Shown here: piece by piece, positions 1 to 64,000 of the stretch | Layout of the letters: each line of letters begins with the position of its first letter | How positions within the stretch are numbered: the first letter of the stretch is position 1 | DNA from: Cryobacterium roopkundense | Lineage (GTDB): Bacteria > Actinomycetota > Actinomycetes > Actinomycetales > Microbacteriaceae | Assembly: GCF_014200405.1 (NCBI RefSeq) | Contig: NZ_JACHBQ010000001.1 | Coordinates: 3,410,001-3,474,000, forward strand | DNA: 64,000 bases | Direction of reading: 5' to 3' | Notes under the pieces: model-generated | Told to the model about the DNA's origin: nothing | Databases searched by the model: none | The model's input: only the letters and a program-made list of their open reading frames with translations | Program-made: the position numbers and the translations under genes

Positions 1-400
1 ACACACCCACGAGGGCACCGATAGCGAGCGACAGAATGATCGACAGCCACCACGGCAGCCCCCACGTCACCGCGAAGACGCCGGAGCAGGCTCCCACGAA
101 CGCCGCGACCGACCCAACTGACAGGTCAATGTGCCCGGCGATGATCACCATGACCATGCCGACGGCGAGCACGAGGATGTACCCGTTCTGCACGATCAGG
201 TTCGAGATATTCTGCGGACGCAGGAGGATGCCGTCGGTCAGGATGCTGAAGAGCACCACCACGACGATGAGGGCGATGAAAATACCGTTCTTGCCCAGGT
301 CCGCGAGGAGATGGGTGAGCCACGACGCGGCCTTGTTGGTGCTGGGGTTGGACTGGAAGCCTGCGGCCGTATCGGCCGGCAGCTTGGTCTGGTTGCTCAT
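1..400 (-). CDS. mmsB: Sugar ABC transporter permease, MmsB/XylH type (partial)
   Basis: Membrane permease of a ribose/xylose-type (CUT2) monosaccharide importer. Only the first 133 residues are present; the gene runs off the left edge. A hydrophilic N-terminus of about 35 residues is followed by hydrophobic helices and the family motif GHIDLSVGSVAAF. The ATG at 398-400 is preceded on its strand by AAAGGAG at good spacing. It lies 30 bp after the ATPase gene and is the last visible gene of the ara-transport operon. The preceding ChvE-like and MmsA-like genes make L-arabinose or related sugars the likely cargo (inference from context). Confidence 0.85.
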   Translation of the reverse strand, partial: MSNQTKLPADTAAGFQSNPSTNKAASWLTHLLADLGKNGIFIALIVVVVLFSILTDGILLRPQNISNLIVQNGYILVLAVGMVMVIIAGHIDLSVGSVAAFVGACSGVFAVTWGLPWWLSIILSLAIGALVGV

Positions 401-430
401 GAGCGTTTCTCCTTTACCGCTGCGCCGACG

Positions 431-1960
431 CTAGCGGGCCTTTTCCATGGTCATGTGTTTGATGAGGAGTTCCGGGCTGGCGTCCGCGATGGGAAACTCC
501 CCGGTGATTCGACCCTCTGAAATTGTGTAGACGCGGTCGCTGATGCCGAGCAACTCCGGCAGCTCCGAGGAGATGACGATGACACCCTTTCCTGCTGCGG
601 CGAGCTTGTTGATGATCGTGTAGATCTCGTACTTCGCGCCCACGTCGATGCCGCGGGTCGGTTCATCGAGGATGAGCACATCAGGGTCGGAGTAGATCCA
701 CTTCGATAACACGACCTTCTGCTGGTTGCCGCCGGACAACTTGCCGACCTTGGCCAGCACAGACGGAGCCTTGATGTTCATGCTCGTGCGGTACTCGTTG
801 GCGATCTTGTATTCCTCGTTGTCGTCAACGAGGCCGCCCTTGGCGAGTTTGCCGAGCGAGGCCATCGAGATGTTGCGCTTGATGTCGTCGATCAGGTTGA
901 GGCCGTAGGTCTTGCGGTCTTCGGTGACGTAGGCGATGCCGTTGTCGATCGCTTCGGACACCGTGCGGGTTTTGATCTCCTTGCCGTATTTGAAGACGCG
1001 ACCGGAGATGCGCGAACCATAGCTACGACCGAAGAGACTCATCGCGAACTCCGTGCGCCCCGCCCCCATCAACCCGGCGATCCCCACGATTTCACCGGCG
1101 CGCACGTTGAGGTTGACGTTGTTGACCACGACACGTGTCACGTCCTGCGGGTGGTGGGCCGTCCATTCCTCGACCCGCAGAATCTCTTCGCCGATGATCG
1201 GCGTGTGATCCGGGTAGCGGTGCTCGAGGTCGCGCCCGACCATGTCCTTGATGATGCGGTCTTCGGTCACCTCGAGCTTGGCCATCGTCTCGATTGCCCG
1301 GCCGTCGCGAATCACGGTCACCGAGTCGGAGATCTTCTTGATCTCGTTGAGTTTGTGGCTGATGATGATGGACGTGATGCCCTGGCCCTTGAGGTGCAAA
1401 ATCAGATCGAGCAGATGGTCGGAATCCTCGTCGTTGAGGGCGGCCGTCGGCTCATCGAGGATGAGCAGCTTCACGCGCTTCGAGAGGGCCTTGGCGATCT
1501 CGACGAGCTGCTGCTTGCCCACACCGATGTCCATGATGCGGGTAGTGGGCTGCTCACGCAGCCCCACCCGGGCGAGCAGCTTGGCTGCCTCCTGATTGGT
1601 CTTGTTCCAGTCGATCAGGCCGAGCGCCCCACGCTGTTCGTTGTTGAGGAAGATATTCTCCGCAATAGAGAGGTACGGGCTGAGCGCGAGTTCCTGATGG
1701 ATGATCACGATGCCCTTGGCCTCGGAGTCGCGAATGTCGCGGAATTCCACGATCTCGTCTTCGAAGACGATGTCGCCCGTGTACGTGCCGTGGGGGTAGA
1801 CGCCGCTGAGCACCTTCATGAGCGTGGATTTGCCGGCGCCGTTTTCCCCGCAAATGGCGTGGACGTCGCCGCGGGCGACGTTGAGCGAGACATTGGCCAG
1901 CGCTTTCACGCCGGGGAACGTCTTGGTGATGCTGCGCATCTCAAGGATGTTCGTGGTCAC
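431..1960 (-). CDS. mmsA: Sugar ABC transporter ATP-binding protein, MmsA/GguA type
   Basis: Tandem ATPase of a CUT2 monosaccharide importer, 509 aa, the usual length for the family. The first nucleotide-binding domain has Walker [10 protein letters not shown] at residues 38-46, the Q-loop region IIHQELAL and the Walker B region [11 protein letters not shown]. The second domain has the degenerate Walker A (GLMGAGRTE) normal for this family, the signature LSGGNQQK and [13 protein letters not shown]. It energises uptake with the permease downstream and the ChvE-like binding protein upstream. A GC-rich stem-loop lies in the 103-bp gap before it. It shares the minus-strand operon with araB-araD-araA. 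Confidence 0.93.
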
Positions 1961-2004
1961 GGAGTACCTTCTTCAGGTGTCTGGGTAAAAACTGTGTGAG
2001 GGGC

Positions 2005-2040
2005 GAATCCGCCGGCGGGGTTGCCCCCGCCGGCGGATTC
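2005..2040 (-). other. Intercistronic stem-loop after sugar-binding protein gene
   Basis: Perfect 16-bp inverted repeat (2005-2020 and 2025-2040) with a 4-base loop, just after the stop of the binding-protein gene and before the ATPase gene. There is no T-tract, so it is probably not a full terminator. In ABC operons such structures commonly protect the binding-protein message or reduce read-through to the less-needed transporter subunits (inference). A similar structure follows the other binding-protein gene at 17221-17252. Confidence 0.7.
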
Positions 2041-2063
2041 AGACTGCCGAGGCAGTGGGGTGA

Positions 2064-3185
2064 TTAGCCGTTGATCTCGGCTTCGGTCCAGTAACCGGAG
2101 TCGACCAGCACGGAAGGAATGTTGTCCTTCACGACGATCTGCGAGTCGAGCAGCATGGACGGAACGTCGATCTTGCCGTTGTTGTAGTCCGTGTCGTTGT
2201 TCGTCTCGGGGGTGTCTCCGTTGAGCACGGCGATGGCCATCTTCACGGCAACGGCGGCCAGCTCGCGGGTGTCCTTGAAGATGGTGCCGTACTGCTCGCC
2301 CGAGTTGATTGCCTTGACCGAGTCGATTTCGGCGTCCTGGCCGGAGATGATGGGCCACGTCGGGTCAACCGTGTAGCCGGCGCCTTCGAGGGCGGAGATG
2401 ATGCCTCGTGAGATGCCGTCATACGGGGAGAGAACTCCGTTGACCTTGCTGCCATCGGAGTAGGTCGAGGTGAGGATGTTCTCGAGGCGGCTCTGTGCTT
2501 CCTCACCATCCCAGCGGAGGGTTGCCACCGTGTTGAAGTCGGTCTGCCCGCTCTTGACCACGACAACACCGGACTCGATGAAGGGCTGGATTTCCTGCAT
2601 GGCGCCGTTGAAGAAGAACGTGGCGTTGTTGTCGTCGGGGCTGCCGGCGAAGAGCTCCACGTTGAAGGGGCCGGCGGGGGCGCCCTCGATCGCGGTGCCG
2701 TCGAGCTCGGTCAGGCCGAGCCCGTTCAGAACCGACCACGCCTGCTGCTGGCCCACCTTGAGGTTGTCGAAGGACGCGTAGTAGTTCACGTTCTCGGAGT
2801 CGCGAATCAGACGGTCATACGCGATGACGGGGATGTTGGCATCCGCTGCATCCTGAAGCACGCTCGTGAGCGTGGTGCCGTCGATCGACGCGACGATGAG
2901 AACCTCGGCGCCCTTGGTGATCATGTTCTCGATCTGGGAAACCTGGGTGGGGATGTCGTCTTCGGCATACTGCAGGTCGACCTTGAAGCCCTCGGCTTCG
3001 AGCTGGCTCTTGACGGCGTCGCCGTCGGCGATCCACCGCTCGGAGCTCTTGGTGGGCATGGCTACTCCGATCAGGCCACCGTCGCCGGCGCCTCCGGAGG
3101 CAGCGGGGGTTCCGCTCGAGCAGGCGGCCAGGCCGATGATCATGGCGCCGGCGGCGAGTCCGGCGAAGAGTGCTTTCTTCTTCAC
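2064..3185 (-). CDS. chvE: ChvE-like multiple-sugar-binding lipoprotein
   Basis: Extracytoplasmic solute-binding lipoprotein that feeds the MmsA/MmsB importer. The chosen GTG start (3183-3185) is preceded by AGAAGGAAACACA. It gives a typical lipoprotein signal with Lys residues at 2-4, a hydrophobic stretch and lipobox GLAAC with the lipidated Cys at residue 22. An upstream in-frame ATG at 3209 is possible but lacks a ribosome site. The mature domain has strong ChvE-family features: AMPTKSSERWI, YAEDDIPTQVSQIENM, ASIDGTTL, AGSPDDNNATFFF, LSPYDGIS and SGQDAE. It lies 67 bp after araA, so arabinose or a related pentose/hexose is the expected ligand. Confidence 0.92.
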   Translation of the reverse strand: MKKKALFAGLAAGAMIIGLAACSSGTPAASGGAGDGGLIGVAMPTKSSERWIADGDAVKSQLEAEGFKVDLQYAEDDIPTQVSQIENMITKGAEVLIVASIDGTTLTSVLQDAADANIPVIAYDRLIRDSENVNYYASFDNLKVGQQQAWSVLNGLGLTELDGTAIEGAPAGPFNVELFAGSPDDNNATFFFNGAMQEIQPFIESGVVVVKSGQTDFNTVATLRWDGEEAQSRLENILTSTYSDGSKVNGVLSPYDGISRGIISALEGAGYTVDPTWPIISGQDAEIDSVKAINSGEQYGTIFKDTRELAAVAVKMAIAVLNGDTPETNNDTDYNNGKIDVPSMLLDSQIVVKDNIPSVLVDSGYWTEAEING

Positions 3186-3252
3186 TGTGTTTCCTTCTTT
3201 TATCAACATTGATGGTCAAGCGGGGTGGTACAGCTGTGTCGTGCGGAAATGC

Positions 3253-4770
3253 TTACAGGCCTTGCGCCAAGCGGTAGTAGGCCTGGTTCCAACGCACCTC
3301 ACGCGTGAAATCACGCTGGGTGGTGGTCTTATCGATCACGAGAAGCTCGGTTCGAGCTATCTCGGCGAAATCGTGGAACACCTCGATGCCGACGGCGGTC
3401 GACATCACGGTGTGGTGGGCGGCGCCGGCGGTGAGCCAGGCTGCCGCAGAGGTGGCGAAGTCGGGTTCGGGGCGCCAGACGGCGCGTCCCACCGGCAGGT
3501 TCGGCAGCGCAGCCGTGGGCTCAACAACCTCGACCACGTTCGCCACCAGGCGGAAGCGGTCGCGCATGTCGCTCATAGCCACGACCACGGCGGGGCCGGG
3601 GTCCGCGTTGAAAACGAGCCGCACGGGGTCTTCGCGACCGCCGATGCCGAGAGGGTGGATCTCGAGCGTCGGCCTCTACGTCGTGAGCGAGGGGCTCACC
3701 TCGAGCATGTGTGCGCCGAGTATCAACTCGGCGCCGGGGGTGAGGTCGTAGGTGTAGTCCTCCATCAGGCTCGCGCCGCCGGGAAGGCCGGAGCCCATCA
3801 CGTTGGCGACACGAACGAGAACGGATGTCTTCCAGTCGCCCTCGGCGCCGAATCCGTAGCCCTGGGCCATCAGCCGCTGCACGGCGAGGCCTGGCAGCTG
3901 GCGCAGGGCGCCGAGGTCTTCGAAGCTCGTGGTGAACGCTGCGAAGTCGCCGGACTCGAGAAAGCTCTTCAGCCCCAGTTCGATCGCCGCGCCGTAGCGC
4001 AGCGACTCGTGCCGCTCGCCGCCCTTGCGCAGTTCGGGGACCACGTCGTACAGGTCGTCGTACTCGGCGATCAGCGCGTCGATGTCGACATCCGTTGCGG
4101 AATGTACGGCCTCGGCGAGCTCGTTGACGGGCCAGGTGTTGACCTGAACGCCGAAGCGAAGTTCCGCTTCGGTCTTGTCGCCTTCGGTCACGGCGACGTA
4201 GCGCATGTTGTCGCCGAAGCGGGCGAGCTTCATGCTGCGGCTCGCGGCCCAGCCGGCGGCGGCGCGGGTCCAGGAGCCGATGCTTGCGGACACGGCCGGG
4301 TTGGACACGTGGCCCACGACGGTCTTGCGGGTCACTCCGAGGCGGGTCTGGATGTAGCCGAACTCACGGTCGCCGTGGGCGGCCTGGTTGAGGTTCATGA
4401 AGTCGAAGTCGATTTCGCCCCACGGCAGTTCGACGTTGGCCTGCGTGTGCAGGTGCAGCAGCGGCTTGGTGAGCGCGTCGAGGCCGGCGATCCACATTTT
4501 GGCCGGGGAGAACGTGTGCATCCAGGCGATCAGGCCGATGACCTTGTCGTCGGAGTTGGCGTCGAGGGCGGCGCGACGGATGGACTCGGAGTCCTTCAGC
4601 ACGGGCTTCCAGACAATCTTGACGGGAACATCGGAGCTCTCGTCAAGGGAACGGGCGATCTGCAGGGACTGCTCGGCCACCTGGCTCAGGGTCTCTTCGC
4701 CGTAGAGGTTCTGGCTTCCGGTGAGGAACCAGACCTCGTAGTGGTCGAGGGTCGTGGTGAGAGGTGCCAT
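3253..4770 (-). pseudogene. araA: L-arabinose isomerase with internal amber stop
   Basis: L-arabinose isomerase (L-arabinose to L-ribulose), 505 codons, matching the about 500-aa family length. The frame is uninterrupted except for one TAG at 3676-3678 (codon 365). Before it the protein reads ...EVSPSLTT; after it the same frame continues [19 protein letters not shown] to the normal end [11 protein letters not shown]. There is no frame change, so one base substitution (CAG, GAG or AAG to TAG) explains it. The lost part carries GAAHHT, which includes a metal-binding His of the family (H450 in E. coli numbering), so the 364-aa product should be inactive. The ATG overlaps the araD stop (TAATG), implying translational coupling. 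Confidence 0.9.
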
Positions 4771-5480
4771 TACTTCAGTGCTCCCTGCGGTGCTTGTCCG
4801 TAGACGTTCTGGTATCGGTCGAACAGGGCATCGATGGACTCCTGCGGGATGGCCACGAGGGCGCCGCCGGCGCGGGCAAGCTGCACCGTGCGAGCCACGT
4901 CCTCCACCATGACGGCGGCCTTGACGGCGTCGCGGGCGTCCTTGCCGATCGTGAACGGGCCGTGGTTGGCCATCAACACGGCGCGCGAGCGGTGACCGGT
5001 GAGGGTCTCCACGATGCCGCGGCCGATCGAGTCGTCGCCGATGATGGCGAACGGACCCACCGGGACCGGACCGCCGAACTCGTCGGCCATGGCGGTGATC
5101 ACGCACGGGATGGCTTCGTTGCGAGCGGCCCAAGCCGTGGCGTAGGTGGAGTGCGTGTGCACGACCCCGCCAACATCGGGCATATTCCGATAGACGTATG
5201 CGTGTGCGGCGGTGTCGCTTGACGGCGAGCGGTCGGCGCCTGGCGTGCCGGCGATGACGTTGCCGTCGAGGTCGCAGAGGATCATGTTCTCGGGCGCCAG
5301 GTCGGCGTAGTCAACACCGCTGGGTTTGATCACGAAGAGGTCGGCGCCCGGCACGCGGCCGGACACGTTGCCGCCGGTCCAGACCACGAGGCCGTTGCGG
5401 AACAGCTCGGCGTGCAGGCGGGTGATCTCAGCGCGAACGCGAGCCACCGCGACCTCGATCTGGGGTCCGTAGGTGCTCAT
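4770..5480 (-). CDS. araD: L-ribulose-5-phosphate 4-epimerase
   Basis: Class II aldolase-fold epimerase that converts L-ribulose-5-phosphate to D-xylulose-5-phosphate, 236 aa. Family features are TGGNVSGR near residue 36, [10 protein letters not shown], the zinc-site region [13 protein letters not shown], and the second metal region around ANHGPFTIG. It is intact, unlike its neighbours. Its ATG overlaps the araB stop as ATGA, and its own TAA overlaps the araA start, so the three enzymes form one tightly coupled operon. Confidence 0.95.
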
Positions 5481-7185
5481 GCCGACACCAGGTCGGCGCT
5501 GTCCGTCACGGCCGATGCGCGACGTTTGAGCGCCTTCAGGCGGTGCATGACATCGTTCTCGCCGCGACCGAAGTAGTCGTGCAGCTGGGTGTACTCCTCG
5601 AACAGTTCGTCGTAGGCCACCGAGGATGCCTCGTTGGGCATGTACACGTTCTTGTTGAGCTTGCCCATCTTCGCGCCCGCGGCACGCACGTCGGGGTACG
5701 CACCGGCCGCTACGGCGGCGTGGATCGCGGCTCCGAGGGCCGGGCCTTGATCGCTGGCGATGGTGCTGATCGGCAGACGAAGGATATCGCTGTAGGTCTG
5801 CATCAGGAACGCGTTCTTGAGCAGGCCGCCGGCCACGATGAACTCCGTCACGGGCACGCCGCTCGCGTTGAAGGTTTCCACGATGGTGCGGGTGCCAAAG
5901 GCGGTGGCCTCGAGCAGAGCGCGGTAGATCTCTTCAGGGCGGGTGGTGAGAGTCGTGCCGATGACGAGTCCGGAGAGTTCGTGGTCGACGAGCACCGAGC
6001 GGTTGCCGCTGTGCCAGTCCAGCGCCACGAGTCCGTGGCCACCGACGGGCTGGTCCTTGATGAGCTCTGTCAGGTGTTGGTGCACGCTGCGGCCGAGCGC
6101 GCGGGCATCCTGCGTATAGGAGGCGGGAACCTGGTTCTTGACGTACCACGCGAAGATGTCGCCCACACCGGACTGGCCGGCCTCGTAGCCGTAGAGCCCG
6201 GAGATGATGCCGCCGTCAACGACGCCGCACATGCCCGGCACCTCGGCCAGCTGATCGGAGTTCATCACGTGGCAGGTGCTCGTGCCCATGATGGCCACCA
6301 TCTGGCCGGGGTTCACGGCCTGGCGGCGGGGGCTGTCACGTGGGCGTCCACATTGCCGACAGCAACTTGGATGCCTGCGGTCAGTCCGGTCCATGCCGCA
6401 GCCTCGGCCGACAGCGTTCCGGCGGATGCGCCGAGCTCGCCGATCTCGTGCGCCACCTTATCGAGGGCGAAACGGGCGAAGGCCGGGTTGAGGGCGCCGA
6501 GGAAGGCCTCGCTCGGGTACTCGCCGTCCTGCAGGATTCCCTTGTAGCCGGCGGTGCAGGCGTTGCGCACATACGTGCCGGTGAGCTGCCAGACGATCCA
6601 GTCGGCGGCTTCGACCCAGTGGTCCATGCGGTTGTAGAGTTCGGAGTCTTCCTCGAGCAGTTGCAGGCCCTTGGCGAATTCCCATTCGCTGGAGATCAGC
6701 CCGCCGTAGCGCGGCAGCCAGCTCTCGTCACGTTCGAAGGCGAGGTCGTTGATGCGGTCGGCCTGGCCCTGCGCGGCGTGGTGACGCCAGAGCTTCACGT
6801 AGGCGTGCGGGCGGCCCGCGTACTCGGGGAGTTCATTCAGCGGCGTGCCGTCGGCGAGCACCGGAACCATCGTGCAGGCGGTGAAGTCGGTGCCGATTCC
6901 AATGACGAGCGCGGGGTCGATGCCGGCGTTCGCGACGGCGGCCGGAACAGCGCTTTTCAGCACGGCCACGTAGTCGGCGGGAACCTGAAGCGCCCACTCG
7001 GGAGGAAGCGCATCACCGGTCGCAGCGAGGGTCGTGTCCATGACGGCGTGCGGGTAGTCCAGAACGGCGGATCCGAGCTCTACCCCGTCGGAGACGCGCA
7101 CGACAACGGCCCGGCCGGAGAGGGTTCCGTAATCGACGCCGATCACGTAGGACTCGGCGTGCGAGAGCACTGCGGTTGTACTCAC
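5477..7185 (-). pseudogene. araB: Ribulokinase with one-base frameshift
   Basis: FGGY-family L-ribulokinase, phosphorylating L-ribulose. The N-terminal half (YVIGVDYGTLSGRAVVV to GNVDAHVTAPAA) and the C-terminal half (AVNPGQMVAIMGTSTCHVM to the end) lie in different frames and join at about 6321-6330. Restoring one C, giving GCCGCCCAGGCC instead of GCCGCCAGGCC, yields a continuous 569-aa protein, the normal size. The first frame stops at TGA 6313-6315. The GTG start at 7183-7185 has AGGAG 8 bases upstream; a longer N-terminus is open but unlike the family. First gene of the araBDA-transporter operon, under the LacI-type repressor upstream. The deletion sits in a G/C run, so sequencing error is possible. 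Confidence 0.9.
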
Positions 7186-7279
7186 GGAATCGACTCCTAT
7201 GTCAGGTCTGTGCGCGGAGGGCCCGCGAATGGTTCTGGGTGACAGGGCAGCCGATGAATCGATCTGCATGTGCCGACCG

Positions 7280-7297
7280 AATGTGATCGGTCACATT
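7280..7297. promoter_or_regulatory. Operator upstream of araB (LacI-type palindrome)
   Basis: Inverted repeat AATGTGATCGGTCACATT (7-bp arms AATGTGA/TCACATT). It lies about 95 bases upstream of the araB start and directly downstream of a promoter-like TTGACA/TAACAT pair. Closely related palindromes precede the adjacent LacI-type repressor gene, so this is very likely that repressor's operator. Confidence 0.75.
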
Positions 7298-7308
7298 GCT
7301 GTGCGTTT

Positions 7309-7339
7309 ATGTTAGCCGCAAGGGGACTTGCCATGTCAA
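7309..7339 (-). promoter_or_regulatory. Putative araB operon promoter
   Basis: On the minus strand TTGACA (7339-7334) is followed after 19 bases by TAACAT (7314-7309). The spacing is slightly long. The operator palindrome starts 11 bases downstream, at the expected transcription start, which supports repression by occlusion. Confidence 0.5.
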
Positions 7340-7430
7340 GTGCGACTTTGTCTCGGTTGGATAACGCTCGAGAATCACGGATCCCACGGCGGGGATTCCG
7401 CTGATCGAGATCCCGCAGCGACGCATCCGC

Positions 7431-8450
7431 TCAAAAGGCTGGGGGCGCCGTAGAGGCCCGCACGATGAGTTCGGGCATGATGGCGCCCTGGTTTTCGGCG
7501 GTGGTGCCGGCGATATTGGCCAGAAGGAGCGCGACACACCGACGCCCGAGTTCGGGGAAATCTTGGCGCACAGTCGTGAGCGGCGGCCAGAAATGCGAGG
7601 CCTCCGGGATGTCGTCGAAGCCCACGATACTGATATCGCGGGGAACGTCGAGGCCAGCTTCCCGGATGGCGTGCATCAGCCCGAGCGCCATCTGGTCGTT
7701 GGATGAGAAGATCGCCGTGAAGTCCCGCACCTGCAACAGCTCACGCCCGGCGTGATAGCCGAAATTCGCGGTCCAGTCACCCAAGATCGGCGCGGTCGTC
7801 GGAACATCCCGCGCCCCCATCTCCTCGAGGAACCCGTGCATGCGAGCCTCGGCCTCGATCCAGTCCTGTGGCCCGGCCAGATGGTAGATGTCGCGGTGCC
7901 CCAGTTCTATCAGGTGCCGGGTGGCCAGTCGCGCGCCGGCGATCTGGTCCACGGAGAGCGCGTTCGCGCCCACGATCCCGGTCGACTGCAGTGTCACATA
8001 GGGCACATCGATCGAGAGCAGTTTGAGGGCGTTGAACACCCGAACCTGCGGCGCGATCACCACGATTCCTTCGACGGACTGTGACATCAGGTGATCGACG
8101 GCCGCGGTAATCGACCCGGGGTCCCCACGGTTGAGGTTGGCGGTGTTCACGAAGTACCCGGCGTCGCGCGCGGCGTCCTGGATAGCGGCGATACTGCTTG
8201 CCGGACCGTATTCGGCGCTCGAGGCCGACAGCACCCCGATGGTGCGCGACTTGCCCCTCGACAGGGCACGGGCCGCGCGATTAGGCCGGTACTGAAGTTC
8301 CTCGATGACCTCGAGCACCCGCGCTTTGGTCGAATCACGGATGCTGGGGTGGTCGTTGAGCACGCGGGACACGGTCTGGTGCGAGACCCCGGCGAGGCGC
8401 GCGACGTCGCGAATGCTCGGCGCGCGCCCGTTGGACATGTCGACAGTCAC
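7431..8450 (-). CDS. LacI-family repressor of the arabinose locus
   Basis: LacI/GalR regulator, 339 aa. The N-terminal helix-turn-helix is SIRDVARLAGVSHQTVSRVL, followed by the hinge YRPNRAARALSRG and a periplasmic-binding-protein-like effector domain (TIGVLSASS, VVIAPQV, GFDDIPEA). The start is GTG at 8448-8450 with AGGG upstream; an internal ATG at 8438 lacks a ribosome site. It is transcribed in the same direction as araB, 245 bp ahead of it. TGTGA...TCACA palindromes lie upstream of both genes, so it probably represses araBDA-transport and itself, with arabinose or a derivative as inducer. It is functionally an AraR, but effector identity is inferred from context only. Confidence 0.85.
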   Translation of the reverse strand: MTVDMSNGRAPSIRDVARLAGVSHQTVSRVLNDHPSIRDSTKARVLEVIEELQYRPNRAARALSRGKSRTIGVLSASSAEYGPASSIAAIQDAARDAGYFVNTANLNRGDPGSITAAVDHLMSQSVEGIVVIAPQVRVFNALKLLSIDVPYVTLQSTGIVGANALSVDQIAGARLATRHLIELGHRDIYHLAGPQDWIEAEARMHGFLEEMGARDVPTTAPILGDWTANFGYHAGRELLQVRDFTAIFSSNDQMALGLMHAIREAGLDVPRDISIVGFDDIPEASHFWPPLTTVRQDFPELGRRCVALLLANIAGTTAENQGAIMPELIVRASTAPPAF

Positions 8451-8468
8451 TGAACAACCCTGCTCGAG

Positions 8469-8482
8469 TGTGAACGGTCACA
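8469..8482. promoter_or_regulatory. Repressor self-operator 1
   Basis: Palindrome TGTGAACGGTCACA, 19 bases upstream of the lacI-type gene start. It shares the TGTGA/TCACA half-sites and the GGTCACA core with the araB operator at 7280-7297. Confidence 0.65.
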
Positions 8483-8520
8483 AATATGCCCGCGTCTACA
8501 TTATGCAGTCCCCGAACGGA

Positions 8521-8535
8521 ATGTGACAGTCACAT
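8521..8535. promoter_or_regulatory. Repressor self-operator 2
   Basis: Perfect palindrome ATGTGACAGTCACAT, 70 bases upstream of the repressor gene. With the site at 8469-8482 it forms a pair spaced about 53 bp centre to centre (five helical turns), compatible with looping or cooperative autoregulation. Confidence 0.6.
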
Positions 8536-8570
8536 CCCGCCGCTCCCCCTCTCGCGCCCCGCCCTCTCAT

Positions 8571-8642
8571 GCACGGGGCCCGGGCCCCGAACGCAGGCCC
8601 AGCTTCTAAACTGGGCCCGCGTTCCGGGCCCGGGCCCCGTGC
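8571..8642. repeat. Long GC-rich inverted repeat downstream of metB
   Basis: Arms 8571-8602 and 8611-8642 pair at 30 of 32 positions around the loop CTTCTAAA, with a core of repeated GGGCCC/GGGCCCGGGCCCC. It lies 15 bp after the metB stop and about 120 bp upstream of the repressor gene. No T-tract follows, so it is not a classic intrinsic terminator, but it should block read-through or form a cruciform. It could also be a dispersed palindromic element. Confidence 0.8.
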
Positions 8643-8657
8643 CGGAGTGACCGACGC

Positions 8658-9812
8658 TTAGGAGTTCGGCAGCGCACCCGTGAGGTCGGCGATCAGGTCG
8701 GCGACGTCTTCGATGCCCACCGACAGGCGTACCACGTTGTCGGCCACCTCGAGGTCTGTGCCGCGCACCGAGGCGTGCGTCATCTCGGCGGGGTAGTTCA
8801 CGAGCGACTCCACGCCGCCGAGGGATTCGGCCAGCTGGAACAAGTGCATCGACTCGCAGAACGTGCGCGCCGCCTGGGCACCGCCCCTGAACGAGAGGGA
8901 GATCATGCCGCCGAAGCCGCTCATCTGCGCCTTCGCGAGCTCGTGGCCGGGGTGGCTCGGCAGTCCGGGGTAGTACACAGTGTCTACCGCGGGGTGGCCC
9001 TGCAGGAACTCCGCGATGGCCTGGGCGTTCGTGCAGTGGCGTTCCATGCGCACCGAGAGCGTCTTGATGCCGCGCACCGTGAGCCAGGCGTCGAGCGGTG
9101 CCGACACCGGCCCGGCCGCGAACTGCAGAAACTTGACGCTCTCGAAGAGCTCGTCGTCGTTGATCACGAGAGCGCCGCCGATCACGTCGGAGTGGCCGCC
9201 GAGATACTTCGTGGTGGAGTGCACCACCACGTCGGCGCCGAGGGCAAGCGGATGCTGCAGCGCCGGCGACGCAAACGTGTTGTCGACGACGACGACCGCG
9301 CCGGCACCGTGTCCGAGGCGAGCGAGCGCCGCGATGTCACTGATTTTCATGAGCGGGTTGCTGGGCGTCTCGATCCAGAGGATCTTCGTCTCGCCCGGGA
9401 TGATCGCCTGCTCGACGGCGCTCAGGTCGCTCATCTCCACGGTGGTGTTGCGCACGCCCCAGGCGCCGTGCACCTTTTCGATCAGTCGGTGCGTTCCTCC
9501 GTACACGTCGTTGCCGAGCACAATGTGGTCGCCGGGCTTCAGGATCGCGCGCAGCAGGGTGTCTTCAGCGGCGAGGCCGCTCGCGAACGAGAGGCCGTGC
9601 TTGCCGCCCTCGAGCGCTGCGAGCAGCGTCTCCAGCGAGGTGCGAGTGGGGTTTCCGCCGCGGCTGTATTCGTAGCCGCTGCGCAGGCCGCCGATGCCGT
9701 CCTGCACGTAGGTCGATGTCATGTAGACCGGCGGGATGACGGCGCCCGTGGTGGGGTCGAACTCCTGTCCGGCATGGATGGCGACGGTATCGAAATTCTG
9801 GTTCTGGGCCAT
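8658..9812 (-). CDS. metB: Cystathionine gamma-synthase (or gamma-lyase)
   Basis: PLP-dependent Cys/Met metabolism enzyme, 384 aa, full length. Visible features are SGYEYSRGGNPTR (phosphate-site region), SFASGLAAE, VVVDNTFASP and the Schiff-base lysine in STTKYLGGHSD (Lys202). It joins O-succinyl- or O-acetylhomoserine with cysteine, or splits cystathionine in the reverse direction; sequence alone does not separate synthase from lyase. It follows cbs by 37 bp on the same strand, which favours a role in homocysteine/cysteine interconversion as in the mycobacterial cbs-metB pair. Confidence 0.92.
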   Translation of the reverse strand: MAQNQNFDTVAIHAGQEFDPTTGAVIPPVYMTSTYVQDGIGGLRSGYEYSRGGNPTRTSLETLLAALEGGKHGLSFASGLAAEDTLLRAILKPGDHIVLGNDVYGGTHRLIEKVHGAWGVRNTTVEMSDLSAVEQAIIPGETKILWIETPSNPLMKISDIAALARLGHGAGAVVVVDNTFASPALQHPLALGADVVVHSTTKYLGGHSDVIGGALVINDDELFESVKFLQFAAGPVSAPLDAWLTVRGIKTLSVRMERHCTNAQAIAEFLQGHPAVDTVYYPGLPSHPGHELAKAQMSGFGGMISLSFRGGAQAARTFCESMHLFQLAESLGGVESLVNYPAEMTHASVRGTDLEVADNVVRLSVGIEDVADLIADLTGALPNS

Positions 9813-9849
9813 GGTGTTCCTTTGCTGCTGGTGAAAAGCCGGTGAAAGT

Positions 9850-11214
9850 TTAGGAGCTCAGGTAGGTGAGCAGGTCGTGGCGGGTGAGCACGCCGAGCGG
9901 CTTGCCGCCGTCGGTCACGAGCATGGCGTCGTGGTGCGCGAAGGCCGCGCGTGCGGTGGCGACCGGTTCGTTCACGCCGATGAGCGCGAGCGAGTCGCCC
10001 ACGAACGACCCCACCCGGGCGGTGAGCTTGGCCTCGCCGGAGAAGACGAGCTCCATGAGCGTGCGCTCGTCGAGGGCGCCGAGCACCTCGCCCATCACAA
10101 CCGGGGGCTTGGCCGACAGCACGAGCAGTTGGCTCACGCCCTGGCTTGTCATGGTGGCGATCGCGTCGTGCACAGTGTCGCTCGGGTGCACGTAGACGAA
10201 CGGGGGCAGCGTGCCGGTCTTCGCCTCGAGCACGTTGGCGACCGTGTGGCCACTCGGCGCGTTCGTGAAGCCGTAGCTGCGCATCCACCCGTCGTTGAAG
10301 ATCTTGCCGAGGTAGCCCCGGCCGCCGTCGGGAAGCAGCACCACAACGGTGTCGTCGGCCGTGAGGGTTGCGGCGAGGCGCAGGGCCGCGACGACGGCCA
10401 TTCCGCTGGAACCGCCCACCAGGATTCCCTCCTCGAGCGCGAGACGCCGGGTCATGGCGAAGGAGTCGGCGTCTGAGACGGCGATCACCTCGTGCACCAC
10501 GGCGGGGTCGTACGCGCCGGGCCAGAAGTCCTCCCCCACGCCCTCCACGAGGTAGGGACGGCCGGTGCCGCCGGAGTACACGGACCCTTCCGGGTCCGCG
10601 CCCACGATGCGCACGGTGCCGTTCGACACCTCACGCAGGTAACGGCCGGTGCCGGTGATGGTGCCACCGGTGCCCACGCCGGCCACGAAGTGCGTGACCG
10701 TTCCGTCGGTGTCGCGCCAGATCTCCGGCCCGGTGGTTTCGTAGTGGCTCAGCGGGCCGTTCGGGTTGAAGTACTGGTTGGGCTTGAACGCGCCGGGAAT
10801 CTCGCGGGCGAGCCGGTCGGACACGCTGTAGTACGACTCGGGGTCGTCGGGCGCAACGGATGTCGGCGTCACGACGATCTCGGCCCCGTACGCCGTGAGC
10901 ACATTGCGTTTGTCCTCTCCCACCTTGTCCGGCAGCACGAAGACGCACTTGTATCCGCGCTGTTGCGCCACGAGGGCCAGACCAACTCCCGTGTTGCCGG
11001 AGGTCGGCTCGACAATGGTTCCACCCGGCAACAGCAGCCCGTCGCGCTCCGCGGCGTCGATGATGCGTACCGCGATGCGGTCCTTCGCGGAGCCGCCCGG
11101 GTTCAGGTACTCGAGTTTCACGAGCACTGTGGCCGTGACATCGCCGGTGACCTTGTGTAGCTTGACCAGCGGGGTATCGCCGATGAGGTCGATGATGGTG
11201 TTTGAGATCTTCAT
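9850..11214 (-). CDS. cbs: Cystathionine beta-synthase
   Basis: PLP enzyme condensing serine (or acetylserine) with homocysteine, 454 aa. The start is ATG 11212-11214 with AAAGGAC upstream. The N-terminal fold-type II domain has IGDTPLVKLHKV, the PLP lysine in LNPGGSAKDR (Lys44) and PTSGNTGVGLALVAQQRGY. The C-terminal region is a pair of CBS (Bateman) domains: YVHPSDTVHDAIATM and a second ending GKPLGVLTRHDLLTYL. This suggests nucleotide or AdoMet regulation. It heads a two-gene operon with metB; together they form the transsulfuration route. Confidence 0.93.
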   Translation of the reverse strand: MKISNTIIDLIGDTPLVKLHKVTGDVTATVLVKLEYLNPGGSAKDRIAVRIIDAAERDGLLLPGGTIVEPTSGNTGVGLALVAQQRGYKCVFVLPDKVGEDKRNVLTAYGAEIVVTPTSVAPDDPESYYSVSDRLAREIPGAFKPNQYFNPNGPLSHYETTGPEIWRDTDGTVTHFVAGVGTGGTITGTGRYLREVSNGTVRIVGADPEGSVYSGGTGRPYLVEGVGEDFWPGAYDPAVVHEVIAVSDADSFAMTRRLALEEGILVGGSSGMAVVAALRLAATLTADDTVVVLLPDGGRGYLGKIFNDGWMRSYGFTNAPSGHTVANVLEAKTGTLPPFVYVHPSDTVHDAIATMTSQGVSQLLVLSAKPPVVMGEVLGALDERTLMELVFSGEAKLTARVGSFVGDSLALIGVNEPVATARAAFAHHDAMLVTDGGKPLGVLTRHDLLTYLSS

Positions 11215-11493
11215 GGAGTGTCCTTTATGCGCTCGGTGTGGGACAGAGGATTTGTCGTGGGCAATGCACGGGCCAGCGGGCCTACCTGCAGACGACAGGC
11301 ATCCGTTCTGCTCATTTCGGTGCGGGCGGTCACGACGGTTCAGAGGGTCGGCTGGAGACAGCAGCAACACGAACACGAGGTGAGCACAGGCACACCTCCA
11401 CCCTACCGGCCCGACTTGGGGCATACACAGACGATCACCGGGTCACACTGATACGTTCGAACAGATACTGCTCCACTATGAGAGGCCACCTCG

Positions 11494-12165
11494 ATGCCCC
11501 AGCCCGGCTCGCCCGTGAACAAAGCCACCGTGAAGGAGCAGCGCGCTCAACAGCGCGCCAAGAAGCTCGAGGTCTACCACCGCCAGCAGAAGCGCTCCCT
11601 GCGCAACCGCCGCATCGGCATCACGTCCGCCATCGTGGGCGCCGTGGCCGTGATCGGCCTCGTCGTGACGATGGTCGTGCTGACGCCGCAGGCCCCCAAC
11701 TACGCCGGCGGCGGCGACGGGGCCGAGATTGACGGCGTGCTCACCTATGAGAATGGCAATGGTCACGTGGAGACCACCGTCGACTATGAGCAGACGCCTC
11801 CCGTGGGCGGCGAGCACAACCCCGCCTGGCTGAACTGCGGCATCTACGAAGAGCCGGTTCCCAGCGAAAATGCCGTGCACTCCCTCGAGCACGGTGCCAT
11901 CTGGGTCACCTACGACGCGTCGATGAGCGCCGACGAGCTCGACGCGCTGAAGGCGCTCATGCCCTCGAACTACGTTGTACTCTCCCCGTTCGATGGACTG
12001 CCCTCCCCCATCGTGCTGAGCGGCTGGAACGTTCAGCTGCAGGTCGAAACCGCCGAGGACCCCCGCATCGCCTCGTTCTTCGAGCAGTACTGGAAGAGCG
12101 GCACGGCACCCGAGCTCGGCGCGTCGTGCTCCGGCGCCATCGACGCGCCCGGCAAGGTCTCCTGA
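11494..12165 (+). CDS. DUF3105 membrane-anchored protein
   Basis: 223 aa. A basic, Gln/Lys/Arg-rich cytoplasmic N-terminus (residues 1-41) is followed by one transmembrane helix (about 42-63) and an extracytoplasmic DUF3105 domain. The domain has the hallmark GGEHNPAWLNCGIYEEPV and SLEHGAIWVTYD, with conserved His and Cys residues. The function of DUF3105 is unknown. AGAGG lies 9 bases before the ATG. A DUF305 gene starts 5 bp after its stop; the two domains often occur together, which suggests a shared envelope role. Confidence 0.85.
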   Translation: MPQPGSPVNKATVKEQRAQQRAKKLEVYHRQQKRSLRNRRIGITSAIVGAVAVIGLVVTMVVLTPQAPNYAGGGDGAEIDGVLTYENGNGHVETTVDYEQTPPVGGEHNPAWLNCGIYEEPVPSENAVHSLEHGAIWVTYDASMSADELDALKALMPSNYVVLSPFDGLPSPIVLSGWNVQLQVETAEDPRIASFFEQYWKSGTAPELGASCSGAIDAPGKVS

Positions 12166-12170
12166 CCAGC

Positions 12171-12845
12171 ATGACCGAGCGAGCGGATGCTGCGGGTGCC
12201 GTCGCATCCGCTCCCCGGAAGCACCGGCGTGTGGCGTTGCTGGTCGCGATACTGGTGACCGCGCTGGTCGTGGGTATTTCGGCGTTCTCCGTGGGACGCT
12301 TGAGTACGCTCGGCGACCCGAAGCCGCTGTCCACGAGCGCCGAGGCCGGTTTCGCCCGGGACATGCAGGTGCACCACGACCAGGGCGTTCAGCTCGGAGT
12401 GCTCATTCGCGACCGCTCGATCGATGAGGACGTACGGCTGCTCGCGTACGACATCGTGACCACGCAGGGCCAGCAGTCGGGCCAGATGTTCGGCTGGTTG
12501 AGTGTGTGGGGCCTGAGCCAGGCCTCGCCCGAACCGTCGATGACCTGGATGACCCGGCCCGGGCGCACCGCGGAGCCGCATTCCGAAGGACACGAACCCG
12601 GCCAGCGGATGCCTGGGCTCGCCACGGATGCCGAGGTCGCGTCGCTCACCGCGGCATCCGGTGAGGAAGCCGACCGCATCTTCCTCACGCTCATGATCGC
12701 GCACCACCAGGGCGCGATCGACATGGCCGACTCTGTGCTGGACCGCACGAACAATTCAACGGTTCGCACGTTCGCGACCGCGGTCGTGGCGAGTCAGCAA
12801 TCTGAGATCGACCTGATGACCGACATGCTCGCCGCCCGCAGCTAA
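12171..12845 (+). CDS. DUF305 membrane-anchored protein
   Basis: 224 aa from the ATG at 12171. A short cytoplasmic N-terminus and one transmembrane helix (about 20-42) precede a DUF305 domain with two His-pair motifs: MQVHHDQGVQLG (His68-69) and LMIAHHQGAIDMAD. DUF305 is a ferritin-like four-helix fold, and the His pairs could bind metal (inference). A GTG 15 codons upstream inside the DUF3105 gene is open but adds an unlikely arginine-rich extension. It is co-transcribed with the DUF3105 gene. Confidence 0.85.
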   Translation: MTERADAAGAVASAPRKHRRVALLVAILVTALVVGISAFSVGRLSTLGDPKPLSTSAEAGFARDMQVHHDQGVQLGVLIRDRSIDEDVRLLAYDIVTTQGQQSGQMFGWLSVWGLSQASPEPSMTWMTRPGRTAEPHSEGHEPGQRMPGLATDAEVASLTAASGEEADRIFLTLMIAHHQGAIDMADSVLDRTNNSTVRTFATAVVASQQSEIDLMTDMLAARS

Positions 12846-12871
12846 CGCATTCTCCCCGCGTCCCGTTGCTC

Positions 12872-12953
12872 ATTCAGGAAATCCTGTCGGTGTGCAGGTC
12901 TCGGTCGCGCTGCCCGGGGCCTGATACGACGCCGGGACACGCTTTTCCTGAAT
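12872..12953. repeat. Widely spaced inverted repeat at convergent junction
   Basis: ATTCAGGAAA (12872-12881) and TTTCCTGAAT (12944-12953) are perfect 10-bp complements enclosing 62 bp of GC-rich sequence. It fills the 183-bp gap between the convergent DUF305 and ABC exporter genes. Similar long-range arms occur at 43161-43257 and 62361-62420, also between convergent genes. A bidirectional transcription barrier is the simplest reading. Confidence 0.5.
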
Positions 12954-13028
12954 TCGCCACCGGAGGAGAGCGGATGCCGTGACGCGCGAATCGAGACTCT
13001 GGACGGGCGAACGTGACAGCGGATGCCG

Positions 13029-14936
13029 TCAGTCCACGGGCAGGACCTGCGGTGACGCCGTGATCTGCCGCGCGTAGAGGCTCGCGTAGACGCCGCCGCG
13101 GGCGAGCAGCTCTGCGTGCGTGCCGTGCTCCACGATATGGCCGCCGTCCACGACGAAGATCACGTCGGCGTTCACCACGGTGGACAGCCGGTGGGCAATC
13201 GCGATCGTGGTGCGGCCGTGGCTCGCCGTGTCGAGAGCCTGCTGCACGACCTGCTCCGAGAGGGAGTCGAGGGCGCTCGTCGCCTCGTCGAGGATGAGCA
13301 CTGGGGGATCTTTGAGCAGCACGCGGGCGATGGCGATGCGCTGCTTTTCGCCCCCGGAGAGCCGATAACCACGCTCCCCCACGACAGTGTCGTACCTCGC
13401 GGGGAAGGAGGCGATCGTGGCATGGATATTCGCGGCCCTGGCTGCGGACTCGAGCTCGGCATCCGTTGCCTCTGGCTTGGCGTAGCGCAGGTTTTCGGCG
13501 ATCGTGGCGTGAAAGAGGTAGGTCTCCTGGCTCACGATGCCGATGGAGGAGACGAGCGATTCCTGAACCAGGTCGCGCACGTCCTTGCCGGAGAATCGCA
13601 CGCTGCCGCCCGTGGCCTCATAGAAACGCGGGATGAGGTAGGACACCGTGGTCTTGCCGGCGCCCGACGGTCCGACGAAGGCCGCGAACTGGCCCGGCTC
13701 GATGCGAAACGACACGTCGTCGAGCGTGGGAGGGGAACCGGCGGCGGCATCCGGGTACGCAAAGGTCACCCGGTCGAACTGCACGCTTCCGGCGGCAGCG
13801 TCACCGACGGGCACCGTGAGCGCGTCGGGCTTGTCGGCGATGGCGGGCACGAAGTCGAGGTACTCGAAGATGCGCGCGAACAGCGCGCTCGAGGTCTGCA
13901 GATCGAGAACGACCCGCAGCAGGCCCATCAGCGGGAAAAGTAGCCGAGCCTGCACGGTGGTGAAGGCCACGATGGTGCCGGGGGTGATGTCCGCGGTGCC
14001 GTTGCCCATCAGGTACCCGGCCACGAGGTAGACGATGGCGGGAATGCTCGAGAGGAAGATACTGACCATCACGAAGAACCACTGACCACTCATGGTCTGG
14101 CTCACCTGCAGGCGAATCTGGGTGCCGTTCTCCTTCTCGTAGCGCGCGATCTCATTGGGCTGCTGTGTGAAGCTCTTGGAGAGCAGGATGCCCGAGACGC
14201 TGAGCGACTCCTGCGTGATCGCCGTCATGTCGGAGAGCGATTCCTGTGTTTTCGCGGCGATGCGGGCACGCACCTGCCCGACCCGGCGCTGGGCGATCAC
14301 GAGCACCGGCATGAGCACGAGCGCCACGATCGTGAGCTGCCAGTTCAGCAGGAGCATGGCCACGAAGGCTGCCAAAACAGTGACGGTGTTTCCCAGGACG
14401 CTTGACACCGTGTTCGTGAGCACGCTGGCGACGCCGCCCACATCGTTCTGCAGTCGCGACTGGATGACGCCGGTCTTGGTCTTGGTGAAGAAGTTCAGCT
14501 CCATCGACTGCAGGTGTGTGAAGAGCCGCACGCGCAGAGCGCCCATCACCTTGTTGCCCACCGTGGACGTGAGCCACGTCTGCCAGACGCCGAGCAGCGC
14601 CGAGGTCACATAGATCGCCATCATCAGGCCCACGAGAGCGGCAAGCACAGGGAGGCTGGGGGTGCCGCCGGGTGGAAAGAGCCCCTCGTCGAAGGCACGC
14701 TGGGTAAGCAGCGGGGGAATCACCGAGAGCGCAGCCGCCACGAGCACCAGAACGACGGTGGCGCTCAGCGCGAGCCGGTGCGGCGCAAACAGCGCAACAA
14801 TCCGCGGGAAGAGGTCGGGCACCCGGGGTGCCTCCGCGTTTCGGGCGCGTTGGCCTGCAACGTCGCCGCGCATCACCCTCGCACGTTGACCCTGTGGAGT
14901 CGGACCGCCTCCGCCCGAACCGTGCATTGAACTCAT
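13029..14936 (-). CDS. ABC exporter, fused membrane and ATPase domains
   Basis: 635-aa half-transporter of the MsbA/MDR-like type. A basic, Gly-rich N-terminus of about 45 residues precedes a six-helix ABC type-1 exporter domain (about 50-350; FFTKTKTGVIQSRLQNDV is the coupling-helix region). The nucleotide-binding domain has Walker A GPSGAGKTT, Q-loop IGIVSQETYLF, signature LSGGEKQRIAIARVLL, Walker B VLILDEATSALD and the H-loop in IAIAHRLST. All catalytic motifs are intact. It probably works as a homodimer exporting lipids or drugs; the substrate cannot be told. It stands alone, convergent with the DUF305 gene. Confidence 0.92.
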   Translation of the reverse strand: MSSMHGSGGGGPTPQGQRARVMRGDVAGQRARNAEAPRVPDLFPRIVALFAPHRLALSATVVLVLVAAALSVIPPLLTQRAFDEGLFPPGGTPSLPVLAALVGLMMAIYVTSALLGVWQTWLTSTVGNKVMGALRVRLFTHLQSMELNFFTKTKTGVIQSRLQNDVGGVASVLTNTVSSVLGNTVTVLAAFVAMLLLNWQLTIVALVLMPVLVIAQRRVGQVRARIAAKTQESLSDMTAITQESLSVSGILLSKSFTQQPNEIARYEKENGTQIRLQVSQTMSGQWFFVMVSIFLSSIPAIVYLVAGYLMGNGTADITPGTIVAFTTVQARLLFPLMGLLRVVLDLQTSSALFARIFEYLDFVPAIADKPDALTVPVGDAAAGSVQFDRVTFAYPDAAAGSPPTLDDVSFRIEPGQFAAFVGPSGAGKTTVSYLIPRFYEATGGSVRFSGKDVRDLVQESLVSSIGIVSQETYLFHATIAENLRYAKPEATDAELESAARAANIHATIASFPARYDTVVGERGYRLSGGEKQRIAIARVLLKDPPVLILDEATSALDSLSEQVVQQALDTASHGRTTIAIAHRLSTVVNADVIFVVDGGHIVEHGTHAELLARGGVYASLYARQITASPQVLPVD

Positions 14937-15012
14937 GAACTCACTCTAGGCTCCGCCACGGACGCCCTCACACGCCCGGGCGGAGCACCGATACAACGGA
15001 TGCGAAGTCGCA

Positions 15013-15981
15013 CTACCCCTTGGTGGCGCCGGCCAGCAGGCCGCGCACGAAGTACCGCTGCAGGGCGAGGAAAACGATCACCGGAACGAGGATGGAGAGG
15101 AAGGCCGCCGCCGTAAGCAGATACCAATCCTGACCGCGCGTGCCGGACAGATCCGCCAGCAGCTTGGTCATCGGCGCGACCGCCCCGTCAGCAAAAATCA
15201 GCGCCACGAGGAGGTCGTTCCAGACCCAGATGAACTGGAAAATGGCAATCGAGGCGATGGCCGGCATGTTGAGCGGCAACACGATTCGGAAGAAGATCTG
15301 AGCGTGGCCCGCGCCGTCGACGCGTGCGGCCTCAATGACATCTGCCGGAATTTCCGAGACGAAGTTGTGGAGCAGATAGATGGAAAGCGGCAGCGCGAAC
15401 ATCGAGTGGGCGATCCACACCTGCGCGTACCCGCCTGACTCAAGGGGTGCGACCGAGGGAAATCCGAAGAACTCACCCTGGGAAAAGAAGAGCAGGAGCG
15501 GCACGAGAGCCATTTGGATCGGCACGATCTGAAGCGCGAAGACGCCGATGAATAATATGTCCTTGCCTCGGAAGTCTATCCAGGCGAATGCATAGGCCGC
15601 CATGCTCGCGATCATCAATGGGATCAGCGTCGCGGGAAGAGTGATCGCGATCGAATTAATGAACGAACCCGCCAGATCGAGCTGGCTGTTTCCGGCGGCG
15701 AGGGCCGTGGCGTAGTTGTCGAGTGTGAAGCCAGGGTTCTGAAAGATGGTCCACCACCCGGTGGTGCGCACCTCCTGAGCGGGACGGAATGAGGAGATGA
15801 ACAGGCCCAAGGTGGGAATTGTCCAGACCACCGCTATGACAAGCGCAGCAATGGTTGCGCCCCGGCTTGTGAGTCGTCGTTTGGCGCTCTTGGCTACCGA
15901 TTCCTCGGCGCGACGTTCTCCCCGGCGCAGTTGCCGTTTCGTGGCTTCGTCGAGGGGGATTTCTGCGGGTGTGACCGTCAT
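15013..15981 (-). CDS. Sugar ABC transporter permease, MalG/AglG-like
   Basis: 322-aa CUT1 permease with six hydrophobic helices after a charged N-terminus. The EAA loop that contacts the ATPase is EIPADVIEAARVDGAGHAQI, followed by LPLNMPAIASIAIFQFIWVWND. Its ATG overlaps the upstream permease stop as ATGA. It is the last gene of the operon binding protein - permease - permease. No ATPase gene is present, so a shared MsiK-type ATPase encoded elsewhere is expected, as is common in actinobacteria. Alpha-glucoside specificity is a guess from overall resemblance to Agl proteins. Confidence 0.88.
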   Translation of the reverse strand: MTVTPAEIPLDEATKRQLRRGERRAEESVAKSAKRRLTSRGATIAALVIAVVWTIPTLGLFISSFRPAQEVRTTGWWTIFQNPGFTLDNYATALAAGNSQLDLAGSFINSIAITLPATLIPLMIASMAAYAFAWIDFRGKDILFIGVFALQIVPIQMALVPLLLFFSQGEFFGFPSVAPLESGGYAQVWIAHSMFALPLSIYLLHNFVSEIPADVIEAARVDGAGHAQIFFRIVLPLNMPAIASIAIFQFIWVWNDLLVALIFADGAVAPMTKLLADLSGTRGQDWYLLTAAAFLSILVPVIVFLALQRYFVRGLLAGATKG

Positions 15982-17111
15982 CGGATTTCCCTCTGCTTCT
16001 TGATCTGGCGGGCGTTATACACAACGATCGGCACGACGAGCACGAACAGGATCACTGCGAATGCGGCCGAACGCCCCAGCTCGAAGTTCTTGAACTGGGT
16101 GTACATCTCATTGGCGACGACGCTGGTTTCGTTTGCGCCACCCGTCATGGTTCGAACGATGTCGAAGACTTTCAGCGAGACGATGGAGATCGTCGTGAGT
16201 ACGACGATCAGCGCGCTGCGGATGCCGGGAACCGTGACGTTGACGAACCGCTGCCACGCGTTGGTCCCGTCGAGTTCCGCTGCTTCCAGCTGTTCCACGG
16301 GCACGCCCTTGATGGCGGCGGAGAGCACCACCATGGCAAATCCGGTTTGCGCCCAGATCAACACGATGATGAGGAAGAGCGTGTTCCACGGCGACTCGGC
16401 TATGAAGTCGATCGGCTGACCACCGAGGGCCACGACGATGCCGTTCAGCAGACCGATCTGTTCCTGGTCGGCCGGGCGGGCCGTGTAAACGAAGCGCCAG
16501 ATAATGGAGGCGCCCACGAATGAGATGGCCACCGGCAGGAATACCAGGGTTTTGAAGTACTTCTCGCCCCGGCTCTTGTCGATGAACACGGCGTAGGCGA
16601 GTCCGGCGATGGTGGAGACGGTGGGCACGATGAGCACCCAAATGATCGTGTTGATGATGATGCGCACGTTCTCCGGCTGGCCGAACACCCAGATGAAATT
16701 TTCAAAGCCCACGAATCGATCACCACGGGCGTTCATGAACGCCTGCACGGTGGTCGAGATCGTGGGCACGATCAGGCCGATGCTCAGCAGGAGCACGGCC
16801 GGCGCGAGAAAGCCCACGAGTTGGAAGAGGTATCCCGCGCCCTTGCGTGAGCGATAGTCGAGGAGAAAGAAGAGACCTCCGAGCACCCCAGCACCGGCGA
16901 TGGCCCACCAGTAGGACCCCCCGACCGCCAGGATCAGGACCGGGGCCGCCACGCAGACCGCCAGCCGGATAGCCGTGTAGATCCGCCCTGGGCGCGGCGC
17001 GATCTCCACAAAGAAGAGCACAAGCGCCACCACCGCGGCAAAGGCCCCGATGACGATGGGCACCTGCACCAGGGGTGGCAGTTGCGACAGCCACGCAAAG
17101 AATTCGGACAT
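15978..17111 (-). CDS. Sugar ABC transporter permease, MalF/AglF-like
   Basis: 377-aa CUT1 permease. Three predicted helices in the first 100 residues precede the core, an N-terminal extension often seen in this subunit. The EAA loop is VEQLEAAELDGTNAWQRF, ending VTVPGIRSALIVV. It pairs with the downstream MalG-like subunit (4-bp overlap) and the binding lipoprotein upstream, from which it is separated by 155 bp holding a strong hairpin. Confidence 0.88.
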   Translation of the reverse strand: MSEFFAWLSQLPPLVQVPIVIGAFAAVVALVLFFVEIAPRPGRIYTAIRLAVCVAAPVLILAVGGSYWWAIAGAGVLGGLFFLLDYRSRKGAGYLFQLVGFLAPAVLLLSIGLIVPTISTTVQAFMNARGDRFVGFENFIWVFGQPENVRIIINTIIWVLIVPTVSTIAGLAYAVFIDKSRGEKYFKTLVFLPVAISFVGASIIWRFVYTARPADQEQIGLLNGIVVALGGQPIDFIAESPWNTLFLIIVLIWAQTGFAMVVLSAAIKGVPVEQLEAAELDGTNAWQRFVNVTVPGIRSALIVVLTTISIVSLKVFDIVRTMTGGANETSVVANEMYTQFKNFELGRSAAFAVILFVLVVPIVVYNARQIKKQREIR

Positions 17112-17220
17112 CTGAAACCTTTCGAGTACAACGACGGACTCTTGGTTATCGCCCGCTGCCCGGGAACGCGGAGCGGTTCAACGTCGGTGGTTCGTACGCA
17201 CACGATACACCGGCAAGAGC

Positions 17221-17252
17221 GTGGGCCGCCCGCTTCGGGGCGGGCGGCCCAC
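17221..17252 (-). other. Intercistronic stem-loop after sugar-binding protein gene
   Basis: Perfect 13-bp stem (17221-17233 with 17240-17252) and loop TTCGGG, 14 bp after the binding-protein stop and before the permease genes. No T-tract. The placement matches the stem-loop at 2005-2040. Such elements usually allow more binding protein than permease to be made (inference from malE-malF type operons). Confidence 0.7.
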
Positions 17253-17266
17253 GGTGGGCTAGCTGG

Positions 17267-18586
17267 CTATTCCGAGGGCCAGCCTGACTCGATGCTGGTC
17301 AGGACCTCGTCGGTCGGCGTGCCATTGATCCAGGACACGATTCCCTTCCAGAAGGTTCCGGCGCCCACAGTTCCCGGCATCAGGTCAGAACCGTCGAAAC
17401 GGAACGTCGTGTCCGGGTCCTGCAAGATCTTGATCGATTCCTGAAGGATGGGGCTGGTCGCATTCTCCGGGTCAAGTCCGGTGTTTGCGCTCAGGACTCC
17501 ACCGAGGGCGACCCGGCTGTTGGCCCACTCCGGGCTCGAGAGGTACGCCTGCACCTTCTGGGTGTCGGCGTCATCGGAGAACGCTCCAACGAATTCGCCA
17601 CCACCGGTGACCGCCTGGCCGCCCTCTTCGACGGGAGGAGTGATGAAGGCCCATACGTCAGCGTCGGGGCCGACTTCGCCGCCGGCATCCGTGATGAAGC
17701 CGTCCAGGAACGAAGCCTGGTGATGCAGGGCGCAAGTTCCGTCGGCGATCGGAGTGGCAACGTCACCGAACGGGATGCTGTTGATCGACTTCACGTCACC
17801 GAAGGTGGCGTTGACATAGGCCGGGTTCAGGAGAATCTCGCCGACGGAGTCGAACGCCTCCTTGATCTGAGGATCGGTGAAGGGTATCTCGTTGGTGACC
17901 CACTGGTCGTAAACGTCGGGACCGGCCTGTCGAAGAACGAGGTCTTCGACCCAGTCCGTTCCCGGCCAGCCGGTGGCGTCACCCGAGGAGAAGCCCGCGC
18001 ACCACGGTGCCGTTCCGGTCTTCTCCTGAATGGTTTTCGTGACAGCGAGGAGCTCGTCCCAGGTCTTGGGGACCTCGACGCCCCACTCCGTGAACTTGGC
18101 CGGCGAGTACCAGATAAATCCCTTTACGCTGGCCATCAGGGGAGCCCCATAGAACGTGTCGTTGACCGTGCCGTAGGCCTTCCAGTCGGCGGACCAGTAC
18201 TCGTCGACATTGTCTTCGACAGCCTGCGGGGCCGGCTTGAGGAAGTCGCGGCTGGCCAGGTCGGCGAACAGGCCCGGCTGCGGGATGATCGCCAGATCGG
18301 GGGCGTTTCCGCCCTGGGCGCGAATGGCGATCTGGGCCTCGAACTCCTTTGAGGACTCCAGCTTGATCTCGATCCCGTTCTCGGCTGACCAGTCGGCCCA
18401 GGACTGTTCGAGCAGCTCGGCTTCGGTGCCGGAAATGCCGGTGTAGACACTCACCGATCCGTCGCCCTCAGCGCCGGCTTCGGCGTCAGCGCCACCGGGG
18501 CCGCCGGAGCAGCCGGCGAGAGTAATGCCAGCGATCGCCGCGATGGCGATCGGAGTGATGATACGACGGTGCAGGGAAGACCGCAT
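17267..18586 (-). CDS. Sugar-binding lipoprotein of CUT1 ABC transporter
   Basis: 439-aa extracytoplasmic solute-binding protein. The signal peptide MRSSLHRRI... ends in lipobox TLAGC with the lipidated Cys at residue 26. The mature part has the family layout: SVYTGISGTEAELLEQS, RAQGGNAPDLAIIPQPGLF and TWDELLAVTKTI. It resembles AglE-type alpha-glucoside-binding proteins, but specificity is not proven. It is the first gene of the operon. A promoter-like TTGCAT-17-TACTTT and a perfect LacI-type operator lie upstream, facing the divergent repressor gene. Confidence 0.88.
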   Translation of the reverse strand: MRSSLHRRIITPIAIAAIAGITLAGCSGGPGGADAEAGAEGDGSVSVYTGISGTEAELLEQSWADWSAENGIEIKLESSKEFEAQIAIRAQGGNAPDLAIIPQPGLFADLASRDFLKPAPQAVEDNVDEYWSADWKAYGTVNDTFYGAPLMASVKGFIWYSPAKFTEWGVEVPKTWDELLAVTKTIQEKTGTAPWCAGFSSGDATGWPGTDWVEDLVLRQAGPDVYDQWVTNEIPFTDPQIKEAFDSVGEILLNPAYVNATFGDVKSINSIPFGDVATPIADGTCALHHQASFLDGFITDAGGEVGPDADVWAFITPPVEEGGQAVTGGGEFVGAFSDDADTQKVQAYLSSPEWANSRVALGGVLSANTGLDPENATSPILQESIKILQDPDTTFRFDGSDLMPGTVGAGTFWKGIVSWINGTPTDEVLTSIESGWPSE

Positions 18587-18672
18587 CTTTTATCTCCTCA
18601 TTGAGTATTCGTGATCTGCAGTGACCGGCAGTAGTGACCTGCCATCAAGCGGTGGTACTGGGATGGAACTCG

Positions 18673-18684
18673 GGAACCGGTTCC
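18673..18684. promoter_or_regulatory. LacI-type operator at the sugar-transport operon
   Basis: Perfect 12-bp palindrome GGAACCGGTTCC, directly downstream of the promoter-like pair on the minus strand. The identical palindrome recurs at 18816-18827 before the divergent repressor gene. It has the central CG typical of LacI/GalR operators. Confidence 0.8.
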
Positions 18685-18691
18685 ACACCAT

Positions 18692-18720
18692 AAAGTACGG
18701 CACCCTTCCCGGGTATGCAA
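18692..18720 (-). promoter_or_regulatory. Promoter of the sugar-transport operon
   Basis: On the minus strand TTGCAT (18720-18715) and TACTTT (18697-18692) are separated by exactly 17 bases. The operator palindrome begins 7 bases after the -10 element, so a bound repressor would cover the transcription start. Confidence 0.6.
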
Positions 18721-18815
18721 GCCCGTTATGTTACAGAATGGCAACCATGACGGTGCGCGGGCAGCTGGCGATGATTTCTTGCGCCGACGCACATCCGTTG
18801 CATGCCGTGTCAAAT

Positions 18816-18827
18816 GGAACCGGTTCC
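18816..18827. promoter_or_regulatory. LacI-type operator before the divergent repressor
   Basis: Second copy of GGAACCGGTTCC, within the 14-bp palindrome TGGAACCGGTTCCA (18815-18828). It overlaps the likely -35 region of the repressor gene (a -10-like TATCCT is at 18847-18852), which implies autoregulation. Confidence 0.75.
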
Positions 18828-18883
18828 AGAAACTGAATTAAGTCGCTATCCTGTGCATGACGGATCCAAGGACGGAGGCTGGT

Positions 18884-19906
18884 GTGAGCACGATAGCGGA
18901 TGTTGCCCGCCTCGCCAGTGTTGCAAAGGCCACCGCCAGCAGGGCACTGAGCGGCCGGGGGTATGTCTCTGAGGAGACACGAACCCGCGTTGTCGCGGCG
19001 GCACGTACCATCGGCTACGTTGTCTCCCCTAATGCGGCCAGCCTGGTGACCGGACGCACCAAGAACATCGGCGTGATCATCCCGTACATCAGCCGCTGGT
19101 TTTTCGCGGAGGTGCTGGAGAGCGTCGAACAGGCACTGCTCGAGCAGGGGTACGACATGACGCTTTACAACCTGCCGGCGCCCTCGCCGGAACGCGTTCG
19201 GGTATTCGAGTATTTTCTCGCGCGCAAACGCTTCGACGGCGTGATTTCCGTGGGCGTCGAGCTGAGCGACGAAGAGGTCGACCACCTGCACCACATGCGG
19301 CGTCCACTCGTGGGCATCGGCGGTCCGATTCGCGGCGTGCACAGCATCGCCATCAACGACGTGGCGGCCGCCAGGCTCGCCACGGAGCACCTGCTCAGTC
19401 TGGGCCACACGGACATTCTCCACGTGGGCGGCAGCCAGGAGGAACAGATGGATTTCGACGTGCACAGTAAGCGCCTTGCCGGCTTCAACGCCGCCATGCT
19501 CGCCGCGGGGCACCCCCTCGCCGGCACCTTCTACGCCTGCGAACTCACAGTTCCCGGCGGCTACGAGATGGGGCGCAGCGTGCTCGGGGACCCCCGTCGC
19601 CGCCCCACCGCCATCTTCGCCGCGAGCGACGAGATCGCCATCGGGCTGATCGTGGCGGCGCGCGAACTCGGCATTCTCGTGCCGTCGGAGCTCTCGGTCA
19701 TCGGAATCGACGGGCACCCCTATGCCGAAATGTTCCGCCTCACCACCCTGGAACAGCACCCGCGAAACCAGGGACGACTCGCAGTCACGTCGCTTCTCGC
19801 TGACCTCGAGTCCCCGACTCCCGCACCCAGCGCGGAATCGACCGTGCTCCCCACCAACCTCGTGATGCGCTCCAGCACGAGCGCCCCACGCCCACCGCTC
19901 CCCTGA
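18884..19906 (+). CDS. LacI-family repressor of the sugar-transport operon
   Basis: LacI/GalR regulator, 340 aa from the GTG at 18884, which has GGAGG 5 bases upstream. An in-frame ATG at 18857 would add 9 residues and lacks a ribosome site, though a TATCCT just before it could give a leaderless message. The HTH is STIADVARLASVAKATASRA, the hinge includes SPNAASLVTGRT, and the effector domain has NIGVIIPYISRWFFAEVLE and SVIGIDGHPYAEMF. It is divergent from the transporter operon with identical palindromes on both sides, so it is almost certainly the local repressor. The inducer is unknown. Confidence 0.87.
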   Translation: MSTIADVARLASVAKATASRALSGRGYVSEETRTRVVAAARTIGYVVSPNAASLVTGRTKNIGVIIPYISRWFFAEVLESVEQALLEQGYDMTLYNLPAPSPERVRVFEYFLARKRFDGVISVGVELSDEEVDHLHHMRRPLVGIGGPIRGVHSIAINDVAAARLATEHLLSLGHTDILHVGGSQEEQMDFDVHSKRLAGFNAAMLAAGHPLAGTFYACELTVPGGYEMGRSVLGDPRRRPTAIFAASDEIAIGLIVAARELGILVPSELSVIGIDGHPYAEMFRLTTLEQHPRNQGRLAVTSLLADLESPTPAPSAESTVLPTNLVMRSSTSAPRPPLP

Positions 19907-19944
19907 TCCCCGGCGGATGCCGCGGCGAAGGCCGCGGAAACGAC

Positions 19945-19981
19945 GAACGGGCGCCATCTCCGGTGGAAATGACGCCCGTTC
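19945..19981. terminator. Bidirectional hairpin between lacI gene and rplL
   Basis: Arms GAACGGGCGCCAT and ATGACGCCCGTTC (19945-19957, 19969-19981) pair with one mismatch around an 11-base loop. It sits between the convergent ends of the repressor gene and rplL. There is no long T-run, so it is a probable rather than certain terminator. Confidence 0.6.
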
Positions 19982-20040
19982 TAGCTTGTCGAAAGACAGG
20001 CCGTAATTCTCGTGAAGCACGGCCCCGTGAGGGGCGCCGA

Positions 20041-20424
20041 CTACTTGAGGGTTACGGTTGCTCCTGCAGCTTCGAGGTCTGCCTTTGCCTTCTCGGCTGC
20101 ATCCTTGGCAACGCCCTCGAGGACGGCCTTCGGCGCGCCATCGACAACGGCCTTGGCCTCGCCGAGGCCCAGGCTGGTGAGCTCGCGCACAACCTTGATG
20201 ACCTGGATCTTCTTGTCGCCGACAGCGTCGAGGATGACGTCGAAAGCGGTCTGCTCTTCGACCTCTTCGACGGCTGCTGCGGGGCCGGCTGCGCCAGCTG
20301 CTGCAACGGGAGCTGCTGCGGTGACCTCGAAGGTCTCCTCGAACGCCTTGACGAACTCGGAGAGCTCGATGAGGGTGAGGCCCTTGAACTGCTCAAGCAG
20401 GTCTTCAGTGGAAAGCTTTGCCAT
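20041..20424 (-). CDS. rplL: 50S ribosomal protein L7/L12
   Basis: 127 aa. The N-terminal dimerisation domain ([30 protein letters not shown]) is followed by an Ala-rich hinge (about 35-58) and the factor-binding C-terminal domain ([35 protein letters not shown] in several segments). It forms the ribosomal stalk with L10 and recruits translational GTPases. It lies 69 bp after rplJ in the usual order, and AGGAG precedes the ATG. Confidence 0.98.
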
Positions 20425-20493
20425 GATGTACTCCTTCTATTTCTTTAAAAAGTGTTGACTTGAAAATTGTCAACCGCAACTAGAGGCAGATGC

Positions 20494-21009
20494 CTAGTTC
20501 GCGGACTCCTGCTTCTCACGCAGCGCGTCGATGGTGCGAACAGCCTTCGACAGCGGTGCCTGGAAGAGATAAGCGGCTCCGAACAGCGATGCCTTGAAGG
20601 CGCCGGCCAGCTTGGCCAGCAGCACCTCGCGGGACTCGAGGTCGGCAAGCTTGCCAACCTCGGCTGCGGTGAGCGGGCTACCGTCAAAGTAGCCGCCCTT
20701 AACCACCAGGAGAGGGTTTGCCTTGGTAAAGGCACGCAGGGTCTTCGCGACGGCGACAGGGTCTCCGTGTACGAAGGCGATAGCAGACGGTCCGACAAGT
20801 TCCTCGTCAAACGAGGTGATGCCGGCGTTGTTGGCCGCAATCTTGGTGAGCGTGTTCTTTACCACGGCGTACGTGGCGTCCTCACTGATGGACTTACGCA
20901 GGCTCTTGAGCTGCGCAACAGTGAGACCGCGGTACTCGGTGAGCAGAACGGCGGTCGAGCTTTCGAATTTCTCCGTAAGCTCGGCGACCGTTGCTTCCTT
21001 GTTCGCCAT
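20494..21009 (-). CDS. rplJ: 50S ribosomal protein L10
   Basis: 171 aa from ATG 21007-21009, which is preceded by AGAGGAGCACC. Family features are [42 protein letters not shown], and a C-terminal helical L12-binding segment. It anchors L7/L12 dimers to 23S rRNA. Upstream in-frame codons lie in the leader and are not expected to be translated. A T-tailed hairpin 50-80 bases upstream suggests attenuation of the rplJL operon. Confidence 0.97.
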
Positions 21010-21110
21010 GGTGCTCCTCTTAGTATTCATGTGCCGGGTAGCCCCCGGTGCAGACATGAAAAAAGCTCCAGCGCAGGGCGCCGGAGCTGGGTCACAATCC
21101 ATAAGACTGA
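21010..21110 (-). ncRNA. rplJ (L10) leader with attenuator hairpin
   Basis: On the minus strand an 11-bp stem (21065-21075 with 21079-21089, one G-U pair) with loop CCT is followed by seven T residues (21065-21059). A second GC hairpin region lies between it and the rplJ ribosome site. No minus-strand gene lies upstream, so the terminator must act on the rplJL transcript itself. L10 leaders that bind the L10(L12)4 complex and control transcription are known in Gram-positives. The exact leader start is not determined. Confidence 0.75.
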
Positions 21111-21269
21111 AAACTGAACTTCGAACACCTGCGCGGGCCGTTCACGTGAATGAACCTTCGATCACCCCGAGCATTTCTGCGCAGAGCAACAACCGGCGGT
21201 CTGTGGCTACGAATCAGTCTATGTCACCGGAGCCCTCGAGCGCAAACCGGCAGCATCCGCTCGAACTAG

Positions 21270-21311
21270 TTGATAACTGTCCACTACGTGTATATAGTTG
21301 ATTTTTATCAA
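21270..21311 (+). promoter_or_regulatory. Promoter and MarR-type operator of the MFS-marR operon
   Basis: TTGATA (21270-21275) and TATAGT (21293-21298) are spaced by exactly 17 bases. An inverted repeat TTGAT-4-ATCAA (21298-21311) overlaps the predicted start point. AT-rich against its GC-rich surroundings, it is a good candidate for the binding site of the MarR protein encoded downstream. Confidence 0.7.
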
Positions 21312-21329
21312 TTACATCTTGGGAGATTC

Positions 21330-23090
21330 ATGTCACGCGCGTCACGCCGCACCCCAGCGAAACCTCGCCGGCCTATCTCGGCCGACGGCACCATGACCCA
21401 CAGGCAGGTGCTCGAAGCGCTCTCCGGCCTTCTGCTCGGCATGTTCGTGTCGATCCTCGCCGGCACCGTCGTGAGCACCTCGCTGCCCGTGATCATCGCC
21501 GACCTCGACGGCAGCCAGTCCTCTTATACGTGGGTGATCACCGCCACCCTGCTCGCCACCACGGTCTCGACTCCCATCTGGGGCAAGTTCGCCGACCTGT
21601 TCAACCGCAAACTGCTCATCCAGCTCTCTCTCGTGATCTTCGTGCTCGGTTCGGCCCTCGCCGGCTTCTCCCAGGACACCGGCACCCTTATCGGCTTCCG
21701 GGTACTGCAGGGCCTCGGCGCCGGCGGGCTCGCCGCACTCAGCCAGATCATCATGGCCGACATCATCAGCCCGAGGGACAGAGGCAAATACGCCGGGCTG
21801 TTCGGGGCCGTCATGGCCCTCGGCACGGTGGGCGGCCCACTGATCGGCGGGGTCATAACGGATGCCTTCGGCTGGCGCTGGAACTTCTTCATCGCCCTGC
21901 CCGTGGCCATCGTCGCAATCGCGCTATTGCAGCGCACGCTGCACCTGCCCGAGAGGGTGAAGCGGGTCGTGCGTATCGACTACCTCGGCGCCGTGCTCAT
22001 CGCCGGCGGGGTCTCCCTCCTGATGATCTGGGTGACACTCGCGGGATCCGACTTTGAGTGGGCATCCGTCACCTCGTTCGTGATGGTGGGCGGCGCCGTG
22101 CTGCTGCTGATCGCGGCCGTGATCGTGGAGGCCACGGTGAAGGAACCGATCATTCCCCTCACCATGTTCAGAAACCGCACGTTCAGCATCGCCACCGTGG
22201 CGAGCGTGTCGGTGGGCGTCTCACTGTTCGGCACGTCGCTCTTTCTCAGCCAGTACATGCAGCTCGCCCGCGGGGCCACGCCCACCGAGTCCGGCCTGCT
22301 GACCATCCCCATGATGGGCGGCTTCCTGGTGTCCTCGACCGCCTTCGGCATGCTGATCACCCGCACCGGCAAGTGGAAGGCCATCATGATCATCGGCAGC
22401 GTGCTCGTGATCGCCGGCCAGCTGCTGCTCGGCACCCTTACGTCGACCACCAACCTCGTGCTCGTGGGTGTGTTCATGTTCGTGCTCGGCGCCGGCCTCG
22501 GCTCCCTCATGCAAAACCTCGTGCTGGTGGTGCAGAACGCCATCGACGTGAAGAATCTCGGCGTGGCCACGAGCGGCATCACCTTCTTCCGCAGCCTCGG
22601 CGGCACGGTGGGAGTGTCTGTGCTTGGCTCTGTGCTCGGCACTGTCGTGGCCGATAGCATCCGTCGCGGAATCGGCACGCTCGAACCCGCCCAGCAGGCC
22701 GTTGCGAGCGCCACGCTCGGGTCGGGCACCATCCCGAGCATCGCCGAACTGCCGGGAGCCATCCGAGTGATCGTCGAGGCGGCCTACGGCTCCGGCGCCG
22801 GCACCGTGTTCCTGCTCGGTGCCCCGCTCGCCGTGATCACCCTCGTGATGGTGTGCCTCCTTCCCAACATTCCACTCGGCGGCAAGACCGCGATCGCGCG
22901 CGCGCACGCCGAGGGCGAGCAGCGCGCAGCGGATGCCCGCGCCCGGGCCCAGCGCGAGCTCGCCGACATGGAGGACAGCCTCATCGACGCGAGCTCGGCA
23001 TCCGCTGGGCTCTCACCCGTGGGACTGAACAATCCGACCGGGTCGATTCGCGTGGTCGACCCCTCCGAACGCCCTAGCCTGAAGGGGTGA
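21330..23090 (+). CDS. DHA2-family multidrug MFS transporter
   Basis: 586 aa from the ATG at 21330, preceded by GGGAG. It is an EmrB/QacA-type drug:H+ antiporter with about 14 transmembrane helices. Motif A is present as IWGKFADLFNRK, and motif C-like Gly-rich helices include LGTVGGPLIGGVITDAFGWRW. A charged cytoplasmic tail of about 75 residues follows the last helix. The downstream marR gene overlaps its stop by 4 bp (GTGA), so transporter and regulator form one operon. Substrates are unknown. Confidence 0.93.
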   Translation: MSRASRRTPAKPRRPISADGTMTHRQVLEALSGLLLGMFVSILAGTVVSTSLPVIIADLDGSQSSYTWVITATLLATTVSTPIWGKFADLFNRKLLIQLSLVIFVLGSALAGFSQDTGTLIGFRVLQGLGAGGLAALSQIIMADIISPRDRGKYAGLFGAVMALGTVGGPLIGGVITDAFGWRWNFFIALPVAIVAIALLQRTLHLPERVKRVVRIDYLGAVLIAGGVSLLMIWVTLAGSDFEWASVTSFVMVGGAVLLLIAAVIVEATVKEPIIPLTMFRNRTFSIATVASVSVGVSLFGTSLFLSQYMQLARGATPTESGLLTIPMMGGFLVSSTAFGMLITRTGKWKAIMIIGSVLVIAGQLLLGTLTSTTNLVLVGVFMFVLGAGLGSLMQNLVLVVQNAIDVKNLGVATSGITFFRSLGGTVGVSVLGSVLGTVVADSIRRGIGTLEPAQQAVASATLGSGTIPSIAELPGAIRVIVEAAYGSGAGTVFLLGAPLAVITLVMVCLLPNIPLGGKTAIARAHAEGEQRAADARARAQRELADMEDSLIDASSASAGLSPVGLNNPTGSIRVVDPSERPSLKG

Positions 23091-23539
23091 CCGTGCCTGC
23101 AGATGAGACCCCTGATACGTCGATCATGATCGCAGAAGTCATCGAGGAGATGAACGTGCTCGCCGGAAGCATTCGCGCGAGCCAGCGCGAGGCAGCGGCT
23201 CGCATCGATCCCACGTTGCAGGCCTTCGGGCTGCGCATACTGCGGCTTCTGGCCCGCAGCGGCCCGACCCATGCCGGAGCCGTCGCGAACCTGCTCGCAG
23301 TGGACAAGAGCGTCATCAGCCGGCACACCAAGCCGCTCTGCGAATTGGGGCTCGTGGAGACACAGCCCGACCCGAGCGACGGTCGGGCGCATTACCTGGC
23401 CATCACCCCGCTCGCCATTGCCAAACTCGAAGAACTCCGTGCGGGCGACACCGCGATCGTGCACCGGCGCCTCTCCAGCTGGTCTGTGTCTGACCTGCAC
23501 GAGCTCGCCCGCCTACTCGCCCAGCTCAACACCCCGTAG
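23087..23539 (+). CDS. MarR-family regulator
   Basis: 150-aa winged-helix regulator. The HTH segment is AVANLLAVDKSVISRHTKPL, with wing DPSDGRAHYLAIT. The GTG at 23087 overlaps the MFS stop; a GTG at 23093 is spaced better from the AAGGGG and may be the real start. It probably represses its own operon through the palindrome at the promoter near 21300, with release by the transported compounds. It ends 12 bp from the convergent histidine kinase gene. Confidence 0.88.
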   Translation: MTVPADETPDTSIMIAEVIEEMNVLAGSIRASQREAAARIDPTLQAFGLRILRLLARSGPTHAGAVANLLAVDKSVISRHTKPLCELGLVETQPDPSDGRAHYLAITPLAIAKLEELRAGDTAIVHRRLSSWSVSDLHELARLLAQLNTP

Positions 23540-23551
23540 CCGGTAACGAAG

Positions 23552-25057
23552 TCAGGCGAGGGGAAGGGACACTCGGAACTCGGTGCGGCCGGGAACGCTT
23601 GACGCTGTGACCTCGCCATGCAGGGCAGCAACGACCGCGTGCACGATCGCGAGGCCGAGACCGGTGCTGCCCGTTCCCCCGCCGGCGGAATCGCGATAGC
23701 GCGAAGTGTCGCCCCGGGCAAAGCGCTCGAACAGCCTGGCTTGCAGATCCACCGGAATGCCGGGTCCGTCGTCGCGCACCGTCACGATCGCGCGGTCATT
23801 CTCCGCGGCGAGCGCCACCGTCACGGTCGTGCCGGCCGGAGTGTGCACTCGGGCGTTGGCGAGCAGGTTGGCGAGCACCTGGTGCAGGCGGGCCGGGTCG
23901 CCGATGGCCTCGATCGGCTCTTCGGGCAGGTCAAGATCCCACACGTGGTCCCGGCCGGCAGCGTGCGCGTCGCTCACGGCGTCGATCAGCAGGGGGGTGA
24001 GATCAACCGGCTCAAGCTCGAGTTCCCGGCCTTCGTCGAGACGTGCCAGCAGCAGCAGGTCTTCCACGAGGCCGGTCATGCGAATGGATTCCGACTCGAT
24101 CCGGCCGAGAGCGTGAATCGTGTCGGCCGGCAGCTCCTGGCCGCTGCGCCGGGTGAGCTCGGAATACCCGCGAATCGAGGCGAGGGGGGTGCGTAGTTCG
24201 TGGCTGGCGTCCGACACGAACTGGCGCACCTTACGCTCGCTCGCCTGCCGGGTTTCGAGGGCCACATCCACGTGGTCAAGCATGCGGTTGAGTGCGAGAC
24301 CCACCCGGCCCACCTCGGTACGGGCATCGGTGTCTGCCTCGGGCACCCGGTCCACAAGCGACACCTCACCGCGGTCGAGAGGAAGGGCAGACACTCGGGA
24401 CGCGGTTTCGGTGACCCTCTGCAACGGCCGCAGGGCAATGCGCACGATCCAGGCGGCGAGCCCGGCCACGAGCAAGATGCCGGCGAGTGACACGAACGCG
24501 ATGATGGCGGCGAGCTGGGTGGCCGTGGCATCCACGCCGGACAGCGGCAGCCCCACGAGATAGAGCGTACCGGTGGGGCTGGTTTCAGCCACGACGCGGT
24601 ATTGCCCCAGAGTTCCTTCGAGGTCGACGGTCACCGGCGTCGACTGCTTGATCTTGTCGGCGAGCAGCTGCACCTGGTGTGCTTCGAGCGTGCGGATGGC
24701 GCCGCTCTCGTTATCGGTGTACCCCGTGGTGATCGTGGAACCGTCGAAGACCAGGGCGAGCAGGCCGGGGGGCTGCGCCGGGCCGCCGAGGATAGCATCC
24801 GCTGTCGGGGCGCCGAAGAACCCACCGCGGCTATCGTTGTCGCCGTCACCGCCGATAACAACCCCGGAGCGGCCGGCAGCGGATGTCAGCTGCGCGTCGA
24901 GCCGGTCAACGAGCGAGCTGCGCAAAATGGCCACGCTCACCGCACCGATCGCGATGCTGACGAGGGCGAGCAACCCCACGACGGTGAGCACGAGGCGCCG
25001 ACGCAGGGTCCACGGCGCGCGACGGCCGAGCTTCGGGGCGGCCGCCGGAACGCTCAT
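23552..25057 (-). CDS. Two-component sensor histidine kinase
   Basis: 501-aa membrane kinase. TM1 lies at about residues 20-45, an extracytoplasmic region at 46-180, and TM2 at about 183-207, followed by a HAMP domain. The HisKA H-box is FVSDASHELRTPLASIRGYS. The HATPase domain has the N-box LANLLANARVHTP, the G1 region VRDDGPGIP, GGTGSTGLGLAI and a final FRVSLPLA. It overlaps the upstream response-regulator gene by 4 bp (ATGA). The divergent ABC genes at 25984-28161 are a plausible target. Confidence 0.92.
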   Translation of the reverse strand: MSVPAAAPKLGRRAPWTLRRRLVLTVVGLLALVSIAIGAVSVAILRSSLVDRLDAQLTSAAGRSGVVIGGDGDNDSRGGFFGAPTADAILGGPAQPPGLLALVFDGSTITTGYTDNESGAIRTLEAHQVQLLADKIKQSTPVTVDLEGTLGQYRVVAETSPTGTLYLVGLPLSGVDATATQLAAIIAFVSLAGILLVAGLAAWIVRIALRPLQRVTETASRVSALPLDRGEVSLVDRVPEADTDARTEVGRVGLALNRMLDHVDVALETRQASERKVRQFVSDASHELRTPLASIRGYSELTRRSGQELPADTIHALGRIESESIRMTGLVEDLLLLARLDEGRELELEPVDLTPLLIDAVSDAHAAGRDHVWDLDLPEEPIEAIGDPARLHQVLANLLANARVHTPAGTTVTVALAAENDRAIVTVRDDGPGIPVDLQARLFERFARGDTSRYRDSAGGGTGSTGLGLAIVHAVVAALHGEVTASSVPGRTEFRVSLPLA

Positions 25058-25803
25058 TCCGCGATCTTCAGCATGTAGCCGGCGCCACGCACGGTGTGGA
25101 TCATGGGGTCGCGGCCAGCATCGATCTTCTTGCGGAGGTAGGAGATGTAGATCTCAACCACAGATGATTTTCCGCCGAAATCGTAGCTCCATACCCGGTC
25201 GAGAATCTGGGCCTTGCTCAACACCCGGCGGGGATTGCGCATAAGAAAGCGCAGCAGCTCAAATTCGGTGGCCGTGAGGTCAATGGAATCGCTGCCGCGG
25301 AACACCTCGTAGCTGTCTTCGTCGAGCATGAGGTCGCCGACCGTGATGCGGGGATCGCTCGACTCCGCCACGGCGAGCGTGGAGCGGCGGATCAGGCCGC
25401 GCAGGCGCGCAACCACCTCTTCGAGGCTGAACGGCTTGGTGACGTAATCGTCGCCGCCGGCAGTGAGGCCCGCGATGCGGTCGTCGAGGGAATCTTTCGC
25501 GGTGAGGAAGAGCACAGGGGTCTCATAGCCATCGGCGCGCACCCGCTGCAGCACCTGCAGGCCGTCGATATCGGGCAACATGATGTCGAGCACGATGGCA
25601 TCCGGGCGAAATTCCCGTGCGATCGTGAGCGCCTGCCTGCCCTCGCCCGCGGTGCGCACCTCCCAGCCTTCGTAGCGCAGCGCCATGGACAGCAGATCGG
25701 TGAGGGTGGGCTCGTCGTCTACGACGAGCACGCGGATGGCGCTGCCGTCAGCCTTGCGAAGGCGCGGGCCGTGCGTGGCGGGGCTGCTCGTGCGTGTGCT
25801 CAT
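25054..25803 (-). CDS. OmpR-family response regulator
   Basis: 249 aa from ATG 25801-25803 (AGGGAAC upstream). The receiver has the acidic pair in VVDDEP, the phosphoacceptor Asp in DAIVLDIMLPDIDG, LFLTAKD and the Lys in GGDDYVTKPFS. The C-terminal winged helix contains LTATEFELLRFLMRNPRRVL and VEIYISYLRKKID. A Ser/Thr/Arg-rich N-terminal stretch of about 22 residues precedes the receiver. It forms a cognate pair with the overlapping kinase gene, and it is divergent from an ABC efflux pair that it may regulate. Confidence 0.92.
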   Translation of the reverse strand: MSTRTSSPATHGPRLRKADGSAIRVLVVDDEPTLTDLLSMALRYEGWEVRTAGEGRQALTIAREFRPDAIVLDIMLPDIDGLQVLQRVRADGYETPVLFLTAKDSLDDRIAGLTAGGDDYVTKPFSLEEVVARLRGLIRRSTLAVAESSDPRITVGDLMLDEDSYEVFRGSDSIDLTATEFELLRFLMRNPRRVLSKAQILDRVWSYDFGGKSSVVEIYISYLRKKIDAGRDPMIHTVRGAGYMLKIAE

Positions 25804-25983
25804 GTTCCCTAGTATCACCAGTTTTCTATGAATCAGCCGTGCGTGACCCATTCGGAACCTGTGAGCGTAGCCGAGGCCGGTTTTCATAAGGTTCTCCTAT
25901 CTGCGCCATGTCTCCCCCAGAGGAGTGCTTCATAGGTTCATTCCCGGCGGCCTCGATCGGCGGTGCCCCGGAACTGGAGACAC

Positions 25984-27465
25984 ATGTTCATCACTTACCT
26001 GCGGCGGGAGCTTGCCGGACGTCGCAAACAGACCGCAATTGTGGCCAGCGGCATGGCCCTGGCGATCGCCCTGGTCATCATCGTGAACTCGGTCTCGAGC
26101 GGAGTTCAGGTTGCTCAGGCATCCGTTCTGCACACTGTCTACGGCGTGGGCACCGACATCACCGTGAGCCAGGAAGCGGCGGCACCAGTAGACGGCGAGG
26201 CACCGACCGGCGGGCCCCAACGCTTCGATTTCGGCCAAGACGATGGAACGACGACCGACGGCACCACCTCGGTGAGCCAGTCCAGGCTCGAGGCCGAACG
26301 AGGCACCGTCACCTTCGACGCAGCGGCGCTCGAGACCGTCAGCGAAGTCGACAACGTGTCGGCCGCGGCCGCCACCCTGTCGCTGAGCAACACCAGTTTT
26401 GACGGTGCGCTCCCTGACATGGCTTCGACCGGCACTGCCGGCACGGCTCCCGGGGCTGGCGTCGCTCCCCCGTCCGGCGGGCCCGATGGCGCAGGTGGAA
26501 GCGCTTTCAGCGTCGACTCCTTCTCCGTGCTCGGCCTCGACCCGGCCGATGACGCGGTCGGTCCGCTTTCGGCCGTCAGCCTCACCGACGGTCGATCGAT
26601 GGCCACGACGGATGCCGGCACCACCGTGGCCGTGCTCGATTCCGGATACGCCACCACCGCCGACCTGGCCGTGGGCGGAACCGTCTCGATAGCCAGCACG
26701 GACTTCGAGATCGTCGGACTCGTCACAGCCGCGACCGCGGATGCCGCCACCGCCGCACACGTGTATATCCCGCTCGACGTGGCGCAGAGCCTCTCCGGCC
26801 TCACCGGGCAGCTCTCCGACATCTACGTGCAGGCCGCGTCGTCGACCGACATCGCGCAGGTGCAGGCCGACGTGGAGGCGGCCTTGCCCGACGCCACAGT
26901 GAAGACGCAGGCCGACCTGGCCTCGAGCGTGTCCGGATCGCTCTCGAGCGCCGGCGACCTCGTGAAGGACCTCGGCCTCTGGCTCTCCCTGCTCGTGCTC
27001 GGTGCCGCTTTCCTGATCGCCATCCTCTTCACGATCTCGGGCGTCACCCGCCGCACCCGCGAATTCGGCACCCTTAAGGCGATCGGCTGGTCGAACGGCA
27101 GGATCGTGCGCCAGGTGGCCGGCGAATCGCTCGTGCAGGGTCTGATCGGCGGGGCCGCGGGCATCGCGATCGGCCTGCTCGGCATCCTTGTGATCAACCT
27201 CGTCGCCCCCACCCTCACTGCCGGCGCTGTCGTGACGGAGGCCGCAGGCCCCGGAGGCGGTTTCGGCGGCCCGGGCGGCGGAGGGTTCGGCCAAGCCGCA
27301 ACGGCCGCAGCAACGAGCGACATCGCCCTCACCGCCCCTGTCACGGCCTCGGTCATCCTGATCGCCGTCGGCCTCTCGGTACTCGGCGGCCTGCTCGCCG
27401 GCGTCATCGGCGGATGGCGCGCCTCGCGTCTGCGCCCCGCCGAAGCACTCCGCAGCATCGCCTGA
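25984..27465 (+). CDS. MacB/FtsX-type ABC transporter permease
   Basis: 493-aa permease from ATG 25984 (GGAGACAC upstream). TM1 (about 18-36) is followed by a large extracytoplasmic MacB periplasmic-core-like domain to about residue 330, then three C-terminal helices of the FtsX fold with RRTREFGTLKAIGW and the ending WRASRLRPAEALRSIA. An unusual Gly-rich segment GGGFGGPGGGGFG lies between the second and third C-terminal helices. It partners with the ATPase encoded 24 bp downstream. It probably acts in efflux or envelope-stress response, driven by the adjacent two-component system (inference). Confidence 0.9.
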   Translation: MFITYLRRELAGRRKQTAIVASGMALAIALVIIVNSVSSGVQVAQASVLHTVYGVGTDITVSQEAAAPVDGEAPTGGPQRFDFGQDDGTTTDGTTSVSQSRLEAERGTVTFDAAALETVSEVDNVSAAAATLSLSNTSFDGALPDMASTGTAGTAPGAGVAPPSGGPDGAGGSAFSVDSFSVLGLDPADDAVGPLSAVSLTDGRSMATTDAGTTVAVLDSGYATTADLAVGGTVSIASTDFEIVGLVTAATADAATAAHVYIPLDVAQSLSGLTGQLSDIYVQAASSTDIAQVQADVEAALPDATVKTQADLASSVSGSLSSAGDLVKDLGLWLSLLVLGAAFLIAILFTISGVTRRTREFGTLKAIGWSNGRIVRQVAGESLVQGLIGGAAGIAIGLLGILVINLVAPTLTAGAVVTEAAGPGGGFGGPGGGGFGQAATAAATSDIALTAPVTASVILIAVGLSVLGGLLAGVIGGWRASRLRPAEALRSIA

Positions 27466-27489
27466 TCCCACCGCACTCAAGGAGAAACC

Positions 27490-28161
27490 ATGTATGAACT
27501 GACGAACGTGACCAAGAAGTACGACCAGGGAAAGCGCAGCGTCACCGCGCTCAACGACGTCACCCTCGCCATCCCCGACGGCCAGATGGTGGCGATCCAG
27601 GGCCCGACCGGCGGGGGCAAGTCCACCCTGCTGCAGATGCTCGGCGCCCTCGACCGCCCCACCCGTGGCACGGTGACACTCGGCAGCTCCAATCTCTCTC
27701 GCCTCGGTGACGGGCCACTCGGCACGATCCGCGCGACAGAAATCGGGTTCGTGTTCCAGGGCTTCAATCTGATTCCCACGCTCACCGCCCAAGAGAATGT
27801 GGAGACCGCGCTCGCCCCGCTCGGGCTTCCGTCCGCGCAGCGCAAGGAGCGCGCGGTCGCGGCACTGGCCTCGGTTGGTCTCGGCGAACGCCTCACACAC
27901 CTGCCGGCCGAACTTTCCGGTGGGCAGCAGCAGCGCGTGGCGATCGCCCGAGCGATCGTGAAGGAACCGGCCGTGCTGCTCGCCGACGAGCCCACCGGAA
28001 ACCTGGATGAGGATACCCGGGATGAGATCATGGATCTGCTCGAAGGTCTGTGGCGCGACCGCGGGTTGACGCTTATCGTGGTGACGCACGACACTGCCGT
28101 CGCCAACCGCGCCCAGCGTCGGCTGCACATCGCGAAGGGAATCCTCAGCGAGGTCGCGTAG
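27490..28161 (+). CDS. MacB/LolD-type ABC transporter ATPase
   Basis: 223-aa ATPase with AGGAGAAACC before the ATG. Motifs are complete: Walker A GPTGGGKST, Q-loop VFQGFNL, signature LSGGQQQRVAIARAI, Walker B VLLADEPTGNLD and the H-loop in VVTHD. It energises the FtsX-like permease encoded upstream. After its stop, a 130-bp gap carries tandem GC-rich repeats before the convergent lipoprotein gene. Confidence 0.93.
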   Translation: MYELTNVTKKYDQGKRSVTALNDVTLAIPDGQMVAIQGPTGGGKSTLLQMLGALDRPTRGTVTLGSSNLSRLGDGPLGTIRATEIGFVFQGFNLIPTLTAQENVETALAPLGLPSAQRKERAVAALASVGLGERLTHLPAELSGGQQQRVAIARAIVKEPAVLLADEPTGNLDEDTRDEIMDLLEGLWRDRGLTLIVVTHDTAVANRAQRRLHIAKGILSEVA

Positions 28162-28218
28162 CCCCTCGGGCCCGAACGCATGGTGAGCCGCGCTCGGACC
28201 CGAGGAACGGCCTGCGAA

Positions 28219-28278
28219 GTCTCGATCGCTCCTTCGTCGCGCCTCGACCAGCGAGATTCGTCGCGCCTCGACCAGCGA
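28219..28278. repeat. Dispersed GC-rich repeat with tandem 22-bp units
   Basis: A 22-bp unit containing CGCGCCTCGACCAGCGA is repeated at 28233-28254 and 28257-28278 with a 24-bp period. The segment 28219-28249 is the exact reverse complement of 31 bases inside 51826-51857. Repeats of this type (GGTCGAGGCGCGA...) are common between genes in Microbacteriaceae; their role is unknown. It lies between convergent genes. Confidence 0.8.
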
Positions 28279-28291
28279 AGTGTTCCGTACG

Positions 28292-29397
28292 TTACAACGC
28301 GGCGAGGGTCGCGAGCAGCTCCGGCGGCAACACGAGTGCCTCGAAATCGGGCGTGTACAGGCGGCCGCAGCCGTCAAGTTCCACGCTGATCGGTGCGTCG
28401 ATGCGTGTGTTGTAGCGCTCGGGCCAGACCACGGCGAAGCGGGTAACCTCGACCTCGCAGGGCGGCGCGAGCGCCGAGACAGCGGATGCCGCGGCTCCGA
28501 CCCGCGTGATGACATCCGGAGTAAGCACCGCTGCACCGGAAAAGTCGAAGGACTGCGTGCTGATCAGTCCCTCGAGCTCCGGGAGTTCAACCGAATCGAC
28601 GTCGTCACTCGGCGGAGCTTCAGTGTAGAGGCAGACATCTGCCGCGTCTGCTCCCGCCCAGGACGGCGCCGGAGCCGGGCGCACCGGTTGCACAGCACTC
28701 GGCCCCGACGTGGACCCAGATTGGGCTGGCATAGTCTGCACCGCCATGTTCTTCTGCATGAGCGCGCGTTCGGCGGGCGGGCCTGCTGTCATGGTGCAGC
28801 CCCCGTCAAGGGCAGCCCGCGATTCCACGAGTCGCACCGGCAAGGTGGTCGTTTCTGTGAGGTCGAGGCGCGTGAGCGCGACGGCGACGGCCGGCTTGGT
28901 CTTGAGGCAGGCGTCTCGGGGCCAGGCCACCCGAACGGCCTCGCCGGCGGCGTTCTGCAGCCAGAGCTCCGGCACGATCTGGGCGTCGGCGGTGCACGCC
29001 TGGGTGAAACCGAACCTGTCGTCCGGCGCAGCGAGGGCGTGTACGAGGGGCCGAAGTCGCCCTCGAGCTGGTCTACCTTCACGGCCGACCACCGGCCCTC
29101 GTGATCTTCGAACGAGGCCATAAAGCTGCACAGATAGGCTTTCGTGGGAACGAAACCATGCGGCACACGGCCGGGGGCTGGCGCGTCGGGGTGACTCGGG
29201 GCATCCGTTGGCCGGGCCGTGTCTGGCAGCACCCACCCGCCGAGGTTGGGCGCCTGGCAGTCCACTCCGTCGACTATCGTCGCCACCGGCGCCTCACTCT
29301 CGGGCGCGAACCCCGGCACACCCGCGCAGCCGCTCGTGCCGACGATGAGCGCCACGACGACCGCGACACCGGCAGAAAACGTACCACTGCGCTCCAT
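28292..29397 (-). pseudogene. Frameshifted secreted lipoprotein, unknown function
   Basis: The first part (from ATG 29395-29397) starts with a lipoprotein-like signal ending GTSGC and runs ...VDQLEGDFGP. The second part continues in another frame as LVHALAAPDDRFGFTQACT to the end at 28292. Adding one C to the CCCC run near 29047-29050 joins them into a 368-residue protein. No known domain was recognised; several Cys residues suggest disulphides outside the cell. It is either a recent pseudogene or a homopolymer error. It is divergent from the YqaJ-type gene, with 219 bp between. Confidence 0.75.
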
Positions 29398-29616
29398 GAC
29401 AGACCCCCGGCTGTTGTTCAGCCGACGCTACCCCACACATGTCACATCGACATAACGACATAACGATGGTGTCATCTCCCGCACAGCGGTCGCTTTTCAC
29501 GGGTTGTCCCCAGATTTACCTCGCGCTGGTCGTAGACGCGCCGGGGACGGCGTCTCGTGGAGCCGAGTAGCCGCGTGGTGCGCGGGGCCCCGGCGCCGCG
29601 AGAGTGACATAGTTAA

Positions 29617-30276
29617 GTGGTGACTGATTCCGTGTTCTCCCTCTTTGAGCTGGAGCAACCCGTCACCCTCGTCGCTGCCCCGCTGGCCCACACCCGGCGC
29701 ATCGTCGCCAATTCCGATGACCGCGTTGGGTGGTTGCGCGCCCGAGCGCGGGGAATCACGGCAACGGATGTCGCCAAGCTCGCCACTCCCAAGTCCGTGC
29801 AGAACGCGGCGTTCGAGAAGCTGAACGGTAGTAGTTTCAGCGGCAACACCTATACAGACCACGGCCGGGCACGTGAACCCGAGATCGCTACCTGGGTACT
29901 CGACAACTACGGCATCGAGCCGAGCAACAACCTCTTTCACGCGGCAGACCAGCCTCGCCACCTCGCGACCCCCGATGGCGTGGGCCGCTGCGAGAACGGG
30001 GTTCTCGAACTCGCTGAGATCAAGACCACGAGCAAGCCTTGGCGCAGCATCCCGCGTTCCTACCTCCGCCAGGTGTGGTGGCAGCAGTACGTGCTGGGTG
30101 CCGACCGCACTCTGCTCGTGTGGGAGCAGCATGTCGACTTCGTTCCGGTGAATCCCGTGCCGGAGTTTCGTTGGATCGAGCGTGACGAAGACCAGATCGC
30201 CATTCTGATCGGCTTCGCGAACGACCTGATCGGCATTCTCGAGCGCGACTACCTCGACCGGCACCCCGCTCCCTGA
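29617..30276 (+). CDS. YqaJ-type viral-recombinase-family nuclease
   Basis: 219-aa protein of the YqaJ/lambda-exonuclease-like PD-(D/E)XK group. Likely active-site elements are GRAREPEIATW, the Asp in LATPDGV and the ELAEIKTT (ExK) motif, followed by SYLRQVWWQQYVLGAD. The N-terminus contains ARARGITATDVAKLA, typical of the family. The start is GTG 29617 or the next codon, GTG 29620; no ribosome site is visible, so a leaderless message is possible. No phage genes surround it. It probably acts in DNA processing or repair as a chromosomal family member, not as part of a prophage. Confidence 0.8.
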   Translation: MVTDSVFSLFELEQPVTLVAAPLAHTRRIVANSDDRVGWLRARARGITATDVAKLATPKSVQNAAFEKLNGSSFSGNTYTDHGRAREPEIATWVLDNYGIEPSNNLFHAADQPRHLATPDGVGRCENGVLELAEIKTTSKPWRSIPRSYLRQVWWQQYVLGADRTLLVWEQHVDFVPVNPVPEFRWIERDEDQIAILIGFANDLIGILERDYLDRHPAP

Positions 30277-30313
30277 CTCCTCGGGCAACGCGCCGGCGCG
30301 GCAGACTGTAGTC

Positions 30314-31288
30314 ATGACCGACCTGCCGAAGTACATGCGCGCCCTCGTGATCGACCGACCCGGCGCCGCCGACGAGCTTCACCTCGCCGACGTGCCGCTG
30401 CCCGTCCCCGTGCTCGACGAGTTGCTGGTGCGCGTTGTCGCCGCGGGCGTCAACCCGATAGATGCAAAGACTCGCGCCGGCGGCGGCGTCTCGGCCGCCA
30501 TCACGGGGTATCCGGTTATTCTCGGCAACGATTTCAGCGGCGTCGTTGTGCGCGCGCCCTACGCGGCCTTCCCCCTGCAACCCGGCGACGCGGTCTATGG
30601 CATGGCCCGGGTCCCGCGCACGGGCGGCACCTACGCCGAGTATGTGGCGGTTTCGGCCCTGAGCGTGGCCCGCAAACCGGCCCGTCTCAGCCACACGGAG
30701 GCCGCGGCCTTGCCCGTGGCTGCCCTCACCGCCTGGGGCATGGTCGTGGATATGGCCGAGGCCGCCCCAGGCCAGCGGATGCTCATTCACGCCGGCAGCG
30801 GCGGCGTCGGCCACCTCGCGGTTCAGTTCGCCGCATCGTTGGGGGTTCATGTGACGGCAACCGGATCCACGGGCAGTCTCGAATTTCTGCGTGAACTCGG
30901 AGCCGCCGAGGTGATCGACTACTCGACCACCCGCTTCGAAGACGTGGTGCACGACCTCGACGCCGTAATCGACCTGATCGGCAATGTGCACGACGCTACC
31001 GGGTCCAGGTCGATGGGCGTGCTGCGTGCCGGCGGAATTCTCGTGAATGCCCCCACCGGGAGCTGGCCCACCATGCAGGCGGATGCCGCGGCAGCCGGCA
31101 TCCGCTCAACGGGCTACAAGGTTTCGGCCGACGCCCGCGCCCTCGACCGCATCAGCGCGCTGATGGATTCCGGGGCAGTGCGCGTGCACATCGACACCGT
31201 GTTCGACCTGACGGACGGGGCAGCCGCACACCGGGCCGTCGAGGGCGGGCATACCCGCGGCAAGGTGGTCCTGCGCGTCAGCGACTAG
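30314..31288 (+). CDS. NADP-dependent quinone oxidoreductase-like protein (MDR family)
   Basis: 324 aa, zinc-independent medium-chain dehydrogenase/reductase. The GroES-like N-domain has VVAAGVNPIDAKTRAGG and LGNDFSGVV; the Rossmann domain has AGSGGVGHLAVQFAASLG for NADP(H); the C-terminus is GGHTRGKVVLRV. It would reduce quinones or activated enones. It starts 37 bp after the YqaJ-type gene; co-transcription is possible but no functional link is evident. Confidence 0.9.
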   Translation: MTDLPKYMRALVIDRPGAADELHLADVPLPVPVLDELLVRVVAAGVNPIDAKTRAGGGVSAAITGYPVILGNDFSGVVVRAPYAAFPLQPGDAVYGMARVPRTGGTYAEYVAVSALSVARKPARLSHTEAAALPVAALTAWGMVVDMAEAAPGQRMLIHAGSGGVGHLAVQFAASLGVHVTATGSTGSLEFLRELGAAEVIDYSTTRFEDVVHDLDAVIDLIGNVHDATGSRSMGVLRAGGILVNAPTGSWPTMQADAAAAGIRSTGYKVSADARALDRISALMDSGAVRVHIDTVFDLTDGAAAHRAVEGGHTRGKVVLRVSD

Positions 31289-31303
31289 GCGTGGCCGCCC
31301 GTG

Positions 31304-31909
31304 TCACGGCTGCGCGCCGCGGCGTTTCTTCACCGCGGCGAGCGCGCCGGAGGCGACCATGTATCCGGCGTAGGAGAAAAGCAGCACGGCACCGACCGGA
31401 ATGATCCACGCCCGGTTCTCACCGTTCACCGCGCTGTTCACAAAACCGATGAAGGGTACGGAGTACCAGAGGCGGCCCTGGATCTGTTCAGCCAGCACCT
31501 CTTCAAGGTCGGGCTCGCTGTTGTTGTCGCCCTGGAGCACGAAGGTTAGATCCCCCGCCGAGGATGAGTTGATCGCCATGATGCGGTGCGTGATGACGCC
31601 AGGCTTGCCGGACTGCATTTGATAGGTGATCACGTCTCCGAGGCGGAGGTCGCTCGGATCGACGGGCCGCACGATGATCAGCGTACCTGGGGGGAAGCCC
31701 GGCTCCATCGAGCTCGTCAGCACCGTCAGCGGAATCGATCCGGTGGCTTTGGGCACCACGATCAGCATCACGGCGAGCGCGATCACGAGCAGCAGCACCG
31801 CGGCGCTGAGCACGAGGCCGAGGTAATGCCACAGACTCTTCTCGGCCGCCACAGCAGGTGCAGGCGTCACCGCCGTCGGTTCCGACCCCCCGGCATCTGC
31901 CTCTGTCAT
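31304..31909 (-). CDS. sipW: SipW-type signal peptidase I (1)
   Basis: 201-aa membrane peptidase of the ER/archaeal-like SipW class. A hydrophilic N-terminus is followed by TM1 (about 28-52), the nucleophile Ser in LTSSMEP, and a conserved His in GVITHRI in place of the Lys of classical enzymes. A C-terminal TM and a basic tail VKKRRGAQP follow. Such enzymes cleave TasA/camelysin-like precursors. It is the last gene of the surface-protein cluster; its ATG overlaps the stop of the LAXTG protein gene upstream (ATGA). Confidence 0.92.
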   Translation of the reverse strand: MTEADAGGSEPTAVTPAPAVAAEKSLWHYLGLVLSAAVLLLVIALAVMLIVVPKATGSIPLTVLTSSMEPGFPPGTLIIVRPVDPSDLRLGDVITYQMQSGKPGVITHRIMAINSSSAGDLTFVLQGDNNSEPDLEEVLAEQIQGRLWYSVPFIGFVNSAVNGENRAWIIPVGAVLLFSYAGYMVASGALAAVKKRRGAQP

Positions 31910-32577
31910 CGTGCCTCCCCCGATCGCTGACGTCGTGCCGCGACCAACCTACCGCCGATGCCGAGCAAGAGGCCGGCCACGGCGAACAGGGCCATCGGCG
32001 CGCCCACCCCCGTAGTGGCGAGTGTACTCACACTCCCCGTGGTCGAGGAGATGAGCAGGCCCTCGTCGGTGCACGCCACCTTGCGAAAGCTCCCCGCGTC
32101 GGCGTCGCGCATGGAGACCATGAGTCCGAGGTCGGCACTTTCGCTCTGACCGGTGGTCCCCGGCATGTCGTCCAGGGTAAAGGCCACGCTCAGGGTGACG
32201 ATGGCCCCAGGCGCCACGATCTGCGCGGGCAGCAAAATTTCGCACTCCTGCACGGAACGCAACGTGGACGCCCGGCTACCCGCGACTCCCCGCCCGGAAG
32301 TCGAGACCGTGACTGCGTCGGCGAAGACATCCGACGAAAAGGCAACTCCTCGAGCGCTCACCCGCAGCTGTGCGGGTGTGTTGCTCGGATTCTTGATCCA
32401 CAGGCTCGAGCGCACGGTTCCACCGGGCACGAGCAGCCCGACGTCATCGAAAATCCCGCCGTGCAGTGCCGTGTCGAAATGCTCGTCATCCGAGCTCACG
32501 AGCACATCCACCGGCGCGGCCCCGGCGGGCATCGCGCCACCGATGACAACGGATGCCGCGGCGGCGACCGCGAGCAC
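31906..32577 (-). CDS. LAXTG surface protein, paralogue A (N-terminus probably frameshifted)
   Basis: About 223 aa from a GTG at 32575-32577. It aligns along its length with the protein at 32980-33711 (VDVLVSSDDEHFD..., PGGTVRSSLWIKNPSNTPAQLRVSARGVA, VSMRDADAGSF). The C-terminus has LATTG, a hydrophobic helix and a basic tail, a class E (LAXTG) sortase signal. The GTG start lacks a ribosome site and basic n-region. An out-of-frame ATG at 32615 would begin MPEALARRGG, matching the paralogue's MTALGARRGV; one missing base in the G/C run near 32585-32597 would join them. Co-translated with the SipW peptidase. Confidence 0.75.
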   Translation of the reverse strand: MLAVAAAASVVIGGAMPAGAAPVDVLVSSDDEHFDTALHGGIFDDVGLLVPGGTVRSSLWIKNPSNTPAQLRVSARGVAFSSDVFADAVTVSTSGRGVAGSRASTLRSVQECEILLPAQIVAPGAIVTLSVAFTLDDMPGTTGQSESADLGLMVSMRDADAGSFRKVACTDEGLLISSTTGSVSTLATTGVGAPMALFAVAGLLLGIGGRLVAARRQRSGEAR

Positions 32578-32770
32578 AGCGCCGCCCCGCCCCGCCGCGC
32601 GAGAGCTTCGGGCATCGTTACCGCACCTTCGTCAGGAAGAAGAGCCTTTCGGGGCACAGGCGTGCCGAAGCTGACCGCGAACGGTCATGATTTTTTCTGC
32701 GCTGCGAGATCAGCGTGAACGGCGCATGCGCGCTTGGCTCTCCTGCTGACGTCTTTCCCGACACCTGCCG

Positions 32771-32822
32771 AAAAAAAATGCGCTGGAATCGTTCCGCCTT
32801 CGGGCGGTTCCGGCTCCAGCGC
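32771..32822 (-). terminator. Intrinsic terminator or attenuator in surface-protein leader
   Basis: On the minus strand GCGCTGGA pairs with TCCAGCGC, enclosing an internal loop and an inner CCGCC/GGCGG stem with a CGAA loop. This is followed by ATTTTTTTT. It is a strong intrinsic terminator located between the conserved element and the downstream gene, so it may attenuate that transcript rather than end the previous operon. Confidence 0.75.
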
Positions 32823-32843
32823 CATCGCCTGTTAGAACTATAT

Positions 32844-32907
32844 GGACGACAGACAGAACTGTCTATCCGCACATTGTCCCCAATTAAAGGGTAGAAATTG
32901 CGTCTAG
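32844..32907 (-). promoter_or_regulatory. Conserved surface-locus element, copy 1
   Basis: On the minus strand this reads CTAGAC, then AATTTCTACCC, GGGG, TGCGGATAGAC and TTCTGTCTGTC. The same blocks in the same order recur at 36196-36260, with 20 bases between TTTCTAC and GCGGATAGAC in both copies. It contains the palindrome AGACAGTTCTGTCT. It is either a shared promoter/operator or a structured leader RNA controlling surface-protein expression. Confidence 0.65.
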
Positions 32908-32979
32908 CTATGGACTTATGGCCCTAGTAGAGGGGAAAACCTCCCGTATGCTGTGTCATTCCCGTTGTGGGCACGTGAA

Positions 32980-33711
32980 TCAGTTGGAGGGTCGCCGGCC
33001 GCGAATCCGTCCCACCAGTGCCAGCGCGGCCGCACCCGTCGCCACGAGAAATCCTCCCGCGAGGAGCAGCCGTCCCACACCGGCCGTCCCCGTTGCGGCC
33101 AAACGCTCGAATTCCCCGGCTGTCGATGCGAGCAGGGTCCCCGTGTCCGAGCACGCCGAGGGAGCAAACGGCCCGGCCTCGGCGTCGCGCATGGCCACGA
33201 GAAGGTTCAGGCTCGCAGTGTCGCCCTGGCCGACTGTTCCCGTGAGGTCGTGCAGCTCGAAGGTGACGCTGACCTTCGCCACCGCGCCGGCGGCAATCGG
33301 GCGTGAGGGCACCAGCACGTCACACTCCGCCACGGAGCCCAGGGCACGAGTGCCGTTCTCCGCGTCGGGCGCGCTGCCGACTGTCGAGTGTGAGGCAGAC
33401 AGCTGAAGCGCCCGAGCAAACGCGTCGGAGGAGTGCGCCACGTCTCGGGCGCTCATCCGCAGCTGGGCCGCCGAGTCCGTGGCATTCTTTATCCACACAC
33501 TGGCCGTAACCGACCCGCCCGGTATCAGCGGACCGAGGCTGTCGAAGAGCCCGGCATCCAGACTCGGCGCAAACGTCACTCCGTCGGCACTTACCAGAAT
33601 GTCGGCCGAACCCGCGGCGGCGGCGGGAGATCCTCCGCAGGCAACGGATGCCGCCAACACTGTGCCCACAATCGCTGCGCCGACCCCCCTGCGGGCACCC
33701 AACGCGGTCAT
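32980..33711 (-). CDS. LAXTG surface protein, paralogue B
   Basis: 243-aa secreted protein. A basic N-terminus (MTALGARRGVG) and signal peptide precede a beta-rich domain (ADILVSADGVTFAPSLDAG, ASVWIKNATDSAAQLRMSAR, LLVAMRDAEAG). It ends with LAATG, a hydrophobic helix and RIRGRRPSN, a class E (LAXTG) cell-wall sorting signal. It is a paralogue of the protein at 31906-32577. The ATG overlaps the stop of the Fn3 protein gene (ATGA). No sortase gene is in the window. Probably a wall-anchored partner or base for the SipW-dependent fibre-like proteins (inference). Confidence 0.8.
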   Translation of the reverse strand: MTALGARRGVGAAIVGTVLAASVACGGSPAAAAGSADILVSADGVTFAPSLDAGLFDSLGPLIPGGSVTASVWIKNATDSAAQLRMSARDVAHSSDAFARALQLSASHSTVGSAPDAENGTRALGSVAECDVLVPSRPIAAGAVAKVSVTFELHDLTGTVGQGDTASLNLLVAMRDAEAGPFAPSACSDTGTLLASTAGEFERLAATGTAGVGRLLLAGGFLVATGAAALALVGRIRGRRPSN

Positions 33712-34709
33712 GCTGACGGCTCCGGGGCATCCGGTGTGACGGCAGTGTCGGCGTCCACCGGAGGGTCCGACTCGACCGCAGGCTCGGGGGCGAGCGTCAA
33801 CTGCTCGGCACCGCCGGTCTTCGGGCAGGTGTTCCCGTGTGGCGCGTCGCAGGAGGCTTGGGGCTTTTTCGCGGTTGTCACCGTGACACGCTCAGAGTCG
33901 CCGGAGGTATTTCCGACGGCGTCGCGCGCTTTCACCAGGTAGACATACGTGGTGTTCGGCGCGAGCCCGGTTAGCGTCCGGGGGCTCGTCACATCCGCAT
34001 GCACGAGCACTGCTCGTCCCGCGGGGTCAGTCTGGTAGAGGTCATAGGTGACGGCACCGGAATTGTCGGTGGACGCCGCCCAGGTGAGCGTGGTCGCCGT
34101 ACTCGTGGTGCCGGTCGCCGCCGGCGCGCCCGGTCTGCTCGGCGGCGTCCAATCGGTCGTGGCCTGCACGATAGTGGCCGGCACGGTGGTCGCGGCCCAG
34201 CGGCCGTTTGTGAGGGACGAGGCGAGCGTGAGCGACACCTGCACCGAGCCGATGGTGTTCGCGGCGCCCGCCGCCGGCGCCGTGCGCACGCAGTACACGA
34301 TGGAGCGGCCCGCGCCGAGCGTGCCCGTGAGTGCCGGGACGTTCGCCCAGGTACTGCGTGCGGCCTCGGCCGGCACGGCGTCACAGGTCGACGCGGCGCG
34401 CGGCCACACTCGCACCTGAGTTTCCGCGGCCAGATTCGTCGGCGACGACGCACTCCCGAGTCCAAGCGTGTAAGCGGCAGCGAGTGTTCCGGAGTTCTGC
34501 ACGGTGATCGCCGTCGAAACGGCCTGGCTGCCGGTGGAGTACACCGCCCCGAGGGTATCGAAGCCCGTCTGGCTCACGGCGACGCTGCCTGCCGAAACGG
34601 ATGCCGAGGCCTCTACCCTGTCGCTCCAATACGCGTGTCCCGCGGAGGTTCCGGCCAGAGCGAGGAAAACCGTGAGCCCTGCCGCGGTGGCCACCTTGCC
34701 CCGGATCAT
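33708..34709 (-). CDS. SipW-dependent exported protein with Fn3 domain
   Basis: 333 aa from ATG 34707-34709. The N-terminal signal MIRGKVATAAGLTVFLAL...GHAYWSDR resembles SipW-dependent signals, which typically precede (Y/F)(W/F)xD. A TasA-like beta domain follows (SVSAGSVAVS, ITVQNSGTLAAAYTLGL), then a fibronectin type III domain at about 205-290 (PPSRPGAPAATG, TLTWAASTDNSGAVTYDLY, TGLAPNTTYVYLVKARD). An acidic Pro/Asp-rich tail ends the protein. It overlaps both neighbours by 4 bp. The adhesive/structural role is inferred from domain content. Confidence 0.82.
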   Translation of the reverse strand: MIRGKVATAAGLTVFLALAGTSAGHAYWSDRVEASASVSAGSVAVSQTGFDTLGAVYSTGSQAVSTAITVQNSGTLAAAYTLGLGSASSPTNLAAETQVRVWPRAASTCDAVPAEAARSTWANVPALTGTLGAGRSIVYCVRTAPAAGAANTIGSVQVSLTLASSLTNGRWAATTVPATIVQATTDWTPPSRPGAPAATGTTSTATTLTWAASTDNSGAVTYDLYQTDPAGRAVLVHADVTSPRTLTGLAPNTTYVYLVKARDAVGNTSGDSERVTVTTAKKPQASCDAPHGNTCPKTGGAEQLTLAPEPAVESDPPVDADTAVTPDAPEPSA

Positions 34710-35293
34710 CGCGGCACCTGGTGTGCGTCGAGGATGAGCGCGAAGGCTGTCGTTCCGCCTTGAACACTCGCCGGGGCATCCGCTGCCAGGAAAATCTCGA
34801 GGCAGTAGGCAGCGCTGGCACCCGTTTGCAACGGCAGCGGCGTGGTGGTGAATCCCACCAGGGGGGCAGCGGATGCGCCTGCCGAGCCGGCCACGCACGC
34901 CTCGGCGGGAGCGAACCGCAGCCGCAGGAAGTCGGCCAGGCCGTGAGACTGAGAATCGACGGTCGCGGACGATACGAAGACGGTCACTGGAGTGGTCCCC
35001 GTGTTGGCGAGGGTGACCGGCGCCACCGTCGATTCGCCCGGTGCAAGCAGACTCAGGTCGGTCGCCACTGTCGAATGTGTGCCGCCGTTCACGGTGACGC
35101 TCGTCGAGCCCGACGTAATGGTCGAACCTCTGATCGCCGCCGCGCTGTTGAGGAGCGCGTAGGTGGTGCCGGTTCCCACCAGCGCCAGCACGATCACGAA
35201 GATGACAGTGCTGGCGCTGAGCAGGTTTCTCTTGATGGTGCCGCCCCGCATTTTCCCCGCAGGGAGAGTCGGGTGCACAGTGGGAGTTGTCAC
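34706..35293 (-). CDS. SipW-dependent exported protein, TasA-like family
   Basis: 195 aa from the GTG at 35291-35293, which has AAAGGAGAGTCGC upstream. The signal region KRNLLSASTVIFVIVLALVG...TYALLNSAA resembles the SipW-cognate signal class. The body is a beta-sandwich-like sequence (STSVTVNGGTHSTVATDLSLL, VTLANTGTTPVTVFVSSAT) with two Cys near its C-terminal half. It is the second gene of the surface operon, 42 bp after the alternate-signal protein gene. Probably a minor fibre or coat component. Confidence 0.8.
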   Translation of the reverse strand: MTTPTVHPTLPAGKMRGGTIKRNLLSASTVIFVIVLALVGTGTTYALLNSAAAIRGSTITSGSTSVTVNGGTHSTVATDLSLLAPGESTVAPVTLANTGTTPVTVFVSSATVDSQSHGLADFLRLRFAPAEACVAGSAGASAAPLVGFTTTPLPLQTGASAAYCLEIFLAADAPASVQGGTTAFALILDAHQVPR

Positions 35294-35335
35294 GCGACTC
35301 TCCTTTCAGGTGTGGGGCGTGATGGTGCGAACGGT

Positions 35336-35974
35336 CTAGCTGAGCGGGAGCAGAACCTGGTTGAGCGTGACACCGAAGTTGTTCAGGCTGACGGCGCCGT
35401 TCTTGGCCGCGTTCTCGGCACCCAGGTCGCCGCTCGGGAAGTCGATGGTGACCGTGACGAGGTACGTGTTGTCGCCGTCGTCGGGCGTGATGGTCAACGT
35501 CTCCGGGCCGGACGAGTCGCCCGGCGTTCCTTCGTCATCGCCACCGGGGCCACCACCGCCAGGTCCGCCGCCGTGGCCGCCGTGACGCGATCCATCGGGG
35601 TAGACCACGGTGAGTGTGGTCGACTCCTCAAGAAAGGTCTTGAGCGCCGCACCCTGGGAGCCTGCCGCGGCCACGATCATCCGATCGTCCACGCTCAGCT
35701 CGGCCGACAAATTGTCGCCGACAGCTTCAACCTGAATGGCCGTGGTGTACGTGAGCGTGTCGCCGGGAACGATGCGGTAGTCACCGATGCTGCTGATGGA
35801 ACCGAACTGGTCCGACCAGGCGCCGTCGCCCGTGTCCACCGTGAGGGTGCCAGCCGTGATGGTGCCGCCGGCAATGGCCGCCGTGTCGTTCCACAGGGCA
35901 AACGTGCCTGCGCCGCCGATGAGCAGGGCAACGCCGGCGGCGCCGGCAATTGAGCCCTTGAGGAGCTTGTTCAT
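35336..35974 (-). CDS. Alternate-type signal peptide protein (RER_14450-like)
   Basis: 212 aa from ATG 35972-35974 (AAAGGAAC upstream). The N-terminus MNKLLKGSIAGAAGVALL...GTFALWNDTA matches the alternate-type signal peptide of actinobacterial exported proteins cleaved by SipW-like peptidases. The body shows GTITAGTLTVDTGDGAW and DYRIVPGDTLTYTTAI, the typical TasA-like start. A low-complexity Gly/His loop (RHGGHGGGPGGGGPGG) at about 130-145 interrupts it. It is the first gene of the surface operon and probably the major exported subunit. Confidence 0.85.
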   Translation of the reverse strand: MNKLLKGSIAGAAGVALLIGGAGTFALWNDTAAIAGGTITAGTLTVDTGDGAWSDQFGSISSIGDYRIVPGDTLTYTTAIQVEAVGDNLSAELSVDDRMIVAAAGSQGAALKTFLEESTTLTVVYPDGSRHGGHGGGPGGGGPGGDDEGTPGDSSGPETLTITPDDGDNTYLVTVTIDFPSGDLGAENAAKNGAVSLNNFGVTLNQVLLPLS

Positions 35975-36358
35975 GTGAGTGTTCCTTTCGCGGCATTTTC
36001 GGATGCCGTGTTGTTGCCCGCCTAAGTGCGGCCTATCGTGCGGTGAATGGGCGCTGCGAAGCAGCTCTGGCCAGCGAAAAACGTGCGGACCGTCAAGGCG
36101 TGTGTTCCAGCCGAACGAGGTCGAAATGACGCGCACAACCCGCGGCTGCCTTCTGGCATATCCGGGTGGTGCACCTTCCCCATCACCCACCGTATGACGG
36201 ACAGACAGAATCGTCTATCCGCATGAAACCCCCAGCACTGGCGTAGAAATTCAGGTCTAGTTCTGTAGTTCTACGGGCAGACGCCGGCGTCCATCACCCA
36301 CACGCGGGGTGCGGTCAGGGGCATGCGTCAGAATGGAAGCCAGACCACGAGGAGATGC
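35975..36358 (-). promoter_or_regulatory. Gene-free region between surface operon and phrB
   Basis: 384 bp without credible coding sequence between the divergent surface operon and phrB. It holds conserved element copy 2 at 36196-36260, about 220 bp upstream of the surface operon start. This is a long leader like that at the other copy. A short T5 run lies near 36080, but no strong terminator hairpin was seen. The phrB promoter must also lie here. Confidence 0.5.
36196..36260 (-). promoter_or_regulatory. Conserved surface-locus element, copy 2
   Basis: The minus strand reads CTAGAC, GAATTTCTACGCC, GGGGG, TGCGGATAGAC, TTCTGTCTGTC. As RNA, GCGGAUAGAC can pair with GUCUGUCCGU over 10 positions including G-U pairs, and CCAG/CUGG forms an inner hairpin where copy 1 has ACCC/GGGG. 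Matching structure with differing bases hints at RNA function, but two copies are too few to prove covariation. Confidence 0.65.
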
Positions 36359-37768
36359 ATGTTGGAAGCAGACCGCGCCACCGGTACCGGGCCATCAGTC
36401 GTGTGGTTCCGCGACGATTTGCGGCTTGCCGATCATCCGGCCCTGCACGAGGCGCTCGTGCGCGGCGCCCCAATCGTGGCCGTGTTCGTGCTCGATGAGG
36501 AGTCGCCGGGAGTGCGGCCCCTCGGCGGCGCCTCCCGCTGGTGGCTCCACAACAGCCTGCGCGCCCTCACTTCCTCCCTCGCCGACCTCGGCGTGCCGCT
36601 CGTGTTGCGCCGCGGACCGGCCGAGGCGATCATCACCGAGGTCGCCGCGGCCACCGCAGCATCCGCCGTCTATTGGAATCGCCGCTACGGCGGGGCGGAA
36701 CGCGATCTAGACACCCGAATCAAGGCGGAGCTGCGCAACACCGGCGTCGCGGCCCACAGCTTTGCGGGCTCACTCCTGTTCGAGCCGTGGACCATACAGA
36801 CCGGCCAGGGAAAGCCGTACTCCGTGTTCACGCCCTTCTGGCGCGCCTGCCTCGCGGCCCCGCTTCCGCGCGACCCGTACCCGGCTCCGACCGGCTTGGA
36901 TGCCTGGCCGGGCGACCTCCCCTCCGACGACCTCCAGGCCTGGACCCTCGAACCGACACGGCCCGATTGGGCCGAGGGCCTGCGCGCCACCTGGCGGCCG
37001 GGCGAGGCATCCGCTCACACCCGTCTCGCCGAGTTTCTGCAAGACCGACTCCCGCGATACGCCGACGACCGTGATCTACCCGCCGAAGACGCCACCTCGG
37101 GGCTTTCCCCTCACCTGCGCTGGGGTGAAATCAGCCCGTACCAGGTGTGGCACGCCACCCGCAGAGCGAGCGAGAGCCTCACCGGATCAGCCGCGAAGGG
37201 AGCCGTGCGCTTTCTCACCGAGCTGGGCTGGCGAGAGTTCAGCTATCACGTGCTCTTCCACGCGCCCAATCTCGCCAGCCACAACTGGAAGCCCGATTTC
37301 GATGCCTTCCCGTGGCAGCCCCTCGACGAACAAGCGCTCCACGCCTGGCAGCAGGGCCGCACCGGGTTCGCGCTCGTCGACGCCGGCATGCGCGAGCTGT
37401 GGCGCACGGGCACGATGCACAACCGCGTGCGCATGGTCACCGCCTCGTTCCTCACCAAGAACCTGCTCATCGACTGGCGCGAAGGGGAACGCTGGTTCTG
37501 GGACACCCTCGTCGACGCCGACCCGGCCAGCAACCCGGCGAGCTGGCAGTGGGTCGCCGGCTCCGGGGCGGATGCCGCACCCTACTTTCGTATCTTCAAC
37601 CCCGAGCTGCAGTTCGCCAAGTTCGACCCGCACCAGTCGTACGTGCGCGCCAACGTGCCGGAGTGGGGAACGGATGCCTACCCCACGCCCATCGTGGACC
37701 TCGGCGAGACGAGGCGCGCGGCCCTGGCAGCCTACGAGACCGTCAAGGCCGCGAAAGCCTCGGCCTAG
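36359..37768 (+). CDS. phrB: Deoxyribodipyrimidine photolyase
   Basis: 469-aa class I photolyase repairing cyclobutane dimers with blue light. The start ATG 36359 follows GAGGAG; an ATG at 36323 adds 12 residues without a ribosome site. The N-terminal antenna domain begins VVWFRDDLRLADHPAL. The FAD/catalytic domain has LRWGEISPYQVWH, ELGWREFSYHVLFH, GMRELWRTGTMHNRVRM and SWQWVAGSGADAAPYFRIFNP, the most conserved family block. It stands between two parts of the surface locus with no evident functional link. Confidence 0.95.
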   Translation: MLEADRATGTGPSVVWFRDDLRLADHPALHEALVRGAPIVAVFVLDEESPGVRPLGGASRWWLHNSLRALTSSLADLGVPLVLRRGPAEAIITEVAAATAASAVYWNRRYGGAERDLDTRIKAELRNTGVAAHSFAGSLLFEPWTIQTGQGKPYSVFTPFWRACLAAPLPRDPYPAPTGLDAWPGDLPSDDLQAWTLEPTRPDWAEGLRATWRPGEASAHTRLAEFLQDRLPRYADDRDLPAEDATSGLSPHLRWGEISPYQVWHATRRASESLTGSAAKGAVRFLTELGWREFSYHVLFHAPNLASHNWKPDFDAFPWQPLDEQALHAWQQGRTGFALVDAGMRELWRTGTMHNRVRMVTASFLTKNLLIDWREGERWFWDTLVDADPASNPASWQWVAGSGADAAPYFRIFNPELQFAKFDPHQSYVRANVPEWGTDAYPTPIVDLGETRRAALAAYETVKAAKASA

Positions 37769-37783
37769 ACACGCGGGACCACG

Positions 37784-38311
37784 TCACAGCGGGCGCTCGA
37801 GCACGTAATCGTTCTCGAGCACACCGCCGAGCAGGAAGGTCTTACGGCCCACCCGAGTGAAACCCTGCTTTTCGTAGAAGCGGATGGCGCGGGCGTTGAG
37901 TTCATTCACCCCCAGCCAGGCACCGACCGCTCCGCGCTCCCGCGCCACATGCAAGGTCGCCGCCATCAGCGCCGCCGCGAGCCCCCCACCGTGATTGCCC
38001 GCACGCACGTAGCACTTGCTCACTTCGGCCGTCGGCCGGATTGCGATCGCGGCGCTCACATCGGGGTCGGTCGGGTCGCCGAAATTGACCATCGTGTAGC
38101 CGAGCAGTGTGTGCCCGACCTCGGCCACGAGAAGCAGCCGATCGGGATCGGCGAGGTAGGTCACAAAGTTGCCCTCGCCCAAGACATCTCGCAGAAATGC
38201 TTCGACGGCGGCGGCCGTGGTTTGGGGCGGGCACGCCAGCTCGAAGGTGGCGGCGGCCAGCTCGGCCAAGCCAGGGGCATCCGCTGTGGTCGCGACCCGT
38301 ATTGTGCTCAC
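37784..38311 (-). CDS. GNAT-family N-acetyltransferase
   Basis: 175 aa from GTG 38309-38311, preceded by GGAG; a longer start at 38341 lacks support. It is a GCN5-related acetyltransferase: the N-terminus IRVATTADAPGLAELAAATF, the acetyl-CoA loop region RAGNHGGGLAAALMAATL in place of the usual Q/RxxGxG/A, and the C-terminal GVNELNARAIRFYEKQGFTRVGRKTF. The substrate is unknown. It is convergent with phrB and lies 10 bp after the end of the signal peptidase gene. Confidence 0.88.
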   Translation of the reverse strand: MSTIRVATTADAPGLAELAAATFELACPPQTTAAAVEAFLRDVLGEGNFVTYLADPDRLLLVAEVGHTLLGYTMVNFGDPTDPDVSAAIAIRPTAEVSKCYVRAGNHGGGLAAALMAATLHVARERGAVGAWLGVNELNARAIRFYEKQGFTRVGRKTFLLGGVLENDYVLERPL

Positions 38312-38321
38312 CGGCTCCACA

Positions 38322-38873
38322 CTAGGCGGCGGCCGTGGCAAGAGTCACAGGTTCCTCGTCGTCGTCGCTCGAAAAGGCCACCCAAAAGCTCAGCACGCAC
38401 AGCACGAGTGACCCGAGGGTCAGTGGGTTCTGAAAATAGACGACCCAGAACCCGACCTTCGGCGGCGACGCCACGACCCCGCCGATCACGTCGGCGACGG
38501 CAACAGAGCTGGCATCGTCGGCCTCATTTGCGTCCCCCCTGGTCACGAGGCTGCCGTCGGCGTTGACTGACATGAGCCGGTGCGTCACGACCGCACCCTC
38601 ACGCAGGAACGTAATCACCTGGCCAACGGCGTACTCCTTGACGTGAACGACCACGAGGCTCTCGGGAGGAATCGCCGGAATCATCGACCCCGTCTGCACC
38701 ACGTAGGCGCGGTACGGCAAGACCCCCGTCGCGATCAGAACGACAGGCGCGCCGACGAGGGCAAATACGGTGACGACAATGGCCACCATTCTCACAATGC
38801 TCGCCACAGTCCTCGTCCCTCGATCTTCACCGAAAATCGGGAGCGGATGCCGACTGCTGTTGGCGGCATCCAC
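38322..38873 (-). CDS. SipW-type signal peptidase I (2)
   Basis: 183 aa. TM1 at about 27-50, the nucleophile Ser in VQTGSMIP, the His in AVVTHRLM, a region with RGDANEADD, and a C-terminal TM (about 146-168) followed by SSDDDEEP. This is the ER-like/SipW class, distinct in sequence from the peptidase at 31304-31909. It lies 15 bp after the exported-protein gene at 38889, so each SipW-type peptidase has its own nearby substrate gene. Confidence 0.9.
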   Translation of the reverse strand: MDAANSSRHPLPIFGEDRGTRTVASIVRMVAIVVTVFALVGAPVVLIATGVLPYRAYVVQTGSMIPAIPPESLVVVHVKEYAVGQVITFLREGAVVTHRLMSVNADGSLVTRGDANEADDASSVAVADVIGGVVASPPKVGFWVVYFQNPLTLGSLVLCVLSFWVAFSSDDDEEPVTLATAAA

Positions 38874-38888
38874 TCCCGGCGTACTTAC

Positions 38889-39575
38889 CTAGGGCGTCTG
38901 ACCGACCTGCGTGGCCACGATCTGGTACGGGAGTCCGTAGCCTGCAATCGTGGGGGCAGGTTGGTTTTTCTGCGCAACGGGGTATGCATTCCAGGTGCCG
39001 CCGCCGGCTTCAGTCTGCTTCACGGACTTCCCCGCGTAAGCGAACGTGAACGACACGTTTCCGGTCACACCAGGCGCCATGTCGGAGGCGAGCTTGTAGG
39101 ACGGCAGGAGAGGGTTACACAGTCCGGCGCCCGGGCCAAACGGTCCGCAGGTGTTTTCCGTCACCGCAACGTTGGACTTCCCGTCGTTCAAGTTGGTCGA
39201 GTCCAACAGCGCCGTGCCGTTTGCCGCGAGGTGGAACTCGCCGTAGGTGCCGAGGTCGTTCAGCGCGCGCAGGGCTTCGGGGTTGTTGAAGACGACCCAC
39301 ACATCTTGGTTGTTCAGGCCGGTATTGGTATAGCGCGAGGTCACGGTCTGCGGAGTGCCGGGAAGCAGGTTTGTGAATGCCAGCCCCAGACTGTCCGTCC
39401 CCGTGCCGTCGGCACCGGCAACCTTGATCGAGCCGACGGTGCCAGAGATCTCCCCCTGGGCGGTGTCGCTGAAATACGCCCCCGTTGGTCCGAGCGCGGC
39501 CAGCGCCATGGACAAAGCCACCGCCACTCCCCCGGCTCCGAAAATCATTCTCTTGCGGTTTTTCGTCATATTCAC
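38889..39575 (-). CDS. SipW-dependent exported protein, TasA/camelysin-like
   Basis: 228 aa from GTG 39573-39575 (purine-rich GAGAAGAG 7 bases upstream); ATG 39569 is an alternative. The signal NRKRMIFGAGGVAVALSMALAALG...GAYFSDT is a classic SipW-type sequence, followed by GEISGTVGSIKV. The mature part includes FTNLLPGTPQTVTSRYTNTGLNNQDVW and a central Cys pair. It forms a two-gene unit with the second SipW peptidase. Its upstream region lacks the conserved element found at the other surface operons, so it may be separately regulated. Confidence 0.85.
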   Translation of the reverse strand: MNMTKNRKRMIFGAGGVAVALSMALAALGPTGAYFSDTAQGEISGTVGSIKVAGADGTGTDSLGLAFTNLLPGTPQTVTSRYTNTGLNNQDVWVVFNNPEALRALNDLGTYGEFHLAANGTALLDSTNLNDGKSNVAVTENTCGPFGPGAGLCNPLLPSYKLASDMAPGVTGNVSFTFAYAGKSVKQTEAGGGTWNAYPVAQKNQPAPTIAGYGLPYQIVATQVGQTP

Positions 39576-39735
39576 GTTCGTTCTCTTCTCTTAATTGAGC
39601 TGTACAGAACTGAACGACAGTGTGGATCCCCACCATCTCCAATGAAAACCCTATGAACTCGCCATGGGCACGTCTGTCCCCTTTCGGCCCCCATAAGACG
39701 GGTGGACCGATTCCTTACTACCCCCAGAACGACCG

Positions 39736-39782
39736 AAAAAGCGGGCAATCGCCCCCTGGAGAACCAGGGGGCGATTACCCGC
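39736..39782 (-). terminator. Intrinsic terminator of aceB
   Basis: 19-bp stem with one mismatch (39741-39759 with 39764-39782; ATCGCCCCCTGG core) and a four-base loop. On the minus strand it is followed by TTTTT (39740-39736). It lies 46 bp after the aceB stop. Confidence 0.88.
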
Positions 39783-39828
39783 TTGCAGCGATGTAGGCGC
39801 TTGAGGAGTCAGTCGGAGCGAGCCTGCG

Positions 39829-41505
<1,677 letters not shown>

Positions 41506-41658
41506 GGTAATTCTCCTCAGTTATTGGTGTGCTGCGTTGGTGATGCCGTGTGCCTACGCCATAACTCTCTCGCTAACGCAAGCGGTCGAACCGAAAAGGT
41601 TTGGGTGAATAAACGCAGTTCTTCTGTTTTGTGAAACTTTTTCGTGCGACACTGATGC

Positions 41659-43146
41659 ATGGTCACTTCCGGCACCGTCACCCTGCCCCCGCTCATCGAA
41701 GAGAAGTCAGAGCTCGATGCGCTTACCCTCGGGCGACGCATCCGCGAGCTGCGCACGGAGAAGCGAATGACCCTCGACACTCTGGCCGCCGCCATCGACC
41801 GCGCACCGTCGCAGCTGTCGATGATCGAGAACGGCAAGCGCGAACCACGCCTCTCGATGCTGCGCACCATTGCGGTCGCCCTCGACACCACGGTCGACGA
41901 GCTCTTGAAAACGGATGCCCCTTCCGAGCGTGCCGCCCTGGAGATTTCGGTCGAGCGCGCCCAACGAGGTCCGGTCTTCGAAGCCCTCGGGCTGCCCCGC
42001 ATCCGAGTGTCCAAGGGACAGAGCGACGAAACGCTGCAGACCATCCTGAGCCTGCACAACGAAATTGACCGCCTGCACCGCGAGCGGGCTGCTACCCCTG
42101 AACAGGCTCGACGAGCGAATGCGGAGCTGCGCGCGATCATGCGCCAGCAGGACAACTACTTTCCCGAACTCGAGGCGCTCGCCCTCGAACTGCTCGGGGC
42201 GGTCGGTCATTCCGGCGGCCCGGTCTCGCAGCAGGTTGTCGCGGACATGGCCACGCATCTCGGATATTCACTGCACTATGTGAACGACCTGCCGCATTCC
42301 ACCCGTTCGGTGACCGACAAGCTCAACGGACGCATCTACCTGCCGACCGAACGGTCGGCCTCCAGAGACTCCCGCCCGCCCATCCTGCAGGCTTTTGCGA
42401 GCCACCTGTGCGGGCACGATGAACCGAAAAATTACGCGGATTTTCTGCGACAGCGGGTGGAGACGAACTACCTCACCGCGGCCATCCTGCTGCCGGAACG
42501 TGATGCCGTGCGCCTCCTCACTGAGGCGAAGACCCTGCGCCGCATCTCGATGGAAGACCTGCGCGACGCGTTCTCGGTGTCGTACGAAACCGCGGCTCAT
42601 CGCTTCACGAATCTCGCCACGGCGCGACTCGACATTCCGGTGCACTTCATGAAGGTGCACGAGTCGGGCACGATCATCAAAGCCTACGAAAACGACTCGG
42701 TGCGGTTTCCGAGCGATGCCCTCGGTGCGGTCGAGGGCGCCACAGTCTGCCGCACGTGGACGGCCCGAACCGTGTTCGACGTGGCCGACCGGTTCAGCGC
42801 CTTCTACCAGTACACCGACATGCAGGCGGGAACGTTTTGGTGCACCTCCCGCATCGAGAAGGCCAAGGAGGGCGAGTATTCGGTGAGCGTGGGGGTCCCC
42901 TTCAACGAGGTCAAGTGGTTCCGTGGCCGCGAAACGCCGCACCGCTCTGTGTCGAAGTGTCCCGACGAGTCCTGCTGCCGCATGCCCCCGAGCAACCTGG
43001 CCGACCGTTGGGCGGCCAACTCCTGGCCGGCCGCGCGCACGCCCACCAGCCTGCTCGCGGCGCTGCCCACCGGCACGTTCCCCGGCGTCGACCAGACCGA
43101 GGTCTACCAGTTCCTCGAGAACCACTCCCCCAAAGTCCCTGCGTAG
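41659..43146 (+). CDS. ramB: RamB-like XRE regulator of acetate/fatty-acid metabolism
   Basis: 495 aa. An XRE-type HTH at about residues 25-82 (LGRRIRELRTEKRMTLDTLA, SQLSMIENGKREPRLSML) is followed by an IrrE/DUF955-like central domain (QAFASHLCGHDEPKNYADF, LTAAILLPERDAVRLL) and a C-terminal DUF2083-like domain with Cys-containing SKCPDESCCRMPPSNLADRW. This layout is that of RamB, the repressor of aceA/aceB in Corynebacterium. It is divergent from aceB with 153 bp between them, containing an AT-rich segment near 41625-41645 only loosely like a RamB box. Confidence 0.85.
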   Translation: MVTSGTVTLPPLIEEKSELDALTLGRRIRELRTEKRMTLDTLAAAIDRAPSQLSMIENGKREPRLSMLRTIAVALDTTVDELLKTDAPSERAALEISVERAQRGPVFEALGLPRIRVSKGQSDETLQTILSLHNEIDRLHRERAATPEQARRANAELRAIMRQQDNYFPELEALALELLGAVGHSGGPVSQQVVADMATHLGYSLHYVNDLPHSTRSVTDKLNGRIYLPTERSASRDSRPPILQAFASHLCGHDEPKNYADFLRQRVETNYLTAAILLPERDAVRLLTEAKTLRRISMEDLRDAFSVSYETAAHRFTNLATARLDIPVHFMKVHESGTIIKAYENDSVRFPSDALGAVEGATVCRTWTARTVFDVADRFSAFYQYTDMQAGTFWCTSRIEKAKEGEYSVSVGVPFNEVKWFRGRETPHRSVSKCPDESCCRMPPSNLADRWAANSWPAARTPTSLLAALPTGTFPGVDQTEVYQFLENHSPKVPA

Positions 43147-43160
43147 CCACAACCCACCCT

Positions 43161-43257
43161 CCGCAAAACCGGTGATTCTCCAGAAACGCCGTTCGCGACG
43201 CCTTGGGTCACCCCGGCTACCCCACACGGCCTGTCGCGAAAAGCACCGGTTTTGCGG
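43161..43257. repeat. Nested inverted repeat at convergent junction
   Basis: Outer arms 43161-43174 (CCGCAAAACCGGTG) and 43244-43257 are perfect 14-bp complements. Inner arms TTCGCGAC (43192-43199) and GTCGCGAA (43233-43240) nest inside. It occupies the 133-bp gap between the convergent ramB-like and transglutaminase genes. A bidirectional transcription barrier is likely; no T-tract is present. Confidence 0.65.
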
Positions 43258-43279
43258 GAGAGCAACGTGGTCCGGGGCA

Positions 43280-44125
43280 TCAGCGCTCTCGGGTGATCTC
43301 CACAGTGACGAAGAGCTGGGAGCCGAACGGGCCAGCGTAGACCCCGCGCAGGGGAGCAACGTCGTTGTAGTCGCGGCCGCGCCCCACGGCGACATGCCGG
43401 TCACCGATATCGATGGAGTTGGTGGGGTCGAATCCGCGCCACTGCCCGCAGAACCACTCGACCCAGGCGTGGGACTCGCCCACGACAGTCTCCCCGATCT
43501 CGGCATCCGGTTTCGGGTGCAGGTACCCCGACACGTAGCGCGCCGGAATCCCGACAGAGCGCAGCGCCCCGAGCGCAATGTGGGTGATGTCCTGGCATAC
43601 TCCGCGGCCGTCGACCCAAGCTTCCCTCGCGGTGGAATGCACACCGGTGACTCCGTGCATGTATTGCATGTGGTCTCCGATGGCCTCACAGATTTCGAGG
43701 GCGGCTTCGGTCGGGCTGAGGTGCAGGGCGGCGATCTCCGCAGCCAGGCGTTCCACCTCCGGGGCCGGCTCCGTGAGCAGGGTCTGCCAGGTGTGCTCGA
43801 TAGACGCCGTCGATGCCGCGGACACGGCCCCCAGCTCGGGCCACAGCACAGCGTCACTCGGATGCGGAACCGGATGCACCTCCACGAGGCTCACGGCCGT
43901 GAGCGAGAGCTCCCGGTGAGGCGTCAGCACCTCGAACGACGAGACCTTGGTTCCCCAGTAGTCCAAATACCCGTGCTGACCGGAGACCGGGGAAATGTCC
44001 AAGTGGGAGAAGAGCACAAACTGGTCACTTGAACTCACGGGGAGCATGCGGGCTTCGTTGTACGACGCCCCGACTTCCCCTTCGTATCGGTAGCCCGTGA
44101 CGTGGCGGATACGCAGCCGGTTCAT
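43280..44125 (-). CDS. Transglutaminase-like protein
   Basis: 281 aa. The N-terminal beta-rich region RIRHVTGYRYEGEVGASYNEARM is typical of bacterial transglutaminase-family proteins. The catalytic triad appears complete: Cys in GRGVCQDITHIAL, His in GESHAWVEWF, Asp in GFDPTNSIDIGDRHV. The ATG overlaps the alpha-E gene stop (ATGA). It is the third gene of the conserved set circularly permuted ATP-grasp, alpha-E, transglutaminase, which is thought to make and process a peptide or amide product; the product is unknown. Confidence 0.92.
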   Translation of the reverse strand: MNRLRIRHVTGYRYEGEVGASYNEARMLPVSSSDQFVLFSHLDISPVSGQHGYLDYWGTKVSSFEVLTPHRELSLTAVSLVEVHPVPHPSDAVLWPELGAVSAASTASIEHTWQTLLTEPAPEVERLAAEIAALHLSPTEAALEICEAIGDHMQYMHGVTGVHSTAREAWVDGRGVCQDITHIALGALRSVGIPARYVSGYLHPKPDAEIGETVVGESHAWVEWFCGQWRGFDPTNSIDIGDRHVAVGRGRDYNDVAPLRGVYAGPFGSQLFVTVEITRER

Positions 44126-45051
44126 GAGGCCTCCCCTGTCCAGCTCTGCGAGGCATGCGTGGGAAAGTAGCGGTCCCCAATGGCTTCCGCCGCGGTGCTC
44201 GTGGCCCGTTGCACGATGGCCATCTGCCCGGGCAGGTCGCTCAGCACCTCTTTGATGGGCTTGTATTCCAGCTGACTGCGGATGCGGCCCAGCAGCCGCA
44301 GCGACCGGTCGGAGACGCCGACCCGGTCCAGGCGCGGTTCCATTTCCCGGAGGCAACGCTCGGCCTGCGTGATGGAGTACACGACGGAACGAGGAAACAG
44401 CCGGTCCAGGAGCAGGTATTCCGCCGCGTTCTGAGCCGACGAGACCCCTCGATAGGTGCGCAAATAAGATTCATAGGCGCCGCACGAGCGCAGGATCGTG
44501 GTCCAGGACGGCGCGCTCGCCTGGGTGAGCGATCGAGTCGCCAGGAGCCTCGACGTCATGTTGGCCTGCTCAAGGCTGCGGCCGAGAGTGAAGAACAGCC
44601 AGGCTTCGTCCCGGCTGGCGCTGGACTCCACAATTCCCACGGCGAGCGCGGCCCGTTCACGCACCCAGGCGAAGTAGTCGTGTGTCTTTTCGCTCGCGAT
44701 CTTGCGCGGCATCCGGGTATGTGTGGCGTTGAGACACTCCCATAGTTCCGTCGACACAATTTCGCGGGCTCGGCGAGCGTTTTCTCTAGCCGCGCCCAGG
44801 GAGTAGGCAATTGATCCCGCGTGCGCCCGATCGAGGGCCAGGGTGGCAAGCACGTCTGCACGGGTCAGCGACCGGCCCTTCGGCGCGTCATGACCCATCA
44901 GCTGGAGCAAAGATCGGCAAGCGGTGTTTTCATCGATCCACGGGTCTTCGAGCAGCAGCTGAAGGTGTACGTCGAGGATGCGCGCGGTGCCGTCGCTGCG
45001 CTCGATGTAGCGTCCGATCCAAAACAGGCTCTCTGCAATGCGACTGAGCAT
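44122..45051 (-). CDS. Alpha-E domain protein (DUF403)
   Basis: 309-aa all-helical alpha-E protein. It begins MLSRIAESLFWIGRYIERSDGTARILDVHL, the strongly conserved family start, and later has ENARRAREIVSTELWECLN and FFTLGRSLEQANMTSRLL. The biochemical role is unknown; it is nearly always encoded beside a circularly permuted ATP-grasp protein. It overlaps both neighbours (1 bp with the ATP-grasp stop, 4 bp with the transglutaminase start), so the three are coupled. Confidence 0.93.
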   Translation of the reverse strand: MLSRIAESLFWIGRYIERSDGTARILDVHLQLLLEDPWIDENTACRSLLQLMGHDAPKGRSLTRADVLATLALDRAHAGSIAYSLGAARENARRAREIVSTELWECLNATHTRMPRKIASEKTHDYFAWVRERAALAVGIVESSASRDEAWLFFTLGRSLEQANMTSRLLATRSLTQASAPSWTTILRSCGAYESYLRTYRGVSSAQNAAEYLLLDRLFPRSVVYSITQAERCLREMEPRLDRVGVSDRSLRLLGRIRSQLEYKPIKEVLSDLPGQMAIVQRATSTAAEAIGDRYFPTHASQSWTGEAS

Positions 45052-46781
45052 TACGCTGTCCCCTCCACTGACCCTTGTTGTTGCATCTGCGGCTGCCCGG
45101 TGGTGGCCAGTGGCGCCTGGGCGGGCGGCTGGTCCACCGGCACATGGTCGACCGGTGCCCGAATGATCGGGATCGACTGTGTGGTTGCGGCCTGTTCAGC
45201 CACGAGTTCGGGGATACCCCTCCCGGCCACTGCCACGAAGTCGCGAGCCGCGCCGAGCACCCACGTATCTTTGGATCCTCCGCCTTGGCTGGAGTTGACC
45301 ACGAGTTCACCCTCCGGCAGCGCAACGCGCGTGAGGCCGCCCGGAAGCACCCACACGTCAGTGCCGTCATTCACGGCGAAGGGCCGGAGGTCGGCGTGAC
45401 GCGGCCGTAGTCCCTCTTCGACCAGGGTGGGAATCGTCGACAGCTGAACGACCGGCTGCGCGATCCACCCGCGCGGATCTCTGATGAGCTGGCCACGCAG
45501 CGCGTCCAGCTCAGTCCGGGAAGCAGCGGGGCCCACGACGAGCCCTTTGCCGCCGGAACCGTCAACGGGCTTGATCACGAGCTCGTCGAGACGGTCGAGC
45601 ACCTCCTCGAGCGCGCCCGGATCTTCCAGGCGCCAGGTGTCGACATTGGGGATGATCGGGTCTTCACCGAGGTAGTACCGGATCAGGTCCGGCAGGTACG
45701 TATAGACCAGCTTGTCGTCTGCCACACCATTTCCCACGGCGTTGGCGATCGTCACGTTGCCGAGTCGCGCGGCCATCATGATTCCCGGCGATCCGAGCTC
45801 GGAATCAGCTCGGAACTGCAGTGGGTCGAGGAACTCGTCGTCGACGCGCCGGTAGATCACGTCTACCCTGGTGGGGCCCGCCGTCGTGCGCATCCACACG
45901 TGTCCGCCGGAGCAGAAGAGGTCGCGGCCTTCCACGAGCTCAACGCCCATCAGCCGAGCCAGCAGCGTATGTTCGAAATACGCCGAGTTGTAGATTCCCG
46001 GTGTCAGCACCACGATCGTCGGATCGCCGCCACACGCCGGAGCCGCCGCCCGCAGTGCCTGCAGGAGCTTGCCCGGGTAGTCGCCCACGGGCCGGGTAGA
46101 CATGGACGAAAAAAGTTCCGGCAGCGTCTGGGCCATCACCCGGCGGTTCGAGATCACGTAGCTCACGCCACTGGGCACGCGGACGTTGTCTTCGAGCACG
46201 CGCCAGGCGCCCTTCTCATCGCGAATCAGATCAATTCCCGACACCTGGATGCGCACGTTGTTCGCCGACACGATTCCGGCCGCCTGTCGGTGGAAATGCT
46301 TCGACGAGCTGATGAGTCCGGCCGGTATCACCCCATCACGCACGGCCGCCTGTGGGCCGTAGATGTCCTCGAGGAAAGCTTCCAGCGCCAGCACTCGCTG
46401 GGAGATCGCCGATTCAACGGTCACCCACTCGGGCTGCTCGATCACTCGGGGTACGGCGTCGAGCGGGAAGGGGCGCTCTTCACCGGCAAAGTCGAAGGTG
46501 ACCCCCTGGGCGAGATATGACGTGGCCAGGGCGTCCGCACGTCCGCGCAGTTCCTCCTGGGTCATCCTCGCGAGAGCGGCGTACACATCCTTATACGCCG
46601 CTCGGGCTTCACCCCGATCGAGGGACGACGTGTCGGGGAACATTTCATCCCAGGGGCGCGCGGAATCTCGGCGGCTACGGGGGGCAGTTGACCTGCCATA
46701 TCCAGCGAACAGATCGACCATGAGGCGAGCGTAGTGCGCGAGTGTTGCGGCAGTGTTTCGGGCAAAAGGGGGCGTGGACAT
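45051..46781 (-). CDS. Circularly permuted type 2 ATP-grasp protein
   Basis: 576 aa as drawn, of the DUF404/DUF407 type. Conserved blocks are WDEMFPDTSS, FPLDAVPRVI, LEAFLEDIYG, RIQVSGIDLIRDEKGAWRVLEDNVRVPSGVSYVI, VLTPGIYNSAYFEHTLLARLMGVELVEGRDL, LVIKPVDGSGGKGLVVGP and LRPFAVNDG. It probably forms an amide or peptide bond using ATP; substrates are unknown. The start is uncertain: ATG 46781 adds 20 residues over ATG 46721 (MVDLFAGYG), and neither has a clear ribosome site. It is the first gene of the three-gene operon. Confidence 0.9.
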   Translation of the reverse strand: MSTPPFARNTAATLAHYARLMVDLFAGYGRSTAPRSRRDSARPWDEMFPDTSSLDRGEARAAYKDVYAALARMTQEELRGRADALATSYLAQGVTFDFAGEERPFPLDAVPRVIEQPEWVTVESAISQRVLALEAFLEDIYGPQAAVRDGVIPAGLISSSKHFHRQAAGIVSANNVRIQVSGIDLIRDEKGAWRVLEDNVRVPSGVSYVISNRRVMAQTLPELFSSMSTRPVGDYPGKLLQALRAAAPACGGDPTIVVLTPGIYNSAYFEHTLLARLMGVELVEGRDLFCSGGHVWMRTTAGPTRVDVIYRRVDDEFLDPLQFRADSELGSPGIMMAARLGNVTIANAVGNGVADDKLVYTYLPDLIRYYLGEDPIIPNVDTWRLEDPGALEEVLDRLDELVIKPVDGSGGKGLVVGPAASRTELDALRGQLIRDPRGWIAQPVVQLSTIPTLVEEGLRPRHADLRPFAVNDGTDVWVLPGGLTRVALPEGELVVNSSQGGGSKDTWVLGAARDFVAVAGRGIPELVAEQAATTQSIPIIRAPVDHVPVDQPPAQAPLATTGQPQMQQQGSVEGTA

Positions 46782-46977
46782 ACGGTTATTTCACACTTTT
46801 GCACTGTCAACAAACCACTGCCCCCAGTCCGGGGGCCTTTTGTATGCAAAGCTCTTACCTACCGGATCTTTTCTTAGTTAAAAGTGCCGGTTTGCCACAG
46901 AATTGCCAGAGATTGCATACAGTAAATCCGGCCGCCCTGCGACCCGATACACCCGAACGATGAAATGTGAACCGTCC

Positions 46978-47796
46978 ATGACTTCTGCCGTGCCTCGCAG
47001 CAGCCGTACGGATGGAACGTATGCCGTACTTCTCCGTCGGGTGCGCATTCCCGCGGCAGGTGTCGGCGTGTTCACCACCTTGGGTGTCGCGGCGCTCTAT
47101 CTCCTCCCGCTGGGTGACTCCGCCGGCTGGCTCCTGCAGCGGATGCCTCTCACGGCAGGTGTCGCCCTCGCCACGACCATCGTGACGGCCGTCCTGGGTC
47201 TTGGCGTCGCCCCCCTCGCCGCTCACCACGGCCGCACCCTGGATCGCGTCCTGCACGGCGTCGTCCTCGGCGGACAGGTGGTGCCCGCGCTCTGGGTGGG
47301 CCTCGCGCTGTCGACCGTCCTGATGGCCACGCCCGCTGGCGTCTCCACGGTGCGGTACATCCCTGTGATGGAGTCGGCCACCGGATGGCTGGTTTCCTTA
47401 GCCATTCCGGTGGCAGCCCTCACGCTGGGGTCGGCCGCCGCCCTCGCTCGCCAGCTCGCGCAGTCGTCGGCGGTACTGCTGGAGTCCGATCTCGTGCTCA
47501 CCCAGCTCAGTCGGGGGCTACCCGCCGGATACGTCTTTCGTCGACACGTGATGCGGCATGCCCTCCCGGCCGGCGCGAGCCTGCTCGCCCTGCATTTCCT
47601 CGGTCTGTTCGTGAGCATTCTTGCCCTCGATGCCGTCGTCGTGCACGAGCTCGACCCCGCCTCACTCCCGGCGCAGAACCCCGAGCCTTCAATCGCGCTC
47701 ATCGCCGGCGTCTCCGTCATTGTCGTGGCCAGTGTCGTGTACCTCGCACAGCGCGCCCACCTGGGCTTTCTCCGAGCGCGCGGAACAGCGCTGTGA
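46978..47796 (+). CDS. DppB-like ABC transporter permease (short form)
   Basis: 272 aa from ATG 46978 (ATG 46960 is an alternative; no clear ribosome site for either). It has five to six transmembrane helices with the binding-protein-dependent permease core: LTAGVALATTIVTAVLGLGVAPLAAHH, VVLGGQVVPALWVGLALS, and ARQLAQSSAVLLESDLVLTQLSRGLPAGYVFRRHVMRHAL in segments resembling the DppB EAA region. It is shorter than typical DppB proteins (about 310 aa), mainly at the N-terminal extracytoplasmic loop. GTGA overlaps the downstream fused gene. No binding-protein gene is adjacent. Confidence 0.75.
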   Translation: MTSAVPRSSRTDGTYAVLLRRVRIPAAGVGVFTTLGVAALYLLPLGDSAGWLLQRMPLTAGVALATTIVTAVLGLGVAPLAAHHGRTLDRVLHGVVLGGQVVPALWVGLALSTVLMATPAGVSTVRYIPVMESATGWLVSLAIPVAALTLGSAAALARQLAQSSAVLLESDLVLTQLSRGLPAGYVFRRHVMRHALPAGASLLALHFLGLFVSILALDAVVVHELDPASLPAQNPEPSIALIAGVSVIVVASVVYLAQRAHLGFLRARGTAL

Positions 47797-49430
47797 AAGC
47801 CGCCGGGCGCGTGACCGACCTCCTGCTTCGTCGCTCGGCTCGGCATCCGCTCGCTGCTGCCTCCCTTGTCGTTCTCGCCGTACTCACGGCCCCCGCGTTG
47901 GCCGTCTCCTGGATCACGAACGGCATCTGGCCACCCAACGATTTCTCCGACCTGATGCAGGGAGCCCCCGCTTCCCTGCTCATCCCCCTGCTCGGCGTGG
48001 CCGTGTCCGTCGTAGTGGGGACATCCTGCGGGCTGGTCGCAGGCGTGTATGCGGGACACTTCAATTCCCTCGTTGGCTGGGTCGCCTATGTCACGGCGTC
48101 GGTGCCGGCGCTGATCTTTCTTGTCGTTGTGATGGTTGATTCCAGCCGGAGCCTGACCGGGGCCATGGTGATCTTCGGCGCGCTCCTCACGATTCCCTTT
48201 TTCCTGCTCGCCCGCAGCACCGTGGTCTCGGTGGAGCATCGACCCACCGTGCACGCCCTCCGTGCGCAGGGCCTCACCGCCGTGCGCCTGCTGGTTCGCT
48301 CGGTCTTTCCAGCCCTGCGCTATCCGCTTCTTGCACTGGTCCTGATCGAGTCCAGCGTTCTGGTGAGCATTCATGCCCTGCTGACATTTCTGGGGCTGGG
48401 GGGAGAGACCGGCCCATCGTGGGGTGCCCAAGCCAGGGAAGCCCTGCAAAACATGCCCACAACGCCCCCCTACAGTTGGGGGCCGAGCGCGCTCCTGCTG
48501 CTCACTGTGGCCGCGCTGGCCACCTTGGGTCTCTCCATTCTGCGAGCCCAGCGGCTCCTCACGCCGACGGGGTCACCCGTGCGATCAGCCGACGGCGAGG
48601 AACAGTGGCTTCTCGACGAGCCGTTGCCATCGACCTGGTTTCGTTCATCGGCGCTGCTCGACGTGCGCGGTCTGAAGATTCGTTCCGAATCCAATCCGGA
48701 GTCGCCGGAGATCGTGAGCGGCATCTCGCTCACCATTGCCCGCGGCGAGGTGGTGGCTCTGCTCGGCGAAGCCAACTCCGGTGCCCTCGAAATCGCGCTG
48801 GCGATAGCCGGACTTCTCGGACCCCGCACCACTATCTCCGGCGGCTCCATCCTCTTCGACGGCATCGAGGTCGTCGGCATGACAGAACGTTCCCTCTCCC
48901 GACTGCGAGGAACGGGCGTTTCCTATCTCCCGAGCGATCCCCTCTCGAGCCTCGACCCGGCGTTCTCCGTGGCACGTCACCTGCAGGCCCCGCTAACGAA
49001 GACCGTGGGCCTGTCGAGGTCCGGTGCGGCCGCACGTTCCGTCGAACTTCTCGCGCGGGTCGGATTCCGTGATCCGCGTGCCATCCTCGCGCTTCGTCCG
49101 GCTGATCTGACGCCGATCATGGCCGCACGGGTACTGATCGCCGGTGCTATCTCCTGCGATCCTCACCTGGTGATAGCGCACGAGCCCACGTCAACCCTCT
49201 CCGGGGCGGACGAGGCCGACATTCTCCGGCTGCTGCACGGCCTGCAGGAAGAGCGCGGGCTCACGGTCATTGTGGTCACCCACAGGGTTCGGCTGCTGGC
49301 CGCGAGTTGCCGCCAGGTGGCGGTGGTGCAGGCCGGCATGATTGTGGAGCACGCGTCGGTCAGCGACCTTTTTGACGCCCCGCAGCATCCGTATACGCGC
49401 GAGCTTCTGTCTCGCGACGCTAGTCGGTAG
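47793..49430 (+). CDS. DppC-like permease fused to degenerate ABC ATPase domain
   Basis: 545 aa from the GTG at 47793. The N-terminal half is a DppC-like permease (HALRAQGLTAVRLLVRSVFP, LLTFLGLGGETGPSWGA). The C-terminal half is an ABC domain of the DppD class (ISLTIARGEVVALLGE, GISYLPSDPLSSLDPAFSV-like, EHASVSDLFDAPQHPYTREL). All ATPase motifs are altered: Walker A reads GEANSGALE (no Lys), the signature region is LRPADLTPIMAARVLIAGAI instead of LSGGQ..., and Walker B IAHEPTSTL has His for the last Asp. It probably cannot hydrolyse ATP; a structural or regulatory role, or an intact partner ATPase elsewhere, is inferred. Confidence 0.8.
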   Translation: MKAAGRVTDLLLRRSARHPLAAASLVVLAVLTAPALAVSWITNGIWPPNDFSDLMQGAPASLLIPLLGVAVSVVVGTSCGLVAGVYAGHFNSLVGWVAYVTASVPALIFLVVVMVDSSRSLTGAMVIFGALLTIPFFLLARSTVVSVEHRPTVHALRAQGLTAVRLLVRSVFPALRYPLLALVLIESSVLVSIHALLTFLGLGGETGPSWGAQAREALQNMPTTPPYSWGPSALLLLTVAALATLGLSILRAQRLLTPTGSPVRSADGEEQWLLDEPLPSTWFRSSALLDVRGLKIRSESNPESPEIVSGISLTIARGEVVALLGEANSGALEIALAIAGLLGPRTTISGGSILFDGIEVVGMTERSLSRLRGTGVSYLPSDPLSSLDPAFSVARHLQAPLTKTVGLSRSGAAARSVELLARVGFRDPRAILALRPADLTPIMAARVLIAGAISCDPHLVIAHEPTSTLSGADEADILRLLHGLQEERGLTVIVVTHRVRLLAASCRQVAVVQAGMIVEHASVSDLFDAPQHPYTRELLSRDASR

Positions 49431-50118
49431 AAGATTCCGCGACGGGAGTGCCTGACGCTTCAACGCTCTGCGACATCATGTTTCGTGCGGCCAGGATATG
49501 CGAGCGCATGGCGACTTCGGCCCACAGGGCATCCCCCGACGTGAGCGCGCTCACGATATCCCGGTGCTGATGATTGCTGCGTGCTCGGTATTCGGCTCCG
49601 TGGGTGCGAAATCGGCTTTCCATCATCGGCACACGAGACACCGACTCGGTCAGGGCGAGCAACTGGGCGCTGCCCGCCGCCACGACAATCGTTTGATGGA
49701 ATTGGGCGTTGAGCAGCGCGAGCGACGCTATCCCCGCGTCGTCGGTCGCCAGCACGAAATCCTCCATACGCTCGATGAGCAGCTCGAGAAGTTGGAGGTC
49801 CGCCGCCTCGATACGCACCGCCGCTAACCCGGCGGCCCGACTCTCCAACGCCGCTCGCATGAAGTAGGTCTCTCGCATCTGTTCGATCGTCCAGGCGAGC
49901 ACCGTGGCACCGCGGTTGGGCACGAACTCGACCAAGCCCGCCGCATCGAGTCGCCGCAGCGCTTCGCGCACGGGCGTGCGGCTCACCCCGAGTTCCTCGG
50001 CCAAGGCCTGCTCGCGCAGCGTGGCGTGCGCCGGCAGCTCGCCGGACAAGATCCGGGCGCGCAAAGTTTCGAAGGCCGCCTGCCCACCCGTCTGCGGCAC
50101 AGATGACAACTCAATCAC
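49420..50118 (-). CDS. GntR-family (FadR-type) transcriptional regulator
   Basis: 232 aa. The N-terminal winged helix reads ILSGELPAHATLREQALAEELGVSRTPVREALRRLDAAGLVEFVPNRG in segments; the C-terminal FCD all-helical effector domain follows (MRETYFMRAALESRAAGLAA, LLNAQFHQTIVVAAGSAQL, with His residues for metal or effector). Its 3' end overlaps the convergent fused permease gene by 11 bp. It is divergent from the aldehyde dehydrogenase gene at 50376, its most likely target. Confidence 0.88.
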   Translation of the reverse strand: MIELSSVPQTGGQAAFETLRARILSGELPAHATLREQALAEELGVSRTPVREALRRLDAAGLVEFVPNRGATVLAWTIEQMRETYFMRAALESRAAGLAAVRIEAADLQLLELLIERMEDFVLATDDAGIASLALLNAQFHQTIVVAAGSAQLLALTESVSRVPMMESRFRTHGAEYRARSNHQHRDIVSALTSGDALWAEVAMRSHILAARNMMSQSVEASGTPVAESSTD

Positions 50119-50375
50119 TACTCGCAGCCCCCTAGTGCACTGACACTGGCCGGGTCAGCTCCCGGCTCAGATGATTAATTCTGCCACATCGAACGATTTC
50201 CCCTAAGGGGGTAGACAAACAGTACATATTTGTGCTTCGAATAGGACACGGCGTCCTCGGCCGCAGCGTCGCCGTGGGGTATCGTCGCCCTAGGGCCAAT
50301 TAACCCGAGGCGACAGGGCAGTCACCATAGCGATGCCCCCGCGCGCCGTCTGTACATCCTCGTGAAAGGACCGCC

Positions 50376-51809
50376 ATGGCCATCCGTGAACTCCACAACT
50401 TCGTGAACGGCGACTACGCGGAATCCACCGCGACCGAACGACTGGACATCGTCAACCCGGCCACAGAGGTCGTCTACGCCACGAGTCCCATTTCCACAGA
50501 GGCGGATGTCGCTGCCGCCTACTCCACAGCGTCCTCCGCCTTCGAAACGTGGGGCGACACGACTCCCGGCGAACGCCAGAACGCGCTCCTCAAGTTTGCG
50601 GACGCCATCGAGGAGCGCTCGGAGGAACTCGCCGACATCGAGAGCGAGAACACCGGCAAGCCCCGCCCAGGCCTCGTCGGCGAGGAGGTCGACATGATGC
50701 TCGACCAGCTGCGATTCTTCGCGGGTGCGGCTCGCATGCTCGAGGGCAAGTCCGCTGGCGAATACATGAAGGACCACACCTCATTCGTGCGCCGCGAGCC
50801 CATCGGAGTCGTCGGCCAGGTCACGCCCTGGAACTACCCCATGATGATGGCGATGTGGAAGATCGCCCCGGCCCTCGCCGCGGGAAACACCATCGTGCTC
50901 AAGCCCTCCGACACCACCCCCGTCTCCACCCTCCTGCTCGCCGAGATCGCCGCAGAGTTCCTCCCGGCCGGCACGTTCAACGTCGTGCTCGGCGACCGGC
51001 ACACCGGCCGCCACCTCGTCACCAACCGCACGCCACAACTCGTCTCGATCACCGGCTCCGTGCGCGCCGGCATGGAGGTGGCCGGCGCCGCCGCCCTCGA
51101 TCTCAAGCGCGTGCACCTCGAACTCGGCGGCAAGGCGCCCGCCATCGTCTTCAACGACGCTGACATCGCATCCGCTGTCGAAGGCATCGTGGGCGCGGCC
51201 TTCTACAACGGCGGGCAGGACTGCACCGCAGCCACTCGCATCCTTGTGCAGGAGGGCATCCACGACGAGTTCATGGCCGCCCTCGCCGCGTATGCCAAGG
51301 AGAACGCCCGCACCGGAGCACCCCTCGACGAGGGCATCCTCTACGGCGCCCTCTCGAGCGCCGACCAGCTCGCCCGCGTGCACAGCGTCGTCGAGAACCT
51401 CCCCGACCACGCCACGATTGAGCTCGGCGGCAACCGCCAGGGCAGCGTCGGCTACTTCCACGAGGCCACGATCGTCTCGAACCTGCTGCAGACGGATGAC
51501 GCGGTGCAGAACGAGATCTTCGGCCCTGTCATCACCGCCCAAAAGTTCACCGACGAGGCGCAGGCCCTCGCCTGGGCGAACGACGTGCAGTACGGCCTCG
51601 CATCATCCGTTTGGACTTCGAACCACGGAACAGCGATGCGCATGGCCAAGAACCTCGACTTCGGGTGCGTCTGGATCAACACGCACATCCCGCTCGTTGC
51701 CGAGATGCCGCACGGCGGGTTCAAGCACTCCGGCTACGGCAAGGACCTCTCGATGTACGGCATGGAGGACTACACCCGCATCAAGCACGTCATGAGCTAC
51801 ATCGGCTAA
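50376..51809 (+). CDS. Aldehyde dehydrogenase, gamma-aminobutyraldehyde type
   Basis: 477-aa NAD(P)-dependent aldehyde dehydrogenase (AGGA before the ATG). Features are VTPWNYPMMMAMWKIAPALAAGNTIVLKPSDTTP in segments, the general base Glu in HLELGGKAPAIV, the catalytic Cys in NGGQDCTAATRI and IFGPVITAQKF. The N-terminus ELHNFVNGDY and RFFAGAARMLEGKSAGEY resemble gamma-aminobutyraldehyde dehydrogenases of putrescine breakdown; close relatives act on betaine aldehyde or succinate semialdehyde. A GntR regulator gene is divergent, and a dispersed repeat and terminator follow. Confidence 0.88.
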   Translation: MAIRELHNFVNGDYAESTATERLDIVNPATEVVYATSPISTEADVAAAYSTASSAFETWGDTTPGERQNALLKFADAIEERSEELADIESENTGKPRPGLVGEEVDMMLDQLRFFAGAARMLEGKSAGEYMKDHTSFVRREPIGVVGQVTPWNYPMMMAMWKIAPALAAGNTIVLKPSDTTPVSTLLLAEIAAEFLPAGTFNVVLGDRHTGRHLVTNRTPQLVSITGSVRAGMEVAGAAALDLKRVHLELGGKAPAIVFNDADIASAVEGIVGAAFYNGGQDCTAATRILVQEGIHDEFMAALAAYAKENARTGAPLDEGILYGALSSADQLARVHSVVENLPDHATIELGGNRQGSVGYFHEATIVSNLLQTDDAVQNEIFGPVITAQKFTDEAQALAWANDVQYGLASSVWTSNHGTAMRMAKNLDFGCVWINTHIPLVAEMPHGGFKHSGYGKDLSMYGMEDYTRIKHVMSYIG

Positions 51810-51825
51810 CGACCCGACCGCCGCC

Positions 51826-51927
51826 GGTCGAGGCGCGACGAAGGAGCGATCGAGACCCCGCGACCCCGCACTCGGGTGTGAGGAACCTGTCGCCAGGCCT
51901 CGATCGCTCGTGCCTCGCGCCTCGACC
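51826..51927. repeat. Dispersed repeat pair in inverted orientation
   Basis: Unit 51826-51857 (GGTCGAGGCGCGACGAAGGA...) and unit 51896-51927 are inverted copies with 28 of 32 bases identical. They enclose 38 bp and can form a large hairpin. Thirty-one bases of the first unit match 28219-28249 exactly in reverse orientation. It lies between the convergent dehydrogenase and rplA genes. Confidence 0.8.
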
Positions 51928-51940
51928 AGCGGACACAGAG

Positions 51941-51971
51941 AAGGGCCCGTCCGAAGACGGGCCCTTCTTTT
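51941..51971. terminator. Bidirectional intrinsic terminator
   Basis: Perfect 11-bp stem AAGGGCCCGTC/GACGGGCCCTT with a CGAA loop, followed by CTTTT on the plus strand and flanked by A/G-rich sequence on the other side. It can serve the aldehyde dehydrogenase gene (plus) and rplA (minus). Confidence 0.85.
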
Positions 51972-51985
51972 GATCTAATTCAAAA

Positions 51986-52675
51986 TTAGATGGCGTTCAC
52001 ATCGAGCTGGATGCCAGGTCCGAAGGTGGTCGAGACGACACCCTTCGTGATGTAGCGGCCCTTGGAAGAGCTCGGCTTGAGGCGAACAACCTCTTCGAGG
52101 GCGGTGGCGATGTTCTCGTTGAGCTGCTCAACGGAGAAGGATGCCTTGCCCACGACGAAGTGCACGTTGGCGTGCTTGTCAACGCGGAACTCGATCTTTC
52201 CACCCTTGATGTCGTTGACGGCCTTCGCGACGTCGGGCGTCACGGTGCCGGTCTTCGGGTTCGGCATGAGGCCACGCGGGCCGAGTACCTTTCCGAGGCG
52301 TCCGACCTTACCCATGAGCTCCGGGGTCGAAACCGCGGAGTCGAAGGAGGTGTAACCGGCGGCCACCTTCTCGATGAGCTCGTCGCCACCAACCTCGTCG
52401 GCGCCGGCAGCGATAGCTGCCTCGGCGGCCGGGCCGGTTGCGAAGACGATGACGCGTGAGGTGCGTCCGGTGCCGTGAGGAAGAATCACGGTACCGCGAA
52501 CCATCTGGTCTGCCTTGCGGGGGTCCACTCCGAGGCGCAGGGCGACCTCAACTGTGGAGTTGAACTTGGACGAGCCGGTCTCCTTGGCGAGAGCGACGGC
52601 TGCGGCCGGGGTGTAAAACGTGTCGGCGCCGATTTTCTCGGCAGAGGCGCGGTAGGCCTTTGACTTAGTTGCCAT
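51986..52675 (-). CDS. rplA: 50S ribosomal protein L1
   Basis: 229 aa from ATG 52673-52675 (GGAGATTTCAC upstream). Conserved L1 blocks are [33 protein letters not shown] in segments, [30 protein letters not shown] in segments, and the C-terminal [11 protein letters not shown]. It binds 23S rRNA at the L1 stalk and in many bacteria represses the rplK-rplA operon by binding its leader. It is the last gene of the secE-nusG-rplK-rplA cluster. Confidence 0.98.
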
Positions 52676-52767
52676 GTGAAATCTCCTGTGTACAAATATC
52701 GAGAGTGTGGTGCGAGCCTGGCTGGGCTCTTCCACGTCATGCTGAGGGGTGCGTGAGCTGGTGAGGC

Positions 52768-53199
52768 TTAGGCCTCGACCGTGATGCCCATGGAACGGGC
52801 GGTGCCGGCAATGATCTTCGACGCGGCGTCGAGGTCGTTGGCGTTGAGGTCTGCCATCTTCGTCTCGGCGATTTCGCGGACCTGTGCCTGTGTGAGCTTG
52901 GCAACCTTGACGGTGTGGGGGGTTCCGCTGCCCTTGGCAACGCCGGCAGCCTTCTTGATGAGCTCCGCCGCGGGCGGGGTCTTCAGGATGAACGTGAATG
53001 AGCGGTCGTCGTACACGGTGATCTCAACCGGGATGACGTTTCCGCGCTGGGCTTCCGTCGCAGCGTTGTATGCCTTGCAGAACTCCATGATGTTCACGCC
53101 GTGCTGGCCCAGTGCCGGCCCGATGGGCGGTGCGGGGTTGGCGGCGCCGGCCTTGATCTGAAGCTTGATCAGACCTGTTACCTTCTTCTTCGGTGCCAT
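52768..53199 (-). CDS. rplK: 50S ribosomal protein L11
   Basis: 143 aa, beginning [20 protein letters not shown]. It has [25 protein letters not shown] motif (here [14 protein letters not shown]) and the C-terminal rRNA-binding domain ending [18 protein letters not shown]. It forms the GTPase-associated centre with 23S rRNA. It lies between nusG and rplA in the conserved order; the 89-bp gap to nusG contains a small GGCCC/GGGCC hairpin. Confidence 0.98.
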
Positions 53200-53288
53200 T
53201 GTTCTTCCTTCTTTGTAAGTTTCGAGCCGCCCCGAAGGGTTGCTCTCCCGGTGGCCCGGACGGGCCCCGGTGGTTGGGGGATGCGCTG

Positions 53289-54245
53289 TTAGAGCTTGGT
53301 GACTTGGTCGAAGCTGAGCTCGACCGGTGTCTCACGCTCGAACAGCGACACGAGCACGATGAGCTTTCCGCTCTCCGGCTTGATCTCGCTGATCGATCCG
53401 GGCAGGCCCGCGAAGGAGCCTTCCTTGATGGTGATCGTTTCGCCGATTTCGTAGTCGACCTCGGCGGCGATGACGCGCTGGGCAGACTTGCCGCCGTGTG
53501 CGCCACCCTTGGCGGTAGGCGCCTCGACGATTTCGACGAGGCCCTTCAGCATGCCGAAGGCCTCCTCGAAGCGAAGCGGCGTGGGGTTGTGGGCGTTGCC
53601 CACGAAGCCCGTGACACCGGGAGTGTGGCGAACCACCGACCAGCTGTCTTCGTCGAGGTCCATGCGAACGAGCACGTATCCGGGGATGCGTACGCGAGTG
53701 ACCATCTTGCGCTGGCCATTCTTGATCTCCACGACATCTTCCATCGGAACCTCGACCTGGTAGATGAAATCTTCCATGGCCATCGACTGCTTGCGGTTCT
53801 CGATGTTCGACTTCACGCGGCGCTCGAAGCCGGCGTAGGAGTGGATGACGTACCACTTACCCGGCAGAAAGCGCAGTTCCTTGCGGAAAGCGTCGTAGGG
53901 GTCTACGTCGACATCTTCAGCGGCGGCCTCTTCGTTGACGAGCGATTCTTCGTCTTCGACGGCTTCCACCGAAGCATCCGCTTCCTCAGCGGAATCGATG
54001 TCCAGGGCGTCGTCGACGATGGAGTCGGCCTCGGGATCCGCGGACTCGGCCAGTGCGTCGAGGGCGGCGTCGAGGTTGACCTCAATGTCGTCGTTCTCGT
54101 CGATGACGTGCAGGGCGGCGTGCTCGGCGGCCTCGACCGAACGCTCTTCGGCGGCCAGGGTGTTGCCCTCCTGTGCCTCGTCGTCCTCAGCGGACTGCTC
54201 GGCGGCAGTGGCCCAGTCGACATCGTCGTGTTTCGTCTCAGTCAC
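53289..54245 (-). CDS. nusG: Transcription termination/antitermination factor NusG with acidic extension
   Basis: 318 aa. The NGN domain starts at about residue 128 ([19 protein letters not shown]) and includes [25 protein letters not shown] in segments; the KOW domain at the end has [22 protein letters not shown] and the ending FDQVTKL. The first 125 residues are a very acidic, Ala/Glu/Asp-rich low-complexity extension absent from E. coli NusG but common in high-GC actinobacteria. It couples RNA polymerase with Rho or ribosomes. It lies between secE and rplK. Confidence 0.96.
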
Positions 54246-54324
54246 TAGATCTCAATCCTTCTCATGTGGTGCTCAATCTTCGGCAGAAAAACTACCGGTA
54301 CGGCGAATGCGCGTGGGCGAGGTG

Positions 54325-54594
54325 TTACGGCGTTCCGAACATGTAGGTCACGGCCAGCGCGAACACCCAGTCGAATGCGGAAACAATGGCCATCATGATC
54401 ACAACGAACACAAGCACGACTCCGGTGTAGCTCAGCAGCTCCTTGCGGGTCGGTGTGACGACCTTACGGAGTTCGGCAATGACCTGCCGGAAGAACAGGG
54501 ACAACCGAGCGAAAGGACCGCGTTTGGACTCGCGGGCCATTCTTGCGTTCGCGACGACTTCCTCACCGGGTTCGTCGATAACTTTTCGGGCCAC
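54325..54594 (-). CDS. secE: Preprotein translocase subunit SecE
   Basis: 89 aa from the GTG at 54592-54594, preceded by AAAGG. A charged N-terminus of about 28 residues is followed by the SecE amphipathic region LFFRQVIAELRKVVTPTRKELL and a single transmembrane helix (YTGVVLVFVVIMMAIVSAFDW). It clamps SecY in the Sec translocon. It is followed by nusG at 79 bp and preceded by tRNA-Trp, the usual actinobacterial arrangement. Confidence 0.96.
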   Translation of the reverse strand: MARKVIDEPGEEVVANARMARESKRGPFARLSLFFRQVIAELRKVVTPTRKELLSYTGVVLVFVVIMMAIVSAFDWVFALAVTYMFGTP

Positions 54595-54636
54595 CTGTTA
54601 CACCTTTCATGGGCCGATGGAGTTACCACCGACTTG

Positions 54637-54709
54637 CAGGGCGGACAGGACTCGAACCTGCAACCTGCGGTTTTGGAGACCGCTGCTCTACCAATTGAGC
54701 CACCACCCT
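54637..54709 (-). tRNA. trnW: tRNA-Trp (CCA)
   Basis: 73 nt on the minus strand. The acceptor stem AGGGTGG/CCGCCCT (one G-U pair), D-loop GCTCAATTGGTAGAGC, anticodon arm GCGGT-CTCCAAA-ACCGC with anticodon CCA, T-arm with GGTTCGAGTCC, and discriminator G are all present. No CCA is encoded. It is located directly upstream of secE, as in many actinobacteria. Confidence 0.97.
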
Positions 54710-54898
54710 ATGGAGCGAACCACACCCGCTTCACAACACCAGAAATAGGCGCAGAAAAGCATGGCAGAGTTCAACTACCTCGATCAAGTCTAGGGCACGC
54801 AGGGCCGGGTGTAAAGCTGGGGCCACCCCGGGCGGGTTCGCCCAGATTCGCACCCCAACTTCCGGCCGAGGAATGCCCTCTCCCCGTATGCTCGTAGC

Positions 54899-56101
54899 GT
54901 GGCACACGAACTCAAGCGAATTTCCACTCGGATCGGCTCCATTGCAGAGTCGGCGACCCTCAAGGTTGACGGAAAGGCCAAGGCCCTGCAGGCGGCCGGG
55001 CGACCGGTGATCAGTTTCGCGGCCGGAGAGCCGGACTTCCAGACGCCGGCACACATCGTGGAGGCGGCCCTGGCGGCCGTACACGACCCGAAGAACTACC
55101 GGTACACGCCGGCGGCCGGACTGCCGGAATTGCGCGAGGCGATCGCCGCCAAGACGCTGCGCGACAGCGGTCTCGCCGTCTCCGCCAGTCAGGTCGTCGT
55201 CACGAACGGGGGCAAGCAGGCGGTCTACCAGGCCTTCGCCACGCTGCTCGATCCGGACGACGAGGTTCTCGTGCCCACCCCGTACTGGACCACGTACCCC
55301 GAAGCGATCCGCCTGGCCGGCGGCGTGCCCGTCAACGTGTTCGCCGGCAGCGACCAGGGCTACCTAGTGACGGTTGAGCAGCTCGAAGCCGCCCGAACGC
55401 CCCGCAGCAAGGTTCTGCTCTTTGTCTCCCCCTCCAACCCCACCGGCGCTGTCTATTCGCCCGAGCAGACCCGCGCCATCGGCGAGTGGGCCGAGGAACA
55501 CGGCCTCTGGGTGATCTCCGACGAGATCTACCAGAACCTCACCTACGACGCAGCGCGCGCGGTCTCGATCGTCGAGGCCGTTCCGGCACTGGCCGACCGC
55601 ACCATCCTCGTGAACGGCGTGGCCAAGACCTACGCCATGACCGGTTGGCGCTTGGGCTGGATGGTCGGGCCGCAGGACGCCATCAAGGCGGCGGCCAACC
55701 TGCAATCGCACCTGTCATCCAACGTGTCGAATATTTCGCAGCGCGCGGGCATCGCGGCCCTCAACGGACCCCAGGAGGCCGTGCAGGAGATGCACGATGC
55801 CTTCGACCGGCGCCGCAAGCTCATCGTCTCCGAGCTCAACAAGATTCCGGGCGTCATCACGCCCACGCCGAAGGGTGCGTTCTACGTGTACCCCGACGTG
55901 ACCGGCCTGCTCGGCCGTTCCTGGGGCGGTGTCACCCCCACGACATCGCTCGAGCTCGCCGACCTCATCCTCGACCAGGTCGAAGTAGCCGCGGTGCCCG
56001 GAGAAGCCTTCGGTCCGAGCGGGTTCCTGCGCCTCTCTTACGCGCTCGGCGATGCCGCTCTTCTCGAGGGCGTACAGCGCCTCCAGCGCCTCTTCGCCTA
56101 G
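54899..56101 (+). CDS. aspC: Aspartate aminotransferase (class I/II PLP)
   Basis: 400 aa from GTG 54899. There is no ribosome site, but a TATGCT element 6 bases upstream fits a leaderless transcript. Features are [74 protein letters not shown] and the PLP lysine in [18 protein letters not shown]; the C-terminal Arg lies in GFLRLSYAL. It resembles the AspB/AatA subgroup (aspartate or prephenate aminotransferase). It is divergent from the tRNA-Trp/secE unit. Confidence 0.92.
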
Positions 56102-56125
56102 CCTTCCGGCGCTCTCCCCGCAACA

Positions 56126-56197
56126 TCGACGGACTTTTCGAGGGGAAGTGGCCATTTCGGACTAGAAATCCGCGATTTTTCGTACGACCTCCGTCGA
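56126..56197. repeat. Inverted repeat between aspC and pspC
   Basis: TCGACGGA (56126-56133) and TCCGTCGA (56190-56197) are complementary, with an inner ATTTC/GAAAT pair. It occupies the short gap after aspC. It has a shape similar to the long-range repeats at convergent junctions, but shorter arms and codirectional flanking genes. Confidence 0.35.
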
Positions 56198-56238
56198 ATT
56201 TGCGGGCCGGAACGCCAGCCCGATGACACACTCGTGGC

Positions 56239-57606
56239 CTGACCGATGCGCTGAACAGTGCTCCCCCGCCACCCGCCGACCGCGTCACCCGCTTCTTCGA
56301 CGCCATTCGCTCGGCCGGCATCGCGCGCGGCCAGGATCGCTGGATCGCCGGCGTCTGCGGCGGCCTCGCCGCTCGCGCTGGCATTCCCCAGTTTGTCGTG
56401 CGGCTCATCGCCGTGATCCTCGTGCTGCTCGGCGCACCGGCTGTCTTCGCTTACGCCGCCGGCTGGGCCTTGCTACCCGACGCAGACGGTCGCATTCATG
56501 CCGAGGATGCCATACGCGGTCGTTTCGAGCCGGTGATGATCGCGATCGGCCTCCTGCTCGTGGTGTCGTTCGTGCCGTTCTCGCCGAACTATTGGTGGAG
56601 CGCTGGTTCCGCCAACCCGGTGCTGCCCGTCTGGCTTGCGACCACGTTCGCCGTTGTGTGGTCCGTCCTCATCGTGGGCGCGATCGTCTGGCTCATCATC
56701 TACCTGTCTGTGAAATCCACGACGGGCGCGACAACCACATCCGTGCCGGCATCCGCATCCGCACCCGCCGAATCGACGACGGATGCCGCGGCGCCCGCTC
56801 CGGCCCCGACAAGCAACTGGCAGGCCACCATGCGCCAGAACGAAGCCCGCGCGGAGCAGAACCGCCTGCGCCGGGAGAGCTACCAGGCCGGGCAAGCAGA
56901 GCGCGCGGCCGCGCGGCGAGCGCGACGTCCCGGTGCGGGGCTCACGGCGATCGTGCTCGGCATCGCCCTGATCAGCGGTGCGGTCGCTGCCCTCGTCTTC
57001 TCCGCCGGCGTCTGGTCACAGGCGGCGCTGACCCTCGGCATCGCCGTGATACTGGGCCTGATCGCACTGGGAATGGTTGTCCTGGGATTCCGCGGGCGCG
57101 AGAGCGGCGCGCTGAGCGGCTACGCCTTTCTGGCCGTGGTCGCCCTGCTCGTGGCGGGAATAGTGCCCGCCAATGTGCAGTTTGTGCTCATTGGCAGCCC
57201 AACCTGGTTCGCGATCGCACCGACCGAGGTCGACGCCCACAGCGGTTACGCGCTGCTCGTCGGACAGGCGACCCTTGATCTGTCCGGCCTCGACGACGGC
57301 CCGATGATGTTCATGCGCAGCAACGCCTCCCAGTCCATCAATGTGTGGGCCGGCGTGGGACAGACGCGCATTATTCTGCCGGAGCATGCACCGGTTCTGG
57401 TCGACACCACCGCTGTTATCGGCGCTGTCGACTATTCGGGCTCCCGGTCCGGGCAGGACCAGCAGGGAATCCTGCTGCACGACGCGCGACTGTTCAACTC
57501 GAACAACAGCCTCGTGCCCACTGTTGTGCACGTTCGGTCCTTCGTGGGCCAGGTCAGCATCATCATCATCATCAGCGCAACCACTCGAGGGGAAGTCACG
57601 CCATGA
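56239..57606 (+). CDS. PspC-domain envelope-stress protein 1 (probable CTG start)
   Basis: About 455 aa if started at CTG 56239. The frame upstream stops at TGA 56224 and has no ATG, GTG or TTG before the PspC motif RWIAGVCGGLAARAGIPQFVVRLI. The first GTG (56398) would cut the motif in half. The paralogue at 59895 starts ATG ACC GAT GC, and here the matching codons are CTG ACC GAT GC. After the PspC domain come about five helices and a C-terminal beta domain like the toast-rack/LiaF fold (VWAGVGQTRIILPEHAPVLVD, VRSFVGQVSII). Probably a sensor partner of the adjacent kinase system. Confidence 0.78.
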   Translation: MTDALNSAPPPPADRVTRFFDAIRSAGIARGQDRWIAGVCGGLAARAGIPQFVVRLIAVILVLLGAPAVFAYAAGWALLPDADGRIHAEDAIRGRFEPVMIAIGLLLVVSFVPFSPNYWWSAGSANPVLPVWLATTFAVVWSVLIVGAIVWLIIYLSVKSTTGATTTSVPASASAPAESTTDAAAPAPAPTSNWQATMRQNEARAEQNRLRRESYQAGQAERAAARRARRPGAGLTAIVLGIALISGAVAALVFSAGVWSQAALTLGIAVILGLIALGMVVLGFRGRESGALSGYAFLAVVALLVAGIVPANVQFVLIGSPTWFAIAPTEVDAHSGYALLVGQATLDLSGLDDGPMMFMRSNASQSINVWAGVGQTRIILPEHAPVLVDTTAVIGAVDYSGSRSGQDQQGILLHDARLFNSNNSLVPTVVHVRSFVGQVSIIIIISATTRGEVTP

Positions 57607-57833
57607 CAGGTCCGGGGCCAGCCGCGGCATCCGCTTCATCCCAGCGTCGCCCTCGGTTCTCGACCATCGTCTGGGGTGTGATCCTGCTGCTGTTCGCCGT
57701 GTACATGGCCGTGCAGAGCGTGGCGCCCGGGTCATTTGATCCCACGCTCTGGTTGCCTGGCGTGGTGATCATCCTCGGGCTCGTTCTCGTGGTTGCCGGC
57801 GTCATCGCCGCAACCCGGCGCAACGAGGGCTAG
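57603..57833 (+). CDS. Small two-helix membrane protein 1
   Basis: 76 aa. A short charged N-terminus (SSQRRPRFSTIVWGVILLLF) and two hydrophobic helices separated by APGSFDPTLWLPG, ending in AATRRNEG. It has the same layout as the product at 61377-61667, which likewise follows a PspC gene. Its ATG overlaps the PspC stop (ATGA), so the two are made together. Its stop overlaps the convergent LuxR-type gene by 4 bp. Function unknown; a PspC accessory subunit is inferred. Confidence 0.85.
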   Translation: MTGPGPAAASASSQRRPRFSTIVWGVILLLFAVYMAVQSVAPGSFDPTLWLPGVVIILGLVLVVAGVIAATRRNEG

Positions 57834-58507
57834 AGAAGTTTGCGTTCGAGCGCCCAGGCCGTGAGTTCGTGGCGGCTGGAGAGCTGTAGCTTGCGCAGCA
57901 CCGCCGACACGTGGGTTTCCACGGTTTTCGGCGAGATGAACAGGCTACCGGCGACTTCCTTGTAGGCGTAGCCCCGGGCGATGAGGCGCATCACCTGCTG
58001 TTCCCTGGCCGAGAGCCGGTCGAGTTCCTCAGTGGTGGCGGCGGTCTCGCCCGCCACCGCCCCGAAGGCGTCGAGTACGAAGCCGGCGAGCTTGGGCGAG
58101 AACACAGCGTCGCCCTCCGCCACCCGCCTGGCGGCGTGGGAGACCTCTGCTCCCGAGGCGCTCTTGGTGATGTACCCGCGCGCGCCGGCACGGATCACGC
58201 TCACCACGTCTTCGGCCGCGTCCGACACGCTCAACGCCAGGAACAGCGTGTTCGGCGCGCCGGGAGCCGCCTCTCGAATCACCTCGGCACCGCCGCCGCC
58301 CCGGCCGCCGGGCAGGTGCACGTCGAGCAGCACCACGCGGGGCTGCAATTCGGTGACGAGTGCGACCGCCTCGTCGACGGTGGCGGCCTCGCCGAGCACG
58401 CGGATACCTGAGTCGAGGTCGGAGCGCAGCCCGGAGCGGAAGATCGAGTGATCGTCGACGATCACGACCGGAAGGGGAGCGGATGTGTAGGGCGTTGCGT
58501 CGGTCAT
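57830..58507 (-). CDS. LuxR/NarL-family response regulator
   Basis: 225 aa. The receiver has VVIVDDHSIFRSGLRSDL, the phosphoacceptor Asp in VVLLDVHLPGG and the Lys in GYITKSASG. The C-terminal LuxR HTH is LSAREQQVMRLIARGYAYKEVAGSLFISPKTVETHVSAVLRKL in segments. A Gly-rich insert (GGRGGGGAE) follows the phosphorylation loop. It overlaps the PspC-fused kinase gene by 4 bp (ATGA) and is its cognate regulator; the flanking PspC genes are likely targets. Confidence 0.92.
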   Translation of the reverse strand: MTDATPYTSAPLPVVIVDDHSIFRSGLRSDLDSGIRVLGEAATVDEAVALVTELQPRVVLLDVHLPGGRGGGGAEVIREAAPGAPNTLFLALSVSDAAEDVVSVIRAGARGYITKSASGAEVSHAARRVAEGDAVFSPKLAGFVLDAFGAVAGETAATTEELDRLSAREQQVMRLIARGYAYKEVAGSLFISPKTVETHVSAVLRKLQLSSRHELTAWALERKLL

Positions 58508-59781
58508 GGGTGTGCCTGCTCACTCGGGGAGTCGATCGGGGTACCGGGAAGGCTCAAGAGAATTTCGGTTCCGGACCCGCCGGGCCCGGGGCCCACGACA
58601 GCCGTACCACCGGCGCGGCGCATGCGGCCGAGAATCGATTCGCGCACGCCGAACCTGTCATCGGGCACATCGTCGAGGCGGAAGCCGGGGCCACGGTCGG
58701 TCACGCTGAGTTGGGTGCCGTCACGCCCGCACTCGAGGTAGACCGACACCGTGCCGCCGGCGTGCCGGGCTGCGTTGAACATGGCTTCCCGGGCTGCGGC
58801 CAGCAACGGTTCCGGGGCCTCGTCGGGAACGTTCCCGACGGCCACGACATCGAACTGCACGGCGAAGTCGGCTTCGATCAGGCTCGCCGCCCGGCGCAGC
58901 TCGGTCGCCAGATCGACCCGCTCGTCGTTCGACCCGATAAACAGCCACTCGCGCAGCTCGCGTTCCTGCGCTCGTGCGAGCCGTGCCGCCTCGCTGTGGG
59001 GGCCCGCCTTCTGCTGGATGAGGGCGAGTGTTTGCAGCACCGAATCATGCAGGTGGGCTGCGATGTCGGCTCGCTCTGCTTCTCGCGCCCTAGCCGCGCG
59101 TTCGTCGGCGAGGTCGCTCGACAGCCTGACGAACCAGGGCGCCGTGACGATCGCGAGTCCGAGCAGCACCGACACGGCCGCGGCAAGCACGGTCCAAATG
59201 CTCGGATTGTCACCCGTTACGAAGAAGAGCACGATGCCGACCGCAGTGAGGAGCAGCGCGCCGAGGGTGCGCACGAAGGCCGCGGAGGAGCTCGGGGCGG
59301 CGCCGCTGCGGAGCTCACCGAACTGGCGCCAGGCGAAGTAGACCCCCGCCAGCACCACGACGGTGGGAATGACGAGGGCGAACGAGATGGTCGCGCCGAG
59401 GCGGTTGGCGAGCAGGGCCGCGCCGGTGAGGAGCAGCGCGGCACCGAGCACGATGCCGGCCAATGGAACCGGCCGGGTCGCGTCGGGGGCCCGCGCTCCC
59501 GCCACGGGTGGCGCATCCGCTGGGACGGGAGCGGGGCTGGGAGGTACGGACGCCGCCCGCGTGAGGCTGAGCTTGGGTATGGCCGCGCCCAGATCTGCTG
59601 AGCCACTCGGCGTGGTGGCCCAGAGCCAGGCGTAGAGCAGGGCACCGGCTCCCCCGCAGAACGCCAGCAGCACCGCGGCGACGCGCACTGGGCCCACACT
59701 GAGCCCGGTGTGTTCGGCGAATCCCGCACAGACGCCGCCGATCAGGCGCAGCCTCGGTCGGGACATCCGTTCTGTTATCAC
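58504..59781 (-). CDS. PspC-fused sensor histidine kinase
   Basis: 425 aa from GTG 59779-59781; ATG 59766 is an alternative, and neither has a strong ribosome site. The N-terminal PspC domain (RLRLIGGVCAGFAEHTGLSVGPVRVAAVLLAF in segments) is followed by four or five helices and a HisKA_3 phosphoacceptor helix, ERADIAAHLHDSVLQTLALI. The HATPase ending is DRGPGFRLDDVPDDRFGVRESI and GSGTEILLSLP. PspC-fused kinases of this type sense membrane or cell-wall stress. It is divergent from the second PspC gene (113 bp between). Confidence 0.92.
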   Translation of the reverse strand: MITERMSRPRLRLIGGVCAGFAEHTGLSVGPVRVAAVLLAFCGGAGALLYAWLWATTPSGSADLGAAIPKLSLTRAASVPPSPAPVPADAPPVAGARAPDATRPVPLAGIVLGAALLLTGAALLANRLGATISFALVIPTVVVLAGVYFAWRQFGELRSGAAPSSSAAFVRTLGALLLTAVGIVLFFVTGDNPSIWTVLAAAVSVLLGLAIVTAPWFVRLSSDLADERAARAREAERADIAAHLHDSVLQTLALIQQKAGPHSEAARLARAQERELREWLFIGSNDERVDLATELRRAASLIEADFAVQFDVVAVGNVPDEAPEPLLAAAREAMFNAARHAGGTVSVYLECGRDGTQLSVTDRGPGFRLDDVPDDRFGVRESILGRMRRAGGTAVVGPGPGGSGTEILLSLPGTPIDSPSEQAHP

Positions 59782-59894
59782 CTGCTTATCAAAGCACGGC
59801 GGGTGGATCCCCGAGCTGTTACGTGCAGGAAGTCAGGGTGCGGTCAGGGTGATACCCCATGGTCGTGGCGCGAATGTACTGCCACGCTTGAACC

Positions 59895-61364
59895 ATGACC
59901 GATGCACCGCACACTCCGCCGACCACGGCGAGCACCCCCACCTGGCGCGACCAACTCACCCGCTTCTTCACCTGGATCCGATTCTCTGGCCTGAACCGTG
60001 ACACCGACCGTTGGTTGCTCGGCGTCTGCGGCGCGGTCGCCCGTCGCACCGGCCTCGACCCGCTCATCGTGCGCGGCGTCACCATCGTGCTCGCCATCGT
60101 GGGCGCCCCGGTCTTCTTCGCCTACGCACTCGGCTGGGCTCTGCTGCCCGACACCTCCGGGCGCATCCACGCTGAAGAGGTTGTGCGCGGAAACTTCACG
60201 GCTCCGTCCGTCACGAGCATCGTATTGCTCGTGGCCACCACATTCTCCTTCCTTCAGGGCTTCCACTGGGGCGGCATCGACACCGGCTGGATCCTGCCGG
60301 AGTGGCTCACCGTGTTCTTCAGCGTGGCCTGGTCAATCGCCATCACGGTGGGCATTGTCTGGCTCGTGGTGTACCTGGTGCGCCGCGGCAAGAACCGGCG
60401 GCCCGGCGGACCCGGCTCCCCGCTCGGAACCCCGGAGACCCCCAGCGCTGCCACCCGAGACGATGCCGGCTCGGGCCCCGTGCAGAACACGTCAGCGGAG
60501 GTTGCCGTGGGTGTGCTCACGCCCGAGACGCTACCCCTGGTCGCCACTCCGCTCCCATCGACCGGTCCGTCGTCGGGTTGGGAGCAGACTGCATCGGGCT
60601 GGCAGCCCACGGAGCAGAACCGCATCCGACAGGAACAGCAACGCGTCCGTCAGGACGAGCAGCAGGCCCGCCGGGCGGAACGTGCCGCGGCCCGTCGCGC
60701 GAGCCTGCCGGGTGCCGGCTTCACCGCGATCGTGCTGGGACTCGCCCTGGCCGCCGGCGCCGTGACGGCCGGTCTGGTCGCCTCAGGGACCACGGCCGCG
60801 GCTACGGGATCTGCCCTCGCCGTGGGACTGGCCGTGACTCTGGGGGTCATCGCAGTGGGCATCATCGTATCGGGCATTCGAGGACGTCGGGGCGGAGCAC
60901 TCAGTGGACTTGCTTTCCTCGCCGGGGTCTCGCTTGTTGCCGTTGGCATCTTTCCGGCCGGAACCCAATTCGTGGCGGCCGGCGACCCCCGCTGGCAGGT
61001 CGCGGCGGCGAACTCCACCGACTACCGCCCCGGCTACGCCCTGGTGGCCGGTCAGGCCACGATCGACCTCGGTTTGCTCGAGGACGACAGGCTGGCCGAC
61101 GAGCGCATCATCGACGTGTGGGTGGGGCTCGGCGAGACCCGAATCATCCTTCCGGAAAGCACGCCCGTGCGAGTGGAGTCCCACGCGATCGTTGGCGGCG
61201 TAGCCGACGGCGGCACCGAGGGCACCCAGCAGCAGAACGGTTTGCTGCTCAACGAAACCCACACCTTCAACGGCGGCACCGACAGCACACTGCCGGTGAT
61301 CCGCGTCTGGTCCTACATCGGCCAGGTCACCATCATTCAGCCCGTCAGCACCACGAGCCGCTAG
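59895..61364 (+). CDS. PspC-domain envelope-stress protein 2
   Basis: 489 aa from ATG 59895. The PspC motif is TDRWLLGVCGAVARRTGLDPLIVRGVTIVLAIVGAP in segments. Further helices, a Gln/Arg-rich linker (EQNRIRQEQQRVRQDEQQ) and a C-terminal toast-rack-like domain (VWVGLGETRIILPESTPVRVE, VWSYIGQVTIIQP) follow. It is colinear with the protein at 56239-57606, so the two arose by duplication. It is divergent from the PspC-fused kinase gene and likely controlled by that system. Confidence 0.9.
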   Translation: MTDAPHTPPTTASTPTWRDQLTRFFTWIRFSGLNRDTDRWLLGVCGAVARRTGLDPLIVRGVTIVLAIVGAPVFFAYALGWALLPDTSGRIHAEEVVRGNFTAPSVTSIVLLVATTFSFLQGFHWGGIDTGWILPEWLTVFFSVAWSIAITVGIVWLVVYLVRRGKNRRPGGPGSPLGTPETPSAATRDDAGSGPVQNTSAEVAVGVLTPETLPLVATPLPSTGPSSGWEQTASGWQPTEQNRIRQEQQRVRQDEQQARRAERAAARRASLPGAGFTAIVLGLALAAGAVTAGLVASGTTAAATGSALAVGLAVTLGVIAVGIIVSGIRGRRGGALSGLAFLAGVSLVAVGIFPAGTQFVAAGDPRWQVAAANSTDYRPGYALVAGQATIDLGLLEDDRLADERIIDVWVGLGETRIILPESTPVRVESHAIVGGVADGGTEGTQQQNGLLLNETHTFNGGTDSTLPVIRVWSYIGQVTIIQPVSTTSR

Positions 61365-61376
61365 GACCATACCCCC

Positions 61377-61667
61377 ATGACCACATTCCCCGGCGACGAG
61401 CCGACACCAGAGACCATGCCCGTCGAAACGGATGCTGCACCCGTCCCGACCGCGGCAACCGCGGCCCAGGTATCACCGCGCCGCCGCCCCCGGTTCGCGC
61501 CCATCTTCTGGGGCGTCGTGCTGCTCGCGTTCGCCGTGTACGTGGTGGTGGCCCGGCTGCTGCCCACTCCCCCCGACCCCACGTTCTGGCTGCTCGGCGG
61601 CATCATCGCCGTGGGCCTCACCCTCGTGGTGGCGGGAATCGCCGCCGCCGTCCGCCGCGCCGGCTAG
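61377..61667 (+). CDS. Small two-helix membrane protein 2
   Basis: 96 aa. A Pro/Ala/Thr-rich N-terminus precedes RRRPRFAPIFWGVVLLAFAVYVVV, a loop TPPDPTFWLLGG, and a second helix ending AAVRRAG. It is a paralogue of the 76-aa protein at 57603-57833. It follows PspC gene 2 by 12 bp. The repeated pairing with PspC genes suggests a functional unit. Confidence 0.85.
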   Translation: MTTFPGDEPTPETMPVETDAAPVPTAATAAQVSPRRRPRFAPIFWGVVLLAFAVYVVVARLLPTPPDPTFWLLGGIIAVGLTLVVAGIAAAVRRAG

Positions 61668-61683
61668 GGCTCGGTGGGATCGA

Positions 61684-62328
61684 ATGCCTGTGAGCGCGAA
61701 CACCACAACACTGAGCACCACGGCACGGGTCGCCCGAAGCGCGTCGATCGTTCTGGTCGTGGCCGTCGCCTCTGTGATACTCGGAGGTGCGACCTCGTTT
61801 GCCCAGGGCGGATTTCTGGGGCCGCTCGCCCCCTTCGCGAACTCCTCGAGCGGGTGGACGCTGCTGACCGCACTGGTCGTCTGGAGCGCCCGGCGCGGTG
61901 CCGGGCTGTCCGGCTTGCTCGGTGCCGTGTCGTTCATCGCGCTCATTGAGGGATACATTCTGACCTCGCACCTACGCGGGATAGTCGACTCAGAGACCTT
62001 CTTCCTCGTGGCCGCAGTCGTCGTCGGTCCGTTCGTCGGTGTCGCCGCGTCCTGGCTCCATCGGAAGGGGCGTCGAGCAGCGCTCGGCATCGGGCTGCTC
62101 TCCGGCATCGGCATCGGGGACGCTGCGAACGGACTCGCCACCCTGGTTCCCTATACGGGCTGGTTCTACTGGGCGCTCATCGGAGTCATCGCCATCGCAC
62201 TGCTTGTCGTTGTGCTTGGTCGCCAGGTTCGCGAGCCCCTCGACAGGGTGCTCGGAATTCTCGTCACCCTTCTCGTGGCGGGGGCATTCGTCGGCGCCTT
62301 CTTCATACTGAACGGTTCCTCCGTGTAG
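61684..62328 (+). CDS. Multi-pass membrane protein, DUF6518-like
   Basis: 214 aa from ATG 61684 (GGTGGGA upstream). Six predicted helices, with the motif GGATSFAQGGFLGPLAPFANSSSGW near the N-terminus, which recalls the DUF6518 family (assignment moderate). Function unknown. It is 16 bp after the second small PspC-associated protein gene and may be co-transcribed with it. Confidence 0.75.
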   Translation: MPVSANTTTLSTTARVARSASIVLVVAVASVILGGATSFAQGGFLGPLAPFANSSSGWTLLTALVVWSARRGAGLSGLLGAVSFIALIEGYILTSHLRGIVDSETFFLVAAVVVGPFVGVAASWLHRKGRRAALGIGLLSGIGIGDAANGLATLVPYTGWFYWALIGVIAIALLVVVLGRQVREPLDRVLGILVTLLVAGAFVGAFFILNGSSV

Positions 62329-62360
62329 ATCGCGCCCTCCGAACGACCGAAGCCCGCCGC

Positions 62361-62420
62361 GGCACTCGTTTGGCGAGCCGGCACCCATTCAGACGAGTGG
62401 CCGTCTGGCAGACGAGTGCC
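62361..62420. repeat. Inverted repeat at convergent junction
   Basis: GGCACTCGT (62361-62369) and ACGAGTGCC (62412-62420) enclose an inner CAGACG/CGTCTG hairpin (62390-62395, 62402-62407). CAGACGAGTG also occurs as a direct repeat. It lies between the convergent genes ending at 62328 and 62454 and parallels the repeats at 12872 and 43161. Confidence 0.5.
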
Positions 62421-62453
62421 ACGAGGGTGCGGGGGCACTGCCCCGCCAGCGGG

Positions 62454-63410
62454 CTACGGACACGCCTCGGCGAGGGGCGCCCGGCGACGACGGAGCACGG
62501 CCTTGAACGCGAGCACGGCGGCCGCGACGATGATCGCGGTAAGGATGGGTCTGAGCGTCAGCTCAGAGATCCCCAGCACCTGCTGGAACACCTGAACGCC
62601 ATACTCGAGCATCTCCGCGGGGTAGCGGGCCAGAACCCGCGTGCCGGTGGCCGACGAGACAGCGGTCGCGATGGCCGGACCGATCACCGCCGACGCGAGT
62701 GCTGTGACGGCTGCGACGACCCGGCCAACGGTGTTCACGCCGCACCAGCCAATCGCGACGCCGCACAGGATCGCGGGCACCCACCGAAGCAGTCCGAGGA
62801 GCGCGGTCTGCGTCTCGGTCACGAGCCCCGGGCGGTGAACGACAAGAGCGCCCAGCCACCAGCCCACCGCGACGGCCGCGATACCGAGGCCGATGAGGGC
62901 ACCCGCCCTCGGCATCCGGGCTATCAGCACGAGAACGAGCGCGCCGACGACGAAGGACGCCGTGGCGACCGAGACGACCGCAACGAGGTAAATCAGCGAC
63001 TCCCGGCCGGGCCGAAGACCGTTCCCCACAACGACGGCGGCCTGCACGGTCGCGATCACCTGCGTGACGAGTACGCCCGCGGTGAGTGCGGCCAACCCGA
63101 ACCGGCCTTGGCGGGCGCGCGTCGATCGGGCCACCACACCGGCGATCGCGGCCCCCACGACGATGATCCCGGCGATGAGGGTGATGGAGTATTGGCTGAA
63201 CGGCAGCAATGCGATCGGCATCTCAGCCGGCAGCGTGTCGGTGCCCCAGAGGTTCTGCAGCGGAAGGCGCATGCCCGTCAGTATCCAGGGGAGCAGGCCG
63301 ACCACCGCCGAAGCCACCCCGATGCCGAGCCACGCCCAGGTACCAATCTGGCGGGCCGCCGGCGCCGCCGTATCTACCTGCGATTGTCCGTTTTCCCCCG
63401 CCACAGTCAT
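62454..63410 (-). CDS. Multi-pass membrane protein of unknown function
   Basis: 318 aa with about eight predicted transmembrane helices. A polar N-terminus of about 22 residues precedes TWAWLGIGVASAVVGLLPW; the C-terminus has AVLRRRRAPLAEACP. An extracytoplasmic loop after the first helix contains RLPLQNLWGTDTLP. No family was recognised. It starts 61 bp after the end of murB on the same strand and could be read through from it. Confidence 0.75.
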   Translation of the reverse strand: MTVAGENGQSQVDTAAPAARQIGTWAWLGIGVASAVVGLLPWILTGMRLPLQNLWGTDTLPAEMPIALLPFSQYSITLIAGIIVVGAAIAGVVARSTRARQGRFGLAALTAGVLVTQVIATVQAAVVVGNGLRPGRESLIYLVAVVSVATASFVVGALVLVLIARMPRAGALIGLGIAAVAVGWWLGALVVHRPGLVTETQTALLGLLRWVPAILCGVAIGWCGVNTVGRVVAAVTALASAVIGPAIATAVSSATGTRVLARYPAEMLEYGVQVFQQVLGISELTLRPILTAIIVAAAVLAFKAVLRRRRAPLAEACP

Positions 63411-63471
63411 CTCCGAACCCTAGCAGTGGCCGCATCCGGCGCCGCAAGCACGTCGCAGCGGAGCGCGGGGG

Positions 63472-64000
63472 CTACAGGTCGAGGCCCACCAAAACGGGCT
63501 CGGGCTGCAGGTTCACGCCGAACTCGGCCTGCACACGGCCCAGCACGAAGCGGGCGAGCTCCGCGATCTCGGCAGCGGATGCCCCGCCCGTGTTCGTGAG
63601 CGCGAGCGTGTGCTTGCTCGACACCGCGGCCCTCGAGCCCGGCAGATGAAACCCCTTGCGCACACCGGAATGCTCGATGAGCCAGGCAGCGCTGAGCTTC
63701 ACCGGGCGCACGTCGTCCACGCCGGGAATCGGGCCAACGCCGGCGTACTCGTCGAGCGGAATGACACGGTCGGGCAGCTCGGGCGCAAGCACCCACCGCG
63801 GCGCGGCATCAGGCAGCGTGCGCGCGAACGCCTCGGTGACTATAGGGTTCGTGAAGAAGGAGCCGGCGCTGTACGTGTCGGGGTCGGTCGGGTCAAGAAC
63901 CATGCCCTTGGCCGCGCGCAGGTCAAGCACCGTGGAACGCACGGTCTCAAGCGCCACCCTGTCGCCGAGCTGCACACCGAGAGCGGATGCCAGCTGGCCG
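63472..64000 (-). CDS. murB: UDP-N-acetylenolpyruvoylglucosamine reductase (partial)
   Basis: C-terminal 175 residues of MurB, which reduces UDP-GlcNAc-enolpyruvate to UDP-MurNAc in peptidoglycan synthesis. The gene runs off the right edge. Conserved parts are RAAKGMVLD, the proton-donor Ser region SAGSFFTNPIV, KLSAAWLIEHSGVRKGFHL, KHTLALTNTGGASA and the terminal Glu in FGVNLQPEPVLVG. As a FAD enzyme its N-terminal flavin domain lies outside the window. Confidence 0.95.
   Translation of the reverse strand, partial: GQLASALGVQLGDRVALETVRSTVLDLRAAKGMVLDPTDPDTYSAGSFFTNPIVTEAFARTLPDAAPRWVLAPELPDRVIPLDEYAGVGPIPGVDDVRPVKLSAAWLIEHSGVRKGFHLPGSRAAVSSKHTLALTNTGGASAAEIAELARFVLGRVQAEFGVNLQPEPVLVGLDL

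Follow-up and report, generated by a model that had tools for sequence, protein, structure and literature searches.

A degenerate ABC domain under purifying selection in Cryobacterium, beside a candidate GntR-family regulator

ABC domains are among the commonest protein machines, and their ATP motifs are regarded as defining. The closest known systems to the domain described here are importers: E. coli OppBCDF (8z21) and DppBCDF (8z1v), which provide the nearest solved structures, and M. tuberculosis DppABCD and OppABCD. With DppD and OppD the Cryobacterium domain shares the fold and an HPY-type C-terminus. By contrast, the only ATP-site residues left in the copy at the centre of this study are the Walker B Glu and the H-loop His, no F-type partner was recognised at the locus, and most species lack the membrane part. 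Degenerate ABC sites within transporters are well described, and one account (PMC7756269) gives yeast Pdr5 as a case in which one site is altered in all four motifs. In TAP, CFTR, ABCG5/G8 and Pdr5, evolution has likewise kept sites that lost Walker A or B, signature or H-loop residues, but these sites stand in whole transporters beside an active second site, whereas the Cryobacterium locus encodes no recognised active partner and many of its copies are soluble. PhnK of the C-P lyase, which is among the fold matches, offers a likeness of another kind, an ABC domain outside a transporter; its structure entries include, by title, ATP, ADP+Pi and AMPPNP states, whereas the Cryobacterium copies lack the residues for ATP use. 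The literature searched, with coverage mainly outside subscription journals, yielded nothing on the Cryobacterium protein and no account of a comparable family of soluble ABC pseudo-ATPases.

The Cryobacterium copies form a natural series, of one domain at one locus in one genus, in which catalytic residues disappeared under continuing selection and the membrane part became smaller or was dropped altogether. With this series it can be tested directly what an ABC fold is capable of without ATP.

A permease-ABC fusion and its ATP site

We analysed a stretch of 64,000 nucleotides of Cryobacterium roopkundense DNA (the window), in which an earlier note had described a permease fused to an ABC domain devoid of all ATPase motifs. 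The fusion proved real: a DppC-like permease and a DppD/OppD-type ABC domain share one frame of 545 amino acids, whose GTG start has four bases (GTGA) in common with the stop of a DppB-like ORF. The features of the locus are listed below.

46840..46849, plus strand: operator 1, TTGTATGCAA, near-palindromic TTGYATRCAA; predicted
46913..46922, plus strand: operator 2, TTGCATACAG, 73 bp from operator 1; predicted
46903..47796, plus strand: DppB-like permease ORF (PERM1); BPD_transp_1, E 3.4e-13
47793..49430, plus strand: PERM2-NBD fusion; DppC-like permease, residues 1-262; pseudo-ATPase ABC domain, residues 276-545
48627..48674, plus strand: N-terminal strand, PSTWFRSSALLDVRGL, a newly conserved hallmark
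48765..48791, plus strand: degenerate Walker A GEANSGALE, residues 325-333
48837..48878, plus strand: strand/hairpin, SGGSILFDGIEVVG, residues 349-362; newly conserved
48933..48935, plus strand: Q-loop position, Ser381 for Gln
49104..49130, plus strand: degenerate signature DLTPIMAAR, residues 438-446
49167..49187, plus strand: degenerate Walker B LVIAHEP, residues 459-465; Glu464 kept
49281..49283, plus strand: H-loop His497, which among the 45 syntenic copies with the region is retained in the window copy alone
49420..50118, minus strand: GntR/FCD-family regulator gene (PF00392 and PF07729), convergent, with an 11-bp overlap with the fusion end

Pfam placed BPD_transp_1 at residues 78-258 of the fusion and ABC_tran at residues 309-467. 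The ABC fold and family sequence were recognised by Pfam (PF00005, E 5.2e-10), by NikD/DppD profile models, which match the domain with scores far short of their cut-offs, and by Foldseek, in which E. coli OppD and DppD were the best PDB matches of the modelled domain. Only the ABC domain of the full-length AlphaFold model was used, because the permease half was poor (pLDDT mostly below 50; four-sequence alignment). On this model, the protein is predicted to fold like DppD/OppD.

The DppB-like partner is short, as had been remarked, with 297 codons if it starts at TTG 46903, 278 at ATG 46960 and 272 at ATG 46978. Given the position of operator 2 and a KCEP-M region common to relatives, its true start is likely ATG 46960 or 46978, 3' of operator 2.

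The window copy lacks the A-loop Tyr (present in intact relatives), the Walker A Lys (replaced by A331), the Q-loop Gln (S381, in YLPSDP), the signature (DLTPIM) and the Walker B Asp, so that its Walker B, LVIAHEP, has H463 followed by the remaining Glu464 in place of Asp and the catalytic Glu. The claim that every ATPase motif had been lost was a slight overstatement: Lys, Gln, signature and Asp are gone, but Walker B Glu464 and H-loop His497 stay.

An intact partner ATPase or binding protein, which the earlier note had suggested looking for, was not recognised beside the fusion: neither an F-type ATPase nor a binding protein was recognised among the ORFs of 42000-55000, eight of which were scanned with Pfam. 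A full Dpp/Opp importer set, which would comprise a pair of permeases, both the D and the F ATPase and the binding protein, is not present at the locus. No second, canonical ATPase site for the same complex was recognised there, although a partner might be supplied from elsewhere in the genome. Elsewhere within the window, the closest other ABC-ATPase match lies at 27517-28140, about 19 kb off.

Conservation of the motif loss and selection in the genus

We searched all 57 Cryobacterium genomes for orthologues, comparing the region from the gene for a RamB-like regulator to the rplA/rplK/nusG/secE genes. The ABC domain lies at the same chromosomal place in 46 of the 57; among the 54 genomes that could be assessed, the search found no such domain there in eight (G012, G013, G021, G022, G024, G025, G052 and G054). 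Three genomes were left out as unjudgeable, one because the contig ends (G042) and two because the locus was not found (G043 and G055). A match in G025 is an unrelated intact ABC protein (26%) and was left out of the counts. Four of the 46 syntenic copies have a shortened ABC domain (G003, G040, G048 and G051), that of G003 also with one stop inside the aligned stretch, and three genomes carry an extra copy of the domain at a second place.

None of the 46 syntenic copies has the Walker A Lys, or a GxxGxGK[ST] motif: Ala occupies the position in 34, Thr in 9 and Arg in 3, and the second-locus copies of three genomes have Met. This variation by lineage fits relaxed constraint at the position. 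The SGG of the signature is missing from all 42 syntenic copies that have the region, leaving none with an LSGGQ-type motif. The Walker B Glu is kept in 9 of the 45 copies with that region, and the Asp-Glu pair in five (G007, G010, G027, G030 and G039), one subclade that also retains the P-loop glycines. The earlier note had held that orthologues with intact Walker motifs would mark the window copy as a decaying gene; judged by the Lys, there are none among the 46 syntenic copies. Across 398 genomes of the family, 160 had matches at E<=1e-62, and motifs were read at 25 loci, of which 24 were intact and the 25th was a Cryobacterium pseudo-copy; since only these 25 were read, degenerate copies may also exist in other genera.

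A tree of 58 rows, with the motif columns excluded, placed the 45 pseudo rows (42 syntenic and three second-locus) in one clade with support 100/99. Its comparison rows were 13 intact permease-ATPase fusions; the shortened copies (G003, G040, G048 and G051), the G025 protein and the F-type ATPases were left out, and of the family-search rows six were retained. The joining of the second-locus copies with the G002 group is unsure, because two long branches meet there. In a second tree, with nine window-genome paralogues and 15 pseudo rows, the pseudo clade had support 100/100 and joined the intact permease-ATPase fusions (100/99), whereas three transporters from other genera that are linked to GntR genes stood elsewhere. 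Descent of the pseudo-ABC domain from those GntR-linked intact transporters is therefore unsupported, the 15 pseudo rows grouping with the intact fusions instead. The nearest group in the trees consists of intact permease-ATPase fusions from Microbacteriaceae.

We then fitted a pairwise codon model (F3x4, kappa, omega) to 22 pairs, 19 of which were usable with dS<1; ABC-domain dS was saturated in window/G032, window/G023 and G023/G046, which were not counted. Omega of the ABC domain was 0.066-0.254 in these 19 of 22 pairs, as opposed to the value near 1 of a pseudogene, and omega=1 was rejected in all 19 (2dlnL 14-128). RamB omega was 0.002-0.048 in 18 of the 19 usable pairs; the ABC-domain values are several to many times higher, indicating fast evolution. 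Because of these two ranges, we conclude that the ABC-domain protein is constrained, but less than its neighbours. Omega was 0.18-0.37 for the transmembrane (TM) part of copies in which one 6TM unit is fused to the ABC domain (seven pairs, 8 of 11 species) and 0.08-0.26 for the shortened copies in five pairs, two of them with dS above 2. Neutral decay as a complete explanation is ruled out by the codon tests. The earlier argument against random decay thus stands, on purifying selection and on the absence of the Lys from all 46 copies; its original ground, the open frame, is weak by itself, because a 408-codon ORF is open on the opposite strand as well (47223-48449).

An operator pair and a GntR/FCD-family gene

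At least one TTGYATRCAA-like site lies upstream in 27 of the 28 genomes in which ABC domain and GntR gene occur together. The operator pair is absent from the exception, G023, which like the window genome carries both permeases. Such sites occur in none of the 18 genomes that have the ABC domain without GntR, and in none of the 8 without the ABC domain, though G013 and G021 among the latter have GntR. Both sites are present in 25 of the 28, spaced by 73-77 bp in 24 and by 65 in G009, and the sequence between them is variable across genomes; G038 and G040 have one exact site each. Two matches in the window DNA are not unusual taken alone, being reached in 44 of 100 shuffles, so the operator argument rests on conservation. 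Genome-wide, we searched for pairs in two arrangements, leaving out sites that face away from each other. Exact octamer pairs were found in 24 of the 57 genomes (11 and 13 by arrangement), always at the ABC locus and nowhere else, and reversed-pattern controls gave 0. Across the 398 family genomes, the inverted arrangement is present in one, the window's own.

The site pair is thus linked to the regulator gene by co-occurrence, the pattern looked for in a GntR/FCD regulator with paired operators. The GntR/FCD protein is the probable regulator of the pair, its binding being deduced from this co-occurrence by itself, and is also the probable dedicated regulator of the ABC-domain gene. GntR relatives (E<=1e-45) are present in 9 of the 398 family genomes, three of them outside Cryobacterium (G177, G326 and G389), where the gene lies near genes for intact permeases and ATPases of the Dpp type. 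Around these three genes, sites with no more than one mismatch number 4, 2 and 2 per 16 kb, compared with 0.2 in shuffles, and form near-operator pairs spaced by 52 bp in G177 (twice) and by 63 bp in G326 and G389. One of the G177 pairs is located at the beginning of an ORF whose product, in our reading, resembles a lipoprotein of the binding-protein type. The three spacings (52, 63 and roughly 74 bp) differ in steps of about one helical turn, which suggests that two sites may be bound simultaneously. The GntR protein would bind the operator pair, perhaps both sites together since the spacing follows the helical repeat, and may switch the ABC-domain gene in response to a metabolite.

Membrane part, shifted constraint and possible roles

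Both permeases were recognised in two genomes only, that of the window and G023. One 6TM unit is fused to the ABC domain in 11-12 genomes, G032 among them, and hydropathy showed no in-frame TM segment in 28 of the 42 syntenic copies of full length; one of these soluble-type copies, G046, retains a permease in another frame. In the 6TM-fusion clade, tblastn searches with the window permeases failed to pick up the portion derived from a permease in 10 of 11 genomes, where only hydropathy revealed it. An absent tblastn match was therefore not used as evidence of loss, which was judged instead by in-frame hydropathy and by the room between the ABC domain and the operators or neighbours. In soluble copies with operators (n=10), the ABC domain begins 106-148 bp past the operators, compared with 906-1074 bp in the 6TM fusions (n=10). 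In the soluble clade without operators, the gap from the RamB gene to the ABC domain is 303-421 bp in 15 of 17 copies. Gaps as short as those of the soluble copies leave no space for a permease. The state in which the ABC domain stands alone requires three changes on the tree, two of them forced by well-supported branches, and in view of the intact relatives these changes would be losses.

We compared three pseudo subclades with intact relatives over 13 regions, scaling region entropy to the mean of each group. The N-terminal strand (relative entropy 0.25, 0.53 and 0.29 in the three subclades versus 1.36 in the intact group) and the SGSILFDG hairpin (0.37, 0.50 and 0.66 versus 1.87) are among the slowest regions in the pseudo subclades and are the two fastest of the 13 in intact relatives. 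The signature gave 1.45, 1.07 and 1.42 versus 0.21 and the D-loop 1.17, 1.17 and 1.93 versus 0.03; the Walker A stretch was mixed, at 0.74, 1.48 (the 6TM-fusion clade) and 0.76 versus 0.11. The catalytic and dimer motifs have thus given up their constraint, which now falls on the N-terminal strand, on the SGSILFDG hairpin and on the C-terminal tail. Per-site entropy ranks in four pseudo subclades correlated with those of the intact group at rho 0.03-0.24, while intact F-type (7 rows) and intact D-type domains correlated at 0.64; among the pseudo subclades rho was 0.17-0.38, only a moderate sharing of new constraint. The N-strand pattern occurs in 43 of the 49 pseudo copies (46 syntenic and three second-locus) versus 0 of 14 intact paralogues, and the hairpin pattern in 44 of 49 versus 1 of 14, both patterns having been composed after the alignment had been inspected. 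Residues 287-298 and 346-355 form strands in the AlphaFold model and cover parts of both newly conserved patches; in ABC domains such strands belong to the beta-subdomain. The patches may form a surface for binding a partner.

We consider it somewhat probable that an importer ATPase lost the use of ATP in the Cryobacterium ancestor and that its domain was kept for an ATP-free, mostly membrane-free role. The ancestral system would have been an ABC importer of the peptide type, with permease and ATPase fused, that lost ATP binding and hydrolysis; the ATPase domain would have been retained for a new role without ATP and, in most species, without the membrane; and the protein may serve as an adaptor or regulator that uses the face of its beta-subdomain to bind a partner. 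A new ATP-free job is probable because the catalytic motifs are lost yet selection preserves the domain beside a likely dedicated switch. As read from the sequences, the protein derives from an importer ATPase, is maintained by selection and would no longer act as an ATPase; it is present in most genomes of the genus. Probably it is an ABC-fold protein that works independently of transport, binding other proteins as an adaptor or regulator and being controlled by GntR; the non-transporting complex that the earlier note had offered as one option gains support from purifying selection and from the uniform lack of the Lys. More tentatively, it may represent a new class of bacterial ABC-fold proteins, free of ATP and transporter, in which a former importer ATPase, either soluble or tethered to the membrane, binds its partner as an adaptor or regulator through the beta-subdomain and has its own GntR protein and helically phased operators.

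Slow decay of a relic, whose function would have been lost in the common ancestor of the genus and whose remainder would be weakly constrained or heading to loss, would account for the fast evolution, the 8 of 54 assessable genomes in which the domain was not found at the locus and the four shortened copies, the differing replacements of the Lys and the lack of permease parts in most copies. We nevertheless think it unlikely, as ABC-domain omega (0.07-0.25) differed from 1 in every usable pair, the shortened copies and TM parts gave the values above, strongly conserved positions were newly acquired, and operators are present in 27 of the 28 genomes with ABC domain and GntR. Rather improbable, too, is a subunit of a working transporter powered by an intact DppF-type ATPase encoded elsewhere, akin to the transporter driven by another ATPase of the earlier note. 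At the locus we recognised neither an F-type ATPase nor a binding protein; loss of the signature would, from the geometry of the NBD dimer, ruin the partner's site too; and the membrane part is missing from most copies (28 of 42). Furthermore, neither the permease-docking Q-loop (0.75-1.72 of mean entropy in pseudo subclades) nor the region after it (1.03-1.36) shows special conservation. What speaks for such a subunit is that both permeases persist in the window species and G023 and that 11-12 more species have the 6TM-ABC fusion, with purifying selection on the TM part in the seven pairs tested (8 species). In addition, the window genome is rich in ABC-ATPase matches (87 including the fusion domain, counted by profile irrespective of motif state), and Pdr5, according to PMC7756269, functions with one site altered in all four motifs.

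The ATP site itself bears on a sensor that binds a nucleotide or metabolite without hydrolysis. SGA and the conserved Glu that follows are retained in the aligned copies, two of the three subclades vary less than average in the Walker A stretch (0.74 and 0.76), and five copies retain the Walker B Asp-Glu; but the window copy lacks the A-loop Tyr, the Walker A Lys and the Walker B Asp, and the same stretch is more variable than average (1.48x) in the 6TM-fusion clade, so that we regard a sensor as quite improbable. We give the least credence to a decoy ATPase subunit that docks on, and blocks, the permeases of other peptide importers. Its fold is preserved and the 17-species soluble clade has PxxxL after the Q-loop, the same as intact relatives, but variability in the post-Q-loop region is at or above average in the three subclades (1.36, 1.17 and 1.03). 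Whichever role is the right one, a profile search with the window copy yields only transporter-ATPase and permease families, so automatic annotation would mask the pseudo-ATPase.

Surroundings of the pseudo-ABC operon

The operon carrying the pseudo-ABC fusion, whose ABC domain has degenerate ATPase motifs, is divergent from a gene cluster that precedes it in the window:

43280-46781, minus strand: cluster for circularly permuted ATP-grasp, Alpha-E and transglutaminase-like proteins (Pfam)
46820-46836: GC-rich hairpin, scanning as terminator-like on both strands

ATP-grasp and transglutaminase genes occupy the same place in many, not all, Cryobacterium genomes. The hairpin directly precedes operator 1, the first of the paired TTGYATRCAA-like sites upstream of the operon.

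Pseudo-ABC copies also occur at a second locus:

L075:7866-8687, L121:7827-8648 and L124:7444-8250: copies in genomes G002, G008 and G016

In these three genomes, the Walker A Lys of the second-locus copies is replaced by Met, and none of the copies has an in-frame membrane part.

Gene neighbourhoods in Cryobacterium relatives

The gene for GntR, the GntR/FCD-family regulator, is adjoined in 15 loci (L069, L077, L118, L119, L120, L122, L123, L130, L131, L134, L136, L137, L140, L147 and L152) by an acyl-CoA dehydrogenase gene, whose product we take to resemble glutaryl-CoA dehydrogenase. In most of them it is accompanied by a class III CoA-transferase (Pfam), and GntR18, Cache-domain and amino-acid permease genes are frequent. 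These are possibly glutarate or polyamine catabolic loci.

Another dehydrogenase lies near rplA, a gene flanking the syntenic pseudo-ABC locus:

50376-51809 of the window: aldehyde dehydrogenase, at the same place in relatives

Two types, sharing 34-35% identity (two pairs compared), substitute for each other between species at this position.

Near-operator pairs in another genus

Outside Cryobacterium, in genome G177, two pairs of operator-like sites flank a relative of GntR:

L173:4377-4438 and L173:15784-15845: near-operator pairs, spacing 52 bp within each pair

One pair precedes a gene for an aldehyde dehydrogenase together with one, divergently oriented, that reads like a short-chain dehydrogenase. 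The other lies at the start of a gene that probably encodes a binding protein and is followed downstream by intact permease and ATPase genes of the Dpp type.
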